Below are positions 1 to 64,000 of a stretch of 64,000 nt of DNA, in pieces. Below the pieces are notes generated by a model, which worked only from the letters and a program-made list of their open reading frames with translations, had not been told where the DNA came from and did no database searches. Position 1 is the stretch's first letter. The number at the start of each line of letters is the position of its first letter. The translations under genes were made by a program, and so were the position numbers. The stretch is from Phycisphaerales bacterium (GTDB lineage: Bacteria > Planctomycetota > Phycisphaerae > Sedimentisphaerales > UBA12454): the NCBI GenBank assembly GCA_003142595.1, contig PLMU01000003.1, positions 194,501 to 258,500 on the forward strand, in the 5' to 3' direction.

Positions 1-1943
1 ACCATGATATTCTCAATCCTAATTCTGTCGCGAGTCTGCTTGTCGAACAAACGGGCGAAAAGGTCGATGAAATAAAACAGAAAATTGAAAAAACTGTTTT
101 GGCGGTAGGCGGGCTCTGCTTCGATAAAAAAATTGTCTTCGACCCGGCTATTCAGAAAAGACTTTTTAAATGCCGCAAAGACGCAGTTCCGCTGCTGAGC
201 AGAAAAAAAGGATTGAAGCAGCCGATACCGTTTATCGAGGATGTTTCGGTCGATAATAAAAAACTGGCTGAATATACGGCGGGTCTGCAGAGAATCGGCG
301 AAAAATATAAAGTCGATATGGTTTATTACGGGCATGCGGGCGACGGTGAAATGCATGTGCGGCCTTATTTGGATTTGTCCGACCCGGCGGATGTAAAAAA
401 GATGACGGATATTGCCCATGAGGTTTTTTCGCTGGCACTGTCGCTGGGCGGGTCGCTTAGCGGAGAGCACGCGGACGGTTTGATTCACGCGGCGTTTATG
501 GAAATGCATTTCGGCAAAGAATACTGCGATATCCTAAGGAAGCTTAAGCAAATATTCGACCCGAAAAATATTCTCAATCCCGGCAAAATTTTCAGCGACA
601 ACGCAGATATAATGACGCAGAACCTGCGCGGCGAAAATAAAATTATCGATACAAGGATGAAGACGGAACTGAATTTCAGGCCTGATGAATTCAAATTCGA
701 GATTATTCAATGCACAGGCTGCGGAGTGTGCCGAAGCGGCGAGCCGGCGCTGCGGATGTGCCCGATGTTTCGGGCGACAGGAAACGAACTGTATTCTTCG
801 CGGGCAAAAGCAAATCTGCTCGCGGCATGGGCAAAGGGACTTTTAACAGAGCAGGACTTCGAATCGGAGAATTTCAAAGAAATTCTGGCGAGCTGTCTAA
901 ACTGCAAATCCTGCGTGATTGATTGTCCATCGGGCGTGGATGTATCTAAAATGATAATGGAGGCGCGTGCGCAGCTTGCGAAAAGGGGGAAACTGAGCAG
1001 CACGGCTAAGGTTCTGGCGTCCAATCGATATATGAGCATTCTCGCGTCGGCGTTTACGCCGATTAGCAATATTTTTATGAGCAACGCAACAGTTAAACGG
1101 ATTATGCAAAGCCTGACGGGCATTGATAAACGCAGAGCGATGCCGAAGTTCGGCTTTTCGAGTTTTATTAAGAAAGCGAATAAATATCTGGCCGGCATGC
1201 CGAAATTAGAAAATCCAATTGATAAGGTTGCATATTTTACAGATACATTCGCAAATTATAACGACCATGAGCTTGGCTTTGCGGTCATAAAATTTTTGAG
1301 GCATAATAATATCGATGTGATAGTTCCAAAGCAAAGGCCTGCGCCGCTGCCGGCGGTTGTTTACGGCGATATAAAAACGAGCAAAAAAGATTTAGAGTAT
1401 AACGTCAAACATCTAAGCGAAGTGGTGAAAAAAGGCTATGCAATTATCTGTTCGGAGCCGAGCGCGGCGTTGTGCCTGAAAGAAGATTTGAGATTTTTCG
1501 TCGACAGCGCAGAGGCGAACATTGTTTCGAAAAATACATTCGAGCTTTTCGATTATCTAAAAAATCTTATGCAAACGGGTAAGATTGCCGCGGTCGCTGG
1601 CGGCGGCCTCGCAATGACAAAATATGTTCATCATACGCCCTGTCATCTTATCGCACTGGAGAGGAAACCGGCGTCGATAGATATTTTGAAACAACTTGCG
1701 GGAATTGAAGTTAAAGAACTTGACGGCGGATGCTGCGGAATGGCCGGGACATTCGGAATGCAGAAGAAAAATTACGAGCTTTCGACGCAAATAGGCAGGA
1801 AACTGGCCGAGCTAATAGAACAATCAAATGCGGATACTGTTCTAACGGAATGCTCAACCTGCAAAATGCAAATTGAACACCTGACAGGCAAAAAAACCGA
1901 GCACCCAATTATGGTTTTGGTTAAAGCTTACGGCCTGATATAA
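1..1943 (+). CDS. FAD-linked oxidase / Fe-S (GlcD-GlcF type) fusion, 5' truncated by window edge
   Basis: The frame is open from base 3, so the N-terminus lies outside the window and the first in-window start codon is not the real start. The visible part begins within the C-terminal half of an FAD-linked oxidase (D-lactate/glycolate dehydrogenase type), ending near ILNPGKIF. It continues into a 4Fe-4S ferredoxin region with two Cys clusters (CTGCGVC...CP and CLNCKSCVIDCP), and ends in a GlpC/GlcF-like cysteine-rich domain (HTPCH, GGCCGMAG, ECSTCK). This order is typical of 900-1000 aa FAD-binding plus Fe-S-binding proteins that oxidise 2-hydroxyacids and pass electrons to the respiratory chain. 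The substrate cannot be read from sequence. The next gene starts 7 nt downstream, suggesting cotranscription. Confidence 0.85.
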   Translation, partial: HDILNPNSVASLLVEQTGEKVDEIKQKIEKTVLAVGGLCFDKKIVFDPAIQKRLFKCRKDAVPLLSRKKGLKQPIPFIEDVSVDNKKLAEYTAGLQRIGEKYKVDMVYYGHAGDGEMHVRPYLDLSDPADVKKMTDIAHEVFSLALSLGGSLSGEHADGLIHAAFMEMHFGKEYCDILRKLKQIFDPKNILNPGKIFSDNADIMTQNLRGENKIIDTRMKTELNFRPDEFKFEIIQCTGCGVCRSGEPALRMCPMFRATGNELYSSRAKANLLAAWAKGLLTEQDFESENFKEILASCLNCKSCVIDCPSGVDVSKMIMEARAQLAKRGKLSSTAKVLASNRYMSILASAFTPISNIFMSNATVKRIMQSLTGIDKRRAMPKFGFSSFIKKANKYLAGMPKLENPIDKVAYFTDTFANYNDHELGFAVIKFLRHNNIDVIVPKQRPAPLPAVVYGDIKTSKKDLEYNVKHLSEVVKKGYAIICSEPSAALCLKEDLRFFVDSAEANIVSKNTFELFDYLKNLMQTGKIAAVAGGGLAMTKYVHHTPCHLIALERKPASIDILKQLAGIEVKELDGGCCGMAGTFGMQKKNYELSTQIGRKLAELIEQSNADTVLTECSTCKMQIEHLTGKKTEHPIMVLVKAYGLI

Positions 1944-1950
1944 TAATGAT

Positions 1951-2985
1951 ATGGCAGAGAATCTAAAAGAAGCCGTTCTGTATGAACCGCTTAAAGATGA
2001 AAAAGTGGGGTGCCGTCTTTGCAACTGGCGGTGCCTGATAACCAAAGACCACTGCGGGCGATGCGGGGTTCGCAAAAATATCGACGGAAAATTATATTCA
2101 CTCAATTATCACAAACTATGCGCGGCAAATCCGGACCCGATAGAGAAAAAGCCGCTGTTTCATTTCCAGCCGGGCAGCAAAAGTTTTTCCATCGCTGCGC
2201 CGGGGTGCAACTTCCAATGCGACTTCTGTCAGAACTGGCACATCAGCCAGATAATAAACGAAGAAGAAAAAATCGACGGCCGGGCAGTTGAGCCAAAGAG
2301 GATTGTCGAATTGGCAATTCAGGCGGGCTGCAAAAGCGTCGCTTATACATATACCGAGCCGACAATTTTTATGGAATTTGCCGCTGACTGCGGGAAAATC
2401 GCAAAGCAAAAAGCCCTTGCCAATATTTTTGTGTCCAATGGTTTTATGACAAAAGAGGCGATTGATTTCGCATCTGAATGGCTTGACGGAATTAATCTCG
2501 ATTTAAAGGGATTCAGCGAGGAATACTACGAGAAACTCTGCAAGGCGAAGTTAAAGCCGGTGCTCGAGACGATAGATTACATCGCCAATCACACAAAAAT
2601 TTGGATGGAGATAACGACACTGGTTGTGCCGAGTCAGAACGATTCGGACAAGGAGTTCAAAGGGATTGCAGAATTTCTGTTTAAGACCTGCGGGGCGGAT
2701 ATACCATGGCATATTAGCAGGTTTTATCCACAATATAAATACACCGATTCGCCGCCGACGCCGGCGGGGACTTTGCGAAGGGCTTATGATATCGCCAAAG
2801 CCGCAGGGCTGCGTTATGTTTACATTGGCAATGTGCAGTCATTAAAGGGAGAGAATACCTACTGTCCTAAATGCGAGCGGCTTTTGATTGAGCGACAAGG
2901 ATTTTATGTGATGAAAAATATAGTGAAAAACGGCAGTTGTCCGGGCTGCGGAGAAAAAATCGCGGGCCGGGGGCTTGACAATTAA
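1951..2985 (+). CDS. AmmeMemoRadiSam-type radical SAM enzyme
   Basis: A 344-aa protein with the radical SAM cluster motif C-x3-C-x2-C in PGCNFQCDFCQNWHIS (about residues 83-99). It is preceded by the Cys-rich N-terminus typical of the AmmeMemoRadiSam radical SAM family (CRLCNWRC...CGRCGVRKN) and followed by a short zinc-ribbon-like tail (CPKC...CPGCG). Members resemble pyruvate-formate-lyase activating enzymes and usually occur with AMMECR1 and Memo proteins. Neither partner is in this window. The reaction is unknown; a radical-based modification is inferred from the family. It probably shares a transcript with the upstream oxidoreductase (7-nt gap). Confidence 0.88.
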   Translation: MAENLKEAVLYEPLKDEKVGCRLCNWRCLITKDHCGRCGVRKNIDGKLYSLNYHKLCAANPDPIEKKPLFHFQPGSKSFSIAAPGCNFQCDFCQNWHISQIINEEEKIDGRAVEPKRIVELAIQAGCKSVAYTYTEPTIFMEFAADCGKIAKQKALANIFVSNGFMTKEAIDFASEWLDGINLDLKGFSEEYYEKLCKAKLKPVLETIDYIANHTKIWMEITTLVVPSQNDSDKEFKGIAEFLFKTCGADIPWHISRFYPQYKYTDSPPTPAGTLRRAYDIAKAAGLRYVYIGNVQSLKGENTYCPKCERLLIERQGFYVMKNIVKNGSCPGCGEKIAGRGLDN

Positions 2986-3165
2986 ATATGTTCAATATTA
3001 TGTTGTTTGCAGGCCATAATGATGGTAGCATAGTTGGGAATATGTTTAGAATTGTCGCATAGCGGGCGTTGAAAAAGTAAAATCACCTGACAGTAATATC
3101 CGCTTCAATACCTACTATTAACGATATTTCTTTTATAGTGCTAACATTTGCTGATTAAGACGGTT

Positions 3166-4263
3166 ATGAACACAAATATTCCTGTTCTTAAGATAGGTAA
3201 TTTAACAATCAATCCGCCGATAATACAGGGCGGCATGGGAATACGCGTATCAGGAGCGAAACTTGCTTCTGCTGTCGCCAATACCGGATGCGCAGGAGTA
3301 ATCGCCAGCACTGGGATAGGTTTATTTGAAGATTTCCACGGAGAAGAGTTATGGAGATTTAACGGCGAATCCCTGAGAGCCGAAATCCGCAAAGCAAGAA
3401 GCCTTACCAAGGGAATCATCGGCGTCAACATAATGGTCGCTCTTACCGATTATGAGAATCTTGTTAAGGTGTCGGTAGAGGAAAATGTGGATATGATAAT
3501 TGCCGGCGCCGGTCTGCCGCTGGATCTGCCGAAGTTTCTTAACGGAAAAGATGTCAAACTAATTCCGATAGTTTCATCGGCAAAGGCTCTCGAGCTTATT
3601 TGCAGAAGATGGGTAGGCCGATATAACAAACAGCCCGATGCCGTAATCGTCGAAGGCGTTATGGCAGGCGGCCATCTTGGATATTCAGCCGAAAGTCTGG
3701 CGAATGGAACCGCTATGGACCTTGAGCAGATAGTCAAAGAAGTGATTGCTCTGGCTAATACGTTCGAGCCAAAAATACCTGTTATCGCGGCGGGCGGAAT
3801 ATTCGACGGTGAGGATATCGCCCATTTTCTAAGATTAGGCGCAGCAGGAGTTCAAATGGCGACTCGATTCGTCTGTACGAACGAGTGCGATGTTCACGAG
3901 AATTTCAAGAAGGCTTATATAAACTCAAAAGCCGAAGATATAACCATTATTAAAAGTCCGGTCGGATTGCCCGGCAGAGTTATCAATAGCAGCTTTGTGG
4001 AGAAAATCAAACAGGGCCTGACGGTGCCTTTCAAATGCAGTTATAAATGTCTGAGAACCTGTGAGCCCGACAAGGCGCCGTATTGCATAGCTAAAGTTTT
4101 GTCAAACGCATCCAAGGGCAAACTGGACGAATCTTTCGTATTTGCCGGTTCAAACGCTTATAAGTGCAAGGAAATCGTGCCGGTCAAGGTGCTTGTTGAA
4201 CAATTAACTAAGGAACTCGCCGCGGCTCTTGCGACTCAACCCGCTGCCGTAAATCAAAAATAA
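3166..4263 (+). CDS. Nitronate monooxygenase / FabK-like flavin oxidoreductase
   Basis: TIM-barrel flavoprotein of the 2-nitropropane dioxygenase/FabK family. The N-terminus has PPIIQGGMGIRVSGAKLA, followed by glycine-rich FMN-phosphate loops (VEGVMAGGHLG; AAGGIFDGEDIA) and the GAAGVQMATRF segment. The C-terminal part carries a Cys cluster (CSYKCLRTCEPDKAPYC) seen in one subgroup of NMO-like proteins. The true substrate (nitronate, enoyl-ACP or other) cannot be assigned. A TTG at 3148 extends the frame by six codons, but ATG 3166 is preferred as the conserved family start; neither has a strong Shine-Dalgarno. The gene is flanked by noncoding DNA on both sides and appears monocistronic. Confidence 0.82.
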   Translation: MNTNIPVLKIGNLTINPPIIQGGMGIRVSGAKLASAVANTGCAGVIASTGIGLFEDFHGEELWRFNGESLRAEIRKARSLTKGIIGVNIMVALTDYENLVKVSVEENVDMIIAGAGLPLDLPKFLNGKDVKLIPIVSSAKALELICRRWVGRYNKQPDAVIVEGVMAGGHLGYSAESLANGTAMDLEQIVKEVIALANTFEPKIPVIAAGGIFDGEDIAHFLRLGAAGVQMATRFVCTNECDVHENFKKAYINSKAEDITIIKSPVGLPGRVINSSFVEKIKQGLTVPFKCSYKCLRTCEPDKAPYCIAKVLSNASKGKLDESFVFAGSNAYKCKEIVPVKVLVEQLTKELAAALATQPAAVNQK

Positions 4264-4305
4264 AATCAGCAGCATATTGGCCTTCTATAAATCTTCAAGA
4301 CTCTA

Positions 4306-4335
4306 CTGGAATCAATAGCGGATATTGTATATAAT
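4306..4335 (+). promoter_or_regulatory. Possible sigma-70 promoter of pdxB-folP
   Basis: A perfect TATAAT (4330-4335) lies 33 nt before the pdxB ATG. The matching -35 (CTGGAA at 4306, 18-nt spacer) is poor, so this is supported mainly by the -10 and its placement. Confidence 0.35.
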
Positions 4336-4367
4336 ATCGCTCTGTTGAAAATTACCGAAAGGTGACT

Positions 4368-5498
4368 ATGAAGATTGTCGCAGATGAAAATATACCATTT
4401 GTGAAGGAGTGTCTCAGCTCCGCAGGTGATTGTATAACAATTCACGGCAGGCAAATCACACCTGATATTTTAAAAGACGCCGATGCGCTTTTAGTCCGCA
4501 GCATTACTAAAGTCGATAAAAATCTGCTCGAAGGGGCAAATGTAAAATTTGTCGGCACAGCGACAATCGGATTCGAACATATCGATGTCGATTATCTGGC
4601 GGCGAAGAAAATCGGTTTCGCGTCAGCGCCAGGCTCAAACGCAAACTCGGTCACGGAATATGTGGTATCGGCATTACTGAACCTGGCTGAAAAACATAAA
4701 TTCGATATCTCAAAAAAATCTATCGGCATCGTCGGCGTGGGCAATGTCGGAGGCAGGCTCGAAAAAAAGGCCGGGACGCTGGGAATGAAAGTCGTATTGA
4801 ACGACCCTCCGCTAAAAAGACAAACCGGTGATGAAAAATACCGGCCGATAGAGGAAATTTTCGATTGCGATATCGTAACGCTTCATACGCCTTTAACTAA
4901 GGAAGGAATAAATAAGACTTATCATCTGGCCGATGATAAATTTTTTAAATCCTTGAAAAAAGACGCAATCTTTTTTAATACCTGCCGTGGCAAAGTGCAC
5001 GATACGGCGGCACTGAAAAACGCCATAACATCCGACAAAATATCAGCTTGCGTGCTTGATGTGTGGGAAAACGAGCCGAATATTGATATCGAACTTGTAA
5101 AAATGGTTGATTACGGAACGCCGCACATCGCAGGCTATTCTTACGATGGCAAAATTGGCGGAATGATTATGATTTATGACGCGTTTTGCAAACATTTCGG
5201 CGTAAAACCAAAATTCAGCGCGAAATATTTTCTGCCCAGGCCTCAGGTTGAGAAAATCGACATTGACAAAAATGACCCAAACCCGCTGCTGACAATTGTT
5301 AATACTCTCTATGATATAAAAAGAGACGATGAGAAGTTAAGACAGATAATAAATAAGATGGCCGAAAAACAAGGTGAATATTTTGACCGTCTGCGGAAAA
5401 ATTATCATATCCGCAGAGAATTTCAAAACGCCGTCGTTTCCACGACAGACAACAAACTTCGAAGTGTTCTTGAAGGATTAGGTTTTAAAACCAAATAG
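4368..5498 (+). CDS. pdxB: Erythronate-4-phosphate dehydrogenase
   Basis: D-2-hydroxyacid dehydrogenase of about 376 aa whose N-terminus (MKIVADENIPFVKE) and RSITKVD / GTATIGFEHID segments are diagnostic of PdxB. It has the NAD-binding GxGxxG (GVGNVGGR), the catalytic Arg in TCRGKVHD and the catalytic His in PHIAGYS. The protein retains a PdxB-type C-terminal extension. It catalyses the second step of DXP-dependent pyridoxal-phosphate synthesis. A GTG six bases upstream is in frame, but an AAAGG Shine-Dalgarno overlaps it, so ATG 4368 is chosen. folP follows after 2 nt, so the two cofactor genes are probably cotranscribed. Confidence 0.9.
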   Translation: MKIVADENIPFVKECLSSAGDCITIHGRQITPDILKDADALLVRSITKVDKNLLEGANVKFVGTATIGFEHIDVDYLAAKKIGFASAPGSNANSVTEYVVSALLNLAEKHKFDISKKSIGIVGVGNVGGRLEKKAGTLGMKVVLNDPPLKRQTGDEKYRPIEEIFDCDIVTLHTPLTKEGINKTYHLADDKFFKSLKKDAIFFNTCRGKVHDTAALKNAITSDKISACVLDVWENEPNIDIELVKMVDYGTPHIAGYSYDGKIGGMIMIYDAFCKHFGVKPKFSAKYFLPRPQVEKIDIDKNDPNPLLTIVNTLYDIKRDDEKLRQIINKMAEKQGEYFDRLRKNYHIRREFQNAVVSTTDNKLRSVLEGLGFKTK

Positions 5499-5500
5499 CA

Positions 5501-6352
5501 ATGGCAAGTCAAACCAAAGATATTTTAACCTGGCCGACAGGCAGACTGGATTTTTCCGGCGGGTGCATCGTGATGGGCATCCTGAATATTACGCCTGATT
5601 CGTTTAGCGACGGCGGAGACTTTCTCGATACCAATAAAGCGATTGAGCGCGGAATCGAAATGTCGCAGCAAGGCGCGGCAATAATCGATATCGGCGCAGA
5701 ATCGACGCGGCCCGGCTCGAAACCTGTCAGCGCCGATGAGCAGATAAAAAGAATTATGCCTGTGATTGAAAAACTCTCTGCGAAAATAAAAATTCCTATA
5801 AGTATCGACAGCAGGGATTATGAGGTTACAAAAGCAGCTCTGGACGGCGGCGCATCTATAATAAATGATATAACCGCTTTGAGTGACGAAAGAACCGCTC
5901 AGCTTGCGGCTGATAAAAAAGTGCCCGTGATACTGATGCATATACAAAATACGCCTGCCACGATGCAAATTGAGCCGCAATATAAAAATGTCGTAAAGGA
6001 AGTGCTGGGCTATCTGAAAAAAAGAGCAAAGGCCGCCCAAAAAGCGGGCATTGAAAAAGATAAAATATTCATCGACCCAGGCATAGGTTTCGGCAAAACG
6101 CTGGTGCACAATATTGAGCTATTGCAAAATTTGAATGTTTTTGTAAAAAGCGGTTACAGAGTTTTGCTCGGCACAAGCAGAAAAAAATTTGTCGGCACGA
6201 TAACCGGCAAAGACGCCGCGAAAGAAAGAATTTTCGGAACTGCCGCGACGGTTGCAATTGCCGTTATTGAGGGTGTATCGATTGTGCGGGTTCATGATGT
6301 CGCCGAAATGGCTGGTGTGATAAAGGTCGCAAACAGACTGAGAAAATTTTAA
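5501..6352 (+). CDS. folP: Dihydropteroate synthase
   Basis: 283 aa with the complete DHPS signature series: NITPDSFSDGG, DIGAESTRPGS, SIDSRDYEV, MHIQNTPATMQ, GIGFGKT, GTSRKKFVG and a final RVHDV. It joins 6-hydroxymethyl-dihydropterin pyrophosphate to p-aminobenzoate in folate synthesis. The start ATG lies 2 nt after the pdxB stop. folC, a later step of the same pathway, is at 17.5-18.9 kb on the opposite strand. Confidence 0.95.
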   Translation: MASQTKDILTWPTGRLDFSGGCIVMGILNITPDSFSDGGDFLDTNKAIERGIEMSQQGAAIIDIGAESTRPGSKPVSADEQIKRIMPVIEKLSAKIKIPISIDSRDYEVTKAALDGGASIINDITALSDERTAQLAADKKVPVILMHIQNTPATMQIEPQYKNVVKEVLGYLKKRAKAAQKAGIEKDKIFIDPGIGFGKTLVHNIELLQNLNVFVKSGYRVLLGTSRKKFVGTITGKDAAKERIFGTAATVAIAVIEGVSIVRVHDVAEMAGVIKVANRLRKF

Positions 6353-6459
6353 TCGCCGACTTTCGTCAGGACATCCGCAGCACGAACGTAACGTCTTCAG
6401 TGCCGTCAAAGCTCACATTCAAAATCAGCATATTGCCGCAGTCTCTGCTTAATTCATTT

Positions 6460-7371
6460 TTATTTATTATTTATTACCACCGTTCTGTTTTCCTTTATAT
6501 TTTTGGCTTTTGGAAAAGTAAACGCCGGTTTTTCCTTCAGTATCGCATACCCAAAGTTGAGCATTGTATCATTGCCGAGCTTATCCACCTCCAGCGGCTT
6601 TATAAAAAAATTGGCTATTACCCCCTTGATAGTGCCCCAGTAACTCTCACCCTCCGTTTTCTTATGGATAGATGCTATTAGTATTCCCATTTTTGGTTTT
6701 TGTCCGCTCTTTCTGAATGTAAGAGTGTCCACCCTGGCAATCAGCTCATTATATCTATTTTCATATTTATATTGTCCATTCTGGGGCTTAACACTGTAAA
6801 GCCCAATGGTTACAGGGCTTTTTTGGCTCCTTGCGTCGAAACATATATCCACCTCGGTAACGGTCTGTGTAGAACCGCTAATCGTTCCTTTAACCTCAAT
6901 AAGACCAACCCCATCTCCTTCAAATTTAATATAATCGAGCACATTTGTCAGCAGCTCTCCTTCTTTCAAATCACCGATATTTCTCGCTATCATCCCTGCA
7001 GAGTCAAATATGTTCTTGTGAAAGCCCTTTCCCGATAGTTCAAATTCACAGGCCACATAAAAGGAGTTTGAAGTAAACGTTCTTTTGTACGAGATAATAC
7101 TTTCCTGCTGCGTATTATTGACACTGATTTCCCTGTCAACAAGAGCCGGAGATATCAGCGGAATAAAATATGCAAAAGCTAAAATAGGATTTTTTTTGAA
7201 CGTCTCTTTACTATAATTCAATATAAGCGTTGGACCATTTGCGTCAGTGCTATCGCTTAGACTGCCTTCTTGTCTTGACGGCGCTTCTGATGGGTTTTTA
7301 CTATAGCAGACCCCTGCCATCGAAATGCAAAAACACAAAAATATACATACTATTTTCAGGTTAACCTTCAA
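6460..7371 (-). CDS. Secreted protein of unknown function, paralog 1 of tandem pair
   Basis: 303 aa starting with a hydrophobic signal peptide (VCIFLCFCISMAGVCYS). The start is TTG at 7371; an AGGGG Shine-Dalgarno lies just upstream and no ATG precedes the signal peptide. The mature part is rich in beta-type patterns and has no motif I recognise. It is clearly homologous to the next gene: both share PLISPALV/PLISPTLV, GFHKN.FDSAGMIARN, YIKFEG, SPVTIGLYSVK, ARV(D/N)TLTF and PLE(V/I)DKLGNDTML.FG. The two are in the same orientation with 18 nt between them, so they are likely a duplicated, cotranscribed pair exported to periplasm or surface. Confidence 0.7.
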   Translation of the reverse strand: MKVNLKIVCIFLCFCISMAGVCYSKNPSEAPSRQEGSLSDSTDANGPTLILNYSKETFKKNPILAFAYFIPLISPALVDREISVNNTQQESIISYKRTFTSNSFYVACEFELSGKGFHKNIFDSAGMIARNIGDLKEGELLTNVLDYIKFEGDGVGLIEVKGTISGSTQTVTEVDICFDARSQKSPVTIGLYSVKPQNGQYKYENRYNELIARVDTLTFRKSGQKPKMGILIASIHKKTEGESYWGTIKGVIANFFIKPLEVDKLGNDTMLNFGYAILKEKPAFTFPKAKNIKENRTVVINNK

Positions 7372-7389
7372 TTTAACCCCTAATAACTG

Positions 7390-8232
7390 TTAATTGGTCT
7401 TTCCCTCTACTCTTAAATTCTTCGCCTTTGGAAATGTGAACGTTTCTTTGTCATTGAATAATGCACAACCAAAATCAAGCATCGTATCGTTGCCTAATTT
7501 GTCTATCTCTAAGGGCTTTATAATTAAATTAGCCAAAGCTCCTTTTAGATTTCCCCAAAAACCGGGTTTGCCGCCTTCGGCGTAGACCGCAGATACTATA
7601 ATATCCATCCGAGGCTTGTCTGTACTTTTCTCGAATGTCAGGGTGTTAACTCTGGCAACTATTTCATCATATTTATTTTCATATTTATACTCTCCATTTG
7701 CAGATTTAACGCTGTAAAGCCCCACTGTAACCGGACTGGTTTTGCCTCTACCATTAAAATGAACTTTCACCTCTGTCGCGGTCGCTTTTTTCCCATCAAG
7801 CTTGCCTTTAATCTCAATCCAGCCGTATCCTTCTCCTTCAAACTTAATATAACCAAGTATATTCTGAAGGGGCTTTCCCTTTTTTAATCCTTTTGTATTT
7901 CTTGCAATCATTCCGGCTGAATCAAATTTATTTTTATGAAAACCGCTTCCCTGCATCTGGAATTCGCCGGAAGCATAAAAAGTTCTTGAAGTTGGTTTCC
8001 TGATAACGGAAATCAGACCGGATTTCTGCCCGTTACCTTTACTCGTTTCGCTGTAAACCAGTGTCGGCGATATCAGCGGAACAAAATACATAAAGTCAGG
8101 GGTAGGATTTTTCAGAACTTTATCGCATTTCAATATAACCGTCGGACCGCTCAAAGCCGTGCTGTCGCTTTTACCGTAGCAGACCCCTGCCGTCACGATG
8201 GAAAAAACCAAAAACATACATACCATTTTCAT
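7390..8232 (-). CDS. Secreted protein of unknown function, paralog 2 of tandem pair
   Basis: The frame is open to 8295, but ATG 8232 is chosen: it is preceded by AAGGG at a good distance and places the signal peptide (MVCMFLVFSIVTAGVCYG) at the N-terminus. The protein is about 280 aa. It aligns end to end with the downstream neighbour (conserved FDSAGMIARN, SPVTVGLYSVK, PLEIDKLGNDTMLDFG). No known domain was recognised. The conserved repeated blocks suggest an envelope or extracellular structural/binding role, but this is speculation. Confidence 0.7.
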   Translation of the reverse strand: MKMVCMFLVFSIVTAGVCYGKSDSTALSGPTVILKCDKVLKNPTPDFMYFVPLISPTLVYSETSKGNGQKSGLISVIRKPTSRTFYASGEFQMQGSGFHKNKFDSAGMIARNTKGLKKGKPLQNILGYIKFEGEGYGWIEIKGKLDGKKATATEVKVHFNGRGKTSPVTVGLYSVKSANGEYKYENKYDEIVARVNTLTFEKSTDKPRMDIIVSAVYAEGGKPGFWGNLKGALANLIIKPLEIDKLGNDTMLDFGCALFNDKETFTFPKAKNLRVEGKTN

Positions 8233-8351
8233 GTTACACACCCTTGAATCATAGTAATTATTTAGGTTAGTCTTTGAAACTTCGTGCCGATGCACATCGA
8301 AGACATCACATTCGGGAAAACTTCTAACGCTTACTTAATGGAACTATTTAC

Positions 8352-8516
8352 TCAGAAGCCGCGAGGAATATATCCCATCAGCAATAGTACCAGCAGGACA
8401 ATCAATACCAATGACAACCCGCCGGTTGGGCCGTAACCCCAATCGCGGCTGTAATTCCATCGGGGCAGCCCGCCGACAAGAAGCAAGATAACAATAATAA
8501 GTAATAACAATCCCAT
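8352..8516 (-). CDS. DUF3309-like small membrane protein
   Basis: A 54-aa ORF with two hydrophobic segments (about residues 2-16 and 34-50) around a central LPRWNYSRDWGYGPTGG loop. That loop matches the DUF3309 pattern (small proteins with PxWPYSxGWGYxPSGG). An AAGGA Shine-Dalgarno precedes the ATG. Function is unknown. Relatives are often found near other tiny membrane proteins linked to envelope stress, which fits the neighbourhood. Confidence 0.75.
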   Translation of the reverse strand: MGLLLLIIVILLLVGGLPRWNYSRDWGYGPTGGLSLVLIVLLVLLLMGYIPRGF

Positions 8517-8566
8517 AAAAAGTTCCTTTCAATTGTCTTAACAAGCAACGCCTGGCACACGCCTTA

Positions 8567-8770
8567 TCAGTGCCGCTCTTCATGCTGTTGCTCTTGTAAC
8601 TCATATTCTTTTTCCCGGTATCGATCCGACTGCTCATGCTCCGATTGCCGGTCCCGCAACTCTTCCTGTCGATCATCCCGCTGCTCGCGTCTTTCGCTTT
8701 CGCAGCCGCCGCACATAAGGAATAAAGAAAGCACAAATATCGTAACAAATAAAATCTTTACCCTTGCCAT
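8567..8770 (-). CDS. Small lipoprotein with charged, Gln/Glu/Arg-rich tail
   Basis: 67 aa from an ATG at 8770 with an excellent AAGGAG Shine-Dalgarno 6-7 nt upstream. The open frame extends further upstream, but that part is noncoding-like. The N-terminus is a lipoprotein signal (hydrophobic core followed by FLMCGGCES). Cys20 or Cys23 would be the lipidated residue. The remaining 44 residues are almost entirely D/E/R/K/Q/H and probably form a charged helix or coil. No known family was recognised. Confidence 0.6.
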   Translation of the reverse strand: MARVKILFVTIFVLSLFLMCGGCESERREQRDDRQEELRDRQSEHEQSDRYREKEYELQEQQHEERH

Positions 8771-8904
8771 ACAATTCTCCTTATTTGCGAAGATATAGTA
8801 TTTCACACCGTCGAAAAAAGTCGCGTATTGCGGTCGCTCACGAAAACTAAACCCACCTTGGTTAATTTCATGACAGCGCCTTCGGGATTGACTCCAATAC
8901 CCAC

Positions 8905-8933
8905 GAGCCCCCACCCCCCTATAGAGGGGGCTC
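8905..8933. repeat. GC-rich hairpin
   Basis: GAGCCCCC (8905-8912) pairs with GGGGGCTC (8926-8933) around a C-rich loop. On plus it is followed by a few T residues, but no plus-strand gene ends here. It is best read as one of the dispersed G/C-block repeats seen elsewhere in the window. Confidence 0.45.
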
Positions 8934-8955
8934 ATCTTTTAACTTCAGCAAGATT

Positions 8956-8977
8956 AAGTGCGCCCAATGGCGCACTT
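8956..8977 (-). terminator. Hairpin downstream of secreted-domain gene
   Basis: Perfect 9-bp stem AAGTGCGCC / GGCGCACTT with a 4-nt loop, 24 nt after the stop of the minus-strand gene that ends at 9002. It lacks a strong T tract. A very similar hairpin occurs at the same place after the paralogous gene at 14775 (14729-14750), which supports a role in transcript termination or 3'-end stability. Confidence 0.5.
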
Positions 8978-9001
8978 TCCCTTGAACAACTTCCTTAAAA
9001 T

Positions 9002-9781
9002 CTATGGAGCCACAACCTTCACATTGAATACCACTGAGGTCGGCTCGCCCGTTGTCGGGGTTCCTACTACAGATACTTTATACTCACCGAGATTAGCATC
9101 TTTGAGCGCCGTAACCATGAGTTGTACATCCAGTGCGTCACTGGCCTTGACGACAATCTTGGCCGGTTCGAAAGTGATGCCTTTGCCCTTGAACAATTTA
9201 ATTTCCAGCGTTACGTCCTGCTTGAAAGACTCGCCTCTCTCCAGAGAGATTGCGACCTTTTGGGTTTCACCCTGTTTAATCTTCGTGTCGAAGGTTGGGA
9301 CAGCAATCTTGAATCCTTCGCCCTTGGCCGCACTGCCGCCTTTATCACTGTCGGATTTCATGGTGTAGCCGGCTTCTGGAGCGATAACTTTCACTTTGAA
9401 TTCCACTGTGGCCGGTTCGCCGGTTGTTGGTGTTCCCGTCACAGAGACTTTATACTCGCTCAGTGCTGCTTCCTTGGGCACCGTAATCTTGAGGTCTACA
9501 ACCGGTTTGTCACTGGCTTTGACGACAACTTTCTCCGGCTCGATGTTGATACCCTTGTCCACTGCAATTGCCAGCGTCACGTCCTGCTTGAAAGACTCGC
9601 CTCTCTCTAGTTTGATGGTAACACTTTGGGTTTCGCCCTGTTTGATTTTCACATCGAACGTCGGGACATCAATCTTGAATCCTTCGCCCTTGGCCACACT
9701 GCCGCCTTTAGCGCTGTCCGTACCGTTCGAGACGGCCGCCATCAACATTAATACGACCGTAATCGCAATTACTTTTTTCAT
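9002..9781 (-). CDS. Secreted protein with two tandem Ig-like/NEW3-type domains
   Basis: 259 aa: signal peptide (residues 1-20, MKKVIAITVVLMLMAAVSNG) followed by two copies of a domain of about 115 aa. Each copy runs GGS.AKGEGFKI, VPTFD.KIKQGET, ERGESFKQDVTL, a VVKASD segment and GTPTTGEP..V.F.VKV, and is predominantly beta. The pattern resembles the NEW3/COG1470 class of extracellular Ig-fold domains; this assignment is tentative. Single-domain paralogs lie at 10086-10493 and 14775-15185. The 5' leader is partly conserved with the 10086 gene. Likely periplasmic or surface; function unknown. Confidence 0.7.
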   Translation of the reverse strand: MKKVIAITVVLMLMAAVSNGTDSAKGGSVAKGEGFKIDVPTFDVKIKQGETQSVTIKLERGESFKQDVTLAIAVDKGINIEPEKVVVKASDKPVVDLKITVPKEAALSEYKVSVTGTPTTGEPATVEFKVKVIAPEAGYTMKSDSDKGGSAAKGEGFKIAVPTFDTKIKQGETQKVAISLERGESFKQDVTLEIKLFKGKGITFEPAKIVVKASDALDVQLMVTALKDANLGEYKVSVVGTPTTGEPTSVVFNVKVVAP

Positions 9782-9828
9782 TTGCTATTCCTTTCTAAAA
9801 TAAAGTTAAAAATGGAGTCATACAATAC
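9782..9828 (-). promoter_or_regulatory. Conserved 5' leader shared with the 10086-10493 paralog
   Basis: Read on minus, a TATTGTATGACTCC block, then ATTTTTAA and a GAAAGGAATAG Shine-Dalgarno region precede the ATG. The 10086-10493 paralog has almost the same leader (10494-10530), differing mainly by an internal length change. This points to shared promoter or translation control. Confidence 0.4.
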
Positions 9829-9895
9829 TTCCATTTTATGTAAAACACATTTCACACCTAAGCCTTTTGATTTTGACACCTGGTTTATAAAATGG

Positions 9896-10045
9896 TCACA
9901 CAGGTCTTCGTCCGCTGATTATTCTAAGCAGGATAACCACGATGGCGATTACCAGAAGAACGTGAATGAGGCCGCCCATGGTGTAAGAACTCACTAAACC
10001 CAGGAGCCACAATATAATCAAAACAACCGCGATAGTGTAAAGCAT
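9896..10045 (-). CDS. Lmo0937-family small membrane protein
   Basis: A 49-aa ORF with two TM segments (about residues 4-19 and 27-42). It carries the family-typical pattern WLLGLVSSYTMGGLIHVLLV followed by a basic tail (SGRRPV). An AAGGAAAGGA Shine-Dalgarno region lies upstream. The molecular role is unknown. It sits in a minus-strand cluster of small envelope proteins, consistent with a stress-response set. Confidence 0.78.
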   Translation of the reverse strand: MLYTIAVVLIILWLLGLVSSYTMGGLIHVLLVIAIVVILLRIISGRRPV

Positions 10046-10085
10046 AACAATTTTCCTTTCCTTTTTAGGTTAAACTATCCGAAAT

Positions 10086-10493
10086 CTACGGCGTAATAAC
10101 TTTCACGTTAAATTCCGTCGAGGCCGGTTCGCCGGTTTTCGGCGTTCCCTTTACAGAGATACTATATGTACCGAGAGCAGCGTCCTTAGGCACAGTAATC
10201 CTCAGCGCCACCTCAGGCTTGTCGCTCGCTTTGACCATAATGTCGGTCGGTTCGATACTGATGCCCTTGGTTGTTTTAATCGTTAATTTCACGTCCTGCT
10301 TGAAAGACTCGCCTCTTTCCAGAGAGATGGTAAGACTTTGAGTTTCACCCTGTTTGATATCTACATCAAAGGTTGGGACGGCGATTTTAAATCCTTCGCC
10401 CTTGACCACGCTGCCGCCTTTCTCGCTGCTCGAATAGCAGCCCAAGACGGTCACCAGGGCTAACGTCATCACAATCATAATTACCTTTTTCAT
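10086..10493 (-). CDS. Secreted single-domain NEW3-like lipoprotein
   Basis: 135 aa: signal sequence ending in TVLGCYSSS, where Cys19 fits a lipobox, followed by one copy of the domain seen in the 9002 and 14775 genes (KGEGFKIAVPTFDVDIKQGE, ERGESFKQDV, MVKASDKPEVAL, GTPKTGEPASTEF). Of the three paralogs this is the one with a clear lipidation Cys, so it is probably membrane-anchored while the others are soluble. The Shine-Dalgarno (GAAAGGAAT) and leader resemble those of the 9002 gene. Function unknown. Confidence 0.7.
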   Translation of the reverse strand: MKKVIMIVMTLALVTVLGCYSSSEKGGSVVKGEGFKIAVPTFDVDIKQGETQSLTISLERGESFKQDVKLTIKTTKGISIEPTDIMVKASDKPEVALRITVPKDAALGTYSISVKGTPKTGEPASTEFNVKVITP

Positions 10494-10530
10494 TTACTAT
10501 TCCTTTCTTAAAAATGGAGTTATACAATAA
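10494..10530 (-). promoter_or_regulatory. Conserved 5' leader, second copy
   Basis: On minus: TATTGTATAACTCC, ATTTTTAA, then GAAAGGAATAG before the ATG. It matches the leader at 9782-9828. Confidence 0.4.
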
Positions 10531-10547
10531 CAATCATTAATTCTTCA

Positions 10548-11234
10548 TTATTTCCCGGCACGTTTTTGCCTTAATTCCTCAAGATACTTAGCCGCAGCAT
10601 CTTTACCGCCTAATCCGAACGCAAGAGCCAATGCGAGGCAAATGCCGCCAAGAATAATATTGAATGTAGCAGTTACAAGAAGCGGTGCGATACCAAGTTG
10701 TTCCAGTGAAATAGTTATTGCGAAAATTATAATCGCCCATCGGCTTACACCGGCCAGTATCTGGGGCTTAGGTAAATTGGCATTACCTGCGGCTGTGCGA
10801 ACTATTCCTGACACAAAATTGGCCAGAAACATAGCAACTATCAGAACAAGCAAAGCCGCTATGACTTTCGGAACGTAAGCGAATAAACCTGCAAGAATGT
10901 CGGACGACTTGGGCATTCCCAGTGCATCAACCGTCATCACTAAAACCATAATGATAATCAGCCAATAAACTATGCTGCTCACTACCTCTCTGGCGGAAAC
11001 TTCCAAATTCCCTTTCTTTAGAATTTCTGATATGCCCGCCTTGTCCGCCAGTGCATCGAAGCGTATTGTCTTAAGCAGCCAGTCAACTAATCGTCTGATT
11101 GCCTTGGCCACAATCCAGCCTACTATCAGGATTATCAATGCCCCGAGCAGGACAGGAAGATAGGCCATTATTCTGGTCAACATTTGGCGAACCGGTTCTA
11201 CAATGAGGTTGTTCCATTCTATTACAGCTAACAT
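10548..11234 (-). CDS. MscS-like conserved TM-helix protein
   Basis: 228 aa with about five hydrophobic segments (roughly residues 24-46, 84-105, 120-143, 163-183 and 190-212) and a basic C-terminus. The pattern GWIVAKAIRRLVDWLL, followed by a short linker and further TM hairpins, matches the conserved TM helix proteins related to small-conductance mechanosensitive channels. No large MscS beta domain is present, so it is a short form. An AGGAGAT Shine-Dalgarno supports ATG 11234. Likely inner membrane. Its neighbours are small envelope/stress proteins, which suggests an osmotic or envelope stress role. Confidence 0.78.
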   Translation of the reverse strand: MLAVIEWNNLIVEPVRQMLTRIMAYLPVLLGALIILIVGWIVAKAIRRLVDWLLKTIRFDALADKAGISEILKKGNLEVSAREVVSSIVYWLIIIMVLVMTVDALGMPKSSDILAGLFAYVPKVIAALLVLIVAMFLANFVSGIVRTAAGNANLPKPQILAGVSRWAIIIFAITISLEQLGIAPLLVTATFNIILGGICLALALAFGLGGKDAAAKYLEELRQKRAGK

Positions 11235-11736
11235 TTTTTATCTCCTAAAAAATTGTTAATATTCTCATCTTCATAAATTACAGAAGACTGTATTCCACAG
11301 ATACTTATGCGACAACTTTTCACATTACACAAAGAAGATAGTCTATTTCCATTTTTATTCATATAGGGGAATTCCTCTATTTGTTCCTCGGAATTGCTCT
11401 CTATCAGATAATCTCTCAAAAGATAAATAAGTAATTTCACGGATGGCTTTGATGAATTGGGTAAGTTTCCCATCTAACCGTTTTAAAACATCCTGTTTAA
11501 TTTCTGCATCTTGCATCTGGTTATGTCTTTAAATGTGTTAATAGTTTTGAGTTTTTTCATTCTCATTGCTATTGGTCGAAATCACATTTAGCAGTTAAAC
11601 AGATTTTAATGGTACACAACCACCTTTGTCAAACTTTATTTTGATGAAATCAAAACACTTCTTACAAGCTTTTGGCTACTCAATACGAGCCAAAGGAGCG
11701 TGGAAATCGGTTACCGGTTAAGTTTGCATTAAAAAA

Positions 11737-11819
11737 ACGTCATTGCGAGCTTGAAAGGCCATGGCAATCGATATGCTTAGCATGTATTTTGGATTGCGTC
11801 GTTTCGCTCGCAATGACGT
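11737..11819. repeat. 83-nt inverted-repeat element (MITE-like)
   Basis: A 14-nt end (ACGTCATTGCGAGC, 11737-11750) is perfectly inverted at 11806-11819 (GCTCGCAATGACGT). The interior has weaker pairing around GGCAATCG and GGATTGC. Part of the same sequence recurs near 25877-25907 (CGCTCGCAATGACG). Confidence 0.65.
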
Positions 11820-11820
11820 A

Positions 11821-11904
11821 AACTAACACTTTTTCTATAACAACATATCTAACGTATTGCGAGTGAATGTACTATAAGGAATTTCCCTGTTTTGAATGGC
11901 TTAA
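11821..11904 (+). repeat. 84-nt direct repeat, copy A
   Basis: Resembles 14457-14542 over its whole length: both start AACTAA.ACTTTTTCTATA, share ATAT and AAGGAA.TTCC blocks, and end TGTTTTGAATGGCTTAA. The palindrome in copy B is degenerate here. Confidence 0.6.
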
Positions 11905-12301
11905 AAACTTATTTCGGTTAGCCCTGCCAATACCTTGGCGGGGTTCAGAGCCCAAGCGATAGCGCAGGGAGTTTTGGCACAGCGCGGCAATCTCGAAATA
12001 TTTAGCCCCCGCCACCCTGTCTCGCCATAGCCGGTTCCTTCGTAACCTTGTGAAGTAGGATGGCGACGGCGGATTGAGGCGGCGTTGTCATTCTGAGCAC
12101 AGCAATGTCATTCCCGAGAGTCTGCTTTTTGATTCTTTTACAGGGAAGAAGAATCTCTTTCCCCCTTCACACCCTTCTTGCTTTTCTCACCTTTCTCACT
12201 TTTTTCTCCGTCTTGCGGCGGACCTGTTTTTCCTTGATTACTCGTATGCCGCAGAATATACTTTTATCTAATAAAAATCGAGGTTCTTAAAGGCGGAGTA
12301 A

Positions 12302-12958
12302 ATGAAAAAACCAGTTAAGGAGCTAATTAGCAAAGGTTTAAAGGCATTCAGGCAGGAAAACTGGCCTGTCGCATTTACTTATTTCCAAAAGGCAGCAGAC
12401 GAGAATCCGGATAATGCTGAGGCATACGATCTTCTTGGCATTGCCCACGGCAAGCTTGGCCGGTGGCCCCAGGCGATGGAAGCCGCTAAGCAGGCTATTA
12501 GAATTCAGCCTGATTTTGCCAAGGCACACAATCATCTTGGAGTTGCCTATGAATATCTTGGTCGCTGCGCCGAGGCGATAGAGGCCCATAAACAAGCCAT
12601 CAGAATTAAGCCGGATTATGCCGAGGCATATTATAATCTCGGCGTTGACTATTGCAAGTTAGACAATGTTTATGCCGAAATAGAATCTTATAAAGAAGCC
12701 ATCATACTCAATCCGGATTTTGCCGAGGCTCACGATAATCTTGGTGTTGCCTATGGCAAACTTGGCCAATGGCCTCAGGCTATAGAAGCCCATAAGCAGG
12801 CCGTCAGAATTAAGCCGAATTTTGCCAATGCATACACTAATCTTGGTCATGCCTATTCAGTAACTGGCGACAAAGCCGCTGCCCTTAAAGAATACAAAAT
12901 CTTAAAAATGTTGAACCCGAAACTCGCAGATAAATTTTTTGACTTGATTTACAAGTAG
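12302..12958 (+). CDS. TPR protein
   Basis: 218 aa made almost wholly of tetratricopeptide repeats, about six 34-residue units, with recurring AEAYxNLGVAYxKLG and EAIEAHKQAIRIKPDF blocks. No signal peptide or TM segment is seen, so it is probably a cytoplasmic scaffold. A GGCGGAG sequence is positioned as Shine-Dalgarno. Partners are unknown. The gene stands alone between repeat-rich intergenic regions. Confidence 0.8.
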   Translation: MKKPVKELISKGLKAFRQENWPVAFTYFQKAADENPDNAEAYDLLGIAHGKLGRWPQAMEAAKQAIRIQPDFAKAHNHLGVAYEYLGRCAEAIEAHKQAIRIKPDYAEAYYNLGVDYCKLDNVYAEIESYKEAIILNPDFAEAHDNLGVAYGKLGQWPQAIEAHKQAVRIKPNFANAYTNLGHAYSVTGDKAAALKEYKILKMLNPKLADKFFDLIYK

Positions 12959-13204
12959 CCGTTCCAAAACCAACTATACTTTTCCTGCCTGCCCTGAGCA
13001 GTTTGTCGAAGGGCTTGTCCCGCCTGTCCCGCACCTATTGAATACTTGTCCGCCACAGCTTTTAGCGACGGCGGATTCATTCAATCATTATATTTATTGG
13101 AAAAATTGGTGCGGGGTTCACCTATTCTCCGTTTCGGTGGCTATCGCCAATACCAGATTGACAATTTATTCAATAGTCGATGAGGCCTGCTTCAAAAATT
13201 CAGA

Positions 13205-14191
13205 CTAAACTGTTTCCAACAGCGAAATGTTCAATTTTTCCAGCAGGCGGTTCAATTTCCGTCTCTCAATGCCGAGAATTTTTGCCGCTGCCAGCTTTTT
13301 CCCGCCAACAGCATTAAGGGCCTGAACAATTACCTTTCGCTGTACCTCGTTGAGCATCGGTAGGCAGGTTTTGCCGTTTTCTGCTGAACTGGCGGCTGCG
13401 AAAATCTCGATGGGAAGTGATGCTGGTGCAATCGCCTCTGTATCTGTCAGGACATAAGCCCTTTCCATCACATTCGCAAGCTCGCGCACATTGCCCGGCC
13501 AGTGATAATCAAGCAAAAGTTTTTTTGTCTGGTCGGCCAAAGCCTTATAAGGCTCATTGTAAAACTCAGCCTGACGGGCAAGAAAATATTCGGCAAGGTC
13601 GAGAATATCCTGGGGCCGTTCTCTTAGCGGCGGCACATGGACAGATACGACATTAAGCCGATAGAACAAGTCTGCGCGGAATTTTCCGTTATCGACCATC
13701 TGCTTCAAGTTCCGGTTTGTCGCACAGAGCACACGAATATCTATCGGAAAGGATTTGACCGAACCGACCGGCGTAACGCTTGATTCCTGCAGGACGCGCA
13801 GAAGTTTTGCCTGAAGGTCGAGGGGTATCTCGCTGATTTCATCGAGAAATATCGTTCCCTTGTCGGCAGCCCTGAAGAAGCCTATCGTGTCGCTGACAGC
13901 GCCGGTAAACGCTCCCCTGACGTGGCCGAATAACTGGCTTTCAAACAATTGTCCTGTTAATGTTGTGCAGTCAACAGGAACAAATACCTCATCTGCTCTG
14001 TTGCTGCTTATGTGTATCCGGCGGGCAACTATTTCTTTGCCTGCACCGGTTTCACCGCTGATTATCATAGAGCATTGCCTTGAGGCGATAGTATCGATTG
14101 TTTCAAGAATGGCTCTAAAAGCAGGCGATGTGCCGACAACAAACTCGTTGCGCACGGTCATAGGTCTCAATTCAGTTACAGCATCAACCAT
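13205..14191 (-). CDS. Sigma-54-dependent transcriptional activator, AAA+ plus Fis-type HTH, no sensor domain
   Basis: 328 aa. The sigma-54 interaction AAA+ domain spans about residues 13-250: Walker A GETGAGKE (46-53), GAFTGA loop (93-98) that contacts sigma-54, Walker B GTIFLDEI (112-119), and an arginine-finger region near RADLFYRLN. A Fis-type HTH lies at about 295-322 (KKLAAAKILGIERRKLNRLL). A receiver or other sensory domain is absent, and an in-frame stop lies just upstream of ATG 14191. The protein may be constitutively active or controlled by a partner. The remnant of a response regulator lies immediately upstream (14268-14409). rpoN is at 24.2 kb. Confidence 0.88.
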   Translation of the reverse strand: MVDAVTELRPMTVRNEFVVGTSPAFRAILETIDTIASRQCSMIISGETGAGKEIVARRIHISSNRADEVFVPVDCTTLTGQLFESQLFGHVRGAFTGAVSDTIGFFRAADKGTIFLDEISEIPLDLQAKLLRVLQESSVTPVGSVKSFPIDIRVLCATNRNLKQMVDNGKFRADLFYRLNVVSVHVPPLRERPQDILDLAEYFLARQAEFYNEPYKALADQTKKLLLDYHWPGNVRELANVMERAYVLTDTEAIAPASLPIEIFAAASSAENGKTCLPMLNEVQRKVIVQALNAVGGKKLAAAKILGIERRKLNRLLEKLNISLLETV

Positions 14192-14267
14192 TGCGGGCCC
14201 CAGTCCTGGCAGGAATTTTAAAATCTATTACAGCTAACAGCTTCTCTGCCTATATATTAAATAGTTA

Positions 14268-14409
14268 CTATGTAAATACCTTTTCTACCGCTGCCAGACC
14301 ATTATTGGCCTCGCCAACCACTTGCATATCCGGGTGTTCTTTAATCCAAAGAGTTGATTTCCTGCCGCAGGATTCCATGATCATCTGCTATTAATATATT
14401 TGTCACCAT
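14268..14409 (-). pseudogene. Frameshifted N-terminal remnant of a NarL/LuxR-type response regulator
   Basis: On minus, ATG 14409 follows a GGAGAG Shine-Dalgarno and encodes MVTNILIADDHGILRQEINSLD before a stop. Reading then shifts frame into LWIKEHPDMQVVGEANNGLA plus AVEKVFT and a stop at 14268-14270. Together these match the first third of a receiver domain (ILIADDH with the acidic pair, then IKEHPDM.VVGEA.NG). The rest of the domain and the DNA-binding part are missing. This is decay of a two-component regulator next to the sigma-54 activator. Confidence 0.75.
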
Positions 14410-14456
14410 AATCTCTCCTTGATTAACCGTATTCCTTGTCTTTTAACGGCGCCACA

Positions 14457-14542
14457 AACTAAAACTTTTTCTATAGCACATCTAATATATCGCGTTGCGC
14501 ATAAATGTGAAACAAGGAACTTCCTTGTTTTGAATGGCTTAA
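14457..14542 (+). repeat. 86-nt direct repeat, copy B
   Basis: Second copy of the segment at 11821-11904, in the same orientation, about 2.6 kb away. It lies upstream (on minus) of the response-regulator remnant and contains a perfect 10-bp palindrome. Confidence 0.6.
14510..14530. promoter_or_regulatory. Perfect 10-bp inverted repeat, operator-like
   Basis: AAACAAGGAA (14510-14519), one C, then TTCCTTGTTT (14521-14530). This is a perfect palindrome of the size bound by dimeric regulators. No known consensus was recognised. Confidence 0.4.
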
Positions 14543-14728
14543 GCATTTAAGCCCATCTCTAATAAATATGGTAATAAATAGGGGACAGTTTACCCTGTGG
14601 GATGTCGCAACTATCCCATCGGGGCGGCAATTAATTTCTTGAAGATGCTTTAGCTATATAACTGGGGCCTGCCTCGCAGTACATTCCGGCGGGGCTCTCC
14701 TGCTTCTTGCTCTATGACTGGTATGGTC

Positions 14729-14750
14729 AAGTGCGCCAAATGACGCACTT
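14729..14750 (-). terminator. Hairpin downstream of secreted-domain gene
   Basis: AAGTGCG (14729-14735) pairs with CGCACTT (14744-14750), 25 nt beyond the stop of the 14775 gene. It parallels the hairpin at 8956-8977 after the paralogous gene, although the T tract is weak. Confidence 0.45.
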
Positions 14751-14774
14751 AACCTTGAACAATTTCTTTAAAAT

Positions 14775-15185
14775 CTATGGAGCGATAACTTTCACTGTGA
14801 ATTGCACCGAGGTTGGTTCGCCCGTTGTCGGGGTTCCCGTCACTTCGACTGTATACCCGCCAAGGGCAGCGTCCTTGGGCACCTTAATCGTAAGATCCAC
14901 AGCCGATTTGTCACTGGCCTTGACGACAACTTTGGCCGGTTCGATACTGATACCCTTATCAACTGTAATTTCCAGTGTCACATCCCTCTTGAAAAACTTG
15001 TCCCTATGCAGTTTGATGGTAACGACTTCGATTTCACCCTGTTTGACCTTTACGTCGAACGTCGGAACATCTATCTTAAATCCTTCGCCTTTGGCCACAC
15101 TGCCGCCTCTGGGGCTGTTTGTGCCACTCGATACGGCTGCCAGAACCATCGTTAATACGACCGTAATCGCAATTACCTTTTTCAT
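14775..15185 (-). CDS. Secreted single-domain NEW3-like protein
   Basis: 136 aa: signal peptide (residues 1-21) and one copy of the beta-rich domain shared with the 9002 and 10086 genes (GGSVAKGEGFKIDVPTFD, KQGEIEVVTIKL, VKASDKSAVDL, GTPTTGEPTSVQF). It differs in the central HRDKFFKRDVTL segment, where the others have ERGESFKQDVTL. Probably a soluble periplasmic or extracellular protein of unknown function. The 5.3 kb between it and the 9002 gene, plus the shared 3' hairpin, suggest a dispersed duplication. Confidence 0.7.
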   Translation of the reverse strand: MKKVIAITVVLTMVLAAVSSGTNSPRGGSVAKGEGFKIDVPTFDVKVKQGEIEVVTIKLHRDKFFKRDVTLEITVDKGISIEPAKVVVKASDKSAVDLTIKVPKDAALGGYTVEVTGTPTTGEPTSVQFTVKVIAP

Positions 15186-15453
15186 TTTATATTCCTTTCC
15201 GGTAGTAAATAGAGTTTTTTGATTTTCTGCTGTTGTCTCTTCGATGTTTATAAAATTCTATCCCTTTTCTTCCCAAACTTTACCCGCCTCACTCCGGCGG
15301 GTCAACCAAATTATTTTTATGGTTGTTCAGTGGGGGTTTTTCTTTTCGTGGTTAGCCCCGTCATCTTAAATCTGCATTTATGCGGATTTGATGACGGGGT
15401 TCGTCGGTCACACCTTTCGCACCTTTCTTACTTTTAACTTTTACCCTTTTCCT
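15186..15453. other. Noncoding spacer with one large hairpin
   Basis: No credible gene. It contains the hairpin at 15356-15399 and, at its right end, the promoter of the downstream TPR gene. Confidence 0.5.
15356..15399. repeat. Long hairpin
   Basis: CCCCGTCATC (15356-15365) pairs with GATGACGGGG (15390-15399). The interior AAATCTGCA / TGCGGATTT extends the stem to about 20 bp with small mismatches around a TTTA loop. There is no T tract, so it is not a simple terminator. Confidence 0.55.
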
Positions 15454-15481
15454 TTGAATCTTTAGTTTCTCTGGATATAAT
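15454..15481 (+). promoter_or_regulatory. Sigma-70-like promoter of TPR gene
   Basis: TTGAAT (15454-15459), 16-nt spacer, TATAAT (15476-15481), 31 nt before the ATG at 15513. Confidence 0.55.
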
Positions 15482-15512
15482 TTATCAGGTATTTAAAAGA
15501 AGGTTTTTTGAT

Positions 15513-17102
15513 ATGCCTAAAAAATCCTCAGGTAATTTCTGGAGCAATAAGACTACTGCCAACAAGCTCAAATTTATGGGATTAATTCTTGCAGCAATTG
15601 GTTTGCTTGGCGGTGGGTTCGGTTGGCTCTGGTTACAATTTCACAAGGAAAACTCCGGCAATTCGGTAACCGTAAAAACTGGCAATAACAATTCGGGGCA
15701 GGTAATAGGCAATACAGATAGCAATGGTGGACCAATTACAATCATAAACATTCAAAACGATACTAATGCACAGACCGACAAACTTATTAAACAAGCCGAG
15801 GAAATAGGTAAGCTTAAAACAGAAAATAGTCAGGTTAAAAAGGATTTGGCTAATTCTATAAATCGTGTCAAAGAACTTGAGAAAGGCGGCAAACATGATA
15901 ATGCTATTGCCGCTTTGGATGCAATAAGCAAAAATGGCGATACAACCAAATTGCTGGCCGTGCTGATAGCGGACAAGAACCTGAACAAAGATGCAATGAT
16001 AGAGCGAAATCGTGAGATCTCAGCGGTGGCTTATTTGCGTGGTGATATTGATACGGCTCTTGCCGCCATTGATGAAATATTAAAACTCCAGCCTGACGAT
16101 TTGGATGCCTTAAACCGCAAGGGGCTTGTCTATAATTTGAGAGGCAATTTGCCAGAGGCTGTCCAATGCTATGAAAAGCTTCTCCAGTTGGCAAAAGCTA
16201 AAAATGATGAGCCATGGCAAGCGATTGCCTATGGTAATTTTGGCGATATCTACCTAACTAACAACGAGTTTGACAAGGCTATAGAGACATACAACAAAGC
16301 TTTGGAAATAAATCAGCGGATAGGCCGACAGGAAGGAGTAGCTGCTGCTTACGGCAATCTCGGAAGTGTTTATCAGATATGTGACAAATTGGATAAGGCC
16401 GAGGAGATGCAAGAAAAGTCGCTTGTGATAAATAAGAAACTCGGCATGCTGGATGGTGTGGCAAGTAATTATGGCAATCTTGGTATTATCTATCAGACAC
16501 GAGGTGATTTTGATAAAGCCGAGGCAATGTATAAAAAATCGCTTGCGATAAATGAGGGCCTCGGAAGACAGACAGATATGGCAAGAAATTATGACCATAT
16601 CGGAACTATTTACGAATCACGCAACCAATTGGATGATGCCAAGGCAATGTATAACAAGTCGCTTGCAATAAATGAAAAACTCGGCAGATTGAAAGGTATG
16701 GCAAGTAATTATGGCAATCTCGGCAATGTATATCAGACCCGCGGCGAACTTGACAAAGCTATGGAGATGTATAACAAAGCCCTGAAAATAGACCAGCAAC
16801 TTGGCAACCAGGAAGGAATGGCAAACGGCTACGGCAACCTCGGGAATGTCTATCAAACCCGCGGCGATTTCGACAAGGCCGTAGAGATGTATAATAAAGT
16901 ACTTGATATTGAAAAAAACCTTGGATTGCAGAATAATGTGGCAACTGTCTATGGTAACCTCGGCATTATCTATCAAACCCGCGGCGACAAAACAAAGGCG
17001 CGTGAATATTATCTCAAATCAATTGAATTGTTTCGCAAAATCGGTGCATTACATAAGGTTGAAAAGGTTGAAGGCTATCTCAAAGAATTAGACGAAAAAT
17101 AA
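15513..17102 (+). CDS. Membrane-anchored TPR protein (kinesin-light-chain-type repeats)
   Basis: 529 aa. One N-terminal TM helix (about residues 21-45) is followed by a polar segment with GNNNSGQVIGN and GGPITIINI, a short beta-prone motif that in my recollection also occurs in front of TPR/STAND-type proteins. A coiled coil covers about residues 85-128 (LIKQAEEIGKLKTENSQVKK). Ten or so TPRs follow with the YGNLGNVYQTRGDFDKAVEMYNKAL pattern typical of 40-residue TPR_12 units. A GAAGG Shine-Dalgarno precedes ATG. The topology puts the TPR superhelix on one side of the inner membrane, probably the periplasm. Partners unknown. Confidence 0.8.
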   Translation: MPKKSSGNFWSNKTTANKLKFMGLILAAIGLLGGGFGWLWLQFHKENSGNSVTVKTGNNNSGQVIGNTDSNGGPITIINIQNDTNAQTDKLIKQAEEIGKLKTENSQVKKDLANSINRVKELEKGGKHDNAIAALDAISKNGDTTKLLAVLIADKNLNKDAMIERNREISAVAYLRGDIDTALAAIDEILKLQPDDLDALNRKGLVYNLRGNLPEAVQCYEKLLQLAKAKNDEPWQAIAYGNFGDIYLTNNEFDKAIETYNKALEINQRIGRQEGVAAAYGNLGSVYQICDKLDKAEEMQEKSLVINKKLGMLDGVASNYGNLGIIYQTRGDFDKAEAMYKKSLAINEGLGRQTDMARNYDHIGTIYESRNQLDDAKAMYNKSLAINEKLGRLKGMASNYGNLGNVYQTRGELDKAMEMYNKALKIDQQLGNQEGMANGYGNLGNVYQTRGDFDKAVEMYNKVLDIEKNLGLQNNVATVYGNLGIIYQTRGDKTKAREYYLKSIELFRKIGALHKVEKVEGYLKELDEK

Positions 17103-17490
17103 TAATAAAATAATTTCTGCCGACTTAACCCCCACAAAAAATCCCACTTTGAAAAACTCCCTGATACAAAAATCTCTAATGCAAAAATCTCAATGCCGCT
17201 ATATCCGTATGCAGTATACTGCAATACAGTATATCGTAGAGATGGCCTAGCCACTGCATACAAGCATAGTGAAAATATTTGCTTTAAGGCGCAACCCCTT
17301 AGGGGAAAATTCAAAGCGATGTGCCGACGTCAAGCCCTGCCCTGAGTCGAAACGCAGTGGAGACCCCATAGGGGCGGAGTCGAACGGGTCGCTTGTAAGT
17401 AAGGCACGAGTTTTGAATTTACAATCCCTATTTATCGGGATGCCTTAAAGCAATAGTCTCTGTGAACTCTGTGGCTAATGGCTAAAAAAC
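17103..17490. other. Noncoding stretch with repeat debris
   Basis: About 390 nt without a credible ORF. It holds a GCAGTATACTGC palindrome near 17214 and a block with GGAGACCCCATAGGGGCGGAG around 17359-17379, related to the GGGGTCTCCGC-type repeats seen elsewhere. Confidence 0.5.
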
Positions 17491-18942
17491 TTAATTCGGC
17501 AGATACATAACCCGTGCCTGGCCGACGAGGTAGAAACTGCCGGTGATGCAGATAAGGTCTTCTCTGCCGATTGCGCTTGATGCGACGCGCAGGGCTTCTT
17601 TGAGGCTCATCGCGGTCTGGCACATTTTGCCGCATATTTCGGTATACATATCCGAAAGTTCCTGCGGGAAAACGGCCTTTGGTGAATTGCTGCGGGTGAA
17701 TATAACTTTGTCGGCTCCGTATTGGAGCTGTTCGAGCATTCCTCTTATGTCTTTATCCTGGTTGCAGCCGAAGATGACAATCATAGAATCGTATGGCACG
17801 TGTTGGCCGATTGCCTGAACCAGTGCTCTGATACTTGCGCCGTTATGAGCGCCGTCGATTAGGATTCGCGGGTCGGAATTTACGATTTCCATTCGGCCGG
17901 GCATCTTTATATCTTTAAGGCCTTCGATAGCCTTGGCATCGTCGATTTTAAAGCCACCGGCTTTAAGGGCATCGAGCATCGCGATTGCCAGACCGCAATT
18001 GATCGCCTGATGTTCGCCGGGCAGCGGCACTCTAAGGTGTTCGAACTTACTGGTTGGCGTTGTCAGGCATATCCGGTTATGCGGCCCGTGTTCGCGTGAC
18101 GATTCGAATCTGAATGAAAAGTCTATATCTTTGCCGGTAACTGAAAGCGGCGCTTTGACAGCCAATGCTTGTTTTTTAATTTCTTTCATCGCCAGCGGGT
18201 CTTGAGGCACGGTTATTACAGGGATTCCCTTTTTTATAATACCTGCTTTTTCGCGTGCGATGCAGTCGATCGTATTACCCAGGAGGTTTTGGTGGTCGAT
18301 GCTAATGCTCGTCAGGCCGACAACGGCTGGTGAAAGGACATTTGTGCTGTCCAATCTGCCGCCCAGACCTGTTTCGATGACTGCGATATCGACTTTCTTG
18401 TCGATAAAGTACATAAATGCCATTGCTGTAAAAATTTCAAAAAAAGTCGGGGCATCGGCCTGCCCTGAGCCTGTCGAATGGGTTTTTGTCATTTTTTCAA
18501 CTGGAGCGTATATCCGGTTAATCAGACCCAGAAGTTCGGTATCGGATATTCGTTTTCCGTTGATTTCTATTCTTTCATGCAGATTAACGACATGTGGCGA
18601 TGTATATAGTCCGACCGAGTAGCCATTAGCCTGCAGCATTCTCGCCAGCATCGTCGCCGTCGACCCTTTGCCTTTTGTGCCGGCGATATGGGCGCAGGCG
18701 AGTTTTTTGTGGGGATTGGCAACCATAGACAGCAGTTTTTCCATCCGTTCAAGGCTGAAAGTGGTTACATTGTAGCGCACGCGGGTCTGTTTCTCGTAGT
18801 CAGTACGAGTAAACAAATATTCGAGAGCCTGCTTAGTCGTGCGAAACTGCCGTCCAGATTTGACTGGAGTTACTTTGCCGGACTTCTCTGAAGCCTTCTT
18901 AATTGTACTAGTTTGGGTAGTCACAGTTTCATAAGTTATCAA
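17491..18942 (-). CDS. folC: Bifunctional folylpolyglutamate / dihydrofolate synthase
   Basis: 483 aa Mur-ligase-family enzyme. It shows SLERMEKLLSMVANPHKKL, the ATP-binding loop HIAGTKGKGSTA, SPHVVNLHERIEING, FEIFTAMAF, ETGLGGRLDSTN, SIDHQNLLG and DGAHN. It adds glutamate to dihydropteroate/folates. The start is uncertain: the frame opens at TTG 18942, giving a charged N-terminal extension of about 40 residues, with no ATG before Met67. At 18455-18483 a 29-nt dispersed repeat is inserted in frame (residues THSTGSGQADAP), just before the FFEIFTAM motif. It is in a loop and probably tolerated. Confidence 0.9.
   Translation of the reverse strand: MITYETVTTQTSTIKKASEKSGKVTPVKSGRQFRTTKQALEYLFTRTDYEKQTRVRYNVTTFSLERMEKLLSMVANPHKKLACAHIAGTKGKGSTATMLARMLQANGYSVGLYTSPHVVNLHERIEINGKRISDTELLGLINRIYAPVEKMTKTHSTGSGQADAPTFFEIFTAMAFMYFIDKKVDIAVIETGLGGRLDSTNVLSPAVVGLTSISIDHQNLLGNTIDCIAREKAGIIKKGIPVITVPQDPLAMKEIKKQALAVKAPLSVTGKDIDFSFRFESSREHGPHNRICLTTPTSKFEHLRVPLPGEHQAINCGLAIAMLDALKAGGFKIDDAKAIEGLKDIKMPGRMEIVNSDPRILIDGAHNGASIRALVQAIGQHVPYDSMIVIFGCNQDKDIRGMLEQLQYGADKVIFTRSNSPKAVFPQELSDMYTEICGKMCQTAMSLKEALRVASSAIGREDLICITGSFYLVGQARVMYLPN
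18455..18483 (-). repeat. Dispersed repeat inserted in frame in folC
   Basis: Read on minus: CATTCGACAGGCTCAGGGC followed by AGGCCGATG. It belongs to a repeat whose related fragments lie near 12988-13014 (CCCTGAGCAGTTTGTCGAAG) and 17335-17350. It encodes HSTGSGQA in the middle of FolC, where other FolC proteins have only a short loop. Confidence 0.6.
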
Positions 18943-19217
18943 AATTATATGACGAAGTCAATTTATAACCAAATAATTGATATTGACAAGATTATGAGTC
19001 CTTTTAATCCTGTTTTTTAAAGTCTTATAAAATATAGAGTTAAAAACGCCAATTTGCGTATCTTCCGGCGTGTTTTTCTTTAAGATTTGAAGATTAGATA
19101 AGTCCATTATTACCGTATAATTGTTACTTTTTTATGCAAATCCAGTTTTTTCAAGATTGCTTTTAATGAAAAATAAGATAAAAACGTTATAAATTCTTCC
19201 ATCATTCAGGAGAAACT

Positions 19218-19448
19218 TTGGAAGGTCATTCACCCAATATACGCAATTGGTTGCAAATTGTTCAGGCAGAGGGAGTCGCCCCCGCAATTTCCTTTTCTGC
19301 GGAAAAGAAAATTAAATCGGAGAACTTCAGTGGGGCGGGGGTCTCCGCTGTGGCTCCGAGGGTTGGGGCAATTGCCGAAATTGAAGATTTAAGATTGAAG
19401 ATTGAAAATTTGAGGAGTAAAAATTGGGTAATCATTCAGAAAATATAG
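19218..19448 (+). pseudogene. Diverged duplicate of the dprA 5' end
   Basis: A TTG start with an AGGAGA Shine-Dalgarno begins MEGHSPNIRNWLQIVQAEGV, clearly similar to the dprA start (MGNHSENIGQWLQIAQADGV) about 206 nt downstream. Homology ends after about 22 codons. The remainder (SFSAEKK..., then LRLKIENLRSK) is repeat-derived, including GGGGGTCTCCGC and AAGATTTAAGATTGAAGATT-type blocks. The frame overlaps the true dprA start by 25 nt. A short peptide could still be made. Confidence 0.55.
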
Positions 19449-20575
19449 GTCAATGGTTACAGATTGCGCAAGCAGATGGTGTTGGGTCAGTGATTTTCGG
19501 CCGATTATTGGAGCATTTTGGCTCTGTAGAGGCAATTCTTGCGGCTGGGGCCGGAAGTCTGGCGCAAGTTGAAGGCGTCGGAAAAATTACCGCTGAGAAA
19601 ATTGTCCATTCAAGAAACAAATTCGATGCCGATAAAGAAATTTCGCTGGCTGACAAATCGGGCGTTTGCATTATCAGCATTTCAGACAGCCGATACCCCG
19701 CCCTGCTGAAGAAAATCTACGACCCGCCGCCGGTGATTTATGTCAAAGGCGAAATTGGGCCTTCGGATAATCTGGCCGTTGCGATTGTCGGCTCGCGAGG
19801 ATGCAGCCATTATGGAAGCGAACAGGCTTCCCGATTTGCGCATCTGCTCGCATCGGCAGGTTTCACTATCGTGTCCGGTATGGCAAGAGGAATCGACTCG
19901 GCTGCTCATAGCGGAGCACTGAGCGCAAATGGCAGGACAATCGCAGTGCAGGGATGCGGATTATCTAAAATTTTCCCGCCGGAGAATAAAGAACTGTTTG
20001 CAAAAATTTCTCAAAATGGAGCTTGTATCAGCGAATTGCCGATGGAATATGAGCCATTGGCGGAAAATTTCCCGCCGCGGAACAGGATTATCGCGGGGCT
20101 ATCGCTTGCGACAATTGTTATTGAGGCGATGCCGAGGTCTGGTGCACTTATCACGGCGCAGGCGGCGCTGGAAAATAATCGGGAAGTTATGGCTGTGCCG
20201 GGCAGAGCGGATTCGCCGCTGAGTAAAGGGCCGCATAAACTAATAAAACAAGGGGCCAAACTCGTCGAGTCGGTTGAAGATGTGATTGAAACGCTGGAAT
20301 TTCTGCAAAAAGATTTTGCAGAGCATCTTTCGAAGGCGGCAAAACAATCTATTGAAAAAGCTGAAATGCCGCTGTTCGATATATCGAATTTAAATTTGAC
20401 AGATATTGAGAAAAAGAGTTTCAATTGCCTTAATAAAGAACCTGTTCATATAGAGCAGATTATAAGTCAGACCGAAATCCCTGCCGGCAAGGTTAATGCG
20501 GCTTTGGTTTCACTGCGGCTTAAAGGAATTATCAAACAACTGCCGGGAAACTACTTTGTGAAAAAGAATATTTAA
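19424..20575 (+). CDS. dprA: DNA-processing protein DprA
   Basis: 383 aa. An N-terminal helical/HhH region (LAQVEGVGKITAEKI, about residues 45-60) precedes the Rossmann-type DprA core: VAIVGSRGCSHYG, GFTIVSGMARGIDSAAHSGAL, the ENFPPRNRIIAGLS signature and SGALITAQ.ALE..REVMAVPG. A C-terminal winged helix follows (HIEQIISQTEIPAGKVNAAL). It loads RecA on incoming ssDNA in natural transformation; no other competence gene is in the window. The start is TTG 19424 with GAGGAG upstream, mirrored in the duplicated 5' copy at 19218. Confidence 0.93.
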   Translation: MGNHSENIGQWLQIAQADGVGSVIFGRLLEHFGSVEAILAAGAGSLAQVEGVGKITAEKIVHSRNKFDADKEISLADKSGVCIISISDSRYPALLKKIYDPPPVIYVKGEIGPSDNLAVAIVGSRGCSHYGSEQASRFAHLLASAGFTIVSGMARGIDSAAHSGALSANGRTIAVQGCGLSKIFPPENKELFAKISQNGACISELPMEYEPLAENFPPRNRIIAGLSLATIVIEAMPRSGALITAQAALENNREVMAVPGRADSPLSKGPHKLIKQGAKLVESVEDVIETLEFLQKDFAEHLSKAAKQSIEKAEMPLFDISNLNLTDIEKKSFNCLNKEPVHIEQIISQTEIPAGKVNAALVSLRLKGIIKQLPGNYFVKKNI

Positions 20576-20598
20576 GATTAAAAATTTTGAGGAACGCT

Positions 20599-21324
20599 AT
20601 GGCGGGATCTTATTTGCGTGTAGAGGAAGTCACCCAAGCATTGGTAGAATTGGGGGGAGAGGCCAAGTGGAGTGATATTCAAAAACTTGTCACAAAGAAA
20701 CGTGGCAATTCCTATGCACCATACAAAGACTGGCTTAATTATCACACTACTATGTTCCAACTTGTCCAGCAACATTGTGAAGGCTACGAGAAATTTATTG
20801 GCCCCATTCTTTTTCAAAAAATCAACAAAGGAAGATTCTTATTAGTGACGACACAGCCTAAAGTGCCGCTCACTACAGGCATAAACATAACTAATGATAA
20901 AGACAAAGACTCCGAACATGTATTACCCATAAGTTTGACACCGATCGCTGCGGATATTGCTGAACCACCGATGCGTGGATCGTTAGAGATATATCGTATT
21001 CTTCGAGACACTAAACTGGCCCGTGACGTCAAAGTAATTCATGAGCTTCGGTGTCAAGTTTGCCATAATCCTCCGTTGAAACTAAGTGAAATTAAATTCT
21101 ATGCAGAAGCTCATCATATCAAGCCACTCGGATCACCACACAATGGTCCCGATATTCAAGAAAATATCTTGTGCGTATGTCCTAATTGTCACGTTCTACT
21201 TGATTATGGAGCTATCTTGCTCGATCTCGGCCAGTTAAGCACTTCTAAAGCCCATACTATAGGCCGCGAATATGTCGACTATCATAACCAACGAGTCTTT
21301 CGGAAAGTTAACATTGAAAGTTGA
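20599..21324 (+). CDS. HNH endonuclease with N-terminal winged-helix-like region
   Basis: About 241 aa from ATG 20599, which has GAGGA at a good distance; an in-frame TTG at 20587 is less likely. The N-terminal 80 residues (YLRVEEVTQALVELGG, WSDIQKLV) look like a winged-helix DNA-binding module. The C-terminal half is an HNH nuclease: CQVCHNP (about 152-158), AEAHHIKPLG (about 169-178) and CPNCHVLLDYG (about 195-205), with four Cys for zinc and the catalytic HH. It lies 19 nt before the TcmP gene and is as A+T-rich as its two downstream partners, unlike dprA. Probable role: DNA cleavage within an accessory cassette. Confidence 0.8.
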   Translation: MAGSYLRVEEVTQALVELGGEAKWSDIQKLVTKKRGNSYAPYKDWLNYHTTMFQLVQQHCEGYEKFIGPILFQKINKGRFLLVTTQPKVPLTTGINITNDKDKDSEHVLPISLTPIAADIAEPPMRGSLEIYRILRDTKLARDVKVIHELRCQVCHNPPLKLSEIKFYAEAHHIKPLGSPHNGPDIQENILCVCPNCHVLLDYGAILLDLGQLSTSKAHTIGREYVDYHNQRVFRKVNIES

Positions 21325-21342
21325 AAATTTAAGGGATAGCAA

Positions 21343-22224
21343 ATGACTGATTTTACAGAACAACTTTTTGGTGGTAGTTGGACAGAGAAGAAACTTGAGA
21401 TACTAAAAAATTATCTTAATAGTTATAACACGGCATTAAAAAATCAACCATTCAAGCGGGTCTATATAGACGCATTTGCGGGGACAGGTTATCGCCAGCA
21501 ACGCAAACTGCAATATGATAACCCAGATATTTTCGAAGAATTGGGGCAAGACGAATCTGACCAGTTCCTGAAAGGCTCAGCCGCATTGGCTCTTGAAGCA
21601 AATCCTCCATTTGACAAGTATATCTTTATCGAAAGCGATCAAGATAAAATTAAGGAGTTAGAAAGACTAAAGCAGATTTATCCGCAAAAAAGCAAGCAAA
21701 TGGAAATAATACAAAGTGATGCAAATGAATTTATACAGAAATACTGTAAAAAAGAAGATTGGAGAAATACTCGGGCAGTTCTGTTTCTTGATCCATTTGC
21801 TACAGAGGTGGAATGGACAACCATTGAAGCGATTGCAAAAACAAAATGCATAGATGTCTGGATTCTTTTTCCACTTATGGCCGTCAATCGGCTATTAGCT
21901 AAAGATCCTAAAAAAGTTTTTTACGATCGTTTAAATAGGATTTTTGGTACTAAAGATTGGTTTGAATGTTTTTATAAAACGCAGATTTTGGACGATATTT
22001 TTGGCCAATCAATTGAAAAAATAGATAAAGCATGTAACTCAGCTAGCATAGCAAATTTTTATAAAAGCAGACTAAAAACAATATTTTCTGGAGTGGCAGA
22101 AGTGGATAAAACTTTTTGTAATAGCCGCGGCAGTATGTTATTCCATTTTTTCTTTGCCGTTGGAAACCCCACGGGAGCACCAATTGCTATTCGAATCGCA
22201 GAACATTTAATGAAAAAAATATAA
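21343..22224 (+). CDS. tcmP: Three-Cys-motif partner protein TcmP
   Basis: 293 aa. The opening FGGSWTEKKLEILKNYL, followed by FKRVYIDAFAGTGY, matches the three-Cys-motif partner family (TIGR04474). Methyltransferase-like Rossmann landmarks are visible: motif I DAFAGTG (43-49), an acidic motif II (FIESDQ, 95-100), motif III (QSDANEF, 124-130) and a DPPY-like LDPFAT (149-154). The family is named for its pairing with a Gp37/Gp68 three-Cys protein, which is indeed the next gene. An AAGGGATAG Shine-Dalgarno precedes the ATG. Actual activity is unknown; methyl transfer or another SAM-linked reaction is inferred. Confidence 0.85.
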   Translation: MTDFTEQLFGGSWTEKKLEILKNYLNSYNTALKNQPFKRVYIDAFAGTGYRQQRKLQYDNPDIFEELGQDESDQFLKGSAALALEANPPFDKYIFIESDQDKIKELERLKQIYPQKSKQMEIIQSDANEFIQKYCKKEDWRNTRAVLFLDPFATEVEWTTIEAIAKTKCIDVWILFPLMAVNRLLAKDPKKVFYDRLNRIFGTKDWFECFYKTQILDDIFGQSIEKIDKACNSASIANFYKSRLKTIFSGVAEVDKTFCNSRGSMLFHFFFAVGNPTGAPIAIRIAEHLMKKI

Positions 22225-22309
22225 TTGTTCATTTGTTTATGGCTCGTTACTAAAGTATAATAATCTTTGAGTTTTATATGTCATTCTTAGAAATTTAGAT
22301 AGGTATAAT

Positions 22310-23041
22310 ATGGCAGTTAATTCCGGAATAGAATGGACAGAATCAACTTGGAATCCTGTTACGGGATGCTCGGAAATAAGCGCAGGATGTAAAAACTGCT
22401 ACGCCAAGAGAATGGCTTTAAGATTGCAGGCTATGGGGCAGCCTAATTACCGCAACGGTTTTAAAGTAACATGTCATCCAAAATCGCTCGACTTGCCATT
22501 GTGCTGGAAAAAACCTCAGATGATTTTCGTAAATTCTATGAGCGACCTTTTTCATACTAAAGTTCCCTGTGAATTTATAACTAAAATTTTTGATGTTATG
22601 AGCCGAACACCACAACATATTTATCAATTCCTGACAAAAAGAGCAGAACGGCTGGCGGAGTTATCGGATTTAATGCCGTGGTCAAAAAATGTATGGGCGG
22701 GAGTTACGGTAGAGGCGACAGAATATAAATACAGGATAGAACTTTTACGACAGACAAAAGCCAATGTCAAATTTTTATCTTTGGAGCCTTTGTTGGAAGA
22801 TATCGGAAAATTAGATTTGACTGGTATTGACTGGGTCATAACAGGCGGAGAATCGGGGCCAGGCGCAAGACCAATAGAAGCCGATTGGGTCAGAAACATT
22901 CGAGAACAGTGCATAGAGCAAAACGTTCCATTTTTCTTTAAACAATGGGGTGGATTTAATAAGAAGAAAAACGGCCGCGAATTAGATGGCAAAGAATGGG
23001 ATCAGATACCAAACAGAGCGAATGAAGAGGTCTGCGTTTAA
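22310..23041 (+). CDS. Phage Gp37/Gp68-family three-Cys (DUF5131) protein
   Basis: 243 aa. The N-terminus IEWTESTWNPVTGC...GCKNCYAKRMA gives Cys20-x6-Cys27-x2-Cys30, the three-Cys cluster of the Gp37/Gp68 (DUF5131) family. Other family blocks are VNSMSDLFHTKVP, FLTKRAERL, WAGVTVE, FLSLEPLLEDI, WVITGGESGPGARP and FFKQWGG. The fold and cluster resemble radical SAM/spore photoproduct lyase proteins, so a Fe-S-dependent nucleic-acid reaction is plausible but undemonstrated. It follows TcmP by 85 nt. An imperfect AGG precedes the ATG. Confidence 0.88.
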   Translation: MAVNSGIEWTESTWNPVTGCSEISAGCKNCYAKRMALRLQAMGQPNYRNGFKVTCHPKSLDLPLCWKKPQMIFVNSMSDLFHTKVPCEFITKIFDVMSRTPQHIYQFLTKRAERLAELSDLMPWSKNVWAGVTVEATEYKYRIELLRQTKANVKFLSLEPLLEDIGKLDLTGIDWVITGGESGPGARPIEADWVRNIREQCIEQNVPFFFKQWGGFNKKKNGRELDGKEWDQIPNRANEEVCV

Positions 23042-23119
23042 TCAGCTTTTTACGACATATCATTTTTTAAAATGTTTCATCCCCTCTAATTTTGCTTTCA
23101 ATAACAAAATAATTTAAAT

Positions 23120-23168
23120 GACCCCGCCCCTGCAGTTTTGCCAGCGGACAAAACTAAGCGCTGGGGTC
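23120..23168. repeat. Large hairpin downstream of Gp37/Gp68 gene
   Basis: GACCCC (23120-23125) pairs with GGGGTC (23163-23168), and an inner AGTTTTG/CAAAACT stem follows. It may terminate the HNH-tcmP-Gp68 transcript, although no T tract follows. Confidence 0.5.
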
Positions 23169-23187
23169 TACGCCGCGGCTTCGACGA
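23163..23187 (+). repeat. Direct repeat left of homing HNH gene
   Basis: GGGGTCTACGCCGCGGCTTC then GACG. It is close to the copy at 23935-23959 (GGGGTCTACGCTACGCTTCG then ACG). The pair brackets the HNH gene at 23214-23870. Confidence 0.5.
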
Positions 23188-23213
23188 GGCACAAAATTCA
23201 TAAGACTCGGGGA

Positions 23214-23870
23214 TTACATCGGGGATTTCATAAAACTAAATTCGAGTTGGAGGTTGGCGTTTCTATCTGTTTTGTATTTTCGCAAATCCTCGTTTAATAA
23301 AATACTCCTGAACGGCTCATATTGCCAGCAGGGAAAATTCAAGGGGGCGTATTCCTCATCACAGGCCTGTAAAACAAATCTATCACGCGCAAAGGCGGCA
23401 ACAATTCGATTGGCGGGACTGTCGGGTAATTGAAAAACCACTTCTTTGCCATCGGCCGGCATAAATTTGGCTGAACAATATGTCCTTTTGCCCTGATGTT
23501 TAATGCAAACGCCAAAAAAGCCTGTTTCATTAATACATTTTTTGTTCAGATTGTTTTGCCTTTTGGTTACAAATCGCAGATTACATCTTCGGTTATCAAA
23601 AGGGTTCCTGTTCTTATGGTCAACTATCTGCCCCTTTTTGGCGTTCATTACAAACCTTGCAAGCGGAACATAACGCGAAGGTTTTCTGCCGAAGACGACG
23701 ACAGGACAGCCATCGGAGGAAATACGCACCGAAGTAATATCGCCATTGTATTTCCTGTTTGGCGGGTCGCGGCGAATATTAAAGATTTTTCTATAAATGT
23801 CCGGGTCAACTTTGACAATCCGGTCCTGAATTTTGAACATAAGATAGTCGATTTTGCGTTTTGAAGACAT
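23214..23870 (-). CDS. Homing-type HNH endonuclease
   Basis: 218 aa. The HNH motif is IVDHKNRNPFDNRRCNLRFV (about residues 82-101), followed by an RQNNLNK basic segment and an AP2-like DNA-binding stretch (GFFGVCIKHQGKRTYCSAKF). The C-terminal YAPLNFPCWQYEPFRSILLNEDLRKYK-type tail is shared with the 52296 gene, defining a local paralogous family. Phage and mobile-element HNH/AP2 proteins have the same order. The gene is minus-strand, isolated, and bracketed by direct repeats. It probably spreads itself by cutting DNA. Confidence 0.82.
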   Translation of the reverse strand: MSSKRKIDYLMFKIQDRIVKVDPDIYRKIFNIRRDPPNRKYNGDITSVRISSDGCPVVVFGRKPSRYVPLARFVMNAKKGQIVDHKNRNPFDNRRCNLRFVTKRQNNLNKKCINETGFFGVCIKHQGKRTYCSAKFMPADGKEVVFQLPDSPANRIVAAFARDRFVLQACDEEYAPLNFPCWQYEPFRSILLNEDLRKYKTDRNANLQLEFSFMKSPM

Positions 23871-24146
23871 AATAAGACTCCGTAAATGGATTGGAATATG
23901 GAAGTAAGAATTAAAGACTGAATTGCCCCCTTGCGGGGGTCTACGCTACGCTTCGACGCTTCGCTCCGAGAAAATGGTTGTTTAAATAGATTTCTCGACT
24001 CACCCCTGAGGGTTCGCTCGAAATGACAAAATGTTTGAAAACAATCTAATTTATACGGGTATTATACCATTTTTTAACAGAAAATCAAGGAAAAAATGGT
24101 AAGAAAGCGGAAAATGGGGAAAAATGACAGGGATGGGCGGCATAAT
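23871..24146. other. Noncoding spacer with repeat fragments
   Basis: It holds the GCCCCCTTGCGGGGGT hairpin (about 23924-23940) that leads into the direct repeat at 23935. A CTCGACTCACCCCTGAGGGT segment near 23995 belongs to the dispersed repeat background. No gene seen. Confidence 0.5.
23935..23959 (+). repeat. Direct repeat right of homing HNH gene
   Basis: Second copy of the GGGGTCTACGC..GCTTCGACG repeat, same orientation as 23163-23187. A weaker relative (GGGGGTCTCCGCTGTGGCTC) lies near 19338-19357 in the dprA leader. Confidence 0.5.
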
Positions 24147-24175
24147 TTGTATTTTTAGCTCCAATTTGCTATAAT
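24147..24175 (+). promoter_or_regulatory. Sigma-70-like promoter of rpoN
   Basis: TTGTAT (24147-24152), 17-nt spacer, TATAAT (24170-24175). The start of transcription would be about 24182, roughly 47 nt before the rpoN ATG. Confidence 0.6.
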
Positions 24176-24228
24176 TTGACTAAATTGGAACAGGATTTGC
24201 GTTTAGACCCATTTTTTTCAGGCAAAGT

Positions 24229-25746
24229 ATGAAGATGGACATGTCAAATCAGATGCGGATGGAGCAGCGAATGAAACTCGCGCCGCGAATGATTCAATCT
24301 ATGGAGATTTTGCAGCTTCCTATATTCGCACTTCTTGAAAAGATAGAAACCGAGCTAAACAGCAATCCGGTTCTTGAAATAGAAGAGGCCGGAGAGTCTT
24401 CGGAAACAGAACCTTCGCCGAACATCAGCGAAAGCAGCGAAACCGGAGAGGCCGGAGAAATCCGGCAGCCGGGGCAAACTGATTTCCAGAAACCGGAAAT
24501 CGGAACGGGCGAAGGCGTAAGCAAGCAAGAGGATTTTCGGAAGCTGGACGATTTTGCAGACCAGTCGGACGATTATCTTTACCGGACAGAAATTTCGGGG
24601 CGGGCGAGAAATGAGGACGGCGAGTTCGATAGGAAACTGGATGCGATGAACAACACGCCGGATTTGGGAGTTTCTCTGAACGATTACCTGATTGACCAGT
24701 GGCGGCTTGTCGATGCGGATGAAAAAGTTAAAAAGGCAGGCGAACAAATTATCGATTACATCGACGAGAAAGGATATCTGAAGGTCCGGCTCGAACAACT
24801 TCAGAATAAAGACAATCACGATTTCGGAATGGAAGACCTTGAAAAAGCTTTGAAACTCGTTCAGCAGCTTGAGCCGACGGGAGTAGGGGCGAGAGATGTA
24901 AAGGAATGCCTGCTGATTCAGATGTCGCAATCTTCGGAGGATATGAGCTTCGAGATGGAGCTTGTGTCGAAATATCTGGATAAGCTTTTGGAAAACAGGC
25001 TGCCGGATATCGCAAAGAAGATGGGCTGCGATGTCGAGAAAATCAACGCGGCGCTTTTGCGGATGCGGAAATTCGATACTTCGCCGGGGCTTCAGATAAG
25101 CAGGGTTAAAAATCATCCGATAAAGGCTGATGTAATAGTCGAGCCAGTTGAGGGAGGCGGATTTAAAGTTTACCTGGCGGACAGAAGCATCCCGACGCTG
25201 CGGATAAACGAATATTACGCGGGTATGTCAAAGGATAAAAAGCTCGACGTAAAGGCGCGAGAGTTTCTTAAGGATAATATCCGCTCGGCGAGATGGCTTA
25301 TGGACGCAATCGCGCAAAGGAAACATACTTTGCTGCGGGTCAGCCAGGCGGTTGTCGATAGTCAGAGCGAATTTTTTGAAAAAGGAAAGATGTATTTAAA
25401 GCCGCTGCCGATGTCGGAGGTCGCGAGCAAGGTCGGCGTTCATATCGCAACTGTTTCGCGGGCGGTGGCGGGCAAATATATTCAATCGCCGCAGGGACTG
25501 ATACCGCTGCGGAACCTTTTCGGCGGAGGAATGGAGACCGAGGACGGCGGAAGCGAAAGTTTTGGTGCGATTCGAGCAAAGATGCAGCAGATTATCGATT
25601 CCGAAGATAAATCAAAACCGCTGAGCGACGATACGATACGCGAAAAACTGGAACAGATGGGCGTGAAAGATATCGCAAGAAGAACGGTCGCGAAATACCG
25701 CAAACTGATGAATATCCCCACGGCTAGATTCAGAAAGAAATTCTGA
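24229..25746 (+). CDS. rpoN: RNA polymerase sigma-54 factor
   Basis: 505 aa. Region I has the Gln/Leu-rich activator-contact helix (LAPRMIQSMEILQLPIFALLEKIETELNSNPVLE, residues about 16-50). An acidic, low-complexity region II covers about 55-130. The core-binding domain includes LEPTGVGARDVKECLLIQ. The central HTH-like part has SEVASKVGVHIATVSRAVAGKYIQ, and the RpoN box is ARRTVAKYR (about 484-492). It directs transcription from -24/-12 promoters with AAA+ activators such as those at 13205 and 63875. ATG 24229 is used; the Shine-Dalgarno is weak (AGGCAA). Confidence 0.95.
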   Translation: MKMDMSNQMRMEQRMKLAPRMIQSMEILQLPIFALLEKIETELNSNPVLEIEEAGESSETEPSPNISESSETGEAGEIRQPGQTDFQKPEIGTGEGVSKQEDFRKLDDFADQSDDYLYRTEISGRARNEDGEFDRKLDAMNNTPDLGVSLNDYLIDQWRLVDADEKVKKAGEQIIDYIDEKGYLKVRLEQLQNKDNHDFGMEDLEKALKLVQQLEPTGVGARDVKECLLIQMSQSSEDMSFEMELVSKYLDKLLENRLPDIAKKMGCDVEKINAALLRMRKFDTSPGLQISRVKNHPIKADVIVEPVEGGGFKVYLADRSIPTLRINEYYAGMSKDKKLDVKAREFLKDNIRSARWLMDAIAQRKHTLLRVSQAVVDSQSEFFEKGKMYLKPLPMSEVASKVGVHIATVSRAVAGKYIQSPQGLIPLRNLFGGGMETEDGGSESFGAIRAKMQQIIDSEDKSKPLSDDTIREKLEQMGVKDIARRTVAKYRKLMNIPTARFRKKF

Positions 25747-25755
25747 AACTAATAT

Positions 25756-25782
25756 TAACCACGAATGAACACGAATTAACAC
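25756..25782 (+). repeat. Short tandem-like repeat after rpoN
   Basis: ACCACGAATGAACACGAATT then AACAC. It has the same 10-12 nt periodic design as the CCGCGGATTAACGCGGATT repeats in the leu region and sits just after a stop codon, as they do. Confidence 0.5.
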
Positions 25783-25793
25783 TATAAAAAACT

Positions 25794-25819
25794 GGATTCC
25801 CGCTTTCGCGGGAATGACA
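25794..25819. repeat. 26-nt palindromic repeat, copy 1
   Basis: GGATTCCCGCTTTCGCGGGA then ATGACA. It is identical to 30426-30451. TTCCCGC/GCGGGAA forms the stem. Confidence 0.7.
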
Positions 25820-25839
25820 CAAATTAAAAATCACATACC

Positions 25840-25867
25840 TTGACCTTACGGGGCTGAAACGTATAAT
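25840..25867 (+). promoter_or_regulatory. Sigma-70-like promoter of xylB
   Basis: TTGACC (25840-25845), 16-nt spacer, TATAAT (25862-25867), about 80 nt before the xylB ATG. The leader between them contains a GCTCGCAATGACG fragment of the element at 11737. Confidence 0.6.
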
Positions 25868-25946
25868 AAAAGATTGCTTCACTGCGCTCGCTACGCTCGC
25901 AATGACGAAAACTGCGGTCTTAAAAAATTTGTCGAAGGGATAATAA

Positions 25947-27431
25947 ATGTTCTTTATCGGTTACGATGTGGGCAGTTCTTCAATAAAAGCATCACTTCTC
26001 GAGGCACAAACAGGAAAAGTTATCGCTTGCGCGACAAGTCCAACAAAAGAACTTGAAATCATCGCTCCAAAAACCGGATGGGCGGAACAAAATCCGGAAG
26101 TGTGGTGGGAGAATGTAAGAAAAGCAACGGCGGAAATACTGGCGACGTCTAAAGTTAATCCAGCGGATATAAAAGCAATCGGTATTTCATATCAAATGCA
26201 TGGGCTGGTGCTGATTGATAAAAATAAACAATTGCTGCGAAACGCGATTATCTGGTGCGACAGCAGAGCGGCGGAAATCGGCGCAGAGGCTGCTGAAAAA
26301 ATCGGCGCAAAGAAATGCCTGCAAACGATGCTGAATCTGCCGGGGAATTTTACGGCGACGAGACTTAAATGGGTAAAAGATAACCAGCCGGAGATTTATA
26401 AAAAAATCTACAAGGCGATTTTGCCGGGCGAATATATCGCGATGAAAATGACCGACAGAATCGTAACTACGCCAAGCGGCCTTTCGGAACATATTCTGTG
26501 GGATTACAACAAAGGGGGACTTGCGGATATTATGCTGGATTATTTCGGATTTGAAAAAGATTTTTACGCTGAAGTGCTGCCATGCTTTTGCGAGCAAGGC
26601 GAACTGACGGCGAAAGCGGCTGACGAACTGGGTTTAAAGGCGGGAACAAAAATTACATACCGCGCGGGAGACCAGCTGAATAATGCGCTTTCGCTGAATG
26701 TTCTTAATCCAGGCGAAATCGCGGCAACTGCAGGAACCAGCGGCGTTGTTTACGGAATTACTGATAAGGCTGCTTACGATGCCAAGTCGCGAGTTAATAG
26801 TTTTGTGCATGTAAATTACAGCAAGGCTGCGCCGCGATACGGCGTTTTAATGTGTGTAAACGGAACGGGAATTCTGAACAGCTGGCTGCGAAAAAATGTT
26901 ATGAATAATATGGATTATCCGTCGATGAATGAGCTTGCTGAAAAAATTCCTGTCGGAAGCGACGGGCTGTTTGTGCTGCCGTTCGGAAACGGGGCTGAAA
27001 GAACGCTTGAAAATAAAGATTTTGGCGCACAGATTTGCGGACTGCGATTCAATACGCATACGAAACAGCATTTGCTGCGGGCGGGACAGGAAGGAATTGT
27101 ATTCGCATTAAACTACGGCTTGAAAATAATGCACGATATCGGCGTTAAGGTCAATAAGGTGCGGGCAGGCGACGCGAATATGTTTTTAAGTCCGCTGTTC
27201 GGCAAGGCGTTTGCGTGCGTGACGGATTCGGTGGTTGAACTTTATAATACTGACGGTTCGGCAGGTGCGGCAAGAGGCGCGGGGATAGGATTTGGATTCT
27301 ATAAAGATTTCTCGCAGGCATTCGAAGGACTTAAAAGCACAAGAACTATCGAGCCTGATAAAAAATTGTCGCAGCAATATAAAGAGGCTTATGAACACTG
27401 GCTTAGCGCATTGAATCTCGCGGTGAGTTAA
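25947..27431 (+). CDS. xylB: Xylulokinase (FGGY family)
   Basis: 494 aa carbohydrate kinase with the two FGGY actin-like domains. The N-terminal phosphate loop is IGYDVGSSSIKASLLE, followed by WAEQNPEVWW, ISYQMHGLVLID and IIWCDSRA. The catalytic Asp lies in RAGDQLNNALS, and AATAGTSGVVYG and a C-terminal GSAGAARGAGIG complete the set. It phosphorylates D-xylulose for entry to the pentose-phosphate pathway. No xylose isomerase gene is adjacent, so the exact sugar is likely but not certain. GAAGGGA upstream acts as Shine-Dalgarno. It is convergent with yjbQ (5 nt apart). Confidence 0.88.
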   Translation: MFFIGYDVGSSSIKASLLEAQTGKVIACATSPTKELEIIAPKTGWAEQNPEVWWENVRKATAEILATSKVNPADIKAIGISYQMHGLVLIDKNKQLLRNAIIWCDSRAAEIGAEAAEKIGAKKCLQTMLNLPGNFTATRLKWVKDNQPEIYKKIYKAILPGEYIAMKMTDRIVTTPSGLSEHILWDYNKGGLADIMLDYFGFEKDFYAEVLPCFCEQGELTAKAADELGLKAGTKITYRAGDQLNNALSLNVLNPGEIAATAGTSGVVYGITDKAAYDAKSRVNSFVHVNYSKAAPRYGVLMCVNGTGILNSWLRKNVMNNMDYPSMNELAEKIPVGSDGLFVLPFGNGAERTLENKDFGAQICGLRFNTHTKQHLLRAGQEGIVFALNYGLKIMHDIGVKVNKVRAGDANMFLSPLFGKAFACVTDSVVELYNTDGSAGAARGAGIGFGFYKDFSQAFEGLKSTRTIEPDKKLSQQYKEAYEHWLSALNLAVS

Positions 27432-27436
27432 AAAAA

Positions 27437-27853
27437 TTATTCGCCGATGATTTTTACCAGGACGCGTTTTTTGCGTTTGCCGTCGAATTCGCCATAAAAT
27501 ATTTGCTCCCAGGGGCCGAAGTCAAGTTTGCCATCCGTTACAGCGACAACAACCTCCCTGCCCATAACCTGACGCTTTAAATGAGCGTCGGCGTTGTCCT
27601 CGGCGCCATTGTGATGATACTGCGAATATGGTTTTTCGGGTGCGAGCTTTTCGAGCCATGTTTCGAAATCCTGATGAAGGCCGTGCTCATCATCATTGAT
27701 AAAAACACTTGCGGTAATGTGCATCGCATTGACAAGGCACAAGCCTTCCTTTATCCCGCTTTGGGAGAGACAAGTTTCCACATCCGAAGTGATATTGATA
27801 AACTGCCTGCGGGTCGGTGCATTAAAATAAAGTTCTTTCTTATAGCTTTTCAT
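27437..27853 (-). CDS. YjbQ/UPF0047 family protein
   Basis: 138 aa with the full family signature: an N-terminal [17 protein letters not shown], the metal-site region [41 protein letters not shown] and the invariant ending [20 protein letters not shown] then LVKIIGE. The family is small, trimeric and widespread. Some members have weak thiamine-phosphate synthase activity, but the physiological role is unclear. Its start overlaps the GT4 stop by 4 nt, so it is the last gene of the truA operon. Confidence 0.88.
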
Positions 27854-29019
27854 AATAACCTCTTATAGACCTCTTCGATTTTATCGACCATAGTCTTTGG
27901 CGAGAATTTTTCTTTAACAAATTCTCTGCCGGCGCGGCCAAGTTTTGTCCGTAGATTTTCACTTGCAATCAATTCGGCGCAAACCTGCGCCAACTGCCCA
28001 ACGTTTTTCGGCTCGATAAGTCTGCCGGTGTCAGGATTTACAACTTCGTTTGCGCCATCAATATCGAAACTTATCGCAGGTTTGCCGCACAACATCGCCT
28101 GTGGTAAAACTCTGGCTAAACCTTCACGCAGCGAACAATGAACAAGAATATCCGAAGATTGAATTACAAGAGGCATTTTTTCAACAGGCAAAAGGCCGGT
28201 GAATCTGAATTTATCCGTTAGTCCATGAGCTTCGATTTGGTCTTGCAACCACTCTTTTAAAATTCCATCGCCGACAAAGAGCCAGATTACGTTTTCGAAA
28301 CGGCCGGCAAGGGCTTTAGCAGATTCGATTATGTACTGGTGGCCTTTGAGATGAAACAGCCTTGCAATAGTTACAAGGACAGTCGCATTTTGGGAAATAT
28401 CATATTTTTTGCGGAAATCGTTTCGCGCCTGGTCTGTAATCGGATTTAAAAACTGCTCTTCCTCAATTGCAGAATACGCGGTTGTATATTGGTCGGGTCT
28501 GCCAATTCCCACAGCAAGACTTTTTTCTGTCATTGCATCGGCGACACAAATAAAAGCGTCCGTCTTTTTCGCGGCGGCTTTTTCGAGAGCAATATAAAAT
28601 TTATTTAATAACGGGTTTTGGTATTCGTGAAAAGATAAACCATGAACAGAATGAACTATACGAGATTTGAAATTTGAGATTTGAGATTTGAGACTATACG
28701 CAGCAAAGCGGCCTAATATTCCGGCTTTGGCGGAATGGGTATGAACTATATCAGGCTGAATTTCAGTAAGGAGTTTTTTTATTTCTCTATATGCGAGAAT
28801 ATCATAAACCGGGTTAATCTGGCGGCGCAACGAATTGATTACAGTCGTTTCATATTTCTGGTCTATCGTCTGCTCAAAAAGTTCGCCTTCGGGGCCGAGA
28901 GCCGGACCTGTGATTAAAGTTACATCGTGGCCGCGATCAGCAAGACCTTTGCAGGTTATTAAAGTGTTTTCTTGCGCGCCGCCGAGAATCAGTCTTGTAA
29001 TTATCTGTACTATTTTCAT
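27850..29019 (-). CDS. Family 4 glycosyltransferase
   Basis: 389 aa GT-B enzyme. The N-terminus has [20 protein letters not shown] (nucleotide-sugar glycosyltransferase group 4/1 pattern) and [17 protein letters not shown]. The C-terminal domain has [20 protein letters not shown], the acidic [16 protein letters not shown] and the [10 protein letters not shown] loop. It likely transfers a sugar to an envelope glycan or lipid; donor and acceptor are unknown. At about 28661-28700 a CAAATCTCAAATTTCAAATC-type repeat is inserted in frame, giving the residues [10 protein letters not shown] in the N-terminal domain before [10 protein letters not shown]. It overlaps both neighbours by 4 nt. Confidence 0.85.
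28661..28700 (-). repeat. AT-rich short repeat inserted in frame in the GT4 gene
   Basis: Tandem GAGATTTGA/AATTTGAGATTTGAGATTTGA on plus encodes [10 protein letters not shown] on minus. Related tracts occur near 19385-19410 and at the 3' end of the HNH gene near 52310-52335. Confidence 0.55.
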
Positions 29020-29639
29020 TTTTTAGAAGCCTTCTTTAGCTTTCTGCCCTCGACCCACAAATATTTATCGGCAAATCGATTTATTCTATATTTTTCAAAA
29101 TCAATTTTAATATTTACACTTTTTTCTATTTCAACTAACAAGTCCACTACACTGTTTATATGCAAAGATATTAACTTTTTGTTTTCATTAATAAATTCAT
29201 CCATTTTTATTTTAAAGTCTTTGTATTTATTACCTTTTACTCCAAGTGATTTTTTATTCAATGAATCCATCGGAATTATTCTATCTGGTTGATTAAGGAA
29301 GAATATCTTAGAAGCTAAAACAGTCATTACTTTGTCCTTGTGGGTTAATTTGTTGTTTTTCATGTCTTCTGCAAATGCATCGACCGCATTATTATCTTCT
29401 TTTAATTTGGATTTGCGTATAAAGAACATAAGATCTTTTACTCTTTCTGGTCTAATGTTTCTTGTCACCCCAAATTCATTTATATATTTCTGAAAGCCGC
29501 TTTTTTTTGCTGTTAAATATTCTTCGTTAATTTTTTTATTTCTGAATAATTCAAAATTAGATATATATTCTAAATCTGATTTGTAATAAGCAAGTAAGTG
29601 ACCCAAAGATTCGATAGCTTCAAGATTTGTTATTTCCAT
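29016..29639 (-). CDS. A+T-rich hypothetical protein in the truA operon
   Basis: About 207 aa from ATG 29639, which lies 2 nt after the truA stop; the frame is open to 29666. No recognised domain. The sequence is helical and basic (many K, N, I). A conserved-looking stretch VMTVLASKIFFLNQPDRIIPMDSLN resembles, at motif level only, uncharacterised proteins where ASK.L.FL.P...P.D precedes a helix-hairpin-helix-like part. Base composition is strikingly A+T-rich compared with truA and the GT4 gene, suggesting recent acquisition. It ends by overlapping the GT4 start by 4 nt (ATGA), so it is translationally coupled. Confidence 0.6.
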   Translation of the reverse strand: MEITNLEAIESLGHLLAYYKSDLEYISNFELFRNKKINEEYLTAKKSGFQKYINEFGVTRNIRPERVKDLMFFIRKSKLKEDNNAVDAFAEDMKNNKLTHKDKVMTVLASKIFFLNQPDRIIPMDSLNKKSLGVKGNKYKDFKIKMDEFINENKKLISLHINSVVDLLVEIEKSVNIKIDFEKYRINRFADKYLWVEGRKLKKASKK

Positions 29640-29641
29640 AA

Positions 29642-30385
29642 TTAGTATTTTATCCACATTAAACATAGTCCCGGGGCTGGGGCGATAGGGCCGGCGGCAT
29701 TGCGGCTTTTTGCTTCGATAATTTCATCTATTTTTTCCGGCTGCCAACGGCCGCGGCCAATTTCAACGAGCGTGCCGACAATATTTCTTACCATATTATA
29801 CAAAAAGCCGCTGGCCTGGACATCAATATATATCCATTTGTCTTCCTGCGTAACCTGGCAGTTAAAAATCGTCCTGACAGAAGTTGAACGTTTGTCGCAG
29901 GCGGTTGCGAAAGATTTGAAATCCTTTTCGCCGATGAATTTTTGTGCCGCCTTGTTCATCGCCTCGACATCCAATTGGCTGGGTCTGTGCCAGCAGTGAT
30001 TTACCTGCATTACGGGACGAGTTTTGGCTGTATAAATTGAATAGCGATACATTTTGCTTTTTGTATTTTTAATTGCGTCAAAGTCATCCGGCACATCAAC
30101 CGCCTCGGTAACGACAATCTGGGCCGGGAGATGCAGGCTTATCGCTTTTGGGAGACGGTCTGTAGGGATCGGGGTGTCGAGCCGGACATTGGCGACCTGG
30201 CCAAGTGCGCTTACGCCGGCGTCGGTGCGGCTTGAGCCGTTGACTTCGACGTCGTCGGTGCTGATGAGGATTTCAATCGCTGTTTTTATTTCCTCTTCGA
30301 TGGTTTTGCGGCCGGGCTGCTTCTGCCAGCCGGAATACCTGCTGCCATCATACTGAATTGTAAGTTTTATGTTTCTGGGTGCCAT
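29642..30385 (-). CDS. truA: tRNA pseudouridine(38-40) synthase
   Basis: 247 aa. It begins NIKLTIQYDGSRYSGWQKQP, with the catalytic Asp in SSRTDAGVSALGQ, the HYxWHRP-like NHCWHRPSQLD, and the FLYNMVRNIVGTLVEIGRGR block. It isomerises uridines 38-40 in the anticodon arm of tRNAs. It is the first gene of a four-gene minus-strand operon (truA, unknown, GT4, yjbQ). Confidence 0.94.
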   Translation of the reverse strand: MAPRNIKLTIQYDGSRYSGWQKQPGRKTIEEEIKTAIEILISTDDVEVNGSSRTDAGVSALGQVANVRLDTPIPTDRLPKAISLHLPAQIVVTEAVDVPDDFDAIKNTKSKMYRYSIYTAKTRPVMQVNHCWHRPSQLDVEAMNKAAQKFIGEKDFKSFATACDKRSTSVRTIFNCQVTQEDKWIYIDVQASGFLYNMVRNIVGTLVEIGRGRWQPEKIDEIIEAKSRNAAGPIAPAPGLCLMWIKY

Positions 30386-30390
30386 ATATT

Positions 30391-30415
30391 TATCACTGAT
30401 TACGCTGATTACATA
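30391..30415. repeat. Short periodic repeat upstream of truA
   Basis: TCACTGATTACGCTGATTAC has the same unit structure (about 10 nt, xxCGGATTAxx-like) as the leu-region repeats. Confidence 0.4.
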
Positions 30416-30425
30416 AATTTAACGT

Positions 30426-30451
30426 GGATTCCCGCTTTCGCGGGAATGACA
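30426..30451. repeat. 26-nt palindromic repeat, copy 2
   Basis: Identical to 25794-25819 (GGATTCCCGCTTTCGCGGGA then ATGACA). Confidence 0.7.
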
Positions 30452-30460
30452 ATATAACAC

Positions 30461-30505
30461 AATAAATAAAAAAGGCTCTGAATCCCGCTAAATCGGGACA
30501 GAGCC
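30461..30505 (-). terminator. Rho-independent terminator of asd
   Basis: On minus: GGCTCTGTCCCG / CGGGATTCAGAGCC stem with an ATTTAG-type loop, followed by TTTTTTATTTATT. It lies 33 nt after the asd stop. Confidence 0.85.
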
Positions 30506-30537
30506 TATTGTAACCTAAATAGTGGTATATGTAAACG

Positions 30538-31539
30538 TTACAGTAATTTTTCAGCAATCTGAACAGCGTTTAGAGCCGCGCCTTTGCGAATCTGGTCGCC
30601 GGAGACCCAAAGATTTATTCCCTTATTATCCGGCAAAGACTCATCCTGACGGATTCTGCCGACATAGACATCGTCATTATCCGCTGCGTCAATCGGCATC
30701 GGGAAGCGATTATTCTTCTGGTCATCGAGAATTGTAACGCCGGGGGCGTGCTCGAGCAATTGGCGAACCTGGTCGGGAGTAATCGAATCCTTGAACTCAA
30801 GATTTATGCTCTCGCAATGACAACGCGGAACAGGAACCCTGACGCAGGTGCAGGTAATCGCGATATCAGGACAATGGAAAATTTTCCTGGTCTCTTTTAC
30901 CATTTTCATCTCTTCTTCGTTGTAGCCGTTGGGGCCGACAGTGGAGTCGTGACTGAAGAGGTTGAAGGCAATCTGATATTTGAATTTGTTCAGAGTCGGA
31001 TTTTTGCCTTCGAGAATTTCTTTAGTCTGATTGAAAAGCTCGGTCATACCAGCCTGGCCTGCGCCGCTGACGGCCTGATAGGTGCTGACAACCATCCTTT
31101 TAATAGGATTGGCTTTGTGCAGCGGCCAAATCGGGACGTTTGCGATTATGGTCGAACAGTTCGGGTTGGCAATGATGCCTTTATGTTCTTTAATATCCTG
31201 GGGATTAACCTCCGGAACAACGAGCGGAATTTCGGGATCCATTCTGAATGCACTGGAATTATCAATAACTACAGCGCCTGCTTTTACGGCGGCGGCTGCA
31301 AACTGTCTGCTGCGCGAAGCGCCTGCGCTGAAAAGAGCAATGTCAATGCCGGCAAAACTCTGCTCGGTCAATTCCTCAACCGGATAATCTTTGCCATTGA
31401 ATTTTTGCGTTTTGCCAACTGAACGCGATGAAGCAAGCATTTTTATAGACTTGACCGGGAAATCCCGCTGCTCAAGAATTTTAATAAATTCCTGCCCTAC
31501 GGCACCAGTAACGCCTACTATTGCTACATTTTTTGCCAC
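30538..31539 (-). CDS. asd: Aspartate-semialdehyde dehydrogenase
   Basis: 333 aa. NADP-binding loop VGVTGAVGQEFIKIL, LFSAGASRS, and the active-site Cys in IIANPNCSTII (about residue 127). The C-terminal CVRVPVPRCHCESI contains the substrate-binding residues, with a catalytic His nearby. It reduces aspartyl phosphate for the lysine, threonine, methionine and diaminopimelate pathways. The start is GTG 31539 with AAGGAAT upstream. A strong promoter (31575-31603) and terminator (30461-30505) make it a single-gene unit divergent from the leu cluster. Confidence 0.94.
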   Translation of the reverse strand: MAKNVAIVGVTGAVGQEFIKILEQRDFPVKSIKMLASSRSVGKTQKFNGKDYPVEELTEQSFAGIDIALFSAGASRSRQFAAAAVKAGAVVIDNSSAFRMDPEIPLVVPEVNPQDIKEHKGIIANPNCSTIIANVPIWPLHKANPIKRMVVSTYQAVSGAGQAGMTELFNQTKEILEGKNPTLNKFKYQIAFNLFSHDSTVGPNGYNEEEMKMVKETRKIFHCPDIAITCTCVRVPVPRCHCESINLEFKDSITPDQVRQLLEHAPGVTILDDQKNNRFPMPIDAADNDDVYVGRIRQDESLPDNKGINLWVSGDQIRKGAALNAVQIAEKLL

Positions 31540-31574
31540 GTGTTTAATTCCTTAAATCATTTAAAAGCCGAAAC

Positions 31575-31603
31575 ATAGTAATAAATACGTGCTGAAAAGT
31601 CAA
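31575..31603 (-). promoter_or_regulatory. Sigma-70-like promoter of asd
   Basis: On minus: TTGACT (31603-31598), 17-nt spacer, TACTAT (31580-31575), about 36 nt before the GTG start. Confidence 0.65.
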
Positions 31604-31641
31604 GAAATAGCCCAAAAACCGGAAAAAATCAGTTTTTCTAA

Positions 31642-31670
31642 TTGAATTATATTAGATTTTGTTATATAAT
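31642..31670 (+). promoter_or_regulatory. Sigma-70-like promoter of the leu leader and leuACDB
   Basis: TTGAAT (31642-31647), 17-nt spacer, TATAAT (31665-31670). Transcription would begin near 31677, only about 3 nt before the ATG of a leucine-rich leader peptide, so the leader mRNA may be leaderless. Confidence 0.7.
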
Positions 31671-31679
31671 GGTTTGCTT

Positions 31680-31754
31680 ATGAAAAATCAGACAACAAAA
31701 GTCGCTTACAATTCAGCAAATATTAATCTGCTGGCCCTCCTATTGCGCCAGTAA
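31680..31754 (+). CDS. Leucine-rich leader peptide upstream of leuA
   Basis: A 24-codon ORF ending LLALLLRQ-stop: five of six consecutive codons are Leu, using CTG, CTG, CTC, CTA and TTG. It starts at the predicted transcription start and its stop codon lies within the loop of a TGCGCC/GGCGCA hairpin (31744-31760). leuA begins 111 nt later. This is the arrangement of a ribosome-stalling leader that senses leucyl-tRNA. A classical terminator hairpin in front of leuA is not obvious, so control could instead act by anti-SD folding or another mechanism. Confidence 0.7.
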   Translation: MKNQTTKVAYNSANINLLALLLRQ

Positions 31755-31760
31755 GGCGCA
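31744..31760 (+). promoter_or_regulatory. Hairpin spanning the leader-peptide stop codon
   Basis: TGCGCC (31744-31749), loop AGTAA containing part of the stop, GGCGCA (31755-31760). A ribosome stalled on the Leu codons would leave it folded; one at the stop would open it. Confidence 0.5.
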
Positions 31761-31865
31761 TACAAATTTCCCTTTCCATCTCCCATATTGTTTTTTGTTT
31801 ATAGTAGAAATTAAGCCGTTTTTAGCGCATAATTTCCATTTTAGAAAGCCAAAAGGAGACATCAT

Positions 31866-33416
31866 ATGTCTACTGAAGAAAAAGTGATAGTATTCGATAC
31901 AACCCTCAGGGACGGGGAACAGGCAGCGGGCACGCGACTGGGCGTTCGAGAAAAACTCGAACTTGCTATGCAGCTTGCCAAACTCGGCGTCGATGTTATC
32001 GAAGCGGGATTTCCTATTTCCTCGCCGCAGGATTTTGAGGCTGTGCAGTTAATCGCACAGCAGGTAACCGGTCCTACTATCTGCGGACTTTCCAGAGCAG
32101 TCGATAAAGATATCGACGCGGCAGGGAAAGCTCTGCAAAAAGCCAAAAAAGCAAGGATACATACCGGCCTTGGAATCAGCGATATTCATATCGCAAGCAA
32201 GTTCAAGGATGATAAGTACGGCAAGACGCTCGAAGCGAAAAAAGCAAAAACTCTCGATATGGGCGTAAAGGCTGTCAAACGCGCCAAGCAATATACCGAC
32301 GATGTCGAATTTTACTGCGAAGACTCCGGCAGAGCGGATAAAGACTATCTATATAAAGTCGTCGAAGCCGTTATCGACGCCGGCGCTACGACGGTAAATA
32401 TTCCGGATACTACCGGCTACGCGATACCTGAACAGTACGGCCAGTTGATTGCCGGGATTATTAAAAATGTGCCCAACGCAAAAAAGGCGATAATAAGCGT
32501 TCACTGTCACGACGATTTGGGAATGTCGGTTGCAAATACTCTTGCTGGAGTCAAAAATGGCGCAAGGCAGATTGAGTGCACGCTCAACGGAGTCGGAGAA
32601 CGCGCAGGCAATGCTTCGCTTGAAGAAGCTGTAATGGCGATAAAGACCCGCAAAGACTTTTTCGGGCTCGGCACAAAAATAAATACAAAAGAGCTTTACA
32701 AAACAAGCAGAATGGTTGCCGAGATGCTCGGAATATTTGTTCCGCCGAATAAAGCGATTGTCGGAGCAAATGCCTTTGCGCATAGCAGCGGAATTCACGT
32801 TGACGGATTCCTTAAAAATCCGCTGACTTATGAAATTATGCGGCCGGAAGATGTCGGCTCGCCAAAAAGCGCAGTCGTGCTCACGGCAAGGACAGGAAGG
32901 CACGGGCTTAAACATCGGCTCGCTGAACTCGGATATAAAGTATCGGAAGCGGAACTTGAGCCGCTATACAAGAGATTCCTCGATATCGCGGACAAGAAGA
33001 CAGAAGTCTTCGATGAAGATATCGCGGCCCTTTGCGGCGATGAGAGAAGAGCTATCGAACATGTGTACGAGCTTGTATATCTTCATGTCGCATGCGGGAT
33101 GGGAACTCTGCCGACGGCGAGCGTTAAAATCAAGACGAAAGGAAAAGATGCGATGATAACCGCGGCGGCCTGCGGAGACGGGCCGGTCGATGCGGCCTAT
33201 GAAGCGATAAGAATCGCAACGGGACAATCGCCGAAGTTAGACCTCTACTCGATAAAAGCTGTTACAGGCGGAAAAGAGGCGCTGGGCGAAGCGAATGTAA
33301 AAGTAATCGATAAAAACGGCGTCAGATTTACGGGCAGAGGCATCTCGACAGATATAATCGAAGCATCTGCAAAGGCGTACGTTGACGCGATAAATAGAAT
33401 GGTAGCAGAAAAATAG
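31866..33416 (+). CDS. leuA: 2-isopropylmalate synthase
   Basis: 516 aa. The N-terminal TIM barrel has [31 protein letters not shown], the metal-binding [18 protein letters not shown] and [18 protein letters not shown]. The linker and C-terminal regulatory domain ([15 protein letters not shown] to the end) give the full LeuA length and allow leucine feedback inhibition. It condenses acetyl-CoA with 2-ketoisovalerate. AAGGAG precedes the ATG. It is first of leuA-C-D, with leuB separated by inserted genes. Confidence 0.95.
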
Positions 33417-33428
33417 GATATTTGAACT

Positions 33429-34691
33429 ATGGGAATGACAATAACAGAAAAGATACTTGCCGCGGCGGCAGGTAAAAGTAAAGTCGAAGCGGGCGATTTA
33501 ATCGATGCTAAAATCGACTGCATAATGTGCCACGATGTAACGACACCGGCGGCGATTTCAATGCTCAAGGAAAAAGGAATCGACAAAGTTTTCGATACTG
33601 AAAAAATTGTCGTTACTCCCGACCATTTCCAGCCGGCAAAAGATATCAAAAGCGCAGAACTGCATAAAAGGCTCGATAGCTGGGCAAGAGAAAAGAAAAT
33701 AAAAAATTATTATCCGCTCGGCAGAGCTGGCGTATGTCACGCATTGCTGCCGGAACAGGGACATATCAGGCCGGGCGAAGTAATTATCGGCGGCGATAGT
33801 CATACGTGCACATACGGCGCATTTGCGGCTTTCTCGACGGGTATCGGCTCGACTGATTTGGCGGCTGCTATCGCTACAGGGATACTTTGGTTTAGAGTTC
33901 CGGCATCGATAAAGTTTGTGCTTAACGGAAAACTTTCGAAAGGCGTTTACAGCAAAGATGTAATTCTGGCTGTCATCGCGAAAATCGGAACTGACGGCGC
34001 GCTTTATAAAGCAATGGAGTTTGTCGGCCCGACACTTAAAGAAATGTCGATGGAAGCGCGAATGACTATTACGAATATGGCAATCGAAGCGGGCGCTAAG
34101 AACGGCATTATCGGCTTTGACGAGATAACGAAAGAATACCTCGATAAACATCTGAAAGACAAAAAAGCTTACAAAGTCTATGAATCGGATGGAGACGCCA
34201 AGTATGAGCAGGTAATCGAAATCGACTGTTCAAAACTTGAGCCGATAGTCGCGATGCCTCATCTGCCAAGCGGCGGAAAACCGATAAGCCAGTGCGCCGG
34301 TATGAAGATGGACCAGTCTTATATCGGAAGCTGCACAAACGGACGCATCGAAGATTTAAGAATCGCTGCCAACATAATCAAAGGCAAAAAGGTCGCGATA
34401 CGAACAATCATCGTGCCCGCTACGCCTGAAATATGGAAACAGGCGATGGATGAAGGTCTGTTCGATATATTCTACGCAGCAGACTGCGTAATTTCCGCGC
34501 CGACCTGTGGAGCGTGCCTGGGCGGATTTATGGGAATACTCGCGGCAGGTGAAAAATGCGTAAGCACAACGAATAGAAATTTTGTCGGCAGAATGGGAAG
34601 CCCAAAAAGCGAAGTTTATCTGGCAAGTCCGGCTACAGCAGCAGCAAGCGCGGTAGAAGGAAAGCTGGCTGATTGCAGGAAGTATCTTTAA
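33429..34691 (+). CDS. leuC: 3-isopropylmalate dehydratase large subunit
   Basis: 420 aa short-form aconitase-superfamily subunit (the archaeal/Thermotoga-like LeuC/HacA type). It begins [14 protein letters not shown]. Catalytic residues include [21 protein letters not shown], and the 4Fe-4S cluster ligands lie in SCTNGR and [10 protein letters not shown]. It isomerises 2- to 3-isopropylmalate together with LeuD. It starts 12 nt after leuA. Confidence 0.93.
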
Positions 34692-34721
34692 TCGCAGATT
34701 AAATAAAAAAAGGGAAAACAA

Positions 34722-35210
34722 ATGGCAAAGGCACATGTTTATAAACGGGACCATATAAATACGGACGAGATAATTCCGGCTCGGTATCTGAATACAGATA
34801 ATGTCGCGGAACTTTCTGCACATTGTATGGAAGATTTGGATACTGAGTTTGTGAAAAAAATTAAAGCCGGCGATATTATTGTCGCAGGTGAAGATTTCGG
34901 CTGCGGCTCGAGCAGAGAACACGCCGTCTGGGCGCTTCAGGGAGCGAAAGTCGGAGCGGTTATCGCAAAAACTTTTGCGAGGATTTTCTATCGCAACTGC
35001 ATCAACTGCGGTTTTTATCTGATTGAGCTTGACGGCTCGACAGAAAAAATCAACAACGGCGATGAAATTGAGGTCGATTACAAAAAAGGCGTTATTAATA
35101 ACAAAACGCAAAAGAAAGAATTAAAGTTTAAGCCGCTGCCGGATTTTGCTATTGAAATTATCAATGATGGCGGACTATTGGAACATATAAAGAAAAAAAC
35201 CGCGGATTAA
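34722..35210 (+). CDS. leuD: 3-isopropylmalate dehydratase small subunit
   Basis: 162 aa, matching the short LeuC partner. It has [15 protein letters not shown], the swivelling-domain motif [17 protein letters not shown] and [17 protein letters not shown]. Its last residues (KKKTAD) and stop codon are contributed by the repeat at 35200-35230, which starts inside the final codons, so the original C-terminus has been altered by a few residues at most. Confidence 0.93.
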
Positions 35211-35230
35211 CGCGGATTTGCGCGGATTAA
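35200..35230 (+). repeat. CCGCGGATT repeat, copy 1, overlapping the leuD stop
   Basis: Three imperfect units: CCGCGGATTAACGCGGATTT then GCGCGGATTAA. It encodes the leuD ending TAD-stop. Confidence 0.75.
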
Positions 35231-35238
35231 ATACAAAA

Positions 35239-35640
35239 ATGACAGAAACTAATTTATTACATAATGAGTTAACAAGAGAAATTATCGGTGCTGCGATGGA
35301 AGTACACAATACCCTCGGCAGCGGATTTCTTGAGAGTGTGTATGAAGAGGCTTTGGCAATCGAATTTGACATTCGCAAGGTGCCTCATGAAAGACAAAAA
35401 GGAATCGATGTTTTTTATAAAGGATTATTGGCAAAGCAATTCTTCTGTGATTTACTGGTTGGAGGAAAAGTATTAGTCGAACTTAAAGCTCTCAAAACCA
35501 TAACAGGCGTTGAAGAGGCACAGATTCTGAACTATATGAAGGCAACAGGACTCGAAATTGGATTGTTAATAAACTTCGGAGAACAATCGTTAAAGTACAA
35601 GAGATTAATTCTTCAACGAAAAGCTGAAACCGCGGATTAA
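35239..35640 (+). CDS. GxxExxY protein (PD-(D/E)XK-like)
   Basis: About 133 aa from ATG 35239, the first start after the repeat. It shows HNELTREIIGAAMEVHNTLG, the name-giving GSGFLESVYEEAL, and a nuclease-like core FFCDLLVGGKVLVELKA, where D and E-x-K fit a PD-(D/E)XK active site. A C-terminal INFG...KRLIL block completes the family pattern. Biological role unknown. Its last residues (ETAD-stop) come from the second copy of the same repeat that ends leuD. It is inserted between leuD and leuB and probably read through by the leu transcript. Confidence 0.85.
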   Translation: MTETNLLHNELTREIIGAAMEVHNTLGSGFLESVYEEALAIEFDIRKVPHERQKGIDVFYKGLLAKQFFCDLLVGGKVLVELKALKTITGVEEAQILNYMKATGLEIGLLINFGEQSLKYKRLILQRKAETAD

Positions 35641-35659
35641 CGCGGATTTGCACGGATTA
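35630..35659 (+). repeat. CCGCGGATT repeat, copy 2, overlapping the GxxExxY stop
   Basis: CCGCGGATTAACGCGGATTT then GCACGGATTA. It differs from copy 1 by one base over 30 nt and again supplies TAD-stop. Confidence 0.75.
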
Positions 35660-35678
35660 CTTAATCATTGAATAAACG

Positions 35679-36548
35679 ATGTGTAAATTAAACGAAAAAT
35701 TAAAAGAATGGGAAAACTGGTACTCAGAAGACCAAAATTCGGTCTGCGCACAAATTAGCGATATGTTATTGGATGCCGCTGTCTTTTATGCCATAAATGA
35801 GGCGAGAAAGTATGCGACCATTGACGCCCAGGGGAATCCTGAATTAAATTGGTTGGTTCATAACTTTATTGATCGGAGCTTTCTAAAAACACAGGCCTTA
35901 TTGGTTAGAAGATTATGTGACGGACGGAAAGATGTAATCTCATTACGCAGACTTATAAACGATATGGAAGAAAATAAGTCTCTCCTGACAAGAGAAAATA
36001 TTCTTTCTGCTTTTGGATATCCATACGACTATGAGAAAGTGATAAAAGAAGGTTGTCAAACCAATAATTCAACAATGAGATTCAATGGCGCACAGTCTGA
36101 GATAGTACACAAAAATATAGACTTGCTTACCGGCGTCAAACCTGAACAAAGGCAACAGAACGATACTGTTCAAGACGGTGTGTTCGATCGGTTAAACAAA
36201 TGGCTGGATAAATGTGAACCGATTGTCAACTCCGTGAACAAAATCGTTGCCCATGCAGCGACTCCGGAAAGCAGAGAAAAGGTCCCCGCTAAAGACCTAA
36301 AGATTTCTTTAGCCAGGATTCACAAGGCACACTGCCGGATTGTCAGGATAGCTGCATTTATAGGCCAAGTCGTATTATATAAATCAGTCGGACTCACTCA
36401 TTTGCCAAGTTATGCGGGAAATAAGTTTGAGCATTTTGAAAAACCACTTATCACAAAAAATAATATTGAAAAGCTAAAAAATTCATGGGATAGATATGAT
36501 AAACATATCAAGCAATTGAGCGAGCGGCCAGAAAGAAGAATTATATAA
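35679..36548 (+). CDS. Hypothetical helical protein, possibly HEPN/AbiU2-like
   Basis: 289 aa, mostly helical, without signal peptide or TM segments. No confident family. Charged helical blocks (LLVRRLCDGRKDVISLRRLIND; NSVNKIVAHAATPESREK; KAHCRIVRIAAFIGQ) resemble HEPN-type or AbiU2-like toxins in general layout. A catalytic R-x4-H cannot be placed with certainty. It lies between the second and third CCGCGGATT repeats and is A+T-rich relative to the leu genes, supporting a recent insertion. Its start has no clear Shine-Dalgarno. Confidence 0.55.
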   Translation: MCKLNEKLKEWENWYSEDQNSVCAQISDMLLDAAVFYAINEARKYATIDAQGNPELNWLVHNFIDRSFLKTQALLVRRLCDGRKDVISLRRLINDMEENKSLLTRENILSAFGYPYDYEKVIKEGCQTNNSTMRFNGAQSEIVHKNIDLLTGVKPEQRQQNDTVQDGVFDRLNKWLDKCEPIVNSVNKIVAHAATPESREKVPAKDLKISLARIHKAHCRIVRIAAFIGQVVLYKSVGLTHLPSYAGNKFEHFEKPLITKNNIEKLKNSWDRYDKHIKQLSERPERRII

Positions 36549-36555
36549 AAATAAT

Positions 36556-36584
36556 AATCCGTGAAAATCCGCGTTAATCCGCGG
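36556..36584 (-). repeat. CCGCGGATT repeat, copy 3, inverted
   Basis: AATCCGTGAAAATCCGCGTT then AATCCGCGG is the reverse complement of copies 1 and 2 with two mismatches. It closes the inserted segment on the leuB side. Confidence 0.75.
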
Positions 36585-36617
36585 TTGAAAATTAACTTAT
36601 ATTAAGGAAAGGGTAAA

Positions 36618-37703
36618 ATGAAGACGTACAATATTGCTGTAATGGGCGGCGACGGCACAGGGCCGGAAGTAACTGCCGAGGCTGTAAAAGTTTTAAAGGC
36701 TGCTGAAGCAAAATTCGGTTTCAAAACCGATTTGACCGATTTCGATTTCGGCGGTGAAAGATATAAAAGGACGGGCGAAACACTGCCGGACAGCGCGGTT
36801 GAAGAACTTCGCAAATTTGACGCGATTCTGCTGGGCGCTATCGGTCATCCGGATGTAAAGCCGGGAATTCTTGAAAAGGGAATTCTGCTCAAGGCTCGTT
36901 TCGATTTGGACCAGTATATAAATTTAAGGCCGGTAAGATTGTTCCCCGGCGTTGAATGTCCGCTCAAAGGCAAAGGCCCAAAAGAAATAGATTATGTAGT
37001 TGTTCGTGAAAATTCCGGCGACGCATATACCGGCACAGGCGGATTTACTTTGAAAGGCACGCCGAACGAAGTTGCAGTGCAGTCGGCTGTTTATAACAGA
37101 TTCCAGGTTGACAGATGTCTGAAATACGCCTTTGAATACGCCAAAAAGCACGGCAAAAAAGCTCGCGGAGTCGGCGCCGAAAACACTCTCGCCCTTGTCG
37201 GCAAGACAAACGTTCTTACATTTATTTACGACCTTTGGGAACGCGCATTCCACGAAATGGGCAAAAAAGAATATCCGGATATCCGCAGAGATTACTATCA
37301 CGTTGACGCAACCTGTATGTGGATGGTCAAGAGTCCTGAATGGTTCGATGTTCTTGTAACCGGCAATTTGTTCGGCGATATTATTACCGACCTTGGCGCT
37401 ATAACGCAGGGCGGAATGGGCATCGCGGCAGGCGGAAATATTAATCCGAAAGGCGTTTCGATGTTCGAGCCTATCGGCGGAAGCGCACCGAAATATACGG
37501 GTATGGGCGTTATCAATCCGCTGGCGGCAATTTGCGCAGCTCAAATGATGCTCGAAACACTGGGCGAAGAAAAAGCGGCGAAAAAAATTGAAGACGCTGT
37601 AAAATTCGTAACGGCAAACAAGATGAAGAGTATGGCGGCAGGTAAAATGGGATATTCCACTTCCCAGGTCGGCGATTTAGTTGCTGAAAAAGTTGCTGAA
37701 TAA
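36618..37703 (+). CDS. leuB: 3-isopropylmalate dehydrogenase
   Basis: 361 aa beta-decarboxylating dehydrogenase. GGDGTGPEVTAEAVKVL at the N-terminus, the substrate loop RENSGDAYTGTGG, YHVDATCMWMV, and the metal/NAD segment NLFGDIITDLGAITQGGMG...EPIGGSAPKYTG. It oxidises 3-isopropylmalate to 2-ketoisocaproate. AAGGAAAGGG precedes the ATG. Related isocitrate/tartrate dehydrogenases share these motifs, but the leu context decides. Confidence 0.92.
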   Translation: MKTYNIAVMGGDGTGPEVTAEAVKVLKAAEAKFGFKTDLTDFDFGGERYKRTGETLPDSAVEELRKFDAILLGAIGHPDVKPGILEKGILLKARFDLDQYINLRPVRLFPGVECPLKGKGPKEIDYVVVRENSGDAYTGTGGFTLKGTPNEVAVQSAVYNRFQVDRCLKYAFEYAKKHGKKARGVGAENTLALVGKTNVLTFIYDLWERAFHEMGKKEYPDIRRDYYHVDATCMWMVKSPEWFDVLVTGNLFGDIITDLGAITQGGMGIAAGGNINPKGVSMFEPIGGSAPKYTGMGVINPLAAICAAQMMLETLGEEKAAKKIEDAVKFVTANKMKSMAAGKMGYSTSQVGDLVAEKVAE

Positions 37704-37711
37704 TTAAAAAT

Positions 37712-37750
37712 AATCCCGCGTCTGAGTCGTTCGGGCACGGGATTTTAAAT
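37712..37750 (+). terminator. Rho-independent terminator of the leu cluster
   Basis: AATCCCG (37712-37718) pairs with CGGGATT (37738-37744), then TTAAATTTT. It lies 8 nt after the leuB stop. Confidence 0.75.
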
Positions 37751-37773
37751 TTTGATTTTTTATTTTAGATGCC

Positions 37774-38778
37774 ATGCCTGCAAATCTGACACCAGCTTAT
37801 TTAAAGGCTGACAAGTGGTTCAGGGAAGCAACCACTGACGAGGAGAAAATTCTTGCCCTGCAGGAGATGATGAGGGTCATCCCCAAGCACAAAGGCACAG
37901 AGCATATCCAGGCAGACCTGCGAAAAAAAATGAGCGCTCTGAAAGAATCTGCCGAAAAAAAGAAAAAGGCAACGCATGGCCTCCTTGACATTTTTCATAT
38001 TCCAAAAAGCGGAGCAGGACAGGTCGTTCTTCTGGGACTTCCCAACAGCGGCAAAAGCGCAATCGTCGCGGCGATTACTCACGCCAAGGCACACGTTGCA
38101 GATTTCCCATTCACAACAAGTATCCCCCTGCCGGGAATAGCACATTTCGAAGATATAAAAATCGAAATAGTCGATATGCCGCCGATAACGGCCGAATTCG
38201 CACCGACTGGAATTGTCAATACGCTGCGAAATTGCGACATTATAGGCATTTGCGTGGATTTGAGCGGCAACATCGCTGAGCAGATTAAAGTCTGCTTTGA
38301 TTTTCTCGAAGCAAGAAGGCTTATGCTTGACCCGAACAATCCAATTCTTGACGAAGGCGGTAAATCGCTGGCGAGAAAATGTTTTATCATCGCGACGAAA
38401 AAAGATTCGGCGCCGCCGGAGGCGATTGATAATTTAAAAAAACAATTAACAAGGCCGATGGAAATTTCCGCGATATCCGTCACAGACAGAGCAAGTCTTG
38501 AAAAAATGCTTGCGGATGTTTTCAGGCTGCTGGAAATAGTCAGGGTTTACGCTAAAAAGCCGGGGCATGAGGTGGATATGAAAGACCCGTTTGTTCTGCA
38601 TAAAGGTTCAACAGTTGCGGATTTGGCACTGTTGATTCACAAGGAACTTGCGGAAAAACTAAAAACCGCACGATGCTGGGCTTCGCCAGGCTCAGGCGGT
38701 AAAATTCATGACGGCCAAAACGTGCACAAGACACATATTTTATGCGACAAAGATACAATAGAATTGCATTTTGCATAA
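37774..38778 (+). CDS. Drg/Obg-like GTPase with TGS domain
   Basis: 334 aa. An N-terminal helical segment (residues 1-75) precedes a G domain with VVLLGLPNSGKSA (G1, about 88-100), a G2/G3 region (DFPFTTSIPLPG; VDMPPITAE, where the usual DxPG is altered) and ATKKDS as an atypical G4. A C-terminal TGS domain (about 265-334) shows PFVLHKGSTVADLALLIHKE. Proteins of the DRG/Obg class bind GTP and act on ribosomes or tRNA. The G3 deviation (DMPP rather than DTPG) is notable. Confidence 0.82.
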   Translation: MPANLTPAYLKADKWFREATTDEEKILALQEMMRVIPKHKGTEHIQADLRKKMSALKESAEKKKKATHGLLDIFHIPKSGAGQVVLLGLPNSGKSAIVAAITHAKAHVADFPFTTSIPLPGIAHFEDIKIEIVDMPPITAEFAPTGIVNTLRNCDIIGICVDLSGNIAEQIKVCFDFLEARRLMLDPNNPILDEGGKSLARKCFIIATKKDSAPPEAIDNLKKQLTRPMEISAISVTDRASLEKMLADVFRLLEIVRVYAKKPGHEVDMKDPFVLHKGSTVADLALLIHKELAEKLKTARCWASPGSGGKIHDGQNVHKTHILCDKDTIELHFA

Positions 38779-38794
38779 TCTTAAGGAAATGAAA

Positions 38795-38989
38795 ATGGAA
38801 TGTAAGAAAAAAGAGAACCTGAAATTCTGCAACTGCTCGTATCCGGGCTGTGATAATAAAGGTATCTGCTGCCAGTGTCTTCAATATCATCTGGAATCGA
38901 AGCAGCTTCCCGGCTGCTGTTTTCCGCCGGAGGTGGAAAAAACTTATGACAGAAGTTTCAAGGCCTTTGCCAAGGCATGGAAACTATAA
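38795..38989 (+). CDS. DUF6485-like small Cys-rich protein
   Basis: 64 aa from ATG 38795, 7 nt after an AAGGA Shine-Dalgarno. Seven Cys are arranged CNCSYPGCDNKGICCQC plus LPGCCFPP, followed by EKTYDRSFKAFAKAW. The spacing matches the DUF6485 family of small presumed metal-binding proteins. No function is known. It lies 16 nt after the GTPase gene and its end overlaps the convergent kinase gene by 6 nt. Confidence 0.75.
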   Translation: MECKKKENLKFCNCSYPGCDNKGICCQCLQYHLESKQLPGCCFPPEVEKTYDRSFKAFAKAWKL

Positions 38990-39496
38990 AGAAGTTTTGA
39001 GCTTCTCAATGATTTTATCGACAACTTGTTCGTGAGTTAAATTTAGGCAATCAATTTTAAAATCAGCCCATTTTTCGTAAAGAGGTGAGCGTTTTTTGTA
39101 TAAATCATCTATGGTCTGACCTTTGCTCATCACAACGCCGCGGATATTCAAATCCGTAAGGCGTTTTTTTATCATATCAAGCGGCAAATCGAGATAAATG
39201 ATTATTCCATTTTTCTTAAGATGGTTCATCGCAACATCACTGTAAACAACACTTCCGCCGGTAGCGATTACAATATCTGTTTTATCGATACAGAGAATAT
39301 GCTGGGCTTCAAGTTTACAGAATTTATCCAAACCATCAGCGTCAATAATCTGCTGAAGCGTTTTGCCGACAATGGCCTGAATAAAAACATCGGTATCGAG
39401 AAAATATCTGCCCAATCTTTTGGCAAGCAGCACGCCGATAGTGCTTTTGCCGACTGCGGGCATTCCTATAAGAACAATATTTTTTTTCTGAATCAT
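38984..39496 (-). CDS. Shikimate-kinase-like P-loop kinase
   Basis: 170 aa. Walker A GMPAVGKST (11-19), DTD (34-36), GGS (about 79-81) and RSPLYEKWAD near the C-terminus place it in the shikimate kinase superfamily. The Arg that normally binds shikimate in FRxxE is replaced: here the segment is FCKLE (about 59-63), and the lid has IRGVVMSKG where RPLL is usual. This is either a divergent shikimate kinase or an enzyme with another small-molecule substrate (homoserine is one possibility). It lies 4 nt after the last TMTC-like gene and is probably in the purC transcript. Confidence 0.8.
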   Translation of the reverse strand: MIQKKNIVLIGMPAVGKSTIGVLLAKRLGRYFLDTDVFIQAIVGKTLQQIIDADGLDKFCKLEAQHILCIDKTDIVIATGGSVVYSDVAMNHLKKNGIIIYLDLPLDMIKKRLTDLNIRGVVMSKGQTIDDLYKKRSPLYEKWADFKIDCLNLTHEQVVDKIIEKLKTSL

Positions 39497-39500
39497 ATTG

Positions 39501-41393
39501 TTATGGAACGGTTTGTTTTTTCAAAGCGGTTTCAAGAAGCTGACGCACATCTGTTCGATTAGGGTCGATTTGCAGGGCTGCCTGATAAGCTTTTATCGCT
39601 CCAACAGTATCGCCTTTTTTCCCAAGGAGAAGACCTAAGTTGCGATACATTTCGGCATCGGCCGGTCTTGCTTTTAAAACAAAACGAACTTCTTTTATCG
39701 CTTCGTCAGTTTTGCCAACAGCGGCCAGCGCCATGCTCAGGTGGCCATGAACAAACACATTGCCAGGGTCAAGCTCGAGCGCTTTATTGAAGTATTCAAT
39801 TGCCTGGTCGGATTTTTTCAGTTCATTTAAAGTTATGGCAAGATTTAAATACGCATCAACGTAATCCGGTTTTACTTTCACCGCCTGCTTATAATATTCA
39901 ATGGAATCCTGCGGCTTGCCTTGTTTTTTCAGGGCAGAAGCAAGATTAAAAAATGCCTGTGCAAGGCCCGGGTTATATTTTATGGCCAAACGGAATTGTT
40001 CAATGGCCTGGTCGGTTTTGCCGGTCTGCAAAAAGATGTTGCCAAGATTATTATGAGCTTCGGCGGATTTCGGCTTTAGTTTCAAAAACTTATTAGATTG
40101 TTCAATAGCTTCATCAAATCTTCCCAGCTCGCTCAGATAGGTTGCATAGTCTTCGAGAATGAGCGGATTATTTTCGGTAATCTGCAGGGTATGCTCAAAC
40201 AGCGGCAGACTGTCTTTCCAATATTTTAATTGTACAGAGGCGGTAAACGCCCAGCCGCTCAGCACCACAACAGCCAGGCAGCCTAAAATGATATTTCTAT
40301 TTCGCCATTTCGGAACAAACTCGCTTGCGCTAAAGGCAATAATAATAAATAAGCCCGTTAACGTCATATACGTATATCTGTCGGCCATAGCCTGCAGGCC
40401 GGCCTGGACCAGGCCGATTACCGGCACCAGTGTGCCCAGATACCATAACCAGCCGACCGTAAAATATCTTCGGCGTCTGCCCAGATAAATAAAAATTATG
40501 GAAGCTATCACAAGCAATAAACCACTGATTATAGCTTTTGTGACCGAAAAGGCGTTGCCCGGATGCGGATAAAGGACTGCCAACCGACTGGGCCAAATCA
40601 TGTTAGTAATGTATGTAAGGTAGGAAATAAACGCATTGGCAATTCTGGCTTTAAGACACATTATTTCGACAGCAATTGTTGCGCCGCTTCTTTGCTGAAC
40701 AAAATATGTAATTACACAGGCAGCGAGAGAGCCGGCAAAAAACGGAATTTTCTCAGTCAAAAGCCTCCAGGTGATTTTTCTTCGAAGCGGCCAATAATCC
40801 AGCAAAAGCAGAACAAACGGAAGCGTAACAACCATAGGTTTTGACATAAGACCCAGAACAAACAATAATATTGCCGCTAAATACCATTTAAGTTTTGGGT
40901 TTTCAACATAACGAACGTATGCCCACATTGTCAGCAGCCAGAAGAAAGTGCTCAGCAAATCTTTTCGTTCTGCAATCCAGGCGACTGATTCGACGTGCAA
41001 AGGATGCAGCGCAAAAGCCGCCGCGACAAATACGCTTGGCCATAATGCGCCGGTCATCCTCATTAAAACATAAAACAAAATTAATGTATTTAAGATATGA
41101 AACAATACATTTATTAAGTGATATCCGCCGGCCCAGTTTTTAAAAAGCTGGTAATCAATCATATGAGAAATCCAGGTAACAGGATGCCAGTTGCTTGCGT
41201 AGCCGGATGTAAAAGCCCAATGAATGCTTTTGAAGTTCAGTCCTGAATGTACGTTTATATTGTTTGTCACATAAAGGTCATCATCGTATTTAACAAAATT
41301 ATAGGAATAGACCGGCCAATAGACTGCGATAATTGCAGCGATTAATAAAACGCATATTAAAATAAAACGGTATTCATAAAATTGTTTATTCAT
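39501..41393 (-). CDS. TMTC-like GT-C membrane protein with C-terminal TPRs, paralog 1
   Basis: 630 aa. About 11 TM helices in residues 10-405, then some six TPRs (about 425-625). GT-C features: YDDDLYVTNN in the first extracytoplasmic loop (metal/donor-binding DD), HPLHVESVAWIAERKDLLSTFF, PSRLAVLYPHPG and ADRYTYMTLTG. The plan matches TMTC proteins (TM O-mannosyltransferases with TPRs), so transfer of a lipid-linked sugar to protein is inferred, with TPRs binding acceptor chains. It is the last of four paralogs joined by 4-nt ATGA overlaps. Confidence 0.75.
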   Translation of the reverse strand: MNKQFYEYRFILICVLLIAAIIAVYWPVYSYNFVKYDDDLYVTNNINVHSGLNFKSIHWAFTSGYASNWHPVTWISHMIDYQLFKNWAGGYHLINVLFHILNTLILFYVLMRMTGALWPSVFVAAAFALHPLHVESVAWIAERKDLLSTFFWLLTMWAYVRYVENPKLKWYLAAILLFVLGLMSKPMVVTLPFVLLLLDYWPLRRKITWRLLTEKIPFFAGSLAACVITYFVQQRSGATIAVEIMCLKARIANAFISYLTYITNMIWPSRLAVLYPHPGNAFSVTKAIISGLLLVIASIIFIYLGRRRRYFTVGWLWYLGTLVPVIGLVQAGLQAMADRYTYMTLTGLFIIIAFSASEFVPKWRNRNIILGCLAVVVLSGWAFTASVQLKYWKDSLPLFEHTLQITENNPLILEDYATYLSELGRFDEAIEQSNKFLKLKPKSAEAHNNLGNIFLQTGKTDQAIEQFRLAIKYNPGLAQAFFNLASALKKQGKPQDSIEYYKQAVKVKPDYVDAYLNLAITLNELKKSDQAIEYFNKALELDPGNVFVHGHLSMALAAVGKTDEAIKEVRFVLKARPADAEMYRNLGLLLGKKGDTVGAIKAYQAALQIDPNRTDVRQLLETALKKQTVP

Positions 41394-43321
41394 TTGCCTG
41401 CCGTTGATTCCTGTTTTTTCAAATCATCTTCGAGAAGCTGACGCAAATTTTCATTATCAGGGTCGATTCGCAGAGCAGCGCGATACGATTCTATCGCTCC
41501 GGCGATATCGCCTTTTCTTTCGAGGAAAATACCTAAATTACGATGCATCTGAACATCATCAGGTCTGGCATTTAGAACAAAACGAATGTCTTCTATCGCT
41601 TCGTCAATTTTACCGATGGCGGCCAGTGCCATACCACGATAGCCACGAGCAGATATATTAGCAGGTTCGAGTTTAATCGCTTTATCAAAAGGTTCGATGG
41701 CCTGGTCAAATTTTTGCAGCTTCGTCAGGGTTATGGCCAGGCCCAAAAAAGCTTGTGCGTTATCTGGGGCGATTCTTATTGCCTGTTTATAATATGATAC
41801 AGCTTCTTCAAAGTTGCCCTGTTTCTCTAGGCTGTCGGCCAAATTGAGGTTTGCCTGTAAAAAGTCAGGATTGCATTTGATGGCTGACCTGAAGCAGTCT
41901 ATGGCCTGCCGCACTCTGCCGGCCTGCAGCAGGGCACCGCCAAGATTGTTATGACCTACAGCGGAATCAGGATTAATTCTCAGCGATTCTTTACACCACC
42001 CGATTGCTTCGTCCAATCTGCCCTGTTCAACTAAAATGCTTGCGTAGTTGTCTATCATAAGATAATTGTTTTCGGTAACTCGTAGAGAATGTTCAAACAG
42101 CGACATACTGTTTTTCCAATATTGCGTCTGAATATATGCACATACGGTTAATGCGAATATAACTATCAGAGAAAACTCCCAGAGCACAATCTTTCGTTGA
42201 GGCGACGCCGAAACCCACTTTCCGAGCAATTCGGGCAAACCCCAGGCAATGATAATAAACAAACCCGTCAAAGTTATGTAACTGTAGCGGTCGGCCATAG
42301 CGTGGGGTCCGACCTGCACCAGACCTATAACAGGCAAAAGAGTACCGAGATACCAGAACCAGCCGGTAAAAAGGTAACGATGGTTTTTAGCGAGTCGAAG
42401 AACAAAAATTGTTATAGCCAGCAAAAGAACGGCAGATATTAAAGCATAAAGAATAGATACATTTTCGCCGGGATGAGGATAATACACGCTTAATCGGCTC
42501 GGCCAAAACATTTTCTCCATATATTTCACATAGGAGATAAGAGCGTTATAGAGGCGGAACCTAAGACCAAAATCATTAAATTCAGTTATTGCCCCGGCGT
42601 TTCGCTGTGTAAAAAATGCAATGACACTGAATACGACCGCAAGAATAATGAAAGGAATTTTTTCCAGAATCAATTGAGAGATGGTTTTCCAGTCAACCCT
42701 TTTTATCCGGTCAAACGGCCAATAATCCAGCAGAAGAAATACAAAAGGCAAAGTAACAAGCATTGGTTTTGCCATTATACCCATCATAAAGAACAGCAGC
42801 ACCAGCAGATAGCGGTAAACTCTCGGCTGTTTGACATACCACATATACACAGCCATTGTTAGCAGCCAGAAAAAAGTGCTCAGGACATCTTTGCGACCAG
42901 AAACCCAGGCAACAGCTTCGACGTGCAGCGGATGAAGAGCAAAAAGAGCCGCCACAAATGCACTTTGCCAAAGCACACCTGTCATTCGTTTCAAGACAAG
43001 AAAAAGCAACAGTGTGTTGATAATGTGAAAGATAAGATTGGTGAGATGGAAACCGCCGGGATTAGAACCAAAAAGCTGCCAGTCCAGCATATATGAAAGC
43101 CATGTCAAGGGATTCCAGTTGCCGAAGTAACCTGTAGTAAAGGCCCAGGAAAAACTTTTGCCGTTAAGTCCGGATTGTATATTCGTATTGGCAGTTACAT
43201 ACTTGCCGTCATCGTACCTGACAAAATCATAACTATACACCCGCCAATAGACTGCCACAATTGCCGCGATTAAAAAAACGCATATTAAAACAAAACGGTA
43301 TTTATAAGGTTGCTTGCTCAT
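41390..43321 (-). CDS. TMTC-like GT-C membrane protein with TPRs, paralog 2 (most divergent)
   Basis: 643 aa, same architecture. Acidic loop YDDGKYVTAN, HPLHVEAVAWVSGRKDVLSTFF (Ser-Gly for the usual Ala-Glu), PSRLSVYYPHPG, ADRYSYITLTG, then TPRs with AIGWCKESLRINPDSAVGHN and similar units. Its DNA lacks the near-identical block shared by the other three copies, so it has escaped recent gene conversion. The stop overlaps the start of paralog 1 by 4 nt. Confidence 0.75.
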   Translation of the reverse strand: MSKQPYKYRFVLICVFLIAAIVAVYWRVYSYDFVRYDDGKYVTANTNIQSGLNGKSFSWAFTTGYFGNWNPLTWLSYMLDWQLFGSNPGGFHLTNLIFHIINTLLLFLVLKRMTGVLWQSAFVAALFALHPLHVEAVAWVSGRKDVLSTFFWLLTMAVYMWYVKQPRVYRYLLVLLFFMMGIMAKPMLVTLPFVFLLLDYWPFDRIKRVDWKTISQLILEKIPFIILAVVFSVIAFFTQRNAGAITEFNDFGLRFRLYNALISYVKYMEKMFWPSRLSVYYPHPGENVSILYALISAVLLLAITIFVLRLAKNHRYLFTGWFWYLGTLLPVIGLVQVGPHAMADRYSYITLTGLFIIIAWGLPELLGKWVSASPQRKIVLWEFSLIVIFALTVCAYIQTQYWKNSMSLFEHSLRVTENNYLMIDNYASILVEQGRLDEAIGWCKESLRINPDSAVGHNNLGGALLQAGRVRQAIDCFRSAIKCNPDFLQANLNLADSLEKQGNFEEAVSYYKQAIRIAPDNAQAFLGLAITLTKLQKFDQAIEPFDKAIKLEPANISARGYRGMALAAIGKIDEAIEDIRFVLNARPDDVQMHRNLGIFLERKGDIAGAIESYRAALRIDPDNENLRQLLEDDLKKQESTAGK

Positions 43322-45117
43322 TTGCCCGCCGCAGGTTCCTGTTTTTTCAGTGCAGCATCCAGAAGCTGTCTCAAGTTTGTATTATTCGGGTCTATCTGCA
43401 GGCCTTTACGATATGACTTTATCGCCTCGTCAGCCCTGCCGAGCGATTCATACGCCCTGCCAAGATTTTCATAGACACTTAAATTCTTCGGCTCAAGCTT
43501 AAGCACCTGATTAAAAGATTCGATGGCTTCGTCAAATCTCTGCAATGAACTGAGAGTTACGCCAAGCATAAAACGAGCCCCTGTAAAATCGGGTTTGAGT
43601 TTCAATGCCTGCTTAAAATAGTCCACCGCCTCTTTGCCTCTGCCCTGTTCATACAGCACAGCAGCGAGATTATTATACCCAAGCGCATCGCCGGGTTTAT
43701 ACTTTATGGCCAGCTTGAATTGCTCGATAGCCAGGTCGGGTTTACCTGTCCACATCAATGCGCAGCCGAAATTGCAGTGAGATTCCGCGGAATCAGGCTT
43801 AATTTTCATTAATTTATCGAATTGCTCGATAGATTCATTCAGCCTGCCCTTCTCAAATAAATGATTTGCATAGCTTTCAAGAATGAGCGGATTATTCGGG
43901 GTTACATCGAGGGTATGCCTGAACAACGCTAAACTGTTTTTCCAGTAATTAAGCTGTTGGCGGGAAGTAAAAGCCAGACTCGCAAGCGCTGCGACCGTCA
44001 AAATGGTAAGGGTGAAATTTCTATAACGTAATTTTGGAATAAATTCGCTTGCGCCAAAGGCGATAATAATAAATAAGCCTGTTAATGTCATATAAGTATA
44101 TCTGTCAGCCATAGCCTGCGCACCGACCTGAACCAAGCCGATTACGGGAACCAGGGTAATCAGATACCATAACCAGCCGACCGTAAAATATCTGCGTCGC
44201 CTGCCCAGGTAAATAAAAATTACCGAAATCAGCACCAGCAGCGAGGTACAGATAATAACTTTTGTCGCAGACAAACTGTCGCCGGGATGCGGATATAGCA
44301 CCGCCAACCGGCTGGGCCAAAACATTTTTGAAATATACGTAACATAAGCGACAATCGCGTTGTTGATTCTGATTGCCGGTTTAAAAATTTCTACAGCAGC
44401 CATTGCGCCGGTGTTCCGCTGAACGAGGTATGTTATTACACAGGAAACAAACGAGCAGATAAAAAATGGTATCTTTTCAATCACAAGCCACCTGGAGAAC
44501 TTACGCTGCAGCGGCCAATAATCCAGCAAAAGCAATACAAACGGTAAAGTTACCAGCATTGGTTTGGACATAAGACCCAGCATAAACAACACTATTGCCG
44601 CTAAATACCATTTAAGTTTTTGGTTTTCAACATAACGGACATAAGCCCACATTGTCAGCAGCCAGAAGAAAGTGCTCAGCAAATCTTTTCGTTCGGCAAT
44701 CCAGGCGACTGATTCGACGTGCAAAGGATGCAGCGCAAAAGCCGCCGCGACAAACGCGCTGGGCCAAACAACTCCTGTCATTCGCATTAATATATAGAAC
44801 AGGAGTATTGTGTTTACGATATGAAACAGGACATTTGTTAAGTGATATCCGCCGGCCCAGTTTTTAAAAAGCTGGTAATCAATCATATGAGAAATCCAGG
44901 TAACAGGGTGCCAGTTATGCGAATAGTTTGCGGTAAAAGCCCAGCGGATATTTTTCCAGTCAAAACCTGATTTTATATTGTCATTGTTTGTTACATAATA
45001 ATCATCGTCGTATTTGACAAAATCATAGCTATATACCTGCCAATATATCGCGATAATTGCAGCGATTAAAAAAACGCTTATTAGAATAAAATGGTATTTA
45101 TTAGGTTGTTTACTCAT
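43318..45117 (-). CDS. TMTC-like GT-C membrane protein with TPRs, paralog 3
   Basis: 599 aa. Acidic loop YDDDYYVTNN, HPLHVESVAWIAERKDLLSTFF, PSRLAVLYPHPG, ADRYTYMTLTG, with about five TPRs (PDSAESHCNFGCALMWTG; PGDALGYNNLAAVLYEQG). It is very close to paralogs 1 and 4 in the TM domain. Slightly shorter at the C-terminus, with one TPR fewer. Translationally coupled at both ends by 4-nt overlaps. Confidence 0.75.
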   Translation of the reverse strand: MSKQPNKYHFILISVFLIAAIIAIYWQVYSYDFVKYDDDYYVTNNDNIKSGFDWKNIRWAFTANYSHNWHPVTWISHMIDYQLFKNWAGGYHLTNVLFHIVNTILLFYILMRMTGVVWPSAFVAAAFALHPLHVESVAWIAERKDLLSTFFWLLTMWAYVRYVENQKLKWYLAAIVLFMLGLMSKPMLVTLPFVLLLLDYWPLQRKFSRWLVIEKIPFFICSFVSCVITYLVQRNTGAMAAVEIFKPAIRINNAIVAYVTYISKMFWPSRLAVLYPHPGDSLSATKVIICTSLLVLISVIFIYLGRRRRYFTVGWLWYLITLVPVIGLVQVGAQAMADRYTYMTLTGLFIIIAFGASEFIPKLRYRNFTLTILTVAALASLAFTSRQQLNYWKNSLALFRHTLDVTPNNPLILESYANHLFEKGRLNESIEQFDKLMKIKPDSAESHCNFGCALMWTGKPDLAIEQFKLAIKYKPGDALGYNNLAAVLYEQGRGKEAVDYFKQALKLKPDFTGARFMLGVTLSSLQRFDEAIESFNQVLKLEPKNLSVYENLGRAYESLGRADEAIKSYRKGLQIDPNNTNLRQLLDAALKKQEPAAGK

Positions 45118-47063
45118 TTGCCAGTCGCAGACTCCTGTTTTTTCAGTGCGGCCTCCAGAAGCTGGCGCACACCCTTTTCATCAGGATTGATTTGCTGAGC
45201 TGTGCGATAGGCCTCAATTGCCTCGCCGATTTGACCTTTTTTCTCAAGGAAAATTCCTAAATAATGATACATCTCGGCATCATTTGGTTTGACGCTCAAA
45301 ACAAAACGAATTTCTTGTATTGCCTCGTCGGTTTTTCCAACAGCACCCAGTGCCAGACCGAGATAGCCATGGGCATATACATTGCCGGGGGCAAGCTCGA
45401 GCACTTTATGGAAAGATTCTATAGCCTTGTCATATTTTCCCAGTTCATTGAGAGTAATTGCGAGGTCCAGCCAGGCTTTGACATAGTCCGGCTCGATTTT
45501 TACTGCCTGCATATAATAAGAAACAGATTCTTCGCTCTTATTTTCACTTCTCAAGGCATGGGCAAGATTATAATATGCCTGCGCAAGGTCAGGTTTATAT
45601 TTAATAGCCAGCCTGAATTGTTCAATAGCCTGTTGAGGTTTGCCGGCATCCAGGAAAGTACAGCCAAGATTGTTATAAGCCTGGGCGGCATCGGGTCTTA
45701 TTTCCAGCAATTTTTTAAATTGTTCAACAGCCTGGTCAAACTCACCCAGTTCACTCAGAGTATTCGCGTAATTTTCAAGAATGAGCGCATTATTTTCGGT
45801 AACCTGCAGGGTGTGCCCAAACAGCGACAAATTGTCTTTCCAATATTTTAGCTGCACAGAGGTGATAAACGCCCAGCCGCCCAGCACCGCGACGGCCAGC
45901 AAGGTTAATACGATATTTTTATCACGTGGCTCGACTGAATTCCTCCGAGCTTGTCGAGGCAGACTCGCCGAAGTCCGCTTCGCAGCAAACTCGCTTGCGC
46001 CAAAGGCGATAATAATAAATAAGCCTGTTAATGTCATATATGTATATCTGTCGGCCATAGCCTGCGCACCGACCTGAACCAGGCCGATTACAGGAACCAA
46101 TGTGCCCAGATACCATAACCAGCCGACCATAAAATATTTTCGGCGCCGGCCCAGATAAATAAAACATATCGATATCAACACGAGCAGCGAGATGCTGATG
46201 ATAACTTTTATCGCGGGCAGGCTGCCGGCGGGATGAGGATAAAATACGGCCAGGCGGCTGGGCCAAAACATTTTTGAAATATACATCGCATAAGCGACAA
46301 TCGCATTGTTGATTCTGATTGCCGGCCCAAAAGATTCAATTGTAACAACTGTCCCGCCTTTTTGCTGTGCAAGGTATGTTATTATGCAGGAAACAAACGA
46401 GCAGATGAAAAATGGTATCTTTTCAATCAGGAGTTTTCGTGAAAACTTGCGCTCAAGGGGCCAATAATCCAGCAGCAGTAATACAAACGGCAAAGTGACG
46501 AGCATAGGTTTGGACATAAGTCCAAGTATAAAAAATAAAATTGCCGTCAAATACCATTTAAGTTTTGGGTTTTCAACATAACGGACGTAAGCCCACATTG
46601 TCAGCAGCCAGAAGAAAGTGCTCAGCAAATCTTTTCGTTCGGCAATCCAGGCGACTGATTCGACGTGCAAAGGATGCAGCGCAAAAGCCGCCGCGACAAA
46701 CGCGCTGGGCCAAACTGCTCCTGTCATTCGCATAAGAACATAAAACAAAATAAGTGTGTTTAAGATATGAAACAATACATTTACCAGGTGATATCCGCCG
46801 GCCCAGTCTTTAAAAAGCTGATAATCGAGCGCAAGAGATAACCATGTAATGGGATGCCAATTACTTGAGTAGCTTGCGGTAAAAGCCCAGTAAAAACTCT
46901 TGCCGTTCAGCCCGGATTGTATATGCGTATTGGCAGTTACGTATTCGCCATCATCGTACCTGACAAAATTATAGCTATATACCGGCCAATAAATCGCGAT
47001 AATCGCTGTGACAAGACAGATACTTATCACCAGGGGATTGTATCTGCGAGATTTTTCTCTCAT
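45114..47063 (-). CDS. TMTC-like GT-C membrane protein with TPRs, paralog 4 (first in operon)
   Basis: 649 aa. Acidic loop YDDGEYVTAN, HPLHVESVAWIAERKDLLSTFF, PSRLAVFYPHPA, ADRYTYMTLTG and six TPRs. Between the TM domain and the last TM helices it carries a local insertion (KRTSASLPRQARRNSVEPR) that the other copies lack, encoded by a CTCGACAAGCTCGGAGG-type dispersed repeat at 45928-45990. It starts 2 nt after the purC stop, so it belongs to the purC transcript. Confidence 0.75.
   Translation of the reverse strand: MREKSRRYNPLVISICLVTAIIAIYWPVYSYNFVRYDDGEYVTANTHIQSGLNGKSFYWAFTASYSSNWHPITWLSLALDYQLFKDWAGGYHLVNVLFHILNTLILFYVLMRMTGAVWPSAFVAAAFALHPLHVESVAWIAERKDLLSTFFWLLTMWAYVRYVENPKLKWYLTAILFFILGLMSKPMLVTLPFVLLLLDYWPLERKFSRKLLIEKIPFFICSFVSCIITYLAQQKGGTVVTIESFGPAIRINNAIVAYAMYISKMFWPSRLAVFYPHPAGSLPAIKVIISISLLVLISICFIYLGRRRKYFMVGWLWYLGTLVPVIGLVQVGAQAMADRYTYMTLTGLFIIIAFGASEFAAKRTSASLPRQARRNSVEPRDKNIVLTLLAVAVLGGWAFITSVQLKYWKDNLSLFGHTLQVTENNALILENYANTLSELGEFDQAVEQFKKLLEIRPDAAQAYNNLGCTFLDAGKPQQAIEQFRLAIKYKPDLAQAYYNLAHALRSENKSEESVSYYMQAVKIEPDYVKAWLDLAITLNELGKYDKAIESFHKVLELAPGNVYAHGYLGLALGAVGKTDEAIQEIRFVLSVKPNDAEMYHYLGIFLEKKGQIGEAIEAYRTAQQINPDEKGVRQLLEAALKKQESATGK
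45928..45990 (-). repeat. Dispersed repeat inserted in frame in paralog 4
   Basis: CTCGACTGAATTCCTCCGAG then CTTGTCGAGGCAGACTCGCCGAAG on plus, with internal inverted symmetry. It adds roughly 19 residues that are absent from the three sister proteins at the same site (FGASEF.x.K...NIVL). Confidence 0.65.
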
Positions 47064-47065
47064 TT

Positions 47066-47965
47066 TTAACTCTTAAATGAAAACTTTTTATCAGTAAGTT
47101 TTTCGTAAGCCTCGATATATTTTGCGCTCGTTTTCTCGCAGACATCCTGGGGCAATTTTATGCCTTTGCCGGATTTATCGAAGTTTATACTCTCAAGATA
47201 ATTCCTGACAAATTGTTTGTCATAACTTTCCTGGTCGCGGCCGGGCTGATATTTATCCGCAGGCCAGAATCTCGACGAATCGGGCGTAAGCGCTTCATCA
47301 ATCAGAATAACCTTGTTGTCAATTTGGCCCCATTCAAATTTAGTATCGGCAAGGATAATTCCCCTTTTCTCAGCGTAAGCAGATGCCTTTTTAAATATCT
47401 CTATGCTTTTATCACGGACATACTCGGCGTTTTTTTCGCCGATAATCTTTACGCATCTGTCGAAATCGATGTTCTCATCGTGAGCGCCGAGTTCCTCCTT
47501 TGTGGCCGGAGTAAAAATAGGCTCAGGTAATTTGGCACATTGTTTAAGACCGGCAGGCAGCGTATGCCCGCAAACCGTCCGGCTTTGCTGATACTCCTTC
47601 CATCCGCTGCCGGCAAGATATCCACGAACCACGCACTCGACCGGCAGGACTTTCGTTTTCTTAACCAGCATACTTCTGCCGGTAAGCTGTTTTGGATAAT
47701 CACAAAACGGTTTTGGAAAGTCTTTTACATTGTCACTTATTAGATGGCTCTCAACTATATCTGAAAGAAAATCGAACCAGAATTTAGAAATTTGCGTAAG
47801 AACAATACCCTTATATGGAATACCGTTTGTCATGATAACATCAAAGGCACTGATTCTGTCGGAAGCCGCTATAAGCAATCTGTCTTCAAGGTCGTATATA
47901 TCGCGAACTTTGCCATGCTTGGCATTTGTGCCGGGGATACTGGTTTGAAGGATAATTTCGGCCAT
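47066..47965 (-). CDS. purC: SAICAR synthase
   Basis: 299 aa, the longer PurC form. HGKVRDIYDLEDRLLIAASDR, SAFDVIMTNGIPYKG, PVECVVRGYLAGSGWKEY, ATKEELGAHDENI, LADTKFEWG and LIDEALTPDSSRFWPA are all diagnostic. It makes SAICAR in purine synthesis. GAAAGGTG precedes the ATG and a near-consensus promoter lies upstream, so it heads a transcript that also includes the four TMTC-like genes and the P-loop kinase. Confidence 0.95.
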   Translation of the reverse strand: MAEIILQTSIPGTNAKHGKVRDIYDLEDRLLIAASDRISAFDVIMTNGIPYKGIVLTQISKFWFDFLSDIVESHLISDNVKDFPKPFCDYPKQLTGRSMLVKKTKVLPVECVVRGYLAGSGWKEYQQSRTVCGHTLPAGLKQCAKLPEPIFTPATKEELGAHDENIDFDRCVKIIGEKNAEYVRDKSIEIFKKASAYAEKRGIILADTKFEWGQIDNKVILIDEALTPDSSRFWPADKYQPGRDQESYDKQFVRNYLESINFDKSGKGIKLPQDVCEKTSAKYIEAYEKLTDKKFSFKS

Positions 47966-47996
47966 CTTGCACCTTTCATAAATTTCTACCTGAGCT

Positions 47997-48025
47997 ATAG
48001 TAAGGACTTAACACAATATTGTCAA
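47997..48025 (-). promoter_or_regulatory. Strong sigma-70-like promoter of the purC operon
   Basis: On minus: consensus TTGACA (48025-48020), 17-nt spacer, TACTAT (48002-47997), 31 nt before the purC ATG. Confidence 0.75.
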
Positions 48026-48158
48026 GAATGGGTTTTGGCAGTTTAAGGCCGGCAACCCTTTATAGAAATTTTGTTTTTATCTTTCAATTTTACCCCGTAA
48101 TAGATATACTATTCGCCTTATTAAACTTACGCCAAAATACTTTTAAGAAAGGAAATTT

Positions 48159-49343
48159 ATGAATAGTTTTAAAAATCTTTTGATAACGTTAGTTGTTATC
48201 TGTTTAACTGTCGGTATTGCCGAGGCTGCGAAGAAAAAACCGGCTGCCAAAACTCCTGCCGCAGATGCAAATGTTCTCGCTGAAAAAACAAAACCCGCAG
48301 AACCGAATATTCCTGCGAAATCTGCCACTGACGCAAATCAGTCCACCGCAGTTGCAGCAACTGTTAACGGTACAAAAATCACCGAAGGACAGATAAATAA
48401 AATATTGAATGTACAAATGGAACAAGTTGCCGACAGGATTCCTGAAAATATGCGCGACCAGTATAGTCAGCAATTAAGAAAAGACATCTTAGAATATTTA
48501 ATTGTTTCAGAGGTTCTGACTCAGAAAGAAAAACAGAAAAACATCGACGTCAATCAGACCGAACTGGACCAAGGGACTAACAAGTATATTGCCCAGCAGA
48601 ATTTAACTATCGATAAACTCAAGTCGACACTGGAGAGGCGCCACGTAACTTTCGCCGATTTTCAGAATGACATACGTAAAAACCTTATGCACAAAAAGCT
48701 GTTTGAAGGCGAATTCGCCGGCAGAATTACCACGCCCACCGACGAACAGGAAAAAACATACTATAATGAAAACATTCAAATGTTCCAGGAGCCTGAATCG
48801 ATTCAAGCAAAACATATTCTTATAGCGCCGTCAAAAGCTACCGGCGACCCCAATAAGGCCAAAGCAAAAGCCAAGGCAAAGGCTGAGGGTATTTTGAAAA
48901 AACTTAAGGCCGGCGCCGATTTTAACGACCTTGCGAAAAAGGATTCAAATGATATAGCTTCAGGCGTAAATGGCGGCGACCTTGGAACACAGCCCAAGGG
49001 AACTTTCCTGCCTTATTTTGGACCTGAATTTGAAAAGGTAGCTTATGCTCTCAAGCCCGGTCAACTCAGCAACATAGTGGAATCACCATACGGCTACCAT
49101 ATCATAAAACTCATCGCACATAACGATGCCAACACTGTAACTTTTGAGAAAGCAAAGGACAAGATTGCACAGACTCTGACCGATAAGCCAAAGGAAGAGA
49201 TTGTTGTAAGTTATATACAGCAACTAAGGAAAGAGACTGATATAAAATATACCAATCCCGCCGACAACCCTGAAATGACCCTTCCAAAAGCGACGGCACC
49301 GCCGACAAGAACAGAAAAAAGCGAACCAAATAGTAAAAAATAA
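48159..49343 (+). CDS. PpiC-type peptidyl-prolyl isomerase (SurA-like)
   Basis: 394 aa. Signal peptide (residues 1-23, ending GIAEA), an Ala/Pro/Lys-rich linker to about 65, a SurA-N-like helical chaperone domain (about 66-210), and a parvulin domain (about 215-330) with QAKHILIAPS, ADFNDLAKKDSND, NGGDLGTQPKGTFLPYFGPEFEKVAYALKPG and SPYGYHIIKL. A low-complexity tail ends it. Periplasmic folding factor for outer-membrane or secreted proteins. AAGGAAA precedes the ATG. A weak promoter (TATACT at 48105) and a clear terminator make it monocistronic. Confidence 0.9.
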   Translation: MNSFKNLLITLVVICLTVGIAEAAKKKPAAKTPAADANVLAEKTKPAEPNIPAKSATDANQSTAVAATVNGTKITEGQINKILNVQMEQVADRIPENMRDQYSQQLRKDILEYLIVSEVLTQKEKQKNIDVNQTELDQGTNKYIAQQNLTIDKLKSTLERRHVTFADFQNDIRKNLMHKKLFEGEFAGRITTPTDEQEKTYYNENIQMFQEPESIQAKHILIAPSKATGDPNKAKAKAKAKAEGILKKLKAGADFNDLAKKDSNDIASGVNGGDLGTQPKGTFLPYFGPEFEKVAYALKPGQLSNIVESPYGYHIIKLIAHNDANTVTFEKAKDKIAQTLTDKPKEEIVVSYIQQLRKETDIKYTNPADNPEMTLPKATAPPTRTEKSEPNSKK

Positions 49344-49356
49344 ACTTTTAAACCCA

Positions 49357-49390
49357 AAAACCCCTCAATAATGATTTATTGAGGGGTTTT
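49357..49390 (+). terminator. Rho-independent terminator of the ppiC-type gene
   Basis: AACCCCTCAATA / TATTGAGGGGTT stem with an ATGATT-type loop, then TTTTTTT. Textbook form, about 14 nt after the stop. Confidence 0.9.
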
Positions 49391-49408
49391 TTTGTGCGCA
49401 GATTTTTA

Positions 49409-49432
49409 GACACTAAGACACGAAGGCATAAA
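49409..49432. repeat. Short periodic repeat after terminator
   Basis: AGACACTAAGACACGAAGGCA has the same periodic style as other post-stop repeats in the window. Confidence 0.4.
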
Positions 49433-49527
49433 ATAGTTTGGGGTTTTGGGCACTCCTGCGAAAATTAATACAAAATTATCTTGATTTCAAATCTAAAAAT
49501 TAGTCGAATATATAGAATAGGAGATAC

Positions 49528-52236
49528 ATGATGAAACTTGGGAAAATCTTTTTCATATCAATCTTAGTCGTTTGCATCTGCCTGACTATCTGGCAAAAAG
49601 ATAATCTCAAAACTATCCTCAATGAATATTGGGCCTTTTATAAATGTTATCACTATACTGAACACGGCTGGGCTCCAAAAACACTCGTCATAAAAGAAAA
49701 AGTCACAAAGTCAGACCCAGAGGCAGCGGCAATAGTTAATTATAGGCTTAGTTCTACGGCGATTGCTGATAACAAGACGCAGGAAATCCTTTCAAAAAAT
49801 ATATCCGAATTTCCAGAAAATCAGTATTTCATTTATGAACTTGCGTTATGTGCAGATTATCATATGGAAAATGGGCTCGATCCTGCAATTCTTCTTAAAC
49901 TTTCAAACAGACTTATTGAATTAGATAACAAAAATTCAAATTATTACTATTTGAAGGCATTCGCTTTACTTCACGATAGAAATGGCAATAATTTTGATGA
50001 AGTTGCCGAGGCAATAAAACAGGCTGTTAGATGTGAATATTATAAAAATCCATATTTGCTATACAGAGACAGAGTTTTAGCAATAGCCCGAAAAGATGGC
50101 TTACCAAGGGATTTAATAGGAATGTTGGATGATGTATTGCCTTATAATTTCTTTATATACAAGATGTACGAGGCTCTACTCCAATACCAGAATCTGCTGA
50201 TTACTGAAGGAAATTTCAATAAGGCAGATGAAATATCAAGCCTGCTTACAGGAATGTTTAAAAACGATATACACAGATGGCCCATAAATAATTCATCACG
50301 TCCCTCCGAGCGTCTTTATGGTCTTGGGTTCGGGTTTGGCCGATGGAATCTGCCACAGGAAATTGAATTGCAGCGCAAAAATCTGACAAAGCAGGAGGCC
50401 GACCAGAAAAGACTGGAAATGTGTGCAATGGCCAGTCCGAAAAGAAAAGTCGAACTGGTAAATAAATACTACTATGAGTCGAGTGAAACAGGCCTGCCTT
50501 ATGTAATAGCCGTACCAGGTTTCATTTATTTTATTAAAATGGCAGAAGTATTTGTATTCCTGATAATAATTATTTGGATACTTTCATTTATTCGCAAGGA
50601 CGATTCAAAAATCAAACTCAACAAGGTAGGTTTAACACGATTTCTAATTTATGGTTTTGTATTTTTTATTACCACACAATTATTGGCGTTTTTATCTCTC
50701 TGTGAGTACCAATGCTGCTATAGTTATCGAGACATCTTTTTTTCTCCACGGCTCAAGTTTGAAGATATAAAAGAATTACTGCATGCTCCATTGCGATTTT
50801 TGATTTTATTTATTACACCTTTGGCAATTGTTCTTTGCATGGGCATTATCAGATTTTTTAAACCTAAATTCGATAATATAGTCAGCAGGTTTATCAGCGG
50901 TGTATTAATCGCGATTCAGTTTGGCCTTGTGATAATGTTTTCTTTAGGCCATACATATATCAGTTTCCTTATTTTGATAATTTTTGTGTTATATTCTTTT
51001 AAATATTCTTTCCGCAAAATTACATTAAGAAGTATTCTTAAAGCATTCGCCGGAAGTAGTAAAAATGAAATTCCTGTCTTGCGAACCGATTTACTTAAGT
51101 TGTCTGCCATCGCGGCTGTTTTGTGCTGGCTTGGTTTTGTGCTTTTGGCATATCCAACTAAAAAATCAATGGAGGGAAAGTTAATAGAAAACAAGTATTA
51201 TACATATTCATTTACCGATGACTACGAAAAGGCTTATCAGAATATATTAAATAAAATTAACAACGTAAATTCTACCAGATCAATGGTTTTAAGATGTATT
51301 CCTTTAGTCAAATCAGATGATTTGCCGGGAATTCTGGAAAAACTAAAAACCCGAAAATTTCCTTCTTCCTGGAATATGGAAGGGTATTTTCCAGGTACTA
51401 AGAAATACGATGAATTAAATGATCGATCGCTTTCATTTTTACTAAGGTCGGCGGCCAGAGACCAGATGCCTGTCATTCTCCGTTATATGGATAATCCTGA
51501 TGATGATTTGACGCTTGTTTTCAGGGCGCAACTGGGCAATAAAAGCGTAAAAGATAAATTAAAAAATTTGCTGAATGAAGCGATGAAGGAAGAGAATGAT
51601 CCGAACAAGGTTCTGAAAAGAGAAAACGCAGATAAGCCAAGGATTTCGCAGATAATTTCCGCTTTATCCGTGATATCTGAACCTGATGAGGCATATGAGT
51701 TGTTTAAGGGATGTTATGAAAAGTGGTCAGTAAGTGATAATAATCTGCGATTCGAATATGAAAGTGTCTGCACATTACCAAAGGATACTATTTTAAAAAT
51801 AGAAAACTTATATCTTGAAGATTTAGAAAATAAAATCAATAAACATGACAACGATGTAAGAAATCTTTTATTGTCCCCTTTATCGGGGGATTCCGATGGA
51901 CTATATCTCGATGAAAAAATTGCAACAAGGATTTTAAGATTGATGCTGCAAACAGATGTTCCTCATTATCAGATTAAACGACTGGGGATTGAACATTATT
52001 TGACTTCTGATGAATCCGAACTGCTTATCAAGGGGCTGCAAAGCGATGATGAAAACCTGCGGGCATGGTGTGTTTGGCAACTCAGGAAGATAGATTACAA
52101 GTTCCGCGATAATGAGCTGAAAAAAATCACCGAGGACAAAAGCTGGAAAGTAAGAGCTAATCTGGCCATTTTCCATAAGTCTTTGATTAAGGAAAATGAG
52201 ACCAGCGATTTTGTGAAGTTAGTAAAATCATTATAA
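49528..52236 (+). CDS. Large membrane protein with TPR-like N-terminus and HEAT-like C-terminus, unknown function
   Basis: 902 aa. TM helix near the N-terminus (residues 4-22), a helical repeat-like region (about 60-290, including KADEISSLLTGMF), then about five TM helices (roughly 335-358, 372-395, 425-450, 465-500 and 540-560). A cytoplasmic-like tail ends in HEAT/Armadillo-like helices (ESELLIKGLQSDDENLRAWC; DKSWKVRANLAIFH). No enzymatic motif was recognised. AGGAGATAC upstream is a good Shine-Dalgarno. A+T-rich relative to neighbours. It could be a signalling or stress-sensing scaffold; that is a guess. Confidence 0.65.
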   Translation: MMKLGKIFFISILVVCICLTIWQKDNLKTILNEYWAFYKCYHYTEHGWAPKTLVIKEKVTKSDPEAAAIVNYRLSSTAIADNKTQEILSKNISEFPENQYFIYELALCADYHMENGLDPAILLKLSNRLIELDNKNSNYYYLKAFALLHDRNGNNFDEVAEAIKQAVRCEYYKNPYLLYRDRVLAIARKDGLPRDLIGMLDDVLPYNFFIYKMYEALLQYQNLLITEGNFNKADEISSLLTGMFKNDIHRWPINNSSRPSERLYGLGFGFGRWNLPQEIELQRKNLTKQEADQKRLEMCAMASPKRKVELVNKYYYESSETGLPYVIAVPGFIYFIKMAEVFVFLIIIIWILSFIRKDDSKIKLNKVGLTRFLIYGFVFFITTQLLAFLSLCEYQCCYSYRDIFFSPRLKFEDIKELLHAPLRFLILFITPLAIVLCMGIIRFFKPKFDNIVSRFISGVLIAIQFGLVIMFSLGHTYISFLILIIFVLYSFKYSFRKITLRSILKAFAGSSKNEIPVLRTDLLKLSAIAAVLCWLGFVLLAYPTKKSMEGKLIENKYYTYSFTDDYEKAYQNILNKINNVNSTRSMVLRCIPLVKSDDLPGILEKLKTRKFPSSWNMEGYFPGTKKYDELNDRSLSFLLRSAARDQMPVILRYMDNPDDDLTLVFRAQLGNKSVKDKLKNLLNEAMKEENDPNKVLKRENADKPRISQIISALSVISEPDEAYELFKGCYEKWSVSDNNLRFEYESVCTLPKDTILKIENLYLEDLENKINKHDNDVRNLLLSPLSGDSDGLYLDEKIATRILRLMLQTDVPHYQIKRLGIEHYLTSDESELLIKGLQSDDENLRAWCVWQLRKIDYKFRDNELKKITEDKSWKVRANLAIFHKSLIKENETSDFVKLVKSL

Positions 52237-52295
52237 AGAGTATATATCCAAAAACGTTCCAGAGCTAAATAGGAGACGCCTGCCTATTTTGAATT

Positions 52296-52961
52296 TTAAT
52301 ATGTCATTTTGCTTTTTGATATTTGATTTTTGATATTATTTTTTTCTTTATATTTTCCCAAATCTTCATTCATCAAAATGCTTCGCAATGGCTCAAACTG
52401 CCAACACGGAAAATTCAGCGGCGCATATTCCTCATCGCCAGCCTGCAAAACAAATTTATCGTGCGCCAGCGCCGCTAAAATTCGGTTAAATGGTGTGTCC
52501 TGACAGTAAAATCCTAAATTTTTTCCTTCTTTAGTTGTAAAATGTGCGCTGACATAAAACCTGCCTTTGTGTTTACAGGCAGACACGCCGACCAGACCTG
52601 TGCTATTTTTCACTTTCCGGTTGAGCATATTCTGTCTTGCCGTTACGATTCGCAAATTGCTTCTGCGGTTATCCCACGGGTCTCTGTTTATATGGTCAAC
52701 TAATTCGCCTTTGCCGGCCTTCATTATATATCTTGATAGTATAATTGATTTCTTTTCTCCTTCTTTTAAAACTATTCGTGGACAGCCGTCTGTAAAATAA
52801 AAGCCCTGAAAAAATGTATATTTCCTGTGCGGCAGAATATCGGGGTCTTTGAATAATCTGCGATAAATAAAATCATCGACTTTCATTGTCCGGCCGTTGA
52901 CTTCAAACGTTCGATAGTTGTTTGCCGTAAGGCATCCCTTAGTGGATTTTTGTTGTAGCAT
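52296..52961 (-). CDS. Homing-type HNH endonuclease
   Basis: 221 aa. HNH motif LVDHINRDPWDNRRSNLRIV (about residues 88-107), then TARQNMLNRK and an AP2-like GLVGVSACKHKGRFYVSAHF. It shares the C-terminal YAPLNFPCWQFEPLRSILMNE segment with the 23214 gene. The last residues (NNIKNQISKSK) come from an ATATTTGATTTTTGATATT repeat at the 3' end. It overlaps the upstream Cys-rich gene by 23 nt. Likely a mobile, DNA-cutting gene. Confidence 0.82.
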   Translation of the reverse strand: MLQQKSTKGCLTANNYRTFEVNGRTMKVDDFIYRRLFKDPDILPHRKYTFFQGFYFTDGCPRIVLKEGEKKSIILSRYIMKAGKGELVDHINRDPWDNRRSNLRIVTARQNMLNRKVKNSTGLVGVSACKHKGRFYVSAHFTTKEGKNLGFYCQDTPFNRILAALAHDKFVLQAGDEEYAPLNFPCWQFEPLRSILMNEDLGKYKEKNNIKNQISKSKMTY

Positions 52962-53226
52962 TTTTCTTCGGTTCCTTGTTGGTTTCTTTTGTGTAGGGTC
53001 TTAAGCCGAACAAAGGGCAGGCCAGGCAGGAGCAATTTATTATCTCGTTCTTTTGCCAGCAGACACATTCGAGGCAAAACGCGTTGATTGCCGCTGATTT
53101 ATTAAGCCTTTCGGCCGCATTTTTATAAATTTTGCGGTATTTTTTCGGGATTTCCGCTGCTCTGGCTGCTATTTTCTGTTTTCTTAATAATTCCATCTGT
53201 GGATTTTGTAAATTTGCCGTTTTCAT
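52939..53226 (-). CDS. Cys-rich zinc-binding-like small protein upstream of the HNH gene
   Basis: About 95 aa using ATG 53226, which has GAGGAAG at the right distance; the frame is open to 53283 without a better start. A basic helical first part (RAAEIPKKYRKIYKNAAERLNKS) precedes AAINAFCLECVCWQKNEI, CSCLACPLFGLRPY and a charged tail. The pattern AxxAFCLEC...E...C.C..CPL..RPY resembles small phage-type proteins with a zinc-binding knuckle. It overlaps the HNH start by 23 nt, so the two are coupled. Confidence 0.65.
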   Translation of the reverse strand: MKTANLQNPQMELLRKQKIAARAAEIPKKYRKIYKNAAERLNKSAAINAFCLECVCWQKNEIINCSCLACPLFGLRPYTKETNKEPKKNATTKIH

Positions 53227-53502
53227 AACCTGCTTCCTCATAAGGTTTTTCAGTGATTTTTCGCCTGTTTGTTTAATAATCATCTAACTTATCGGTATTT
53301 TACCATAAAATAGTAAAAAATCAAGCATTTTTTATTAATTTTTCAAAATATTTTATAAATATCTAACAAAGACAACGTTAAAAAAAGGCCTCTGCCGTAA
53401 GGCGAATCCGGGTCAGACAGTGCCGTTTTTTGTTGTGTCTTTTTGTTACAAAAACACTATTTTTCGATTGGACAAACTCCTGACAGGGACAGGGTTTAAG
53501 AT

Positions 53503-53531
53503 TTGCAAGGTATAGCGAATTGGTATATAAT
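53503..53531 (+). promoter_or_regulatory. Sigma-70-like promoter of the bamD operon
   Basis: TTGCAA (53503-53508), 17-nt spacer, TATAAT (53526-53531), 31 nt before the ATG at 53563. Confidence 0.7.
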
Positions 53532-53562
53532 GCCGATTCGGCAAATTTTGGAGTATAAAGTT

Positions 53563-54567
53563 ATGCGGAAAAATGGACTTATTTTGTTTGCAGTCTTGGG
53601 GTTAGGCGTCATTTGCGCGGCCGAAACCTGGCATCTTGGAAACGACCAAAACTGGCAGAAAACCAGTGATAAAGGCGACAGCGCTTTTATGCTGGCTGCA
53701 TCCGACGCAAAACAGTATGTATCGACAGGCAATACGGGAAAAGCCAAAAAAGCATACGCCCAACTCAAAAAGGATTATCCGGCAATTGCCGGCGAAGATT
53801 TCGATGCATATGTAAAAGTAGAAATGCTGTATAGCGGACATAAATATTTCGAGGCTGCGACGGCTTATGACAATTTTTTGGAACAATATCCTAAAAGTCC
53901 GTTTTTTAACTCGGCCCTGGAAAGAGAACAGCAGATATCGACAGCGTATCTTAACGGCCAGAAAAGACCTGTGTTGAAAGTGTTCAAGGTAAGCGCATAC
54001 GAAGAAGGCACTGATATAGCAAACAAAATCGCAGACAGAGCGGGCGATGCCCCGGCGGCCAAACGAGCGCTCGAGACGCTGGCACAGACTGATGAAAAAA
54101 GAGGCGCTAATGAAGAGGCTTATAAGGCATGGTCGAGCATAGCCACACGCTGGCCGACAGGCGAGATGGGCCAGGAGTCATTGATTGGCAGAGCAAGAAG
54201 TCTTGAGCGAGCATATAAAGGTCCAAAATTCGACGGCAAGGTTCTTGAAAGCTCGAGAAGTTATTATTCAGAATATATTCAGAGGTATCCGGACTCGGCA
54301 CAACAGCTCGGCCTGGAAGGAAAGCTGCCGGAACTGGATGAGAAACTTTCGGAAAAGGAATTGCTAATCGCCAATTATTATGCCAAAACCGGCAGTTACA
54401 CCGCTGCCGATATATATTATCAGAGAATAATAAACGATTGGCCTGCATGTGCCGCAACAAAAACCGCGGAAGAGAAACAGCCTGAAATTAAAAAAGAACT
54501 GGAAAAACAGGCTCAGCAGCAGACGACTAAAAAGAAAAAGATAAACTGGAAAGGTTTGTTGTTATGA
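53563..54567 (+). CDS. BamD/YfiO-like outer-membrane assembly TPR protein
   Basis: 334 aa from ATG 53563, with GGAG upstream; the frame opens at 53503 but upstream sequence is promoter. Signal peptide (MRKNGLILFAVLGLGVICAAE). No clear lipobox: the Cys in VICA lacks a good -3/-1 context. Several TPR-like helical pairs follow, with YVSTGNTGKAKKAYAQLKKD, KYFEAATAYDNFLEQYPKSPFFNSAL, YYSEYIQRYPDSAQQ and YYAKTGSYTAADIYYQRIINDWP, the BamD-style YxxFLExYPxSP pattern. It probably aids beta-barrel insertion; lptE follows with a 4-nt overlap. Confidence 0.75.
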   Translation: MRKNGLILFAVLGLGVICAAETWHLGNDQNWQKTSDKGDSAFMLAASDAKQYVSTGNTGKAKKAYAQLKKDYPAIAGEDFDAYVKVEMLYSGHKYFEAATAYDNFLEQYPKSPFFNSALEREQQISTAYLNGQKRPVLKVFKVSAYEEGTDIANKIADRAGDAPAAKRALETLAQTDEKRGANEEAYKAWSSIATRWPTGEMGQESLIGRARSLERAYKGPKFDGKVLESSRSYYSEYIQRYPDSAQQLGLEGKLPELDEKLSEKELLIANYYAKTGSYTAADIYYQRIINDWPACAATKTAEEKQPEIKKELEKQAQQQTTKKKKINWKGLLL

Positions 54568-55064
54568 GGACAACGGTTGTAACAGCCGTACTTTCGGCGA
54601 TGATTTTTTTCGCCGGCTGCGTCGGATACAGCAATAAGCCGTTATATACGGATGAAGTAAAAAGTGTTTTTGTCGAGATGTTCGATAATACGACATTCAC
54701 CAGAGACCTTGAATACGACCTGACGGACGCTATCGCAAAGCGCATTGAGGCGGATACGCCATATAAAATAATTTCAGACAAAAGCAGAGCAGATACGGTA
54801 TTAAGCGGAAAGATAACAGGAATAGGCGGCGTACCACTAACACTTGACCGAGATACCGGCAGAGCATTGGAGAACCAGGCGGAAATTACGGCGATATTCA
54901 GCTGGAAAAACCTTAAGACGGGTCAATACCTTGTTGAAAACGCCAGCCTGACGGCAACGGCAGGTTATTCGGAATTCGAGCAGCAGAGCTTCGAATATGC
55001 ATCCAGAGTAGCAACAAACAAACTTGCTGAGAGAATCGTAGAAGAAATGCAAACAAAGTGGTAA
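54564..55064 (+). CDS. lptE: LptE-like LPS-assembly lipoprotein
   Basis: 166 aa. Lipoprotein signal (AVLSAMIFFAGCVGYS; Cys19 is the lipidation site). The mature part has the LptE-like pattern VKSVFVEMFDNTTF, LEYDLTDAIAKRIEADTPYKI, ADTVLSGKITGI and the C-terminal helix ATNKLAERIVEEM. LptE plugs the LptD barrel in LPS export, which would imply LPS-like lipid. Only the pattern supports the name; sequence identity in this family is low. Overlaps the BamD-like gene by 4 nt. Confidence 0.75.
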   Translation: MRTTVVTAVLSAMIFFAGCVGYSNKPLYTDEVKSVFVEMFDNTTFTRDLEYDLTDAIAKRIEADTPYKIISDKSRADTVLSGKITGIGGVPLTLDRDTGRALENQAEITAIFSWKNLKTGQYLVENASLTATAGYSEFEQQSFEYASRVATNKLAERIVEEMQTKW

Positions 55065-55088
55065 TAAAACGCCGCTGTATAACGCGGG

Positions 55089-57032
55089 ATGAAACAGAAA
55101 GATATGAATAATAAAAAGAAACAGAATTCAACGAGAAGACCACCGGAGATGTCAAATAAACCGCCTCTCGGGCAACGGACCGGGCCGATGGGCTGGCTGT
55201 TATTAGGCCTTGCATTTATAACTCTTATAACGATGTTCGACAAGTATTCGGCGCGTGACGAAATAAGCAATAACGAGTTTGAAAAATATCTTTCCGAAGG
55301 CAAGGTGGAAAGCGTTGAAATCGGGGACAGTCAGATAAACGGCAAGTTTAACGCCGCCGGTGTCGCCTCGCGGCTTCCAAAGGCAGCAAAGACATTTAGA
55401 TTAGGCTACAGGCCTGAAATGCTTCCGGACATAACCGCAAAACTTCAAACGGCACAGGTTGAGTGGGTCGTCACTCAGCCGCAGATATGGATATCTTTGC
55501 TGGGGTGGATACTTCCGGTCGCGCTGATGATCGCATTTTTCTATTTCGTCTTCATAAGAAATGCCCGCAACGGGCCGGGCGGAATGCTGATGAACTTCGG
55601 CAGAAGCAAACACAAAATGCACGGCAAAGAGCAGATGAAGGTAACGTTCGATGATGTGGCCGGTATCGATGAAGCCAAAGAAGAAGTGGCGGAGATTATC
55701 GAATTTTTGAAACATCCGAAGAAATTCCAGAGAATCGGCGGCAGGATACCGCGAGGCATATTGCTCGTGGGGCCCCCTGGTTGTGGCAAGACGCTGCTGG
55801 CAAAGGCAATCGCAGGTCAGGCGAATGTGCCGTTTTTCAGTATTTCGGGCAGCGATTTCGTTGAGATGTTTGTCGGCGTCGGAGCATCGAGAGTTCGCGA
55901 TTTATTTAATACGGCAAAGGAGAGTTCGCCGTGCATAATATTTTTGGACGAGATTGACGCTATCGGCAGAAAGCGCGGGCCGGGATTTGTGAGCGGCGGA
56001 CACGACGAAAGAGAACAGACTTTAAACGCCATCCTTGTAGAGATGGACGGTTTCGATACAAACGACGGTGTTATTGTTATGGCGGCCACAAACCGCGGCG
56101 ATATCCTCGATAAGGCACTGACTCGACCGGGCAGATTCGACAGGCAGGTTTATATTCCGCTGCCGGACGTTAAAGGCAGGACGGAGATACTTAAGATTCA
56201 CGCCAGAAAGGTCCGAATGGGCCCTGATGTCGACCTTGAAAGAGTGGCAAGGGGAACGCCTATGTTCAGCGGCGCAGACCTCGAAGCGATAATCAACGAA
56301 GCGGCTATCGCAGCAACGATGAATAACAAGGATTTCGTCGAAATGGAAGACCTCGAAGAAGCGCGTGATAAGGTTCGCTGGGGCAGGAAAAAGCGCAGCA
56401 GAACCATTGACTTGATTGATAAAAAAATTGCCGCATATCACGAGGCAGGCCATACTCTTGTGCAGTCAATGCTGAAGGATGCCGACCCGCTGCACAAAGT
56501 AAGTATCATACCGAGGGGTCCGATGGGCGGAGCGACTTTTTCTCTGCCGGAGAAAGACAGGACCATTTTTACGAAAAAATACTGTATGGCACAATTGCAA
56601 GTATGTTTCGGCGGACGAATAGCGGAACAACTTTTCTGCGATGATATGTCGAGCGGAGCACAATCGGATATACAGACTGCAACGGCTCTGGCAAGAGAAA
56701 TGGTGCAGACCTGGGGAATGAGCGATGACCTTGGACCCATCGATTATAGCACGCAGGCACAGGATATGTATTTCGGAATGCCGGGGCAGGAACACTCGCA
56801 GAAAACCGCGGAAATTATAGATATAGAAGTTAAAAAACTTATAGACATAGCATTCAAAGCCAGTAAAGAATTACTCCAGGCCAATCTCGATAAACTGCAG
56901 GCGATAGCCGAGGCACTTTTGAAATACGAGACATTAGACGCATCCGAGGTAAAAATCATTCTCGAAGGCGGGAGTTTAAACAAGCCGACCGTAGGCGATT
57001 TGCTCAAAACAGAGCAGGACAAGACAAATTAA
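55089..57032 (+). CDS. ftsH: ATP-dependent zinc metalloprotease FtsH
   Basis: 647 aa. Two TM helices (about 35-52 and 135-157) flank a periplasmic domain. The AAA+ module has the pore-loop FVGVGASRVRDLF, Walker A GPPGCGKT (about 226-233), Walker B IIFLDEIDAIG and the SRH ATNRGDILDKALTRPGRFDR. The peptidase has HEAGH (about 451-455) and a downstream zinc-ligand Asp. Degrades membrane and misfolded proteins. Two in-frame ATGs (55089, 55104) are possible. It lies in a plus-strand operon with bamD, lptE, dsbD and nth. Confidence 0.95.
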   Translation: MKQKDMNNKKKQNSTRRPPEMSNKPPLGQRTGPMGWLLLGLAFITLITMFDKYSARDEISNNEFEKYLSEGKVESVEIGDSQINGKFNAAGVASRLPKAAKTFRLGYRPEMLPDITAKLQTAQVEWVVTQPQIWISLLGWILPVALMIAFFYFVFIRNARNGPGGMLMNFGRSKHKMHGKEQMKVTFDDVAGIDEAKEEVAEIIEFLKHPKKFQRIGGRIPRGILLVGPPGCGKTLLAKAIAGQANVPFFSISGSDFVEMFVGVGASRVRDLFNTAKESSPCIIFLDEIDAIGRKRGPGFVSGGHDEREQTLNAILVEMDGFDTNDGVIVMAATNRGDILDKALTRPGRFDRQVYIPLPDVKGRTEILKIHARKVRMGPDVDLERVARGTPMFSGADLEAIINEAAIAATMNNKDFVEMEDLEEARDKVRWGRKKRSRTIDLIDKKIAAYHEAGHTLVQSMLKDADPLHKVSIIPRGPMGGATFSLPEKDRTIFTKKYCMAQLQVCFGGRIAEQLFCDDMSSGAQSDIQTATALAREMVQTWGMSDDLGPIDYSTQAQDMYFGMPGQEHSQKTAEIIDIEVKKLIDIAFKASKELLQANLDKLQAIAEALLKYETLDASEVKIILEGGSLNKPTVGDLLKTEQDKTN

Positions 57033-57050
57033 CTAATCCTCTTTTAACGA

Positions 57051-58805
57051 ATGAGGAAGATGTATAAAAGATTATTTTTACTGCTAACTTTCGCTTCAGC
57101 AGCAAGTTTGTTCTCGTGCCCTGCCGCAGCGAGCGACCAAATCAAAGATGACTTTGTCCAGATAAAACTCTCCTTTACGTATGAACCTGCTGCTCCGAAG
57201 TCAGAAAATCTCCTGCATATAACTTTCAGCCTCGCCAAAGACTGGCATTTTTACGCGGATGAAAAAACCGCTCCGGATGGTATGAGCTTAAAAATTATTA
57301 CTCAGGGGCAGGGATTTCTATTTTCCGCGCCAGTTATGCCTGCCAGCAACTTATATTATGACAAAGTAACCGGCAGCAAACTTAAGGTTTACAGCAGTAA
57401 TTTCAGCGTTCTTGTTCCTTTCGTTACAGACATAAACAGCCAAAGCAGCGAAGTAAAGGTTGCGATAGACGGTCTTGCCTGTTCAGAGCAGTTATGCAAA
57501 AAGATATCTTACGAACTTTCAAAAAAACTTGAAATCTCAGCCTCTGCGACAAGATACTCGACTCCTGTGCCGATTGTAATAAAAGAGGATAGTCCTGTTT
57601 TATACACTTCTGCCGGCTCCGCACTTCCTTTTGCGATATTGGCGGGACTTTTGCTTAATGTTATGCCGTGCGTTTGGCCGGTATTGCCGATTATTGTTAT
57701 GCGGCTTGTCGGGCAGGGGAAACAAAGCAAAACAAGAAGCATTGCTTTGGGTCTTTCCTTTGCCGCGGGAATTATACTTTTCTTTGCCGTCCTTGCCGCG
57801 GTTAATATAATCTTAAAGCTCGGTTTCGGTATGGTTTTCCAATGGGGCGACCAGTTCAGAAATCCGGCATTTGTAACGGGTATGGCAATTTTAATGGTTG
57901 TGCTTGCCTTGTATATGTTCAACGTTTTTACGTTCAGCATACCTGTCTCGGTCGGCACCGGTAAACAAAACGGAGGGTTGGCGGGTTCCGTCGCAACGGG
58001 ATTTCTGGCGGCGGTCCTCAGCACGCCCTGCAGTTTCGCGATTCTTACATTTGTCCTTGCCTGGGCACAGACTCAGCCGATACCGCTTGCGACAATTACA
58101 ATATTGCTCATCGGAATCGGTATGGCTTTGCCTTATGTAATACTGACAAGCATTCCGAAATTGCTTGCAAAAATACCGAAGCCCGGCAGGTGGATGGAGC
58201 TTTTCAAACACGCTACAGGATTTATTCTGCTGGGAATCGGTGTAAAACTTCTCGAAGCTGCGGCGGCAGATAAAATTATAAATATTCTTTACTACTCTGT
58301 AGTAATTGCTGTTTGCGTATGGATGTGGGGAGTATGCGTCAGCTATGATACACCTGCGGCGAAAAAATTTATAATCAGATTAATGGCAATTATTCTTGCG
58401 GTTTTGTTTGGTTTTATTCTCCTGGGCCAGCCGCAAAAGGCAATTATCGACTGGAAGCTTTATGATGCGAACGTTATCGCGTCGGCGCAGAAAAATAATC
58501 GGCCGGTGATTATTGATTTTTCGGCAGACTGGTGCTTGTCGTGTAAGATTTTAGACAAGACGGTTTTCTCAAATAAACAAGTTGCTGATTTGATAAAACA
58601 AAAAGGCGTTCTTGCGATAAAGGCCGACACAACGCGAATGGATTATCCGGCGACAATCGCTCTGAAGGAAATTTACAACGAGCCTGCTGTTCCGGTGACG
58701 GTATTGTTATTGCCGGGAAAAGAAACGCCGATTAAATTGGCCGGAAACCTGATTAAAAATGATTTGATAAAAAATTTGCAAAGTCTTAAGGACGTGAAAA
58801 AATAA
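57051..58805 (+). CDS. dsbD: DsbD-like thiol:disulfide interchange protein
   Basis: 584 aa in three modules. Signal peptide and an N-terminal DsbD-alpha-like domain (to about 175) with FYADEKTAP and a Cys pair (GLACSEQLC, about 143 and 148). Then eight TM helices (about 195-455) with conserved LNVMPCVWPVLPI and LSTPCSFAIL, the transmembrane redox Cys. Last, a thioredoxin-like domain (about 470-584) with ADWCLSCK (active-site Cys about 494 and 497). It moves electrons from cytosolic thioredoxin to the periplasm. The start is uncertain between ATG 57051 and 57060. Confidence 0.9.
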   Translation: MRKMYKRLFLLLTFASAASLFSCPAAASDQIKDDFVQIKLSFTYEPAAPKSENLLHITFSLAKDWHFYADEKTAPDGMSLKIITQGQGFLFSAPVMPASNLYYDKVTGSKLKVYSSNFSVLVPFVTDINSQSSEVKVAIDGLACSEQLCKKISYELSKKLEISASATRYSTPVPIVIKEDSPVLYTSAGSALPFAILAGLLLNVMPCVWPVLPIIVMRLVGQGKQSKTRSIALGLSFAAGIILFFAVLAAVNIILKLGFGMVFQWGDQFRNPAFVTGMAILMVVLALYMFNVFTFSIPVSVGTGKQNGGLAGSVATGFLAAVLSTPCSFAILTFVLAWAQTQPIPLATITILLIGIGMALPYVILTSIPKLLAKIPKPGRWMELFKHATGFILLGIGVKLLEAAAADKIINILYYSVVIAVCVWMWGVCVSYDTPAAKKFIIRLMAIILAVLFGFILLGQPQKAIIDWKLYDANVIASAQKNNRPVIIDFSADWCLSCKILDKTVFSNKQVADLIKQKGVLAIKADTTRMDYPATIALKEIYNEPAVPVTVLLLPGKETPIKLAGNLIKNDLIKNLQSLKDVKK

Positions 58806-59482
58806 TGGCTGAAAGAGCCGTTGTAAAAATCGATAAACAAAAGGCCAAAGATAGAGTGAAAGTAATTTGGCCGATATTGAAGAAGACATATCCGCAGGCC
58901 AAATGCGCTTTGGAACATGGTAATCCTCTGGAGCTTCTTATCGCGACGATTTTGTCTGCGCAATGCACCGATGTAAGGGTGAATATTGTTACAAAGACGC
59001 TCTTTAAAAAATACAAATCCGCAAAAGACTGGGCTGATGCACCGCTCGGACAGATTGAGCAGGATATCAAAAGCACAGGCTTTTATCATAATAAGGCTCT
59101 GAACATAAAAAAAGCCTGTCAAAAAATAATCAGCGACTTTAAAGGCAAGGTGCCGGAGATGATGGATGAACTTCTGTCGCTCAACGGAGTCGGCAGGAAA
59201 ACAGCGAATGTGGTTTTGGGCAACGCGTTCGGCGTGCAGGGTATCGTTTGCGATACGCACGTTTTGAGGCTGAGCAGAAGATTGCGGCTTTCGGCGAATA
59301 CAAATGACGCGGTGAAGCTGGAATTCGACCTGATGGAAATAGTGCCGAAAAAAAACTGGACGCTTTTCAGTCATCTGCTTGTTTTTCACGGCAGAAATAT
59401 ATGTCAGGCGCGTAAGCCTGATTGCGGAAATTGTCCGATTGCAAAATATTGTCCGGCGGCAAATAAACCGGAACTTTGGTAA
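58805..59482 (+). CDS. nth: Endonuclease III
   Basis: 225 aa. HhH-GPD enzyme: LLIATILSAQCTD, helix-hairpin-helix LLSLNGVGRKTANVVLG with the catalytic Lys, VCDTHVLRLSRRL with the catalytic Asp, and the 4Fe-4S ligand pattern C-x6-C-x2-C-x5-C (ICQARKPDCGNCPIAKYC). Excises oxidised pyrimidines in base excision repair. Its ATG overlaps the dsbD stop by 1 nt. The N-terminal 20 residues are a basic extension. Confidence 0.94.
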   Translation: MAERAVVKIDKQKAKDRVKVIWPILKKTYPQAKCALEHGNPLELLIATILSAQCTDVRVNIVTKTLFKKYKSAKDWADAPLGQIEQDIKSTGFYHNKALNIKKACQKIISDFKGKVPEMMDELLSLNGVGRKTANVVLGNAFGVQGIVCDTHVLRLSRRLRLSANTNDAVKLEFDLMEIVPKKNWTLFSHLLVFHGRNICQARKPDCGNCPIAKYCPAANKPELW

Positions 59483-59498
59483 TAGAAAGGCAGCACAA

Positions 59499-60221
59499 AT
59501 GAGCGAAAAAAGCGAAAAAATAGCAAGATTTGGCGTAGCCACCGAAGAAACCTGGCGGGTATTCAGAATAATGGCCGAATTCGTCGAAGGATTTGGAGAA
59601 CTCGCGACCGTCGGACCTGCCGTTTCAATTTTCGGCTCGGCAAGGACAAAACCAGACGATAAATATTACAAACTCGCGGAAGAAACAGCAATGATTTTAG
59701 CCAAGGCCGGTTTTGCGATTATCACGGGCGGAGGCGGCGGAATTATGGAAGCGGCAAATAAAGGCGCAACCAATGCTAAAGGTAAAAGCATCGGGCTGAA
59801 TATCGACCTGCCGCAGGAGCAGATTCCAAACTCTTATCAGAATCTTTCGCTGCATTTCAGGTATTTTTTCTGCAGGAAAGTAATGTTTTTAAAATACGCT
59901 AATGGTTTCGTAGTTTTTCCCGGAGGCATCGGGACATTGGACGAGTTTTCCGAGGCACTTGTGCTGATCCAGACGCTAAAGCAGGCTTATTTTCCTATTA
60001 TTCTTATGGGAAGCGATTACTGGACGGGCCTTGTAGACTGGATCAAAAAAGAAATGCTCGCCAAACATAATTACATCGACGCGCAGGATATGCATGTATT
60101 TTCTGTCTGTGACGACCCGCAAAAAGCTGCAAATATAATTATCGATTTTCATAAATCCGGCAAAAAGGTTGGTTTGCAGGAACCGAGCGGTCTTAAAAAA
60201 TCTACTCATCGAACAAGATGA
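59499..60221 (+). CDS. LOG-family protein (TIGR00730-type nucleotide phosphoribohydrolase)
   Basis: 240 aa from ATG 59499, with GAAAGG upstream; the frame is open to 59379 inside nth. It shows SIFGSARTKPDD, FAIITGGGGGIMEAANKGA, FRYFFCRKVMFLKYANGFVV and the signature FPGGIGTLDEFSEAL. Family members release ribose-5-phosphate from nucleoside monophosphates; older names call them lysine-decarboxylase-like, which is misleading. It lies 16 nt after nth. Confidence 0.88.
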   Translation: MSEKSEKIARFGVATEETWRVFRIMAEFVEGFGELATVGPAVSIFGSARTKPDDKYYKLAEETAMILAKAGFAIITGGGGGIMEAANKGATNAKGKSIGLNIDLPQEQIPNSYQNLSLHFRYFFCRKVMFLKYANGFVVFPGGIGTLDEFSEALVLIQTLKQAYFPIILMGSDYWTGLVDWIKKEMLAKHNYIDAQDMHVFSVCDDPQKAANIIIDFHKSGKKVGLQEPSGLKKSTHRTR

Positions 60222-60259
60222 TTTAGAATAAAACTTTTGATTAATTTTCAGGAATAATT

Positions 60260-62044
60260 ATGCATGCGTTAACTCTTGTAATCGTAAGCCTGCTTGTATT
60301 CGCATTAGCCTATAGATATTACTCTAAATTTATCGTCACAAAGGTGCTTGTCCTTAATGATGCTATCCCGACACCGGCTCACACTCTGCGCGATGGAAAA
60401 GATTACCATCCCACAAATAAATATGTACTGTTCGGTCATCACTTCGCCGCTATTTCAGGCGCCGGTCCGCTCGTAGGTCCCGTGCTGGCTGCTCAGTTCG
60501 GATTTTTGCCGGGCTATCTTTGGATACTAATCGGCGCTGTTCTCGGCGGTGCCGTGCATGACGTTGTTATCCTTTTTGCTTCCGTCAGATTGAAAGGATT
60601 GTCCCTGACTCAATTGGCTAAAGAGCATATAAGCGGCACGGCAGGTGTCGCTACCGGTTTTGCGATACTCTTTATTATTATAACCGCTCTGGCAGGTCTG
60701 GCTCTTGTGGTTGTTAACGCTCTTAACGAAAGTATCTGGGCAACATTTACCATAGCGGTAACTATTCCCGCTGCTTTGTTTGTCGGACTTTATATGTATA
60801 AGATAAGACCCGGAAAACTTATCGAAGCGTCGCTGATTGGAGTGGCGATTGTAATACTCGGCGTAATAATCGGTGAACCTTTGTCGAAAACGAGTTTTGG
60901 CTCAATCTTTCTTCTCTCCAAGCCAACACTGTCCATTATACTGCCCCTCTACGGCCTGATTGCATCGGTGCTTCCGGTCTGGATGCTTTTGTGCCCGCGG
61001 GATTATTTGAGCTCCTATATGAAACTGGGAACAATCGGATTTCTGGTGATCGGAATTTGTATCGTGAATCCAAAAATTCATATGCCGGCACTGACGCCGT
61101 ACATACACGGAGGCGGACCGATAATTCCCGGAAAGGTCTGGCCGTTTGTCTGTATTACTATTGCCTGCGGAGCAATCAGCGGCTTCCATAGTTTAATCGG
61201 CTCGGGCACTACTCCGAAGATGATTAACAAAGAATCCGATATCCGGTTTATAGGTTATGGCGCGATGCTTGTAGAAGCCATCGTTTCAATTATGGCCCTC
61301 ATTGCCGCGACGGTGATGCTGCCCGGAGATTATTTCGCGATAAATTTGTCGCCCGCTCTGTTTGAAAAACTTGGCATGCACGCCATTCAGCTTCCGGAAA
61401 TTGAAAGAATGACCGGCGAAACACTGACCGGCAGAGCAGGCGGAGCAGTTTCTCTGGCTGCGGGAATGTCGCTGATACTGTCAGCAATAAAAGGTATGAA
61501 ACACCTGATGGGCTATTGGTATCATTTTGCCATTATGTTCGAGGCGCTTTTTATTTTAACAACTGTCGATACAGGAACACGCGTCGCTCGTTATATCCTT
61601 CAGGAACTGCTTAAACCTGTTCATCCGAAACTGGCAAGCGGCACCTGGCTGCCGGGCGTGCTTCTGACCGGCACGATAATCAGCTGTCTATGGGGCTATC
61701 TTGTTTACTTTGGCGAAATCTCTACTATCTGGCCGATGTTCGGCGTGGCCAACCAACTCCTTGCGACGCTGGCTCTCTGTATCGGAACTATTTTTATCCT
61801 GCGGCATTCGGAAAAATGGTATTACTGCCTTATAACATTTATTCCTTCTGTGTTTATGTTTGTTACGACTTTTACAGCAAGCGTCGACAATATATTCAAT
61901 AACTATCTGCCGAAGCATAACTTTCAGGGAAATCTAAATATTGTCCTCTCGGTCGTTATGCTGGGGCTGGTGCTGATAATATTTTTTGAATCGATAAAAA
62001 AAGCTATTTCTATCCTTTACCCGATATTTGCCAAATCGCAGTAA
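60260..62044 (+). CDS. cstA: Carbon starvation protein A family transporter
   Basis: 594 aa, about 15 TM helices. Conserved CstA blocks: [59 protein letters not shown] (N-terminal signature), [14 protein letters not shown] and [12 protein letters not shown]. Shorter than E. coli CstA, like many anaerobe homologs. Family members import peptides or pyruvate. AGGAAT precedes the ATG. It ends 4 nt from the convergent radical SAM gene. Confidence 0.92.
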
Positions 62045-62048
62045 GGTT

Positions 62049-63779
62049 TTAAGATTTGGAAATTGATTTCAGCAGATAATTTTTATCCGGGCCGCCGAGG
62101 TGCTGCCAGGGCAGGGTTTCATTAACATCAAATTTTCTTGCGGCAAGTTCGCTTAAATTAAGGCCGAATTTTTCAAAGGCTTTTTGCCACAATTCGAAAT
62201 TGAAACATTCATCCCATAAATCAAATTTCGCCCCGCTTCTATAAGCAAATTCAATTACATCGGCTAATCTGCTGTCCCCCCTGCCGATGGCGGATTCCAA
62301 AAGGCTTCTTTGGACGTGATGAAATTTAAAGTTTACAAATCTTGCGTTAAGTCTCTTTTTCTCGGCGTAAATTATCTCTCTTGCGTTTCTAAAATATTCC
62401 TCGCTTTGCTGGCCGGACCAGCCAAAAGGTGTATGAGCCTTTGGCACAAACCAGCTCACAGCGGCGTTTATGCCGGCAACTCTGTTGCAAACTTTCTTTC
62501 GCAATAACGCCAGATTCATACAAAGTTTTACGATATCTCTAATATCATCCTCGGTTTCGCTTGGCAGGCCTGCCATAAAATAAAGTTTTATCGTTTCAAA
62601 GCCTTGTTTGTAGGCTTCCTCGACGGCGGCAAAAAGGTTTTCATCCGTAATTGGTTTATTGATAATTCCGCGAAGTCTTTCACTTGCCGCTTCGACGGCT
62701 ATTGTCAAGCCGCTTTTGCGCACACTTGACGCAAGTTTCGGCAAAAGTTTTAATTGCACATCGACTCGCAGACTCGGAAGAGAAATTCCGACTTTGCGCG
62801 GCTCAAAATACTCGTTGAGCAAATTTAACGTTTCCTCAAGATACGGATAATCGGCTGTCGAAAGACTCAAAAGGCTGATTGTGTCAAAACCTGTCGCTTG
62901 GTAGGCTTTTTTGGCGATTTCAAAGATTCGCTGCGGGCTTCTGAAACGCAGCGGTCTTCGGCAAAAACTCGCCTGACAGAAATTGCATCTGCCCGGGCAG
63001 CCCCGCATAACTTCAATGCTTATCCTTTCGTGGATAGCTTGTGTAAAAGGCACAATGGGTTTTTCAGGAACAACAGACTTGTCAAGGTCGTCGATAACGG
63101 CATCAGAAATTCGCGGAGGCGAGCCTTCATATAATGACGGCACATAAATGAATGGAAATTTCTCCGCGGCTTTTTTCAAAACATCTTTTCTTGCAGTATT
63201 TTTGTTCTCAATCAGGAACTTTGCCAGTTCGACGGCTGCCTCTTCGGCTTGGCCCAGCAGAAACATATCGAAAAATGGCGCGACAGGCTCGCAGCAGTTC
63301 GCCATACCCGCCCCGCCTAAAATCAGCGGGAAATTCTCGTCCCTGTCCTTGCTCCTTAAAGGAATGCCGGCAAGGTCAAGGGTATTTAAGACGGCGGTAT
63401 AACAAAGCTCATTGGTCAGGCTGAAACCCACCATATCAAAATCTTTGACGGCGGCTTTTGATTCGAGGGTGTAAAGCGGAACGTTTTTTTGCTTCATTAC
63501 TTCCTGCGCATCGACCCATGGCAGAAAAACCCTTTCTGCGGCCACGTTCGGCAGACGATTTAATGCTTCGTAGATAATCGCCATACCGGTATGGCTCATC
63601 CCGATTTCGTAAACATCTGGGAAACATAAGGCAACTTTTAAATCGCAGACGTCGAGGCTCTTTTTTATCTGGTTGAACTCGCCGCCGATATAGCGCGAAG
63701 TCGTTCTGGTAAACGGCAGAAATTGCTGCTCGATAACATCTGTTAATATTGTAATTCTCCTGTTTTTCATTGCGGGCAT
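62049..63779 (-). CDS. TIGR03960-type B12-binding radical SAM protein
   Basis: 576 aa. An N-terminal cobalamin-binding-like domain (VALCFPDVYEIGMSHTGMAIIY; LGGAGMANCCEPVAPFFD) is followed by a radical SAM core with C-x3-C-x2-C in MRGCPGRCNFCQASF (about residues 262-276), FDTISLLSLSTADYPYL and VEAASERLRGIINKP. This is the TIGR03960 arrangement, usually partnered or fused with a TIGR03936/DUF2344 domain, which is absent here. The substrate is unknown. No Shine-Dalgarno is seen upstream of either ATG (63779, 63770); a TATAATG lies directly before the start, so the mRNA may be leaderless. Confidence 0.85.
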   Translation of the reverse strand: MPAMKNRRITILTDVIEQQFLPFTRTTSRYIGGEFNQIKKSLDVCDLKVALCFPDVYEIGMSHTGMAIIYEALNRLPNVAAERVFLPWVDAQEVMKQKNVPLYTLESKAAVKDFDMVGFSLTNELCYTAVLNTLDLAGIPLRSKDRDENFPLILGGAGMANCCEPVAPFFDMFLLGQAEEAAVELAKFLIENKNTARKDVLKKAAEKFPFIYVPSLYEGSPPRISDAVIDDLDKSVVPEKPIVPFTQAIHERISIEVMRGCPGRCNFCQASFCRRPLRFRSPQRIFEIAKKAYQATGFDTISLLSLSTADYPYLEETLNLLNEYFEPRKVGISLPSLRVDVQLKLLPKLASSVRKSGLTIAVEAASERLRGIINKPITDENLFAAVEEAYKQGFETIKLYFMAGLPSETEDDIRDIVKLCMNLALLRKKVCNRVAGINAAVSWFVPKAHTPFGWSGQQSEEYFRNAREIIYAEKKRLNARFVNFKFHHVQRSLLESAIGRGDSRLADVIEFAYRSGAKFDLWDECFNFELWQKAFEKFGLNLSELAARKFDVNETLPWQHLGGPDKNYLLKSISKS

Positions 63780-63874
63780 TATAACATTATAACGGCTAAT
63801 AATGAAGAACCAGAAATTTAAATTTGTATTAGTGATTTTGGCGGCGGAGTGGGAAAATGTATTCTTAATCCCGA

Positions 63875-64000
63875 TTAACTTTCTTCCGATAGCGGGATAT
63901 TTAATTTTTCCAGAAGGCGGTTAAGCTTGCGTCTTTCAAGGCCGAGGATTTTTGCCGCGGCCAGTTTCCTGCCGCTGACGGAGTTAAGGGCCTGGATAAT
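63875..64000 (-). CDS. C-terminus of a second sigma-54 activator (cut by window edge)
   Basis: The last 41 codons of a minus-strand gene: IIQALNSVSGRKLAAAKILG followed by LERRKLNRLLEKLNIPL. This is a Fis-type HTH, nearly identical in pattern to the C-terminus of the activator at 13205-14191 (IVQALNAVGGKKLAAAKILG...). The AAA+ part lies beyond the window. Confidence 0.85.
   Translation of the reverse strand: MIQALNSVSGRKLAAAKILGLERRKLNRLLEKLNIPLSEES

Follow-up and report, generated by a model that had tools for sequence, protein, structure and literature searches.

We found that the HNH gene at position 52296 probably encodes a free-standing homing-type HNH-AP2 nuclease that has captured leaders and has a Cys-rich protein as its accessory regulator. 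The gene lies in the 64,000-nucleotide stretch of DNA analyzed here (the window; G000:C14:194501-258500), which belongs to a genome of 2.28 Mb in 18 contigs (G000). This reading builds on domain makeup, copy number, leaders, gene pairing, and selection, all of which were observed directly. The features of the window are collected in Table 1.

Table 1. Features at the two HNH loci of the window (positions are those of the window)
Feature	Position	Strand	Basis or remark
HNH endonuclease gene	52296..52961	-	221 aa; ORF, Pfam, PHROG, model
HNH_3 motif, residues 84-112	52626..52712	-	Pfam match
AP2-like DNA-binding domain, residues ~119-185, ending YAPLNFP	52407..52607	-	Profile-profile and fold match
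C-terminal tail CWQFEPLRSILMNEDL..., residues 186-221	52299..52406	-	First part lineage-specific, judged by sequence
Cys-rich protein gene, 95 aa, start 53226	52939..53226	-	ORF, RBS-like site, homologs
Four-Cys motif C-x2-C-x10-C-x4-C, residues 51-70	53017..53076	-	Alignment
Overlap of Cys and HNH genes, 23 nt	52939..52961	-	ORF coordinates
T1 leader box: TTGATT, 16 nt, TAAAAT, with TG before it; core TATGGTAAAATACCG	53293..53324	-	
Second HNH gene, same subfamily, no Cys partner	23214..23870	-	Paralogy search
T1 leader box of second HNH gene	24058..24088	-	Two core mismatches

The protein encoded at 52296 matched Pfam HNH_3 (E 9.7e-10) and PHROG 99, an HNH endonuclease family (1.8e-21). Within the HNH_3 motif, N98, N102, and L103 were invariant among 40 aligned sequences, and D89 and H90 were conserved in at least 90% of them. 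In the AlphaFold2 model (pLDDT 85), two fold matches fell on separate halves of the protein: residues 17 to 108 resembled I-HmuI (PDB 1u3e; Z 4.9, rmsd 3.8, 73 aligned), and residues 119 to 207 resembled the AP2 protein WRINKLED1 (7wq5; VIA-align Z 6.9, rmsd 3.0, 82 aligned), a score that would be middling if taken alone. A Foldseek search with the same model gave no match at E 0.001. Besides, a profile-profile comparison between the subfamily of the window gene (A1) and classical HNH-AP2 proteins (A2) gave a probability of 99.1% (E 6.1e-19), the alignment ending at an A-x-L-N-F common to both. Together, the profile match and the fold match indicate that YAPLNFP marks where an AP2-like domain ends and that the true novelty is the tail behind it. 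We model the N-terminal half as an I-HmuI-like HNH nuclease and the C-terminal half as a divergent AP2 DNA-binding domain, behind which comes a short helical tail known from one planctomycete family only.

When the protein was compared with its own genome by tblastn, 17 matches were obtained; two of these are halves of one gene, so that G000 holds 16 HNH genes, which are scattered between host genes. Nine belong to A1 and seven are classical. Pfam HNH_3 matched all nine A1 proteins and the Pfam AP2 model none of them, while both models matched 7/7 classical proteins. As the preliminary description had proposed, the A1 gene at 23214 is a paralog of that at 52296 (49% identical, E 5.4e-61), shares its C-terminal segment, and is without a partner, there being no Cys-rich ORF upstream of it. 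That description had also taken the C-terminal domain to define a lineage-specific HNH family, which holds for the tail CWQxEPxRSxLLxxDL but not for the part through YAPLNFP. The latter is AP2-like and shared with classical HNH-AP2 endonucleases, and since occurrence in unrelated HNH proteins was what the description had named as counting against its proposal, that half is withdrawn. A model of the subfamily gave 36 matches of at least 120 bits, spread over 7 of the 98 related genomes and confined to one family; the remaining matches among those listed reached at most 80 bits and stopped about where the AP2 part ends, classical HNH-AP2 matches ending at about position 178. The tail motif was present in 18 of the 45 genome-collection ORFs with HNH and LNF (all at L129-L147, in planctomycete records), in 0/26 viral ORFs of this kind among the best 80 viral loci, and in 0/19 in relatives outside the family. 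Judged by these sequences, only the tail after YAPLNFP (CWQxEPxRSxLL...) is lineage-specific.

HNH-AP2 endonucleases are already known. Excerpts of PMC10448857 describe the architecture in protists, cyanobacteria, and phages, including HNH-AP2 homing endonucleases (Magnani et al. 2004, as cited there) and the phage "IPA-HNH" HEGs. The genes studied here resemble those in the excerpts in having an N-terminal HNH and a C-terminal AP2 part and in being free-standing and sporadic. They differ in that the AP2 part is too divergent for the Pfam model and is followed by an extra family-specific tail, and in that they form a chromosomal multicopy set with stock leaders and an occasional Cys partner. 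I-HmuI is intron-encoded according to excerpts of PMC2988022, whereas among the 13 loci scanned here none gave an intron family match at gathering score. The Rfam scan of these loci at E <=1 returned four matches, all below gathering scores, and no HEARO RNA beside an HNH gene (the test for an IscB/HEARO arrangement). Indeed, the gene at 52296 is a complete intergenic ORF with no intron match in L001, the scanned locus that covers it, and is therefore free-standing. The same excerpts of PMC2988022 report the mob/seg genes of T4 as free-standing intergenic endonuclease genes under defined promoters, although in a phage genome rather than a bacterial chromosome, and state that T4 I-TevI represses its own promoter, which its operator overlaps. 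By analogy, such autorepression may be a precedent for regulation of the genes studied here.

The Cys-rich ORF upstream spans 52939-53283 on the minus strand. Position 53226 is its most likely start, because GAGGAAG, a ribosome-binding-like site, stands 7 to 13 nt before this ATG and because homologs begin near there. The four cysteines of the motif (C51, C54, C65, and C70) were invariant in 24 aligned homologs, and the protein is probably metal-binding. Only sub-threshold matches were obtained in Pfam, PHROG, and NCBIfam, none giving a family name at the thresholds used; phage records gave no match, and the structure model, of moderate confidence (pLDDT 75), gave none to solved folds with Foldseek. 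The protein has four copies in G000 and 35 matches in 26 of the 98 related genomes, and it is rare in the wider phylum (6/294 genomes, three of them from the window's own order). Both gene families look to be under purifying selection, with dN/dS values of 0.06 to 0.33 for Cys genes and 0.12 to 0.23 for HNH genes in comparisons with finite dS, where dS was near saturation.

The operon-like pair proposed from the window alone turned out to be real: a Cys gene accompanies an HNH gene at five loci in four genomes. The 23-nt overlap is exactly as had been described and is found in the window pair only, the other four pairs having gaps of 1, 1, 30, and 306 nt. A second pair elsewhere in G000 has a Cys protein 71% identical to that of the window directly upstream of an HNH protein 67% identical to that at 52296; this pair and the recurrence at five loci imply that the pairing exceeds chance. 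General co-occurrence, which the preliminary description had suggested checking, was not found, only 5/36 subfamily HNH loci and 5/35 Cys matches being paired. Two pairs, in G000 and G009, occupy a locus (A) beside a gene that we take, by eye, to be BamD-like; two, in G000 and G003, occupy a locus (B) between epimerase and ankyrin genes. Of the 11 genomes holding the BamD-like gene, two (G000 and G009) have the unit next to it, and the unit is thus sporadic at this site; seven genomes have a different gene directly upstream, and in G012 a contig edge makes the site not assessable. The paired Cys proteins were monophyletic (support 0.997, or 0.879 with the G005 copy added). The HNH proteins of the pairs were not, that of G005 sitting in another clade. 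At locus B of G009, the HNH gene, 89% identical in product to its G003 counterpart, persists without a Cys gene, which indicates that the partner is dispensable.

Possibly, though we rather doubt it, the pair is what remains of an integrative element: an HNH gene would merely happen to lie behind the Cys gene of that element, and their pairing would be functionless debris. Homologs of the Cys protein have tyrosine integrases, HTH_17/AlpA genes, and primase or replication-type HTH genes as neighbors, and small Cys-rich genes of this kind sit between the AlpA-type and the replication genes of integrative elements. The fifth pair, in G005, is arranged T1-Cys-HNH-replication-type HTH gene, without an integrase, and this order, as well as the scarcity of the partner among HNH loci, accords with debris. 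The window pair seems to differ from such elements in that no adjoining AlpA or replication gene was seen by eye and no integrase was recognized by eye among the ORFs of 50000-55500; the 902-aa neighbor of the pair, the only neighbor searched, had no Pfam match. Selection on the Cys gene argues against debris, since the locus-B copies are 90% identical with a dN/dS of 0.055 whereas the HNH proteins beside them are only 69% identical. So does the leader T1, which was found upstream of the Cys gene at 5/5 paired loci and at 0/26 unpaired loci scored (L038 and L045, with no readable motif, were dropped, and one unpaired locus was counted twice, as L021 and L048). Gene order, selection, and leader together suggest that the Cys protein probably serves the unit as an accessory regulator.

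T1 has a promoter-like general form, TTGACT...TATGGTAAAATACCG, with an extended -10 at the window pair, and precedes both HNH genes of the window. Taken as one promoter match, it does not exceed chance in its own region (3 found, 4.2 expected); its weight comes from recurrence. With at most one mismatch, the 15-mer TATGGTAAAATACCG has eight sites in G000, each of which precedes an HNH gene or pair on the same strand, and its reversed control has none; over seven genomes, 17 of 24 such sites were HNH-linked and 7 were not. A 64-nt T1 composite searched in seven genus genomes at E <=1e-3 gave 24 matches (7 in G000, 14 in G003, 2 in G006, and 1 in G005), each preceding an HNH gene. A weak T1 match (E 0.07) lies at G003 C38:34255 and a further site at G002 C5:34540, and the T1-like sites on C13 of G002 have no adjoining HNH gene. 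With up to two mismatches, the core occurs in 9 of the 16 HNH upstream regions of G000 (10 counting L017), and six HNH genes are without T1. A position matrix, trained on the same regions that it scored, gave 23 to 59 for 32 of 45 family HNH upstream regions, the shuffle maximum being 6. Concerted evolution of T1 within genomes was not supported: the nearest leader was from the same genome in 8/28 cases (shuffled mean 8.6, p 0.63).

Where HNH genes lack T1, a second leader of about 146 nt, T2, is often present, with three GCGCA/TGCGC arms (HNH loci L003, L009, L014, L015, L016, L011, L099, L107, L108, L321, L322, and L058). Most of the 16 HNH genes in G000 carry one leader or the other. Both leaders occur in both protein classes, with repeated switches on the HNH tree. 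An RNA structure for T2 was considered; RNAalifold on 21 leaders gave five pairs, in none of which both sides had changed, and because the GCGCA arms are simply conserved, the RNA reading was dropped. The switching of leaders between HNH clades would also be expected if the genes landed beside fixed sequences, that is, if T1 and T2 were insertion targets of the nuclease rather than regulatory leaders, and T2 does exist without HNH, ahead of a phage portal-like gene. Nevertheless, we regard insertion targets as unlikely: the layout of T1 is that of a promoter, its composite matches at E <=1e-3 are HNH-linked without exception, and genus genomes without the unit show no T1 site (at most one mismatch) beside the BamD-like gene.

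Across the genus, T2 was matched 15 times: ahead of HNH genes in 11 cases, ahead of the portal-like gene in 3, and at a contig end in 1. Scaffold-like (PHROG 206, 2.1e-4) and major-head (PHROG 1328, 1.1e-76) genes come after the T2-led portal gene (PHROG 64, 1.1e-24). In G000, this phage-head cluster of portal, scaffold, major head protein, and small ORFs lies at L335 (G000:C17:59500-79400), with relatives at L337-L348. Its neighbors are conserved in G003, and the 10 kb inspected by eye showed no recognizable terminase. The portal gene is single-copy in 11/13 family genomes at 79 to 86% identity, versus 41 to 68% for the BamD-like gene across the family; in G010 the match covers only 82 residues. 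The cluster is possibly gene-transfer-agent-like. T2 was anchored at 9/11 portal loci (L338-L348); the alignment left out the portal loci of G012 and G001, where no arm was anchored, and the truncated HNH leader L332/L008. In 11/12 cases, the T2 of an HNH gene most resembled the portal leader of the same genome, which fits either coevolution with one regulator or local copying.

That the pair is a toxin-antitoxin-like unit, with the Cys protein restraining a harmful nuclease, is very improbable, since, although a small upstream gene is close or overlapping at 4/5 pairs, stable pairing fails with 31/36 subfamily HNH genes lacking a Cys gene, the orthologous G009 HNH gene persists alone, and most Cys homologs have no HNH neighbor in the flanks read.

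For the favored homing-type nuclease with an accessory regulator, we infer cutting, homing, and cotranscription as follows. At the five paired loci, T1 would drive transcription of the Cys gene and then the HNH gene. The AP2 part would pick a DNA site, the HNH part would nick or cut it, and repair would copy the unit into the cut. The Cys protein would regulate the unit, through either its expression or its access to DNA. We further put forward, tentatively, that the chromosomal HNH-AP2 genes form a dispersed regulon in which T2 is shared only with the vertically kept phage-head cluster, the nucleases being coexpressed with particle production, and that T1-Cys-HNH is a separate branch whose regulator came from integrative elements. 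If the T2 link is regulatory, selfish nucleases would be tied to a domesticated phage particle. As far as open-licence papers show, it is new that such a nuclease has a tail specific to one family, pairs with a Cys gene, carries stock leaders, and is linked through T2 to a phage-head cluster, and we found no literature on this planctomycete HNH set in such papers. Thus, a vague HNH gene with a partner becomes a testable system of 16 homing-type nucleases on a bacterial chromosome with interchangeable leaders, and T1 and T2 provide cis-elements by which this nuclease set can be recognized in genomes.

Several minor observations were also made. Just beyond the second HNH gene, the window encodes a DUF5131 protein (22310-23041; Pfam, 2e-102), and the protein preceding it (21343-22224) is presumably a three-Cys-motif partner, its Pfam match being sub-threshold. 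One HNH gene of G000 has both leaders, a truncated T2 and then T1 (L332:630-1051, G000:C4). In G009, a tiny ORF, MDKITLSIPVPKFINQ, was read by eye between T1 and the locus-B HNH gene (L129:2900-2965); it resembles the N terminus of classical HNH-AP2 proteins, as if the HNH gene had been swapped behind the same leader.
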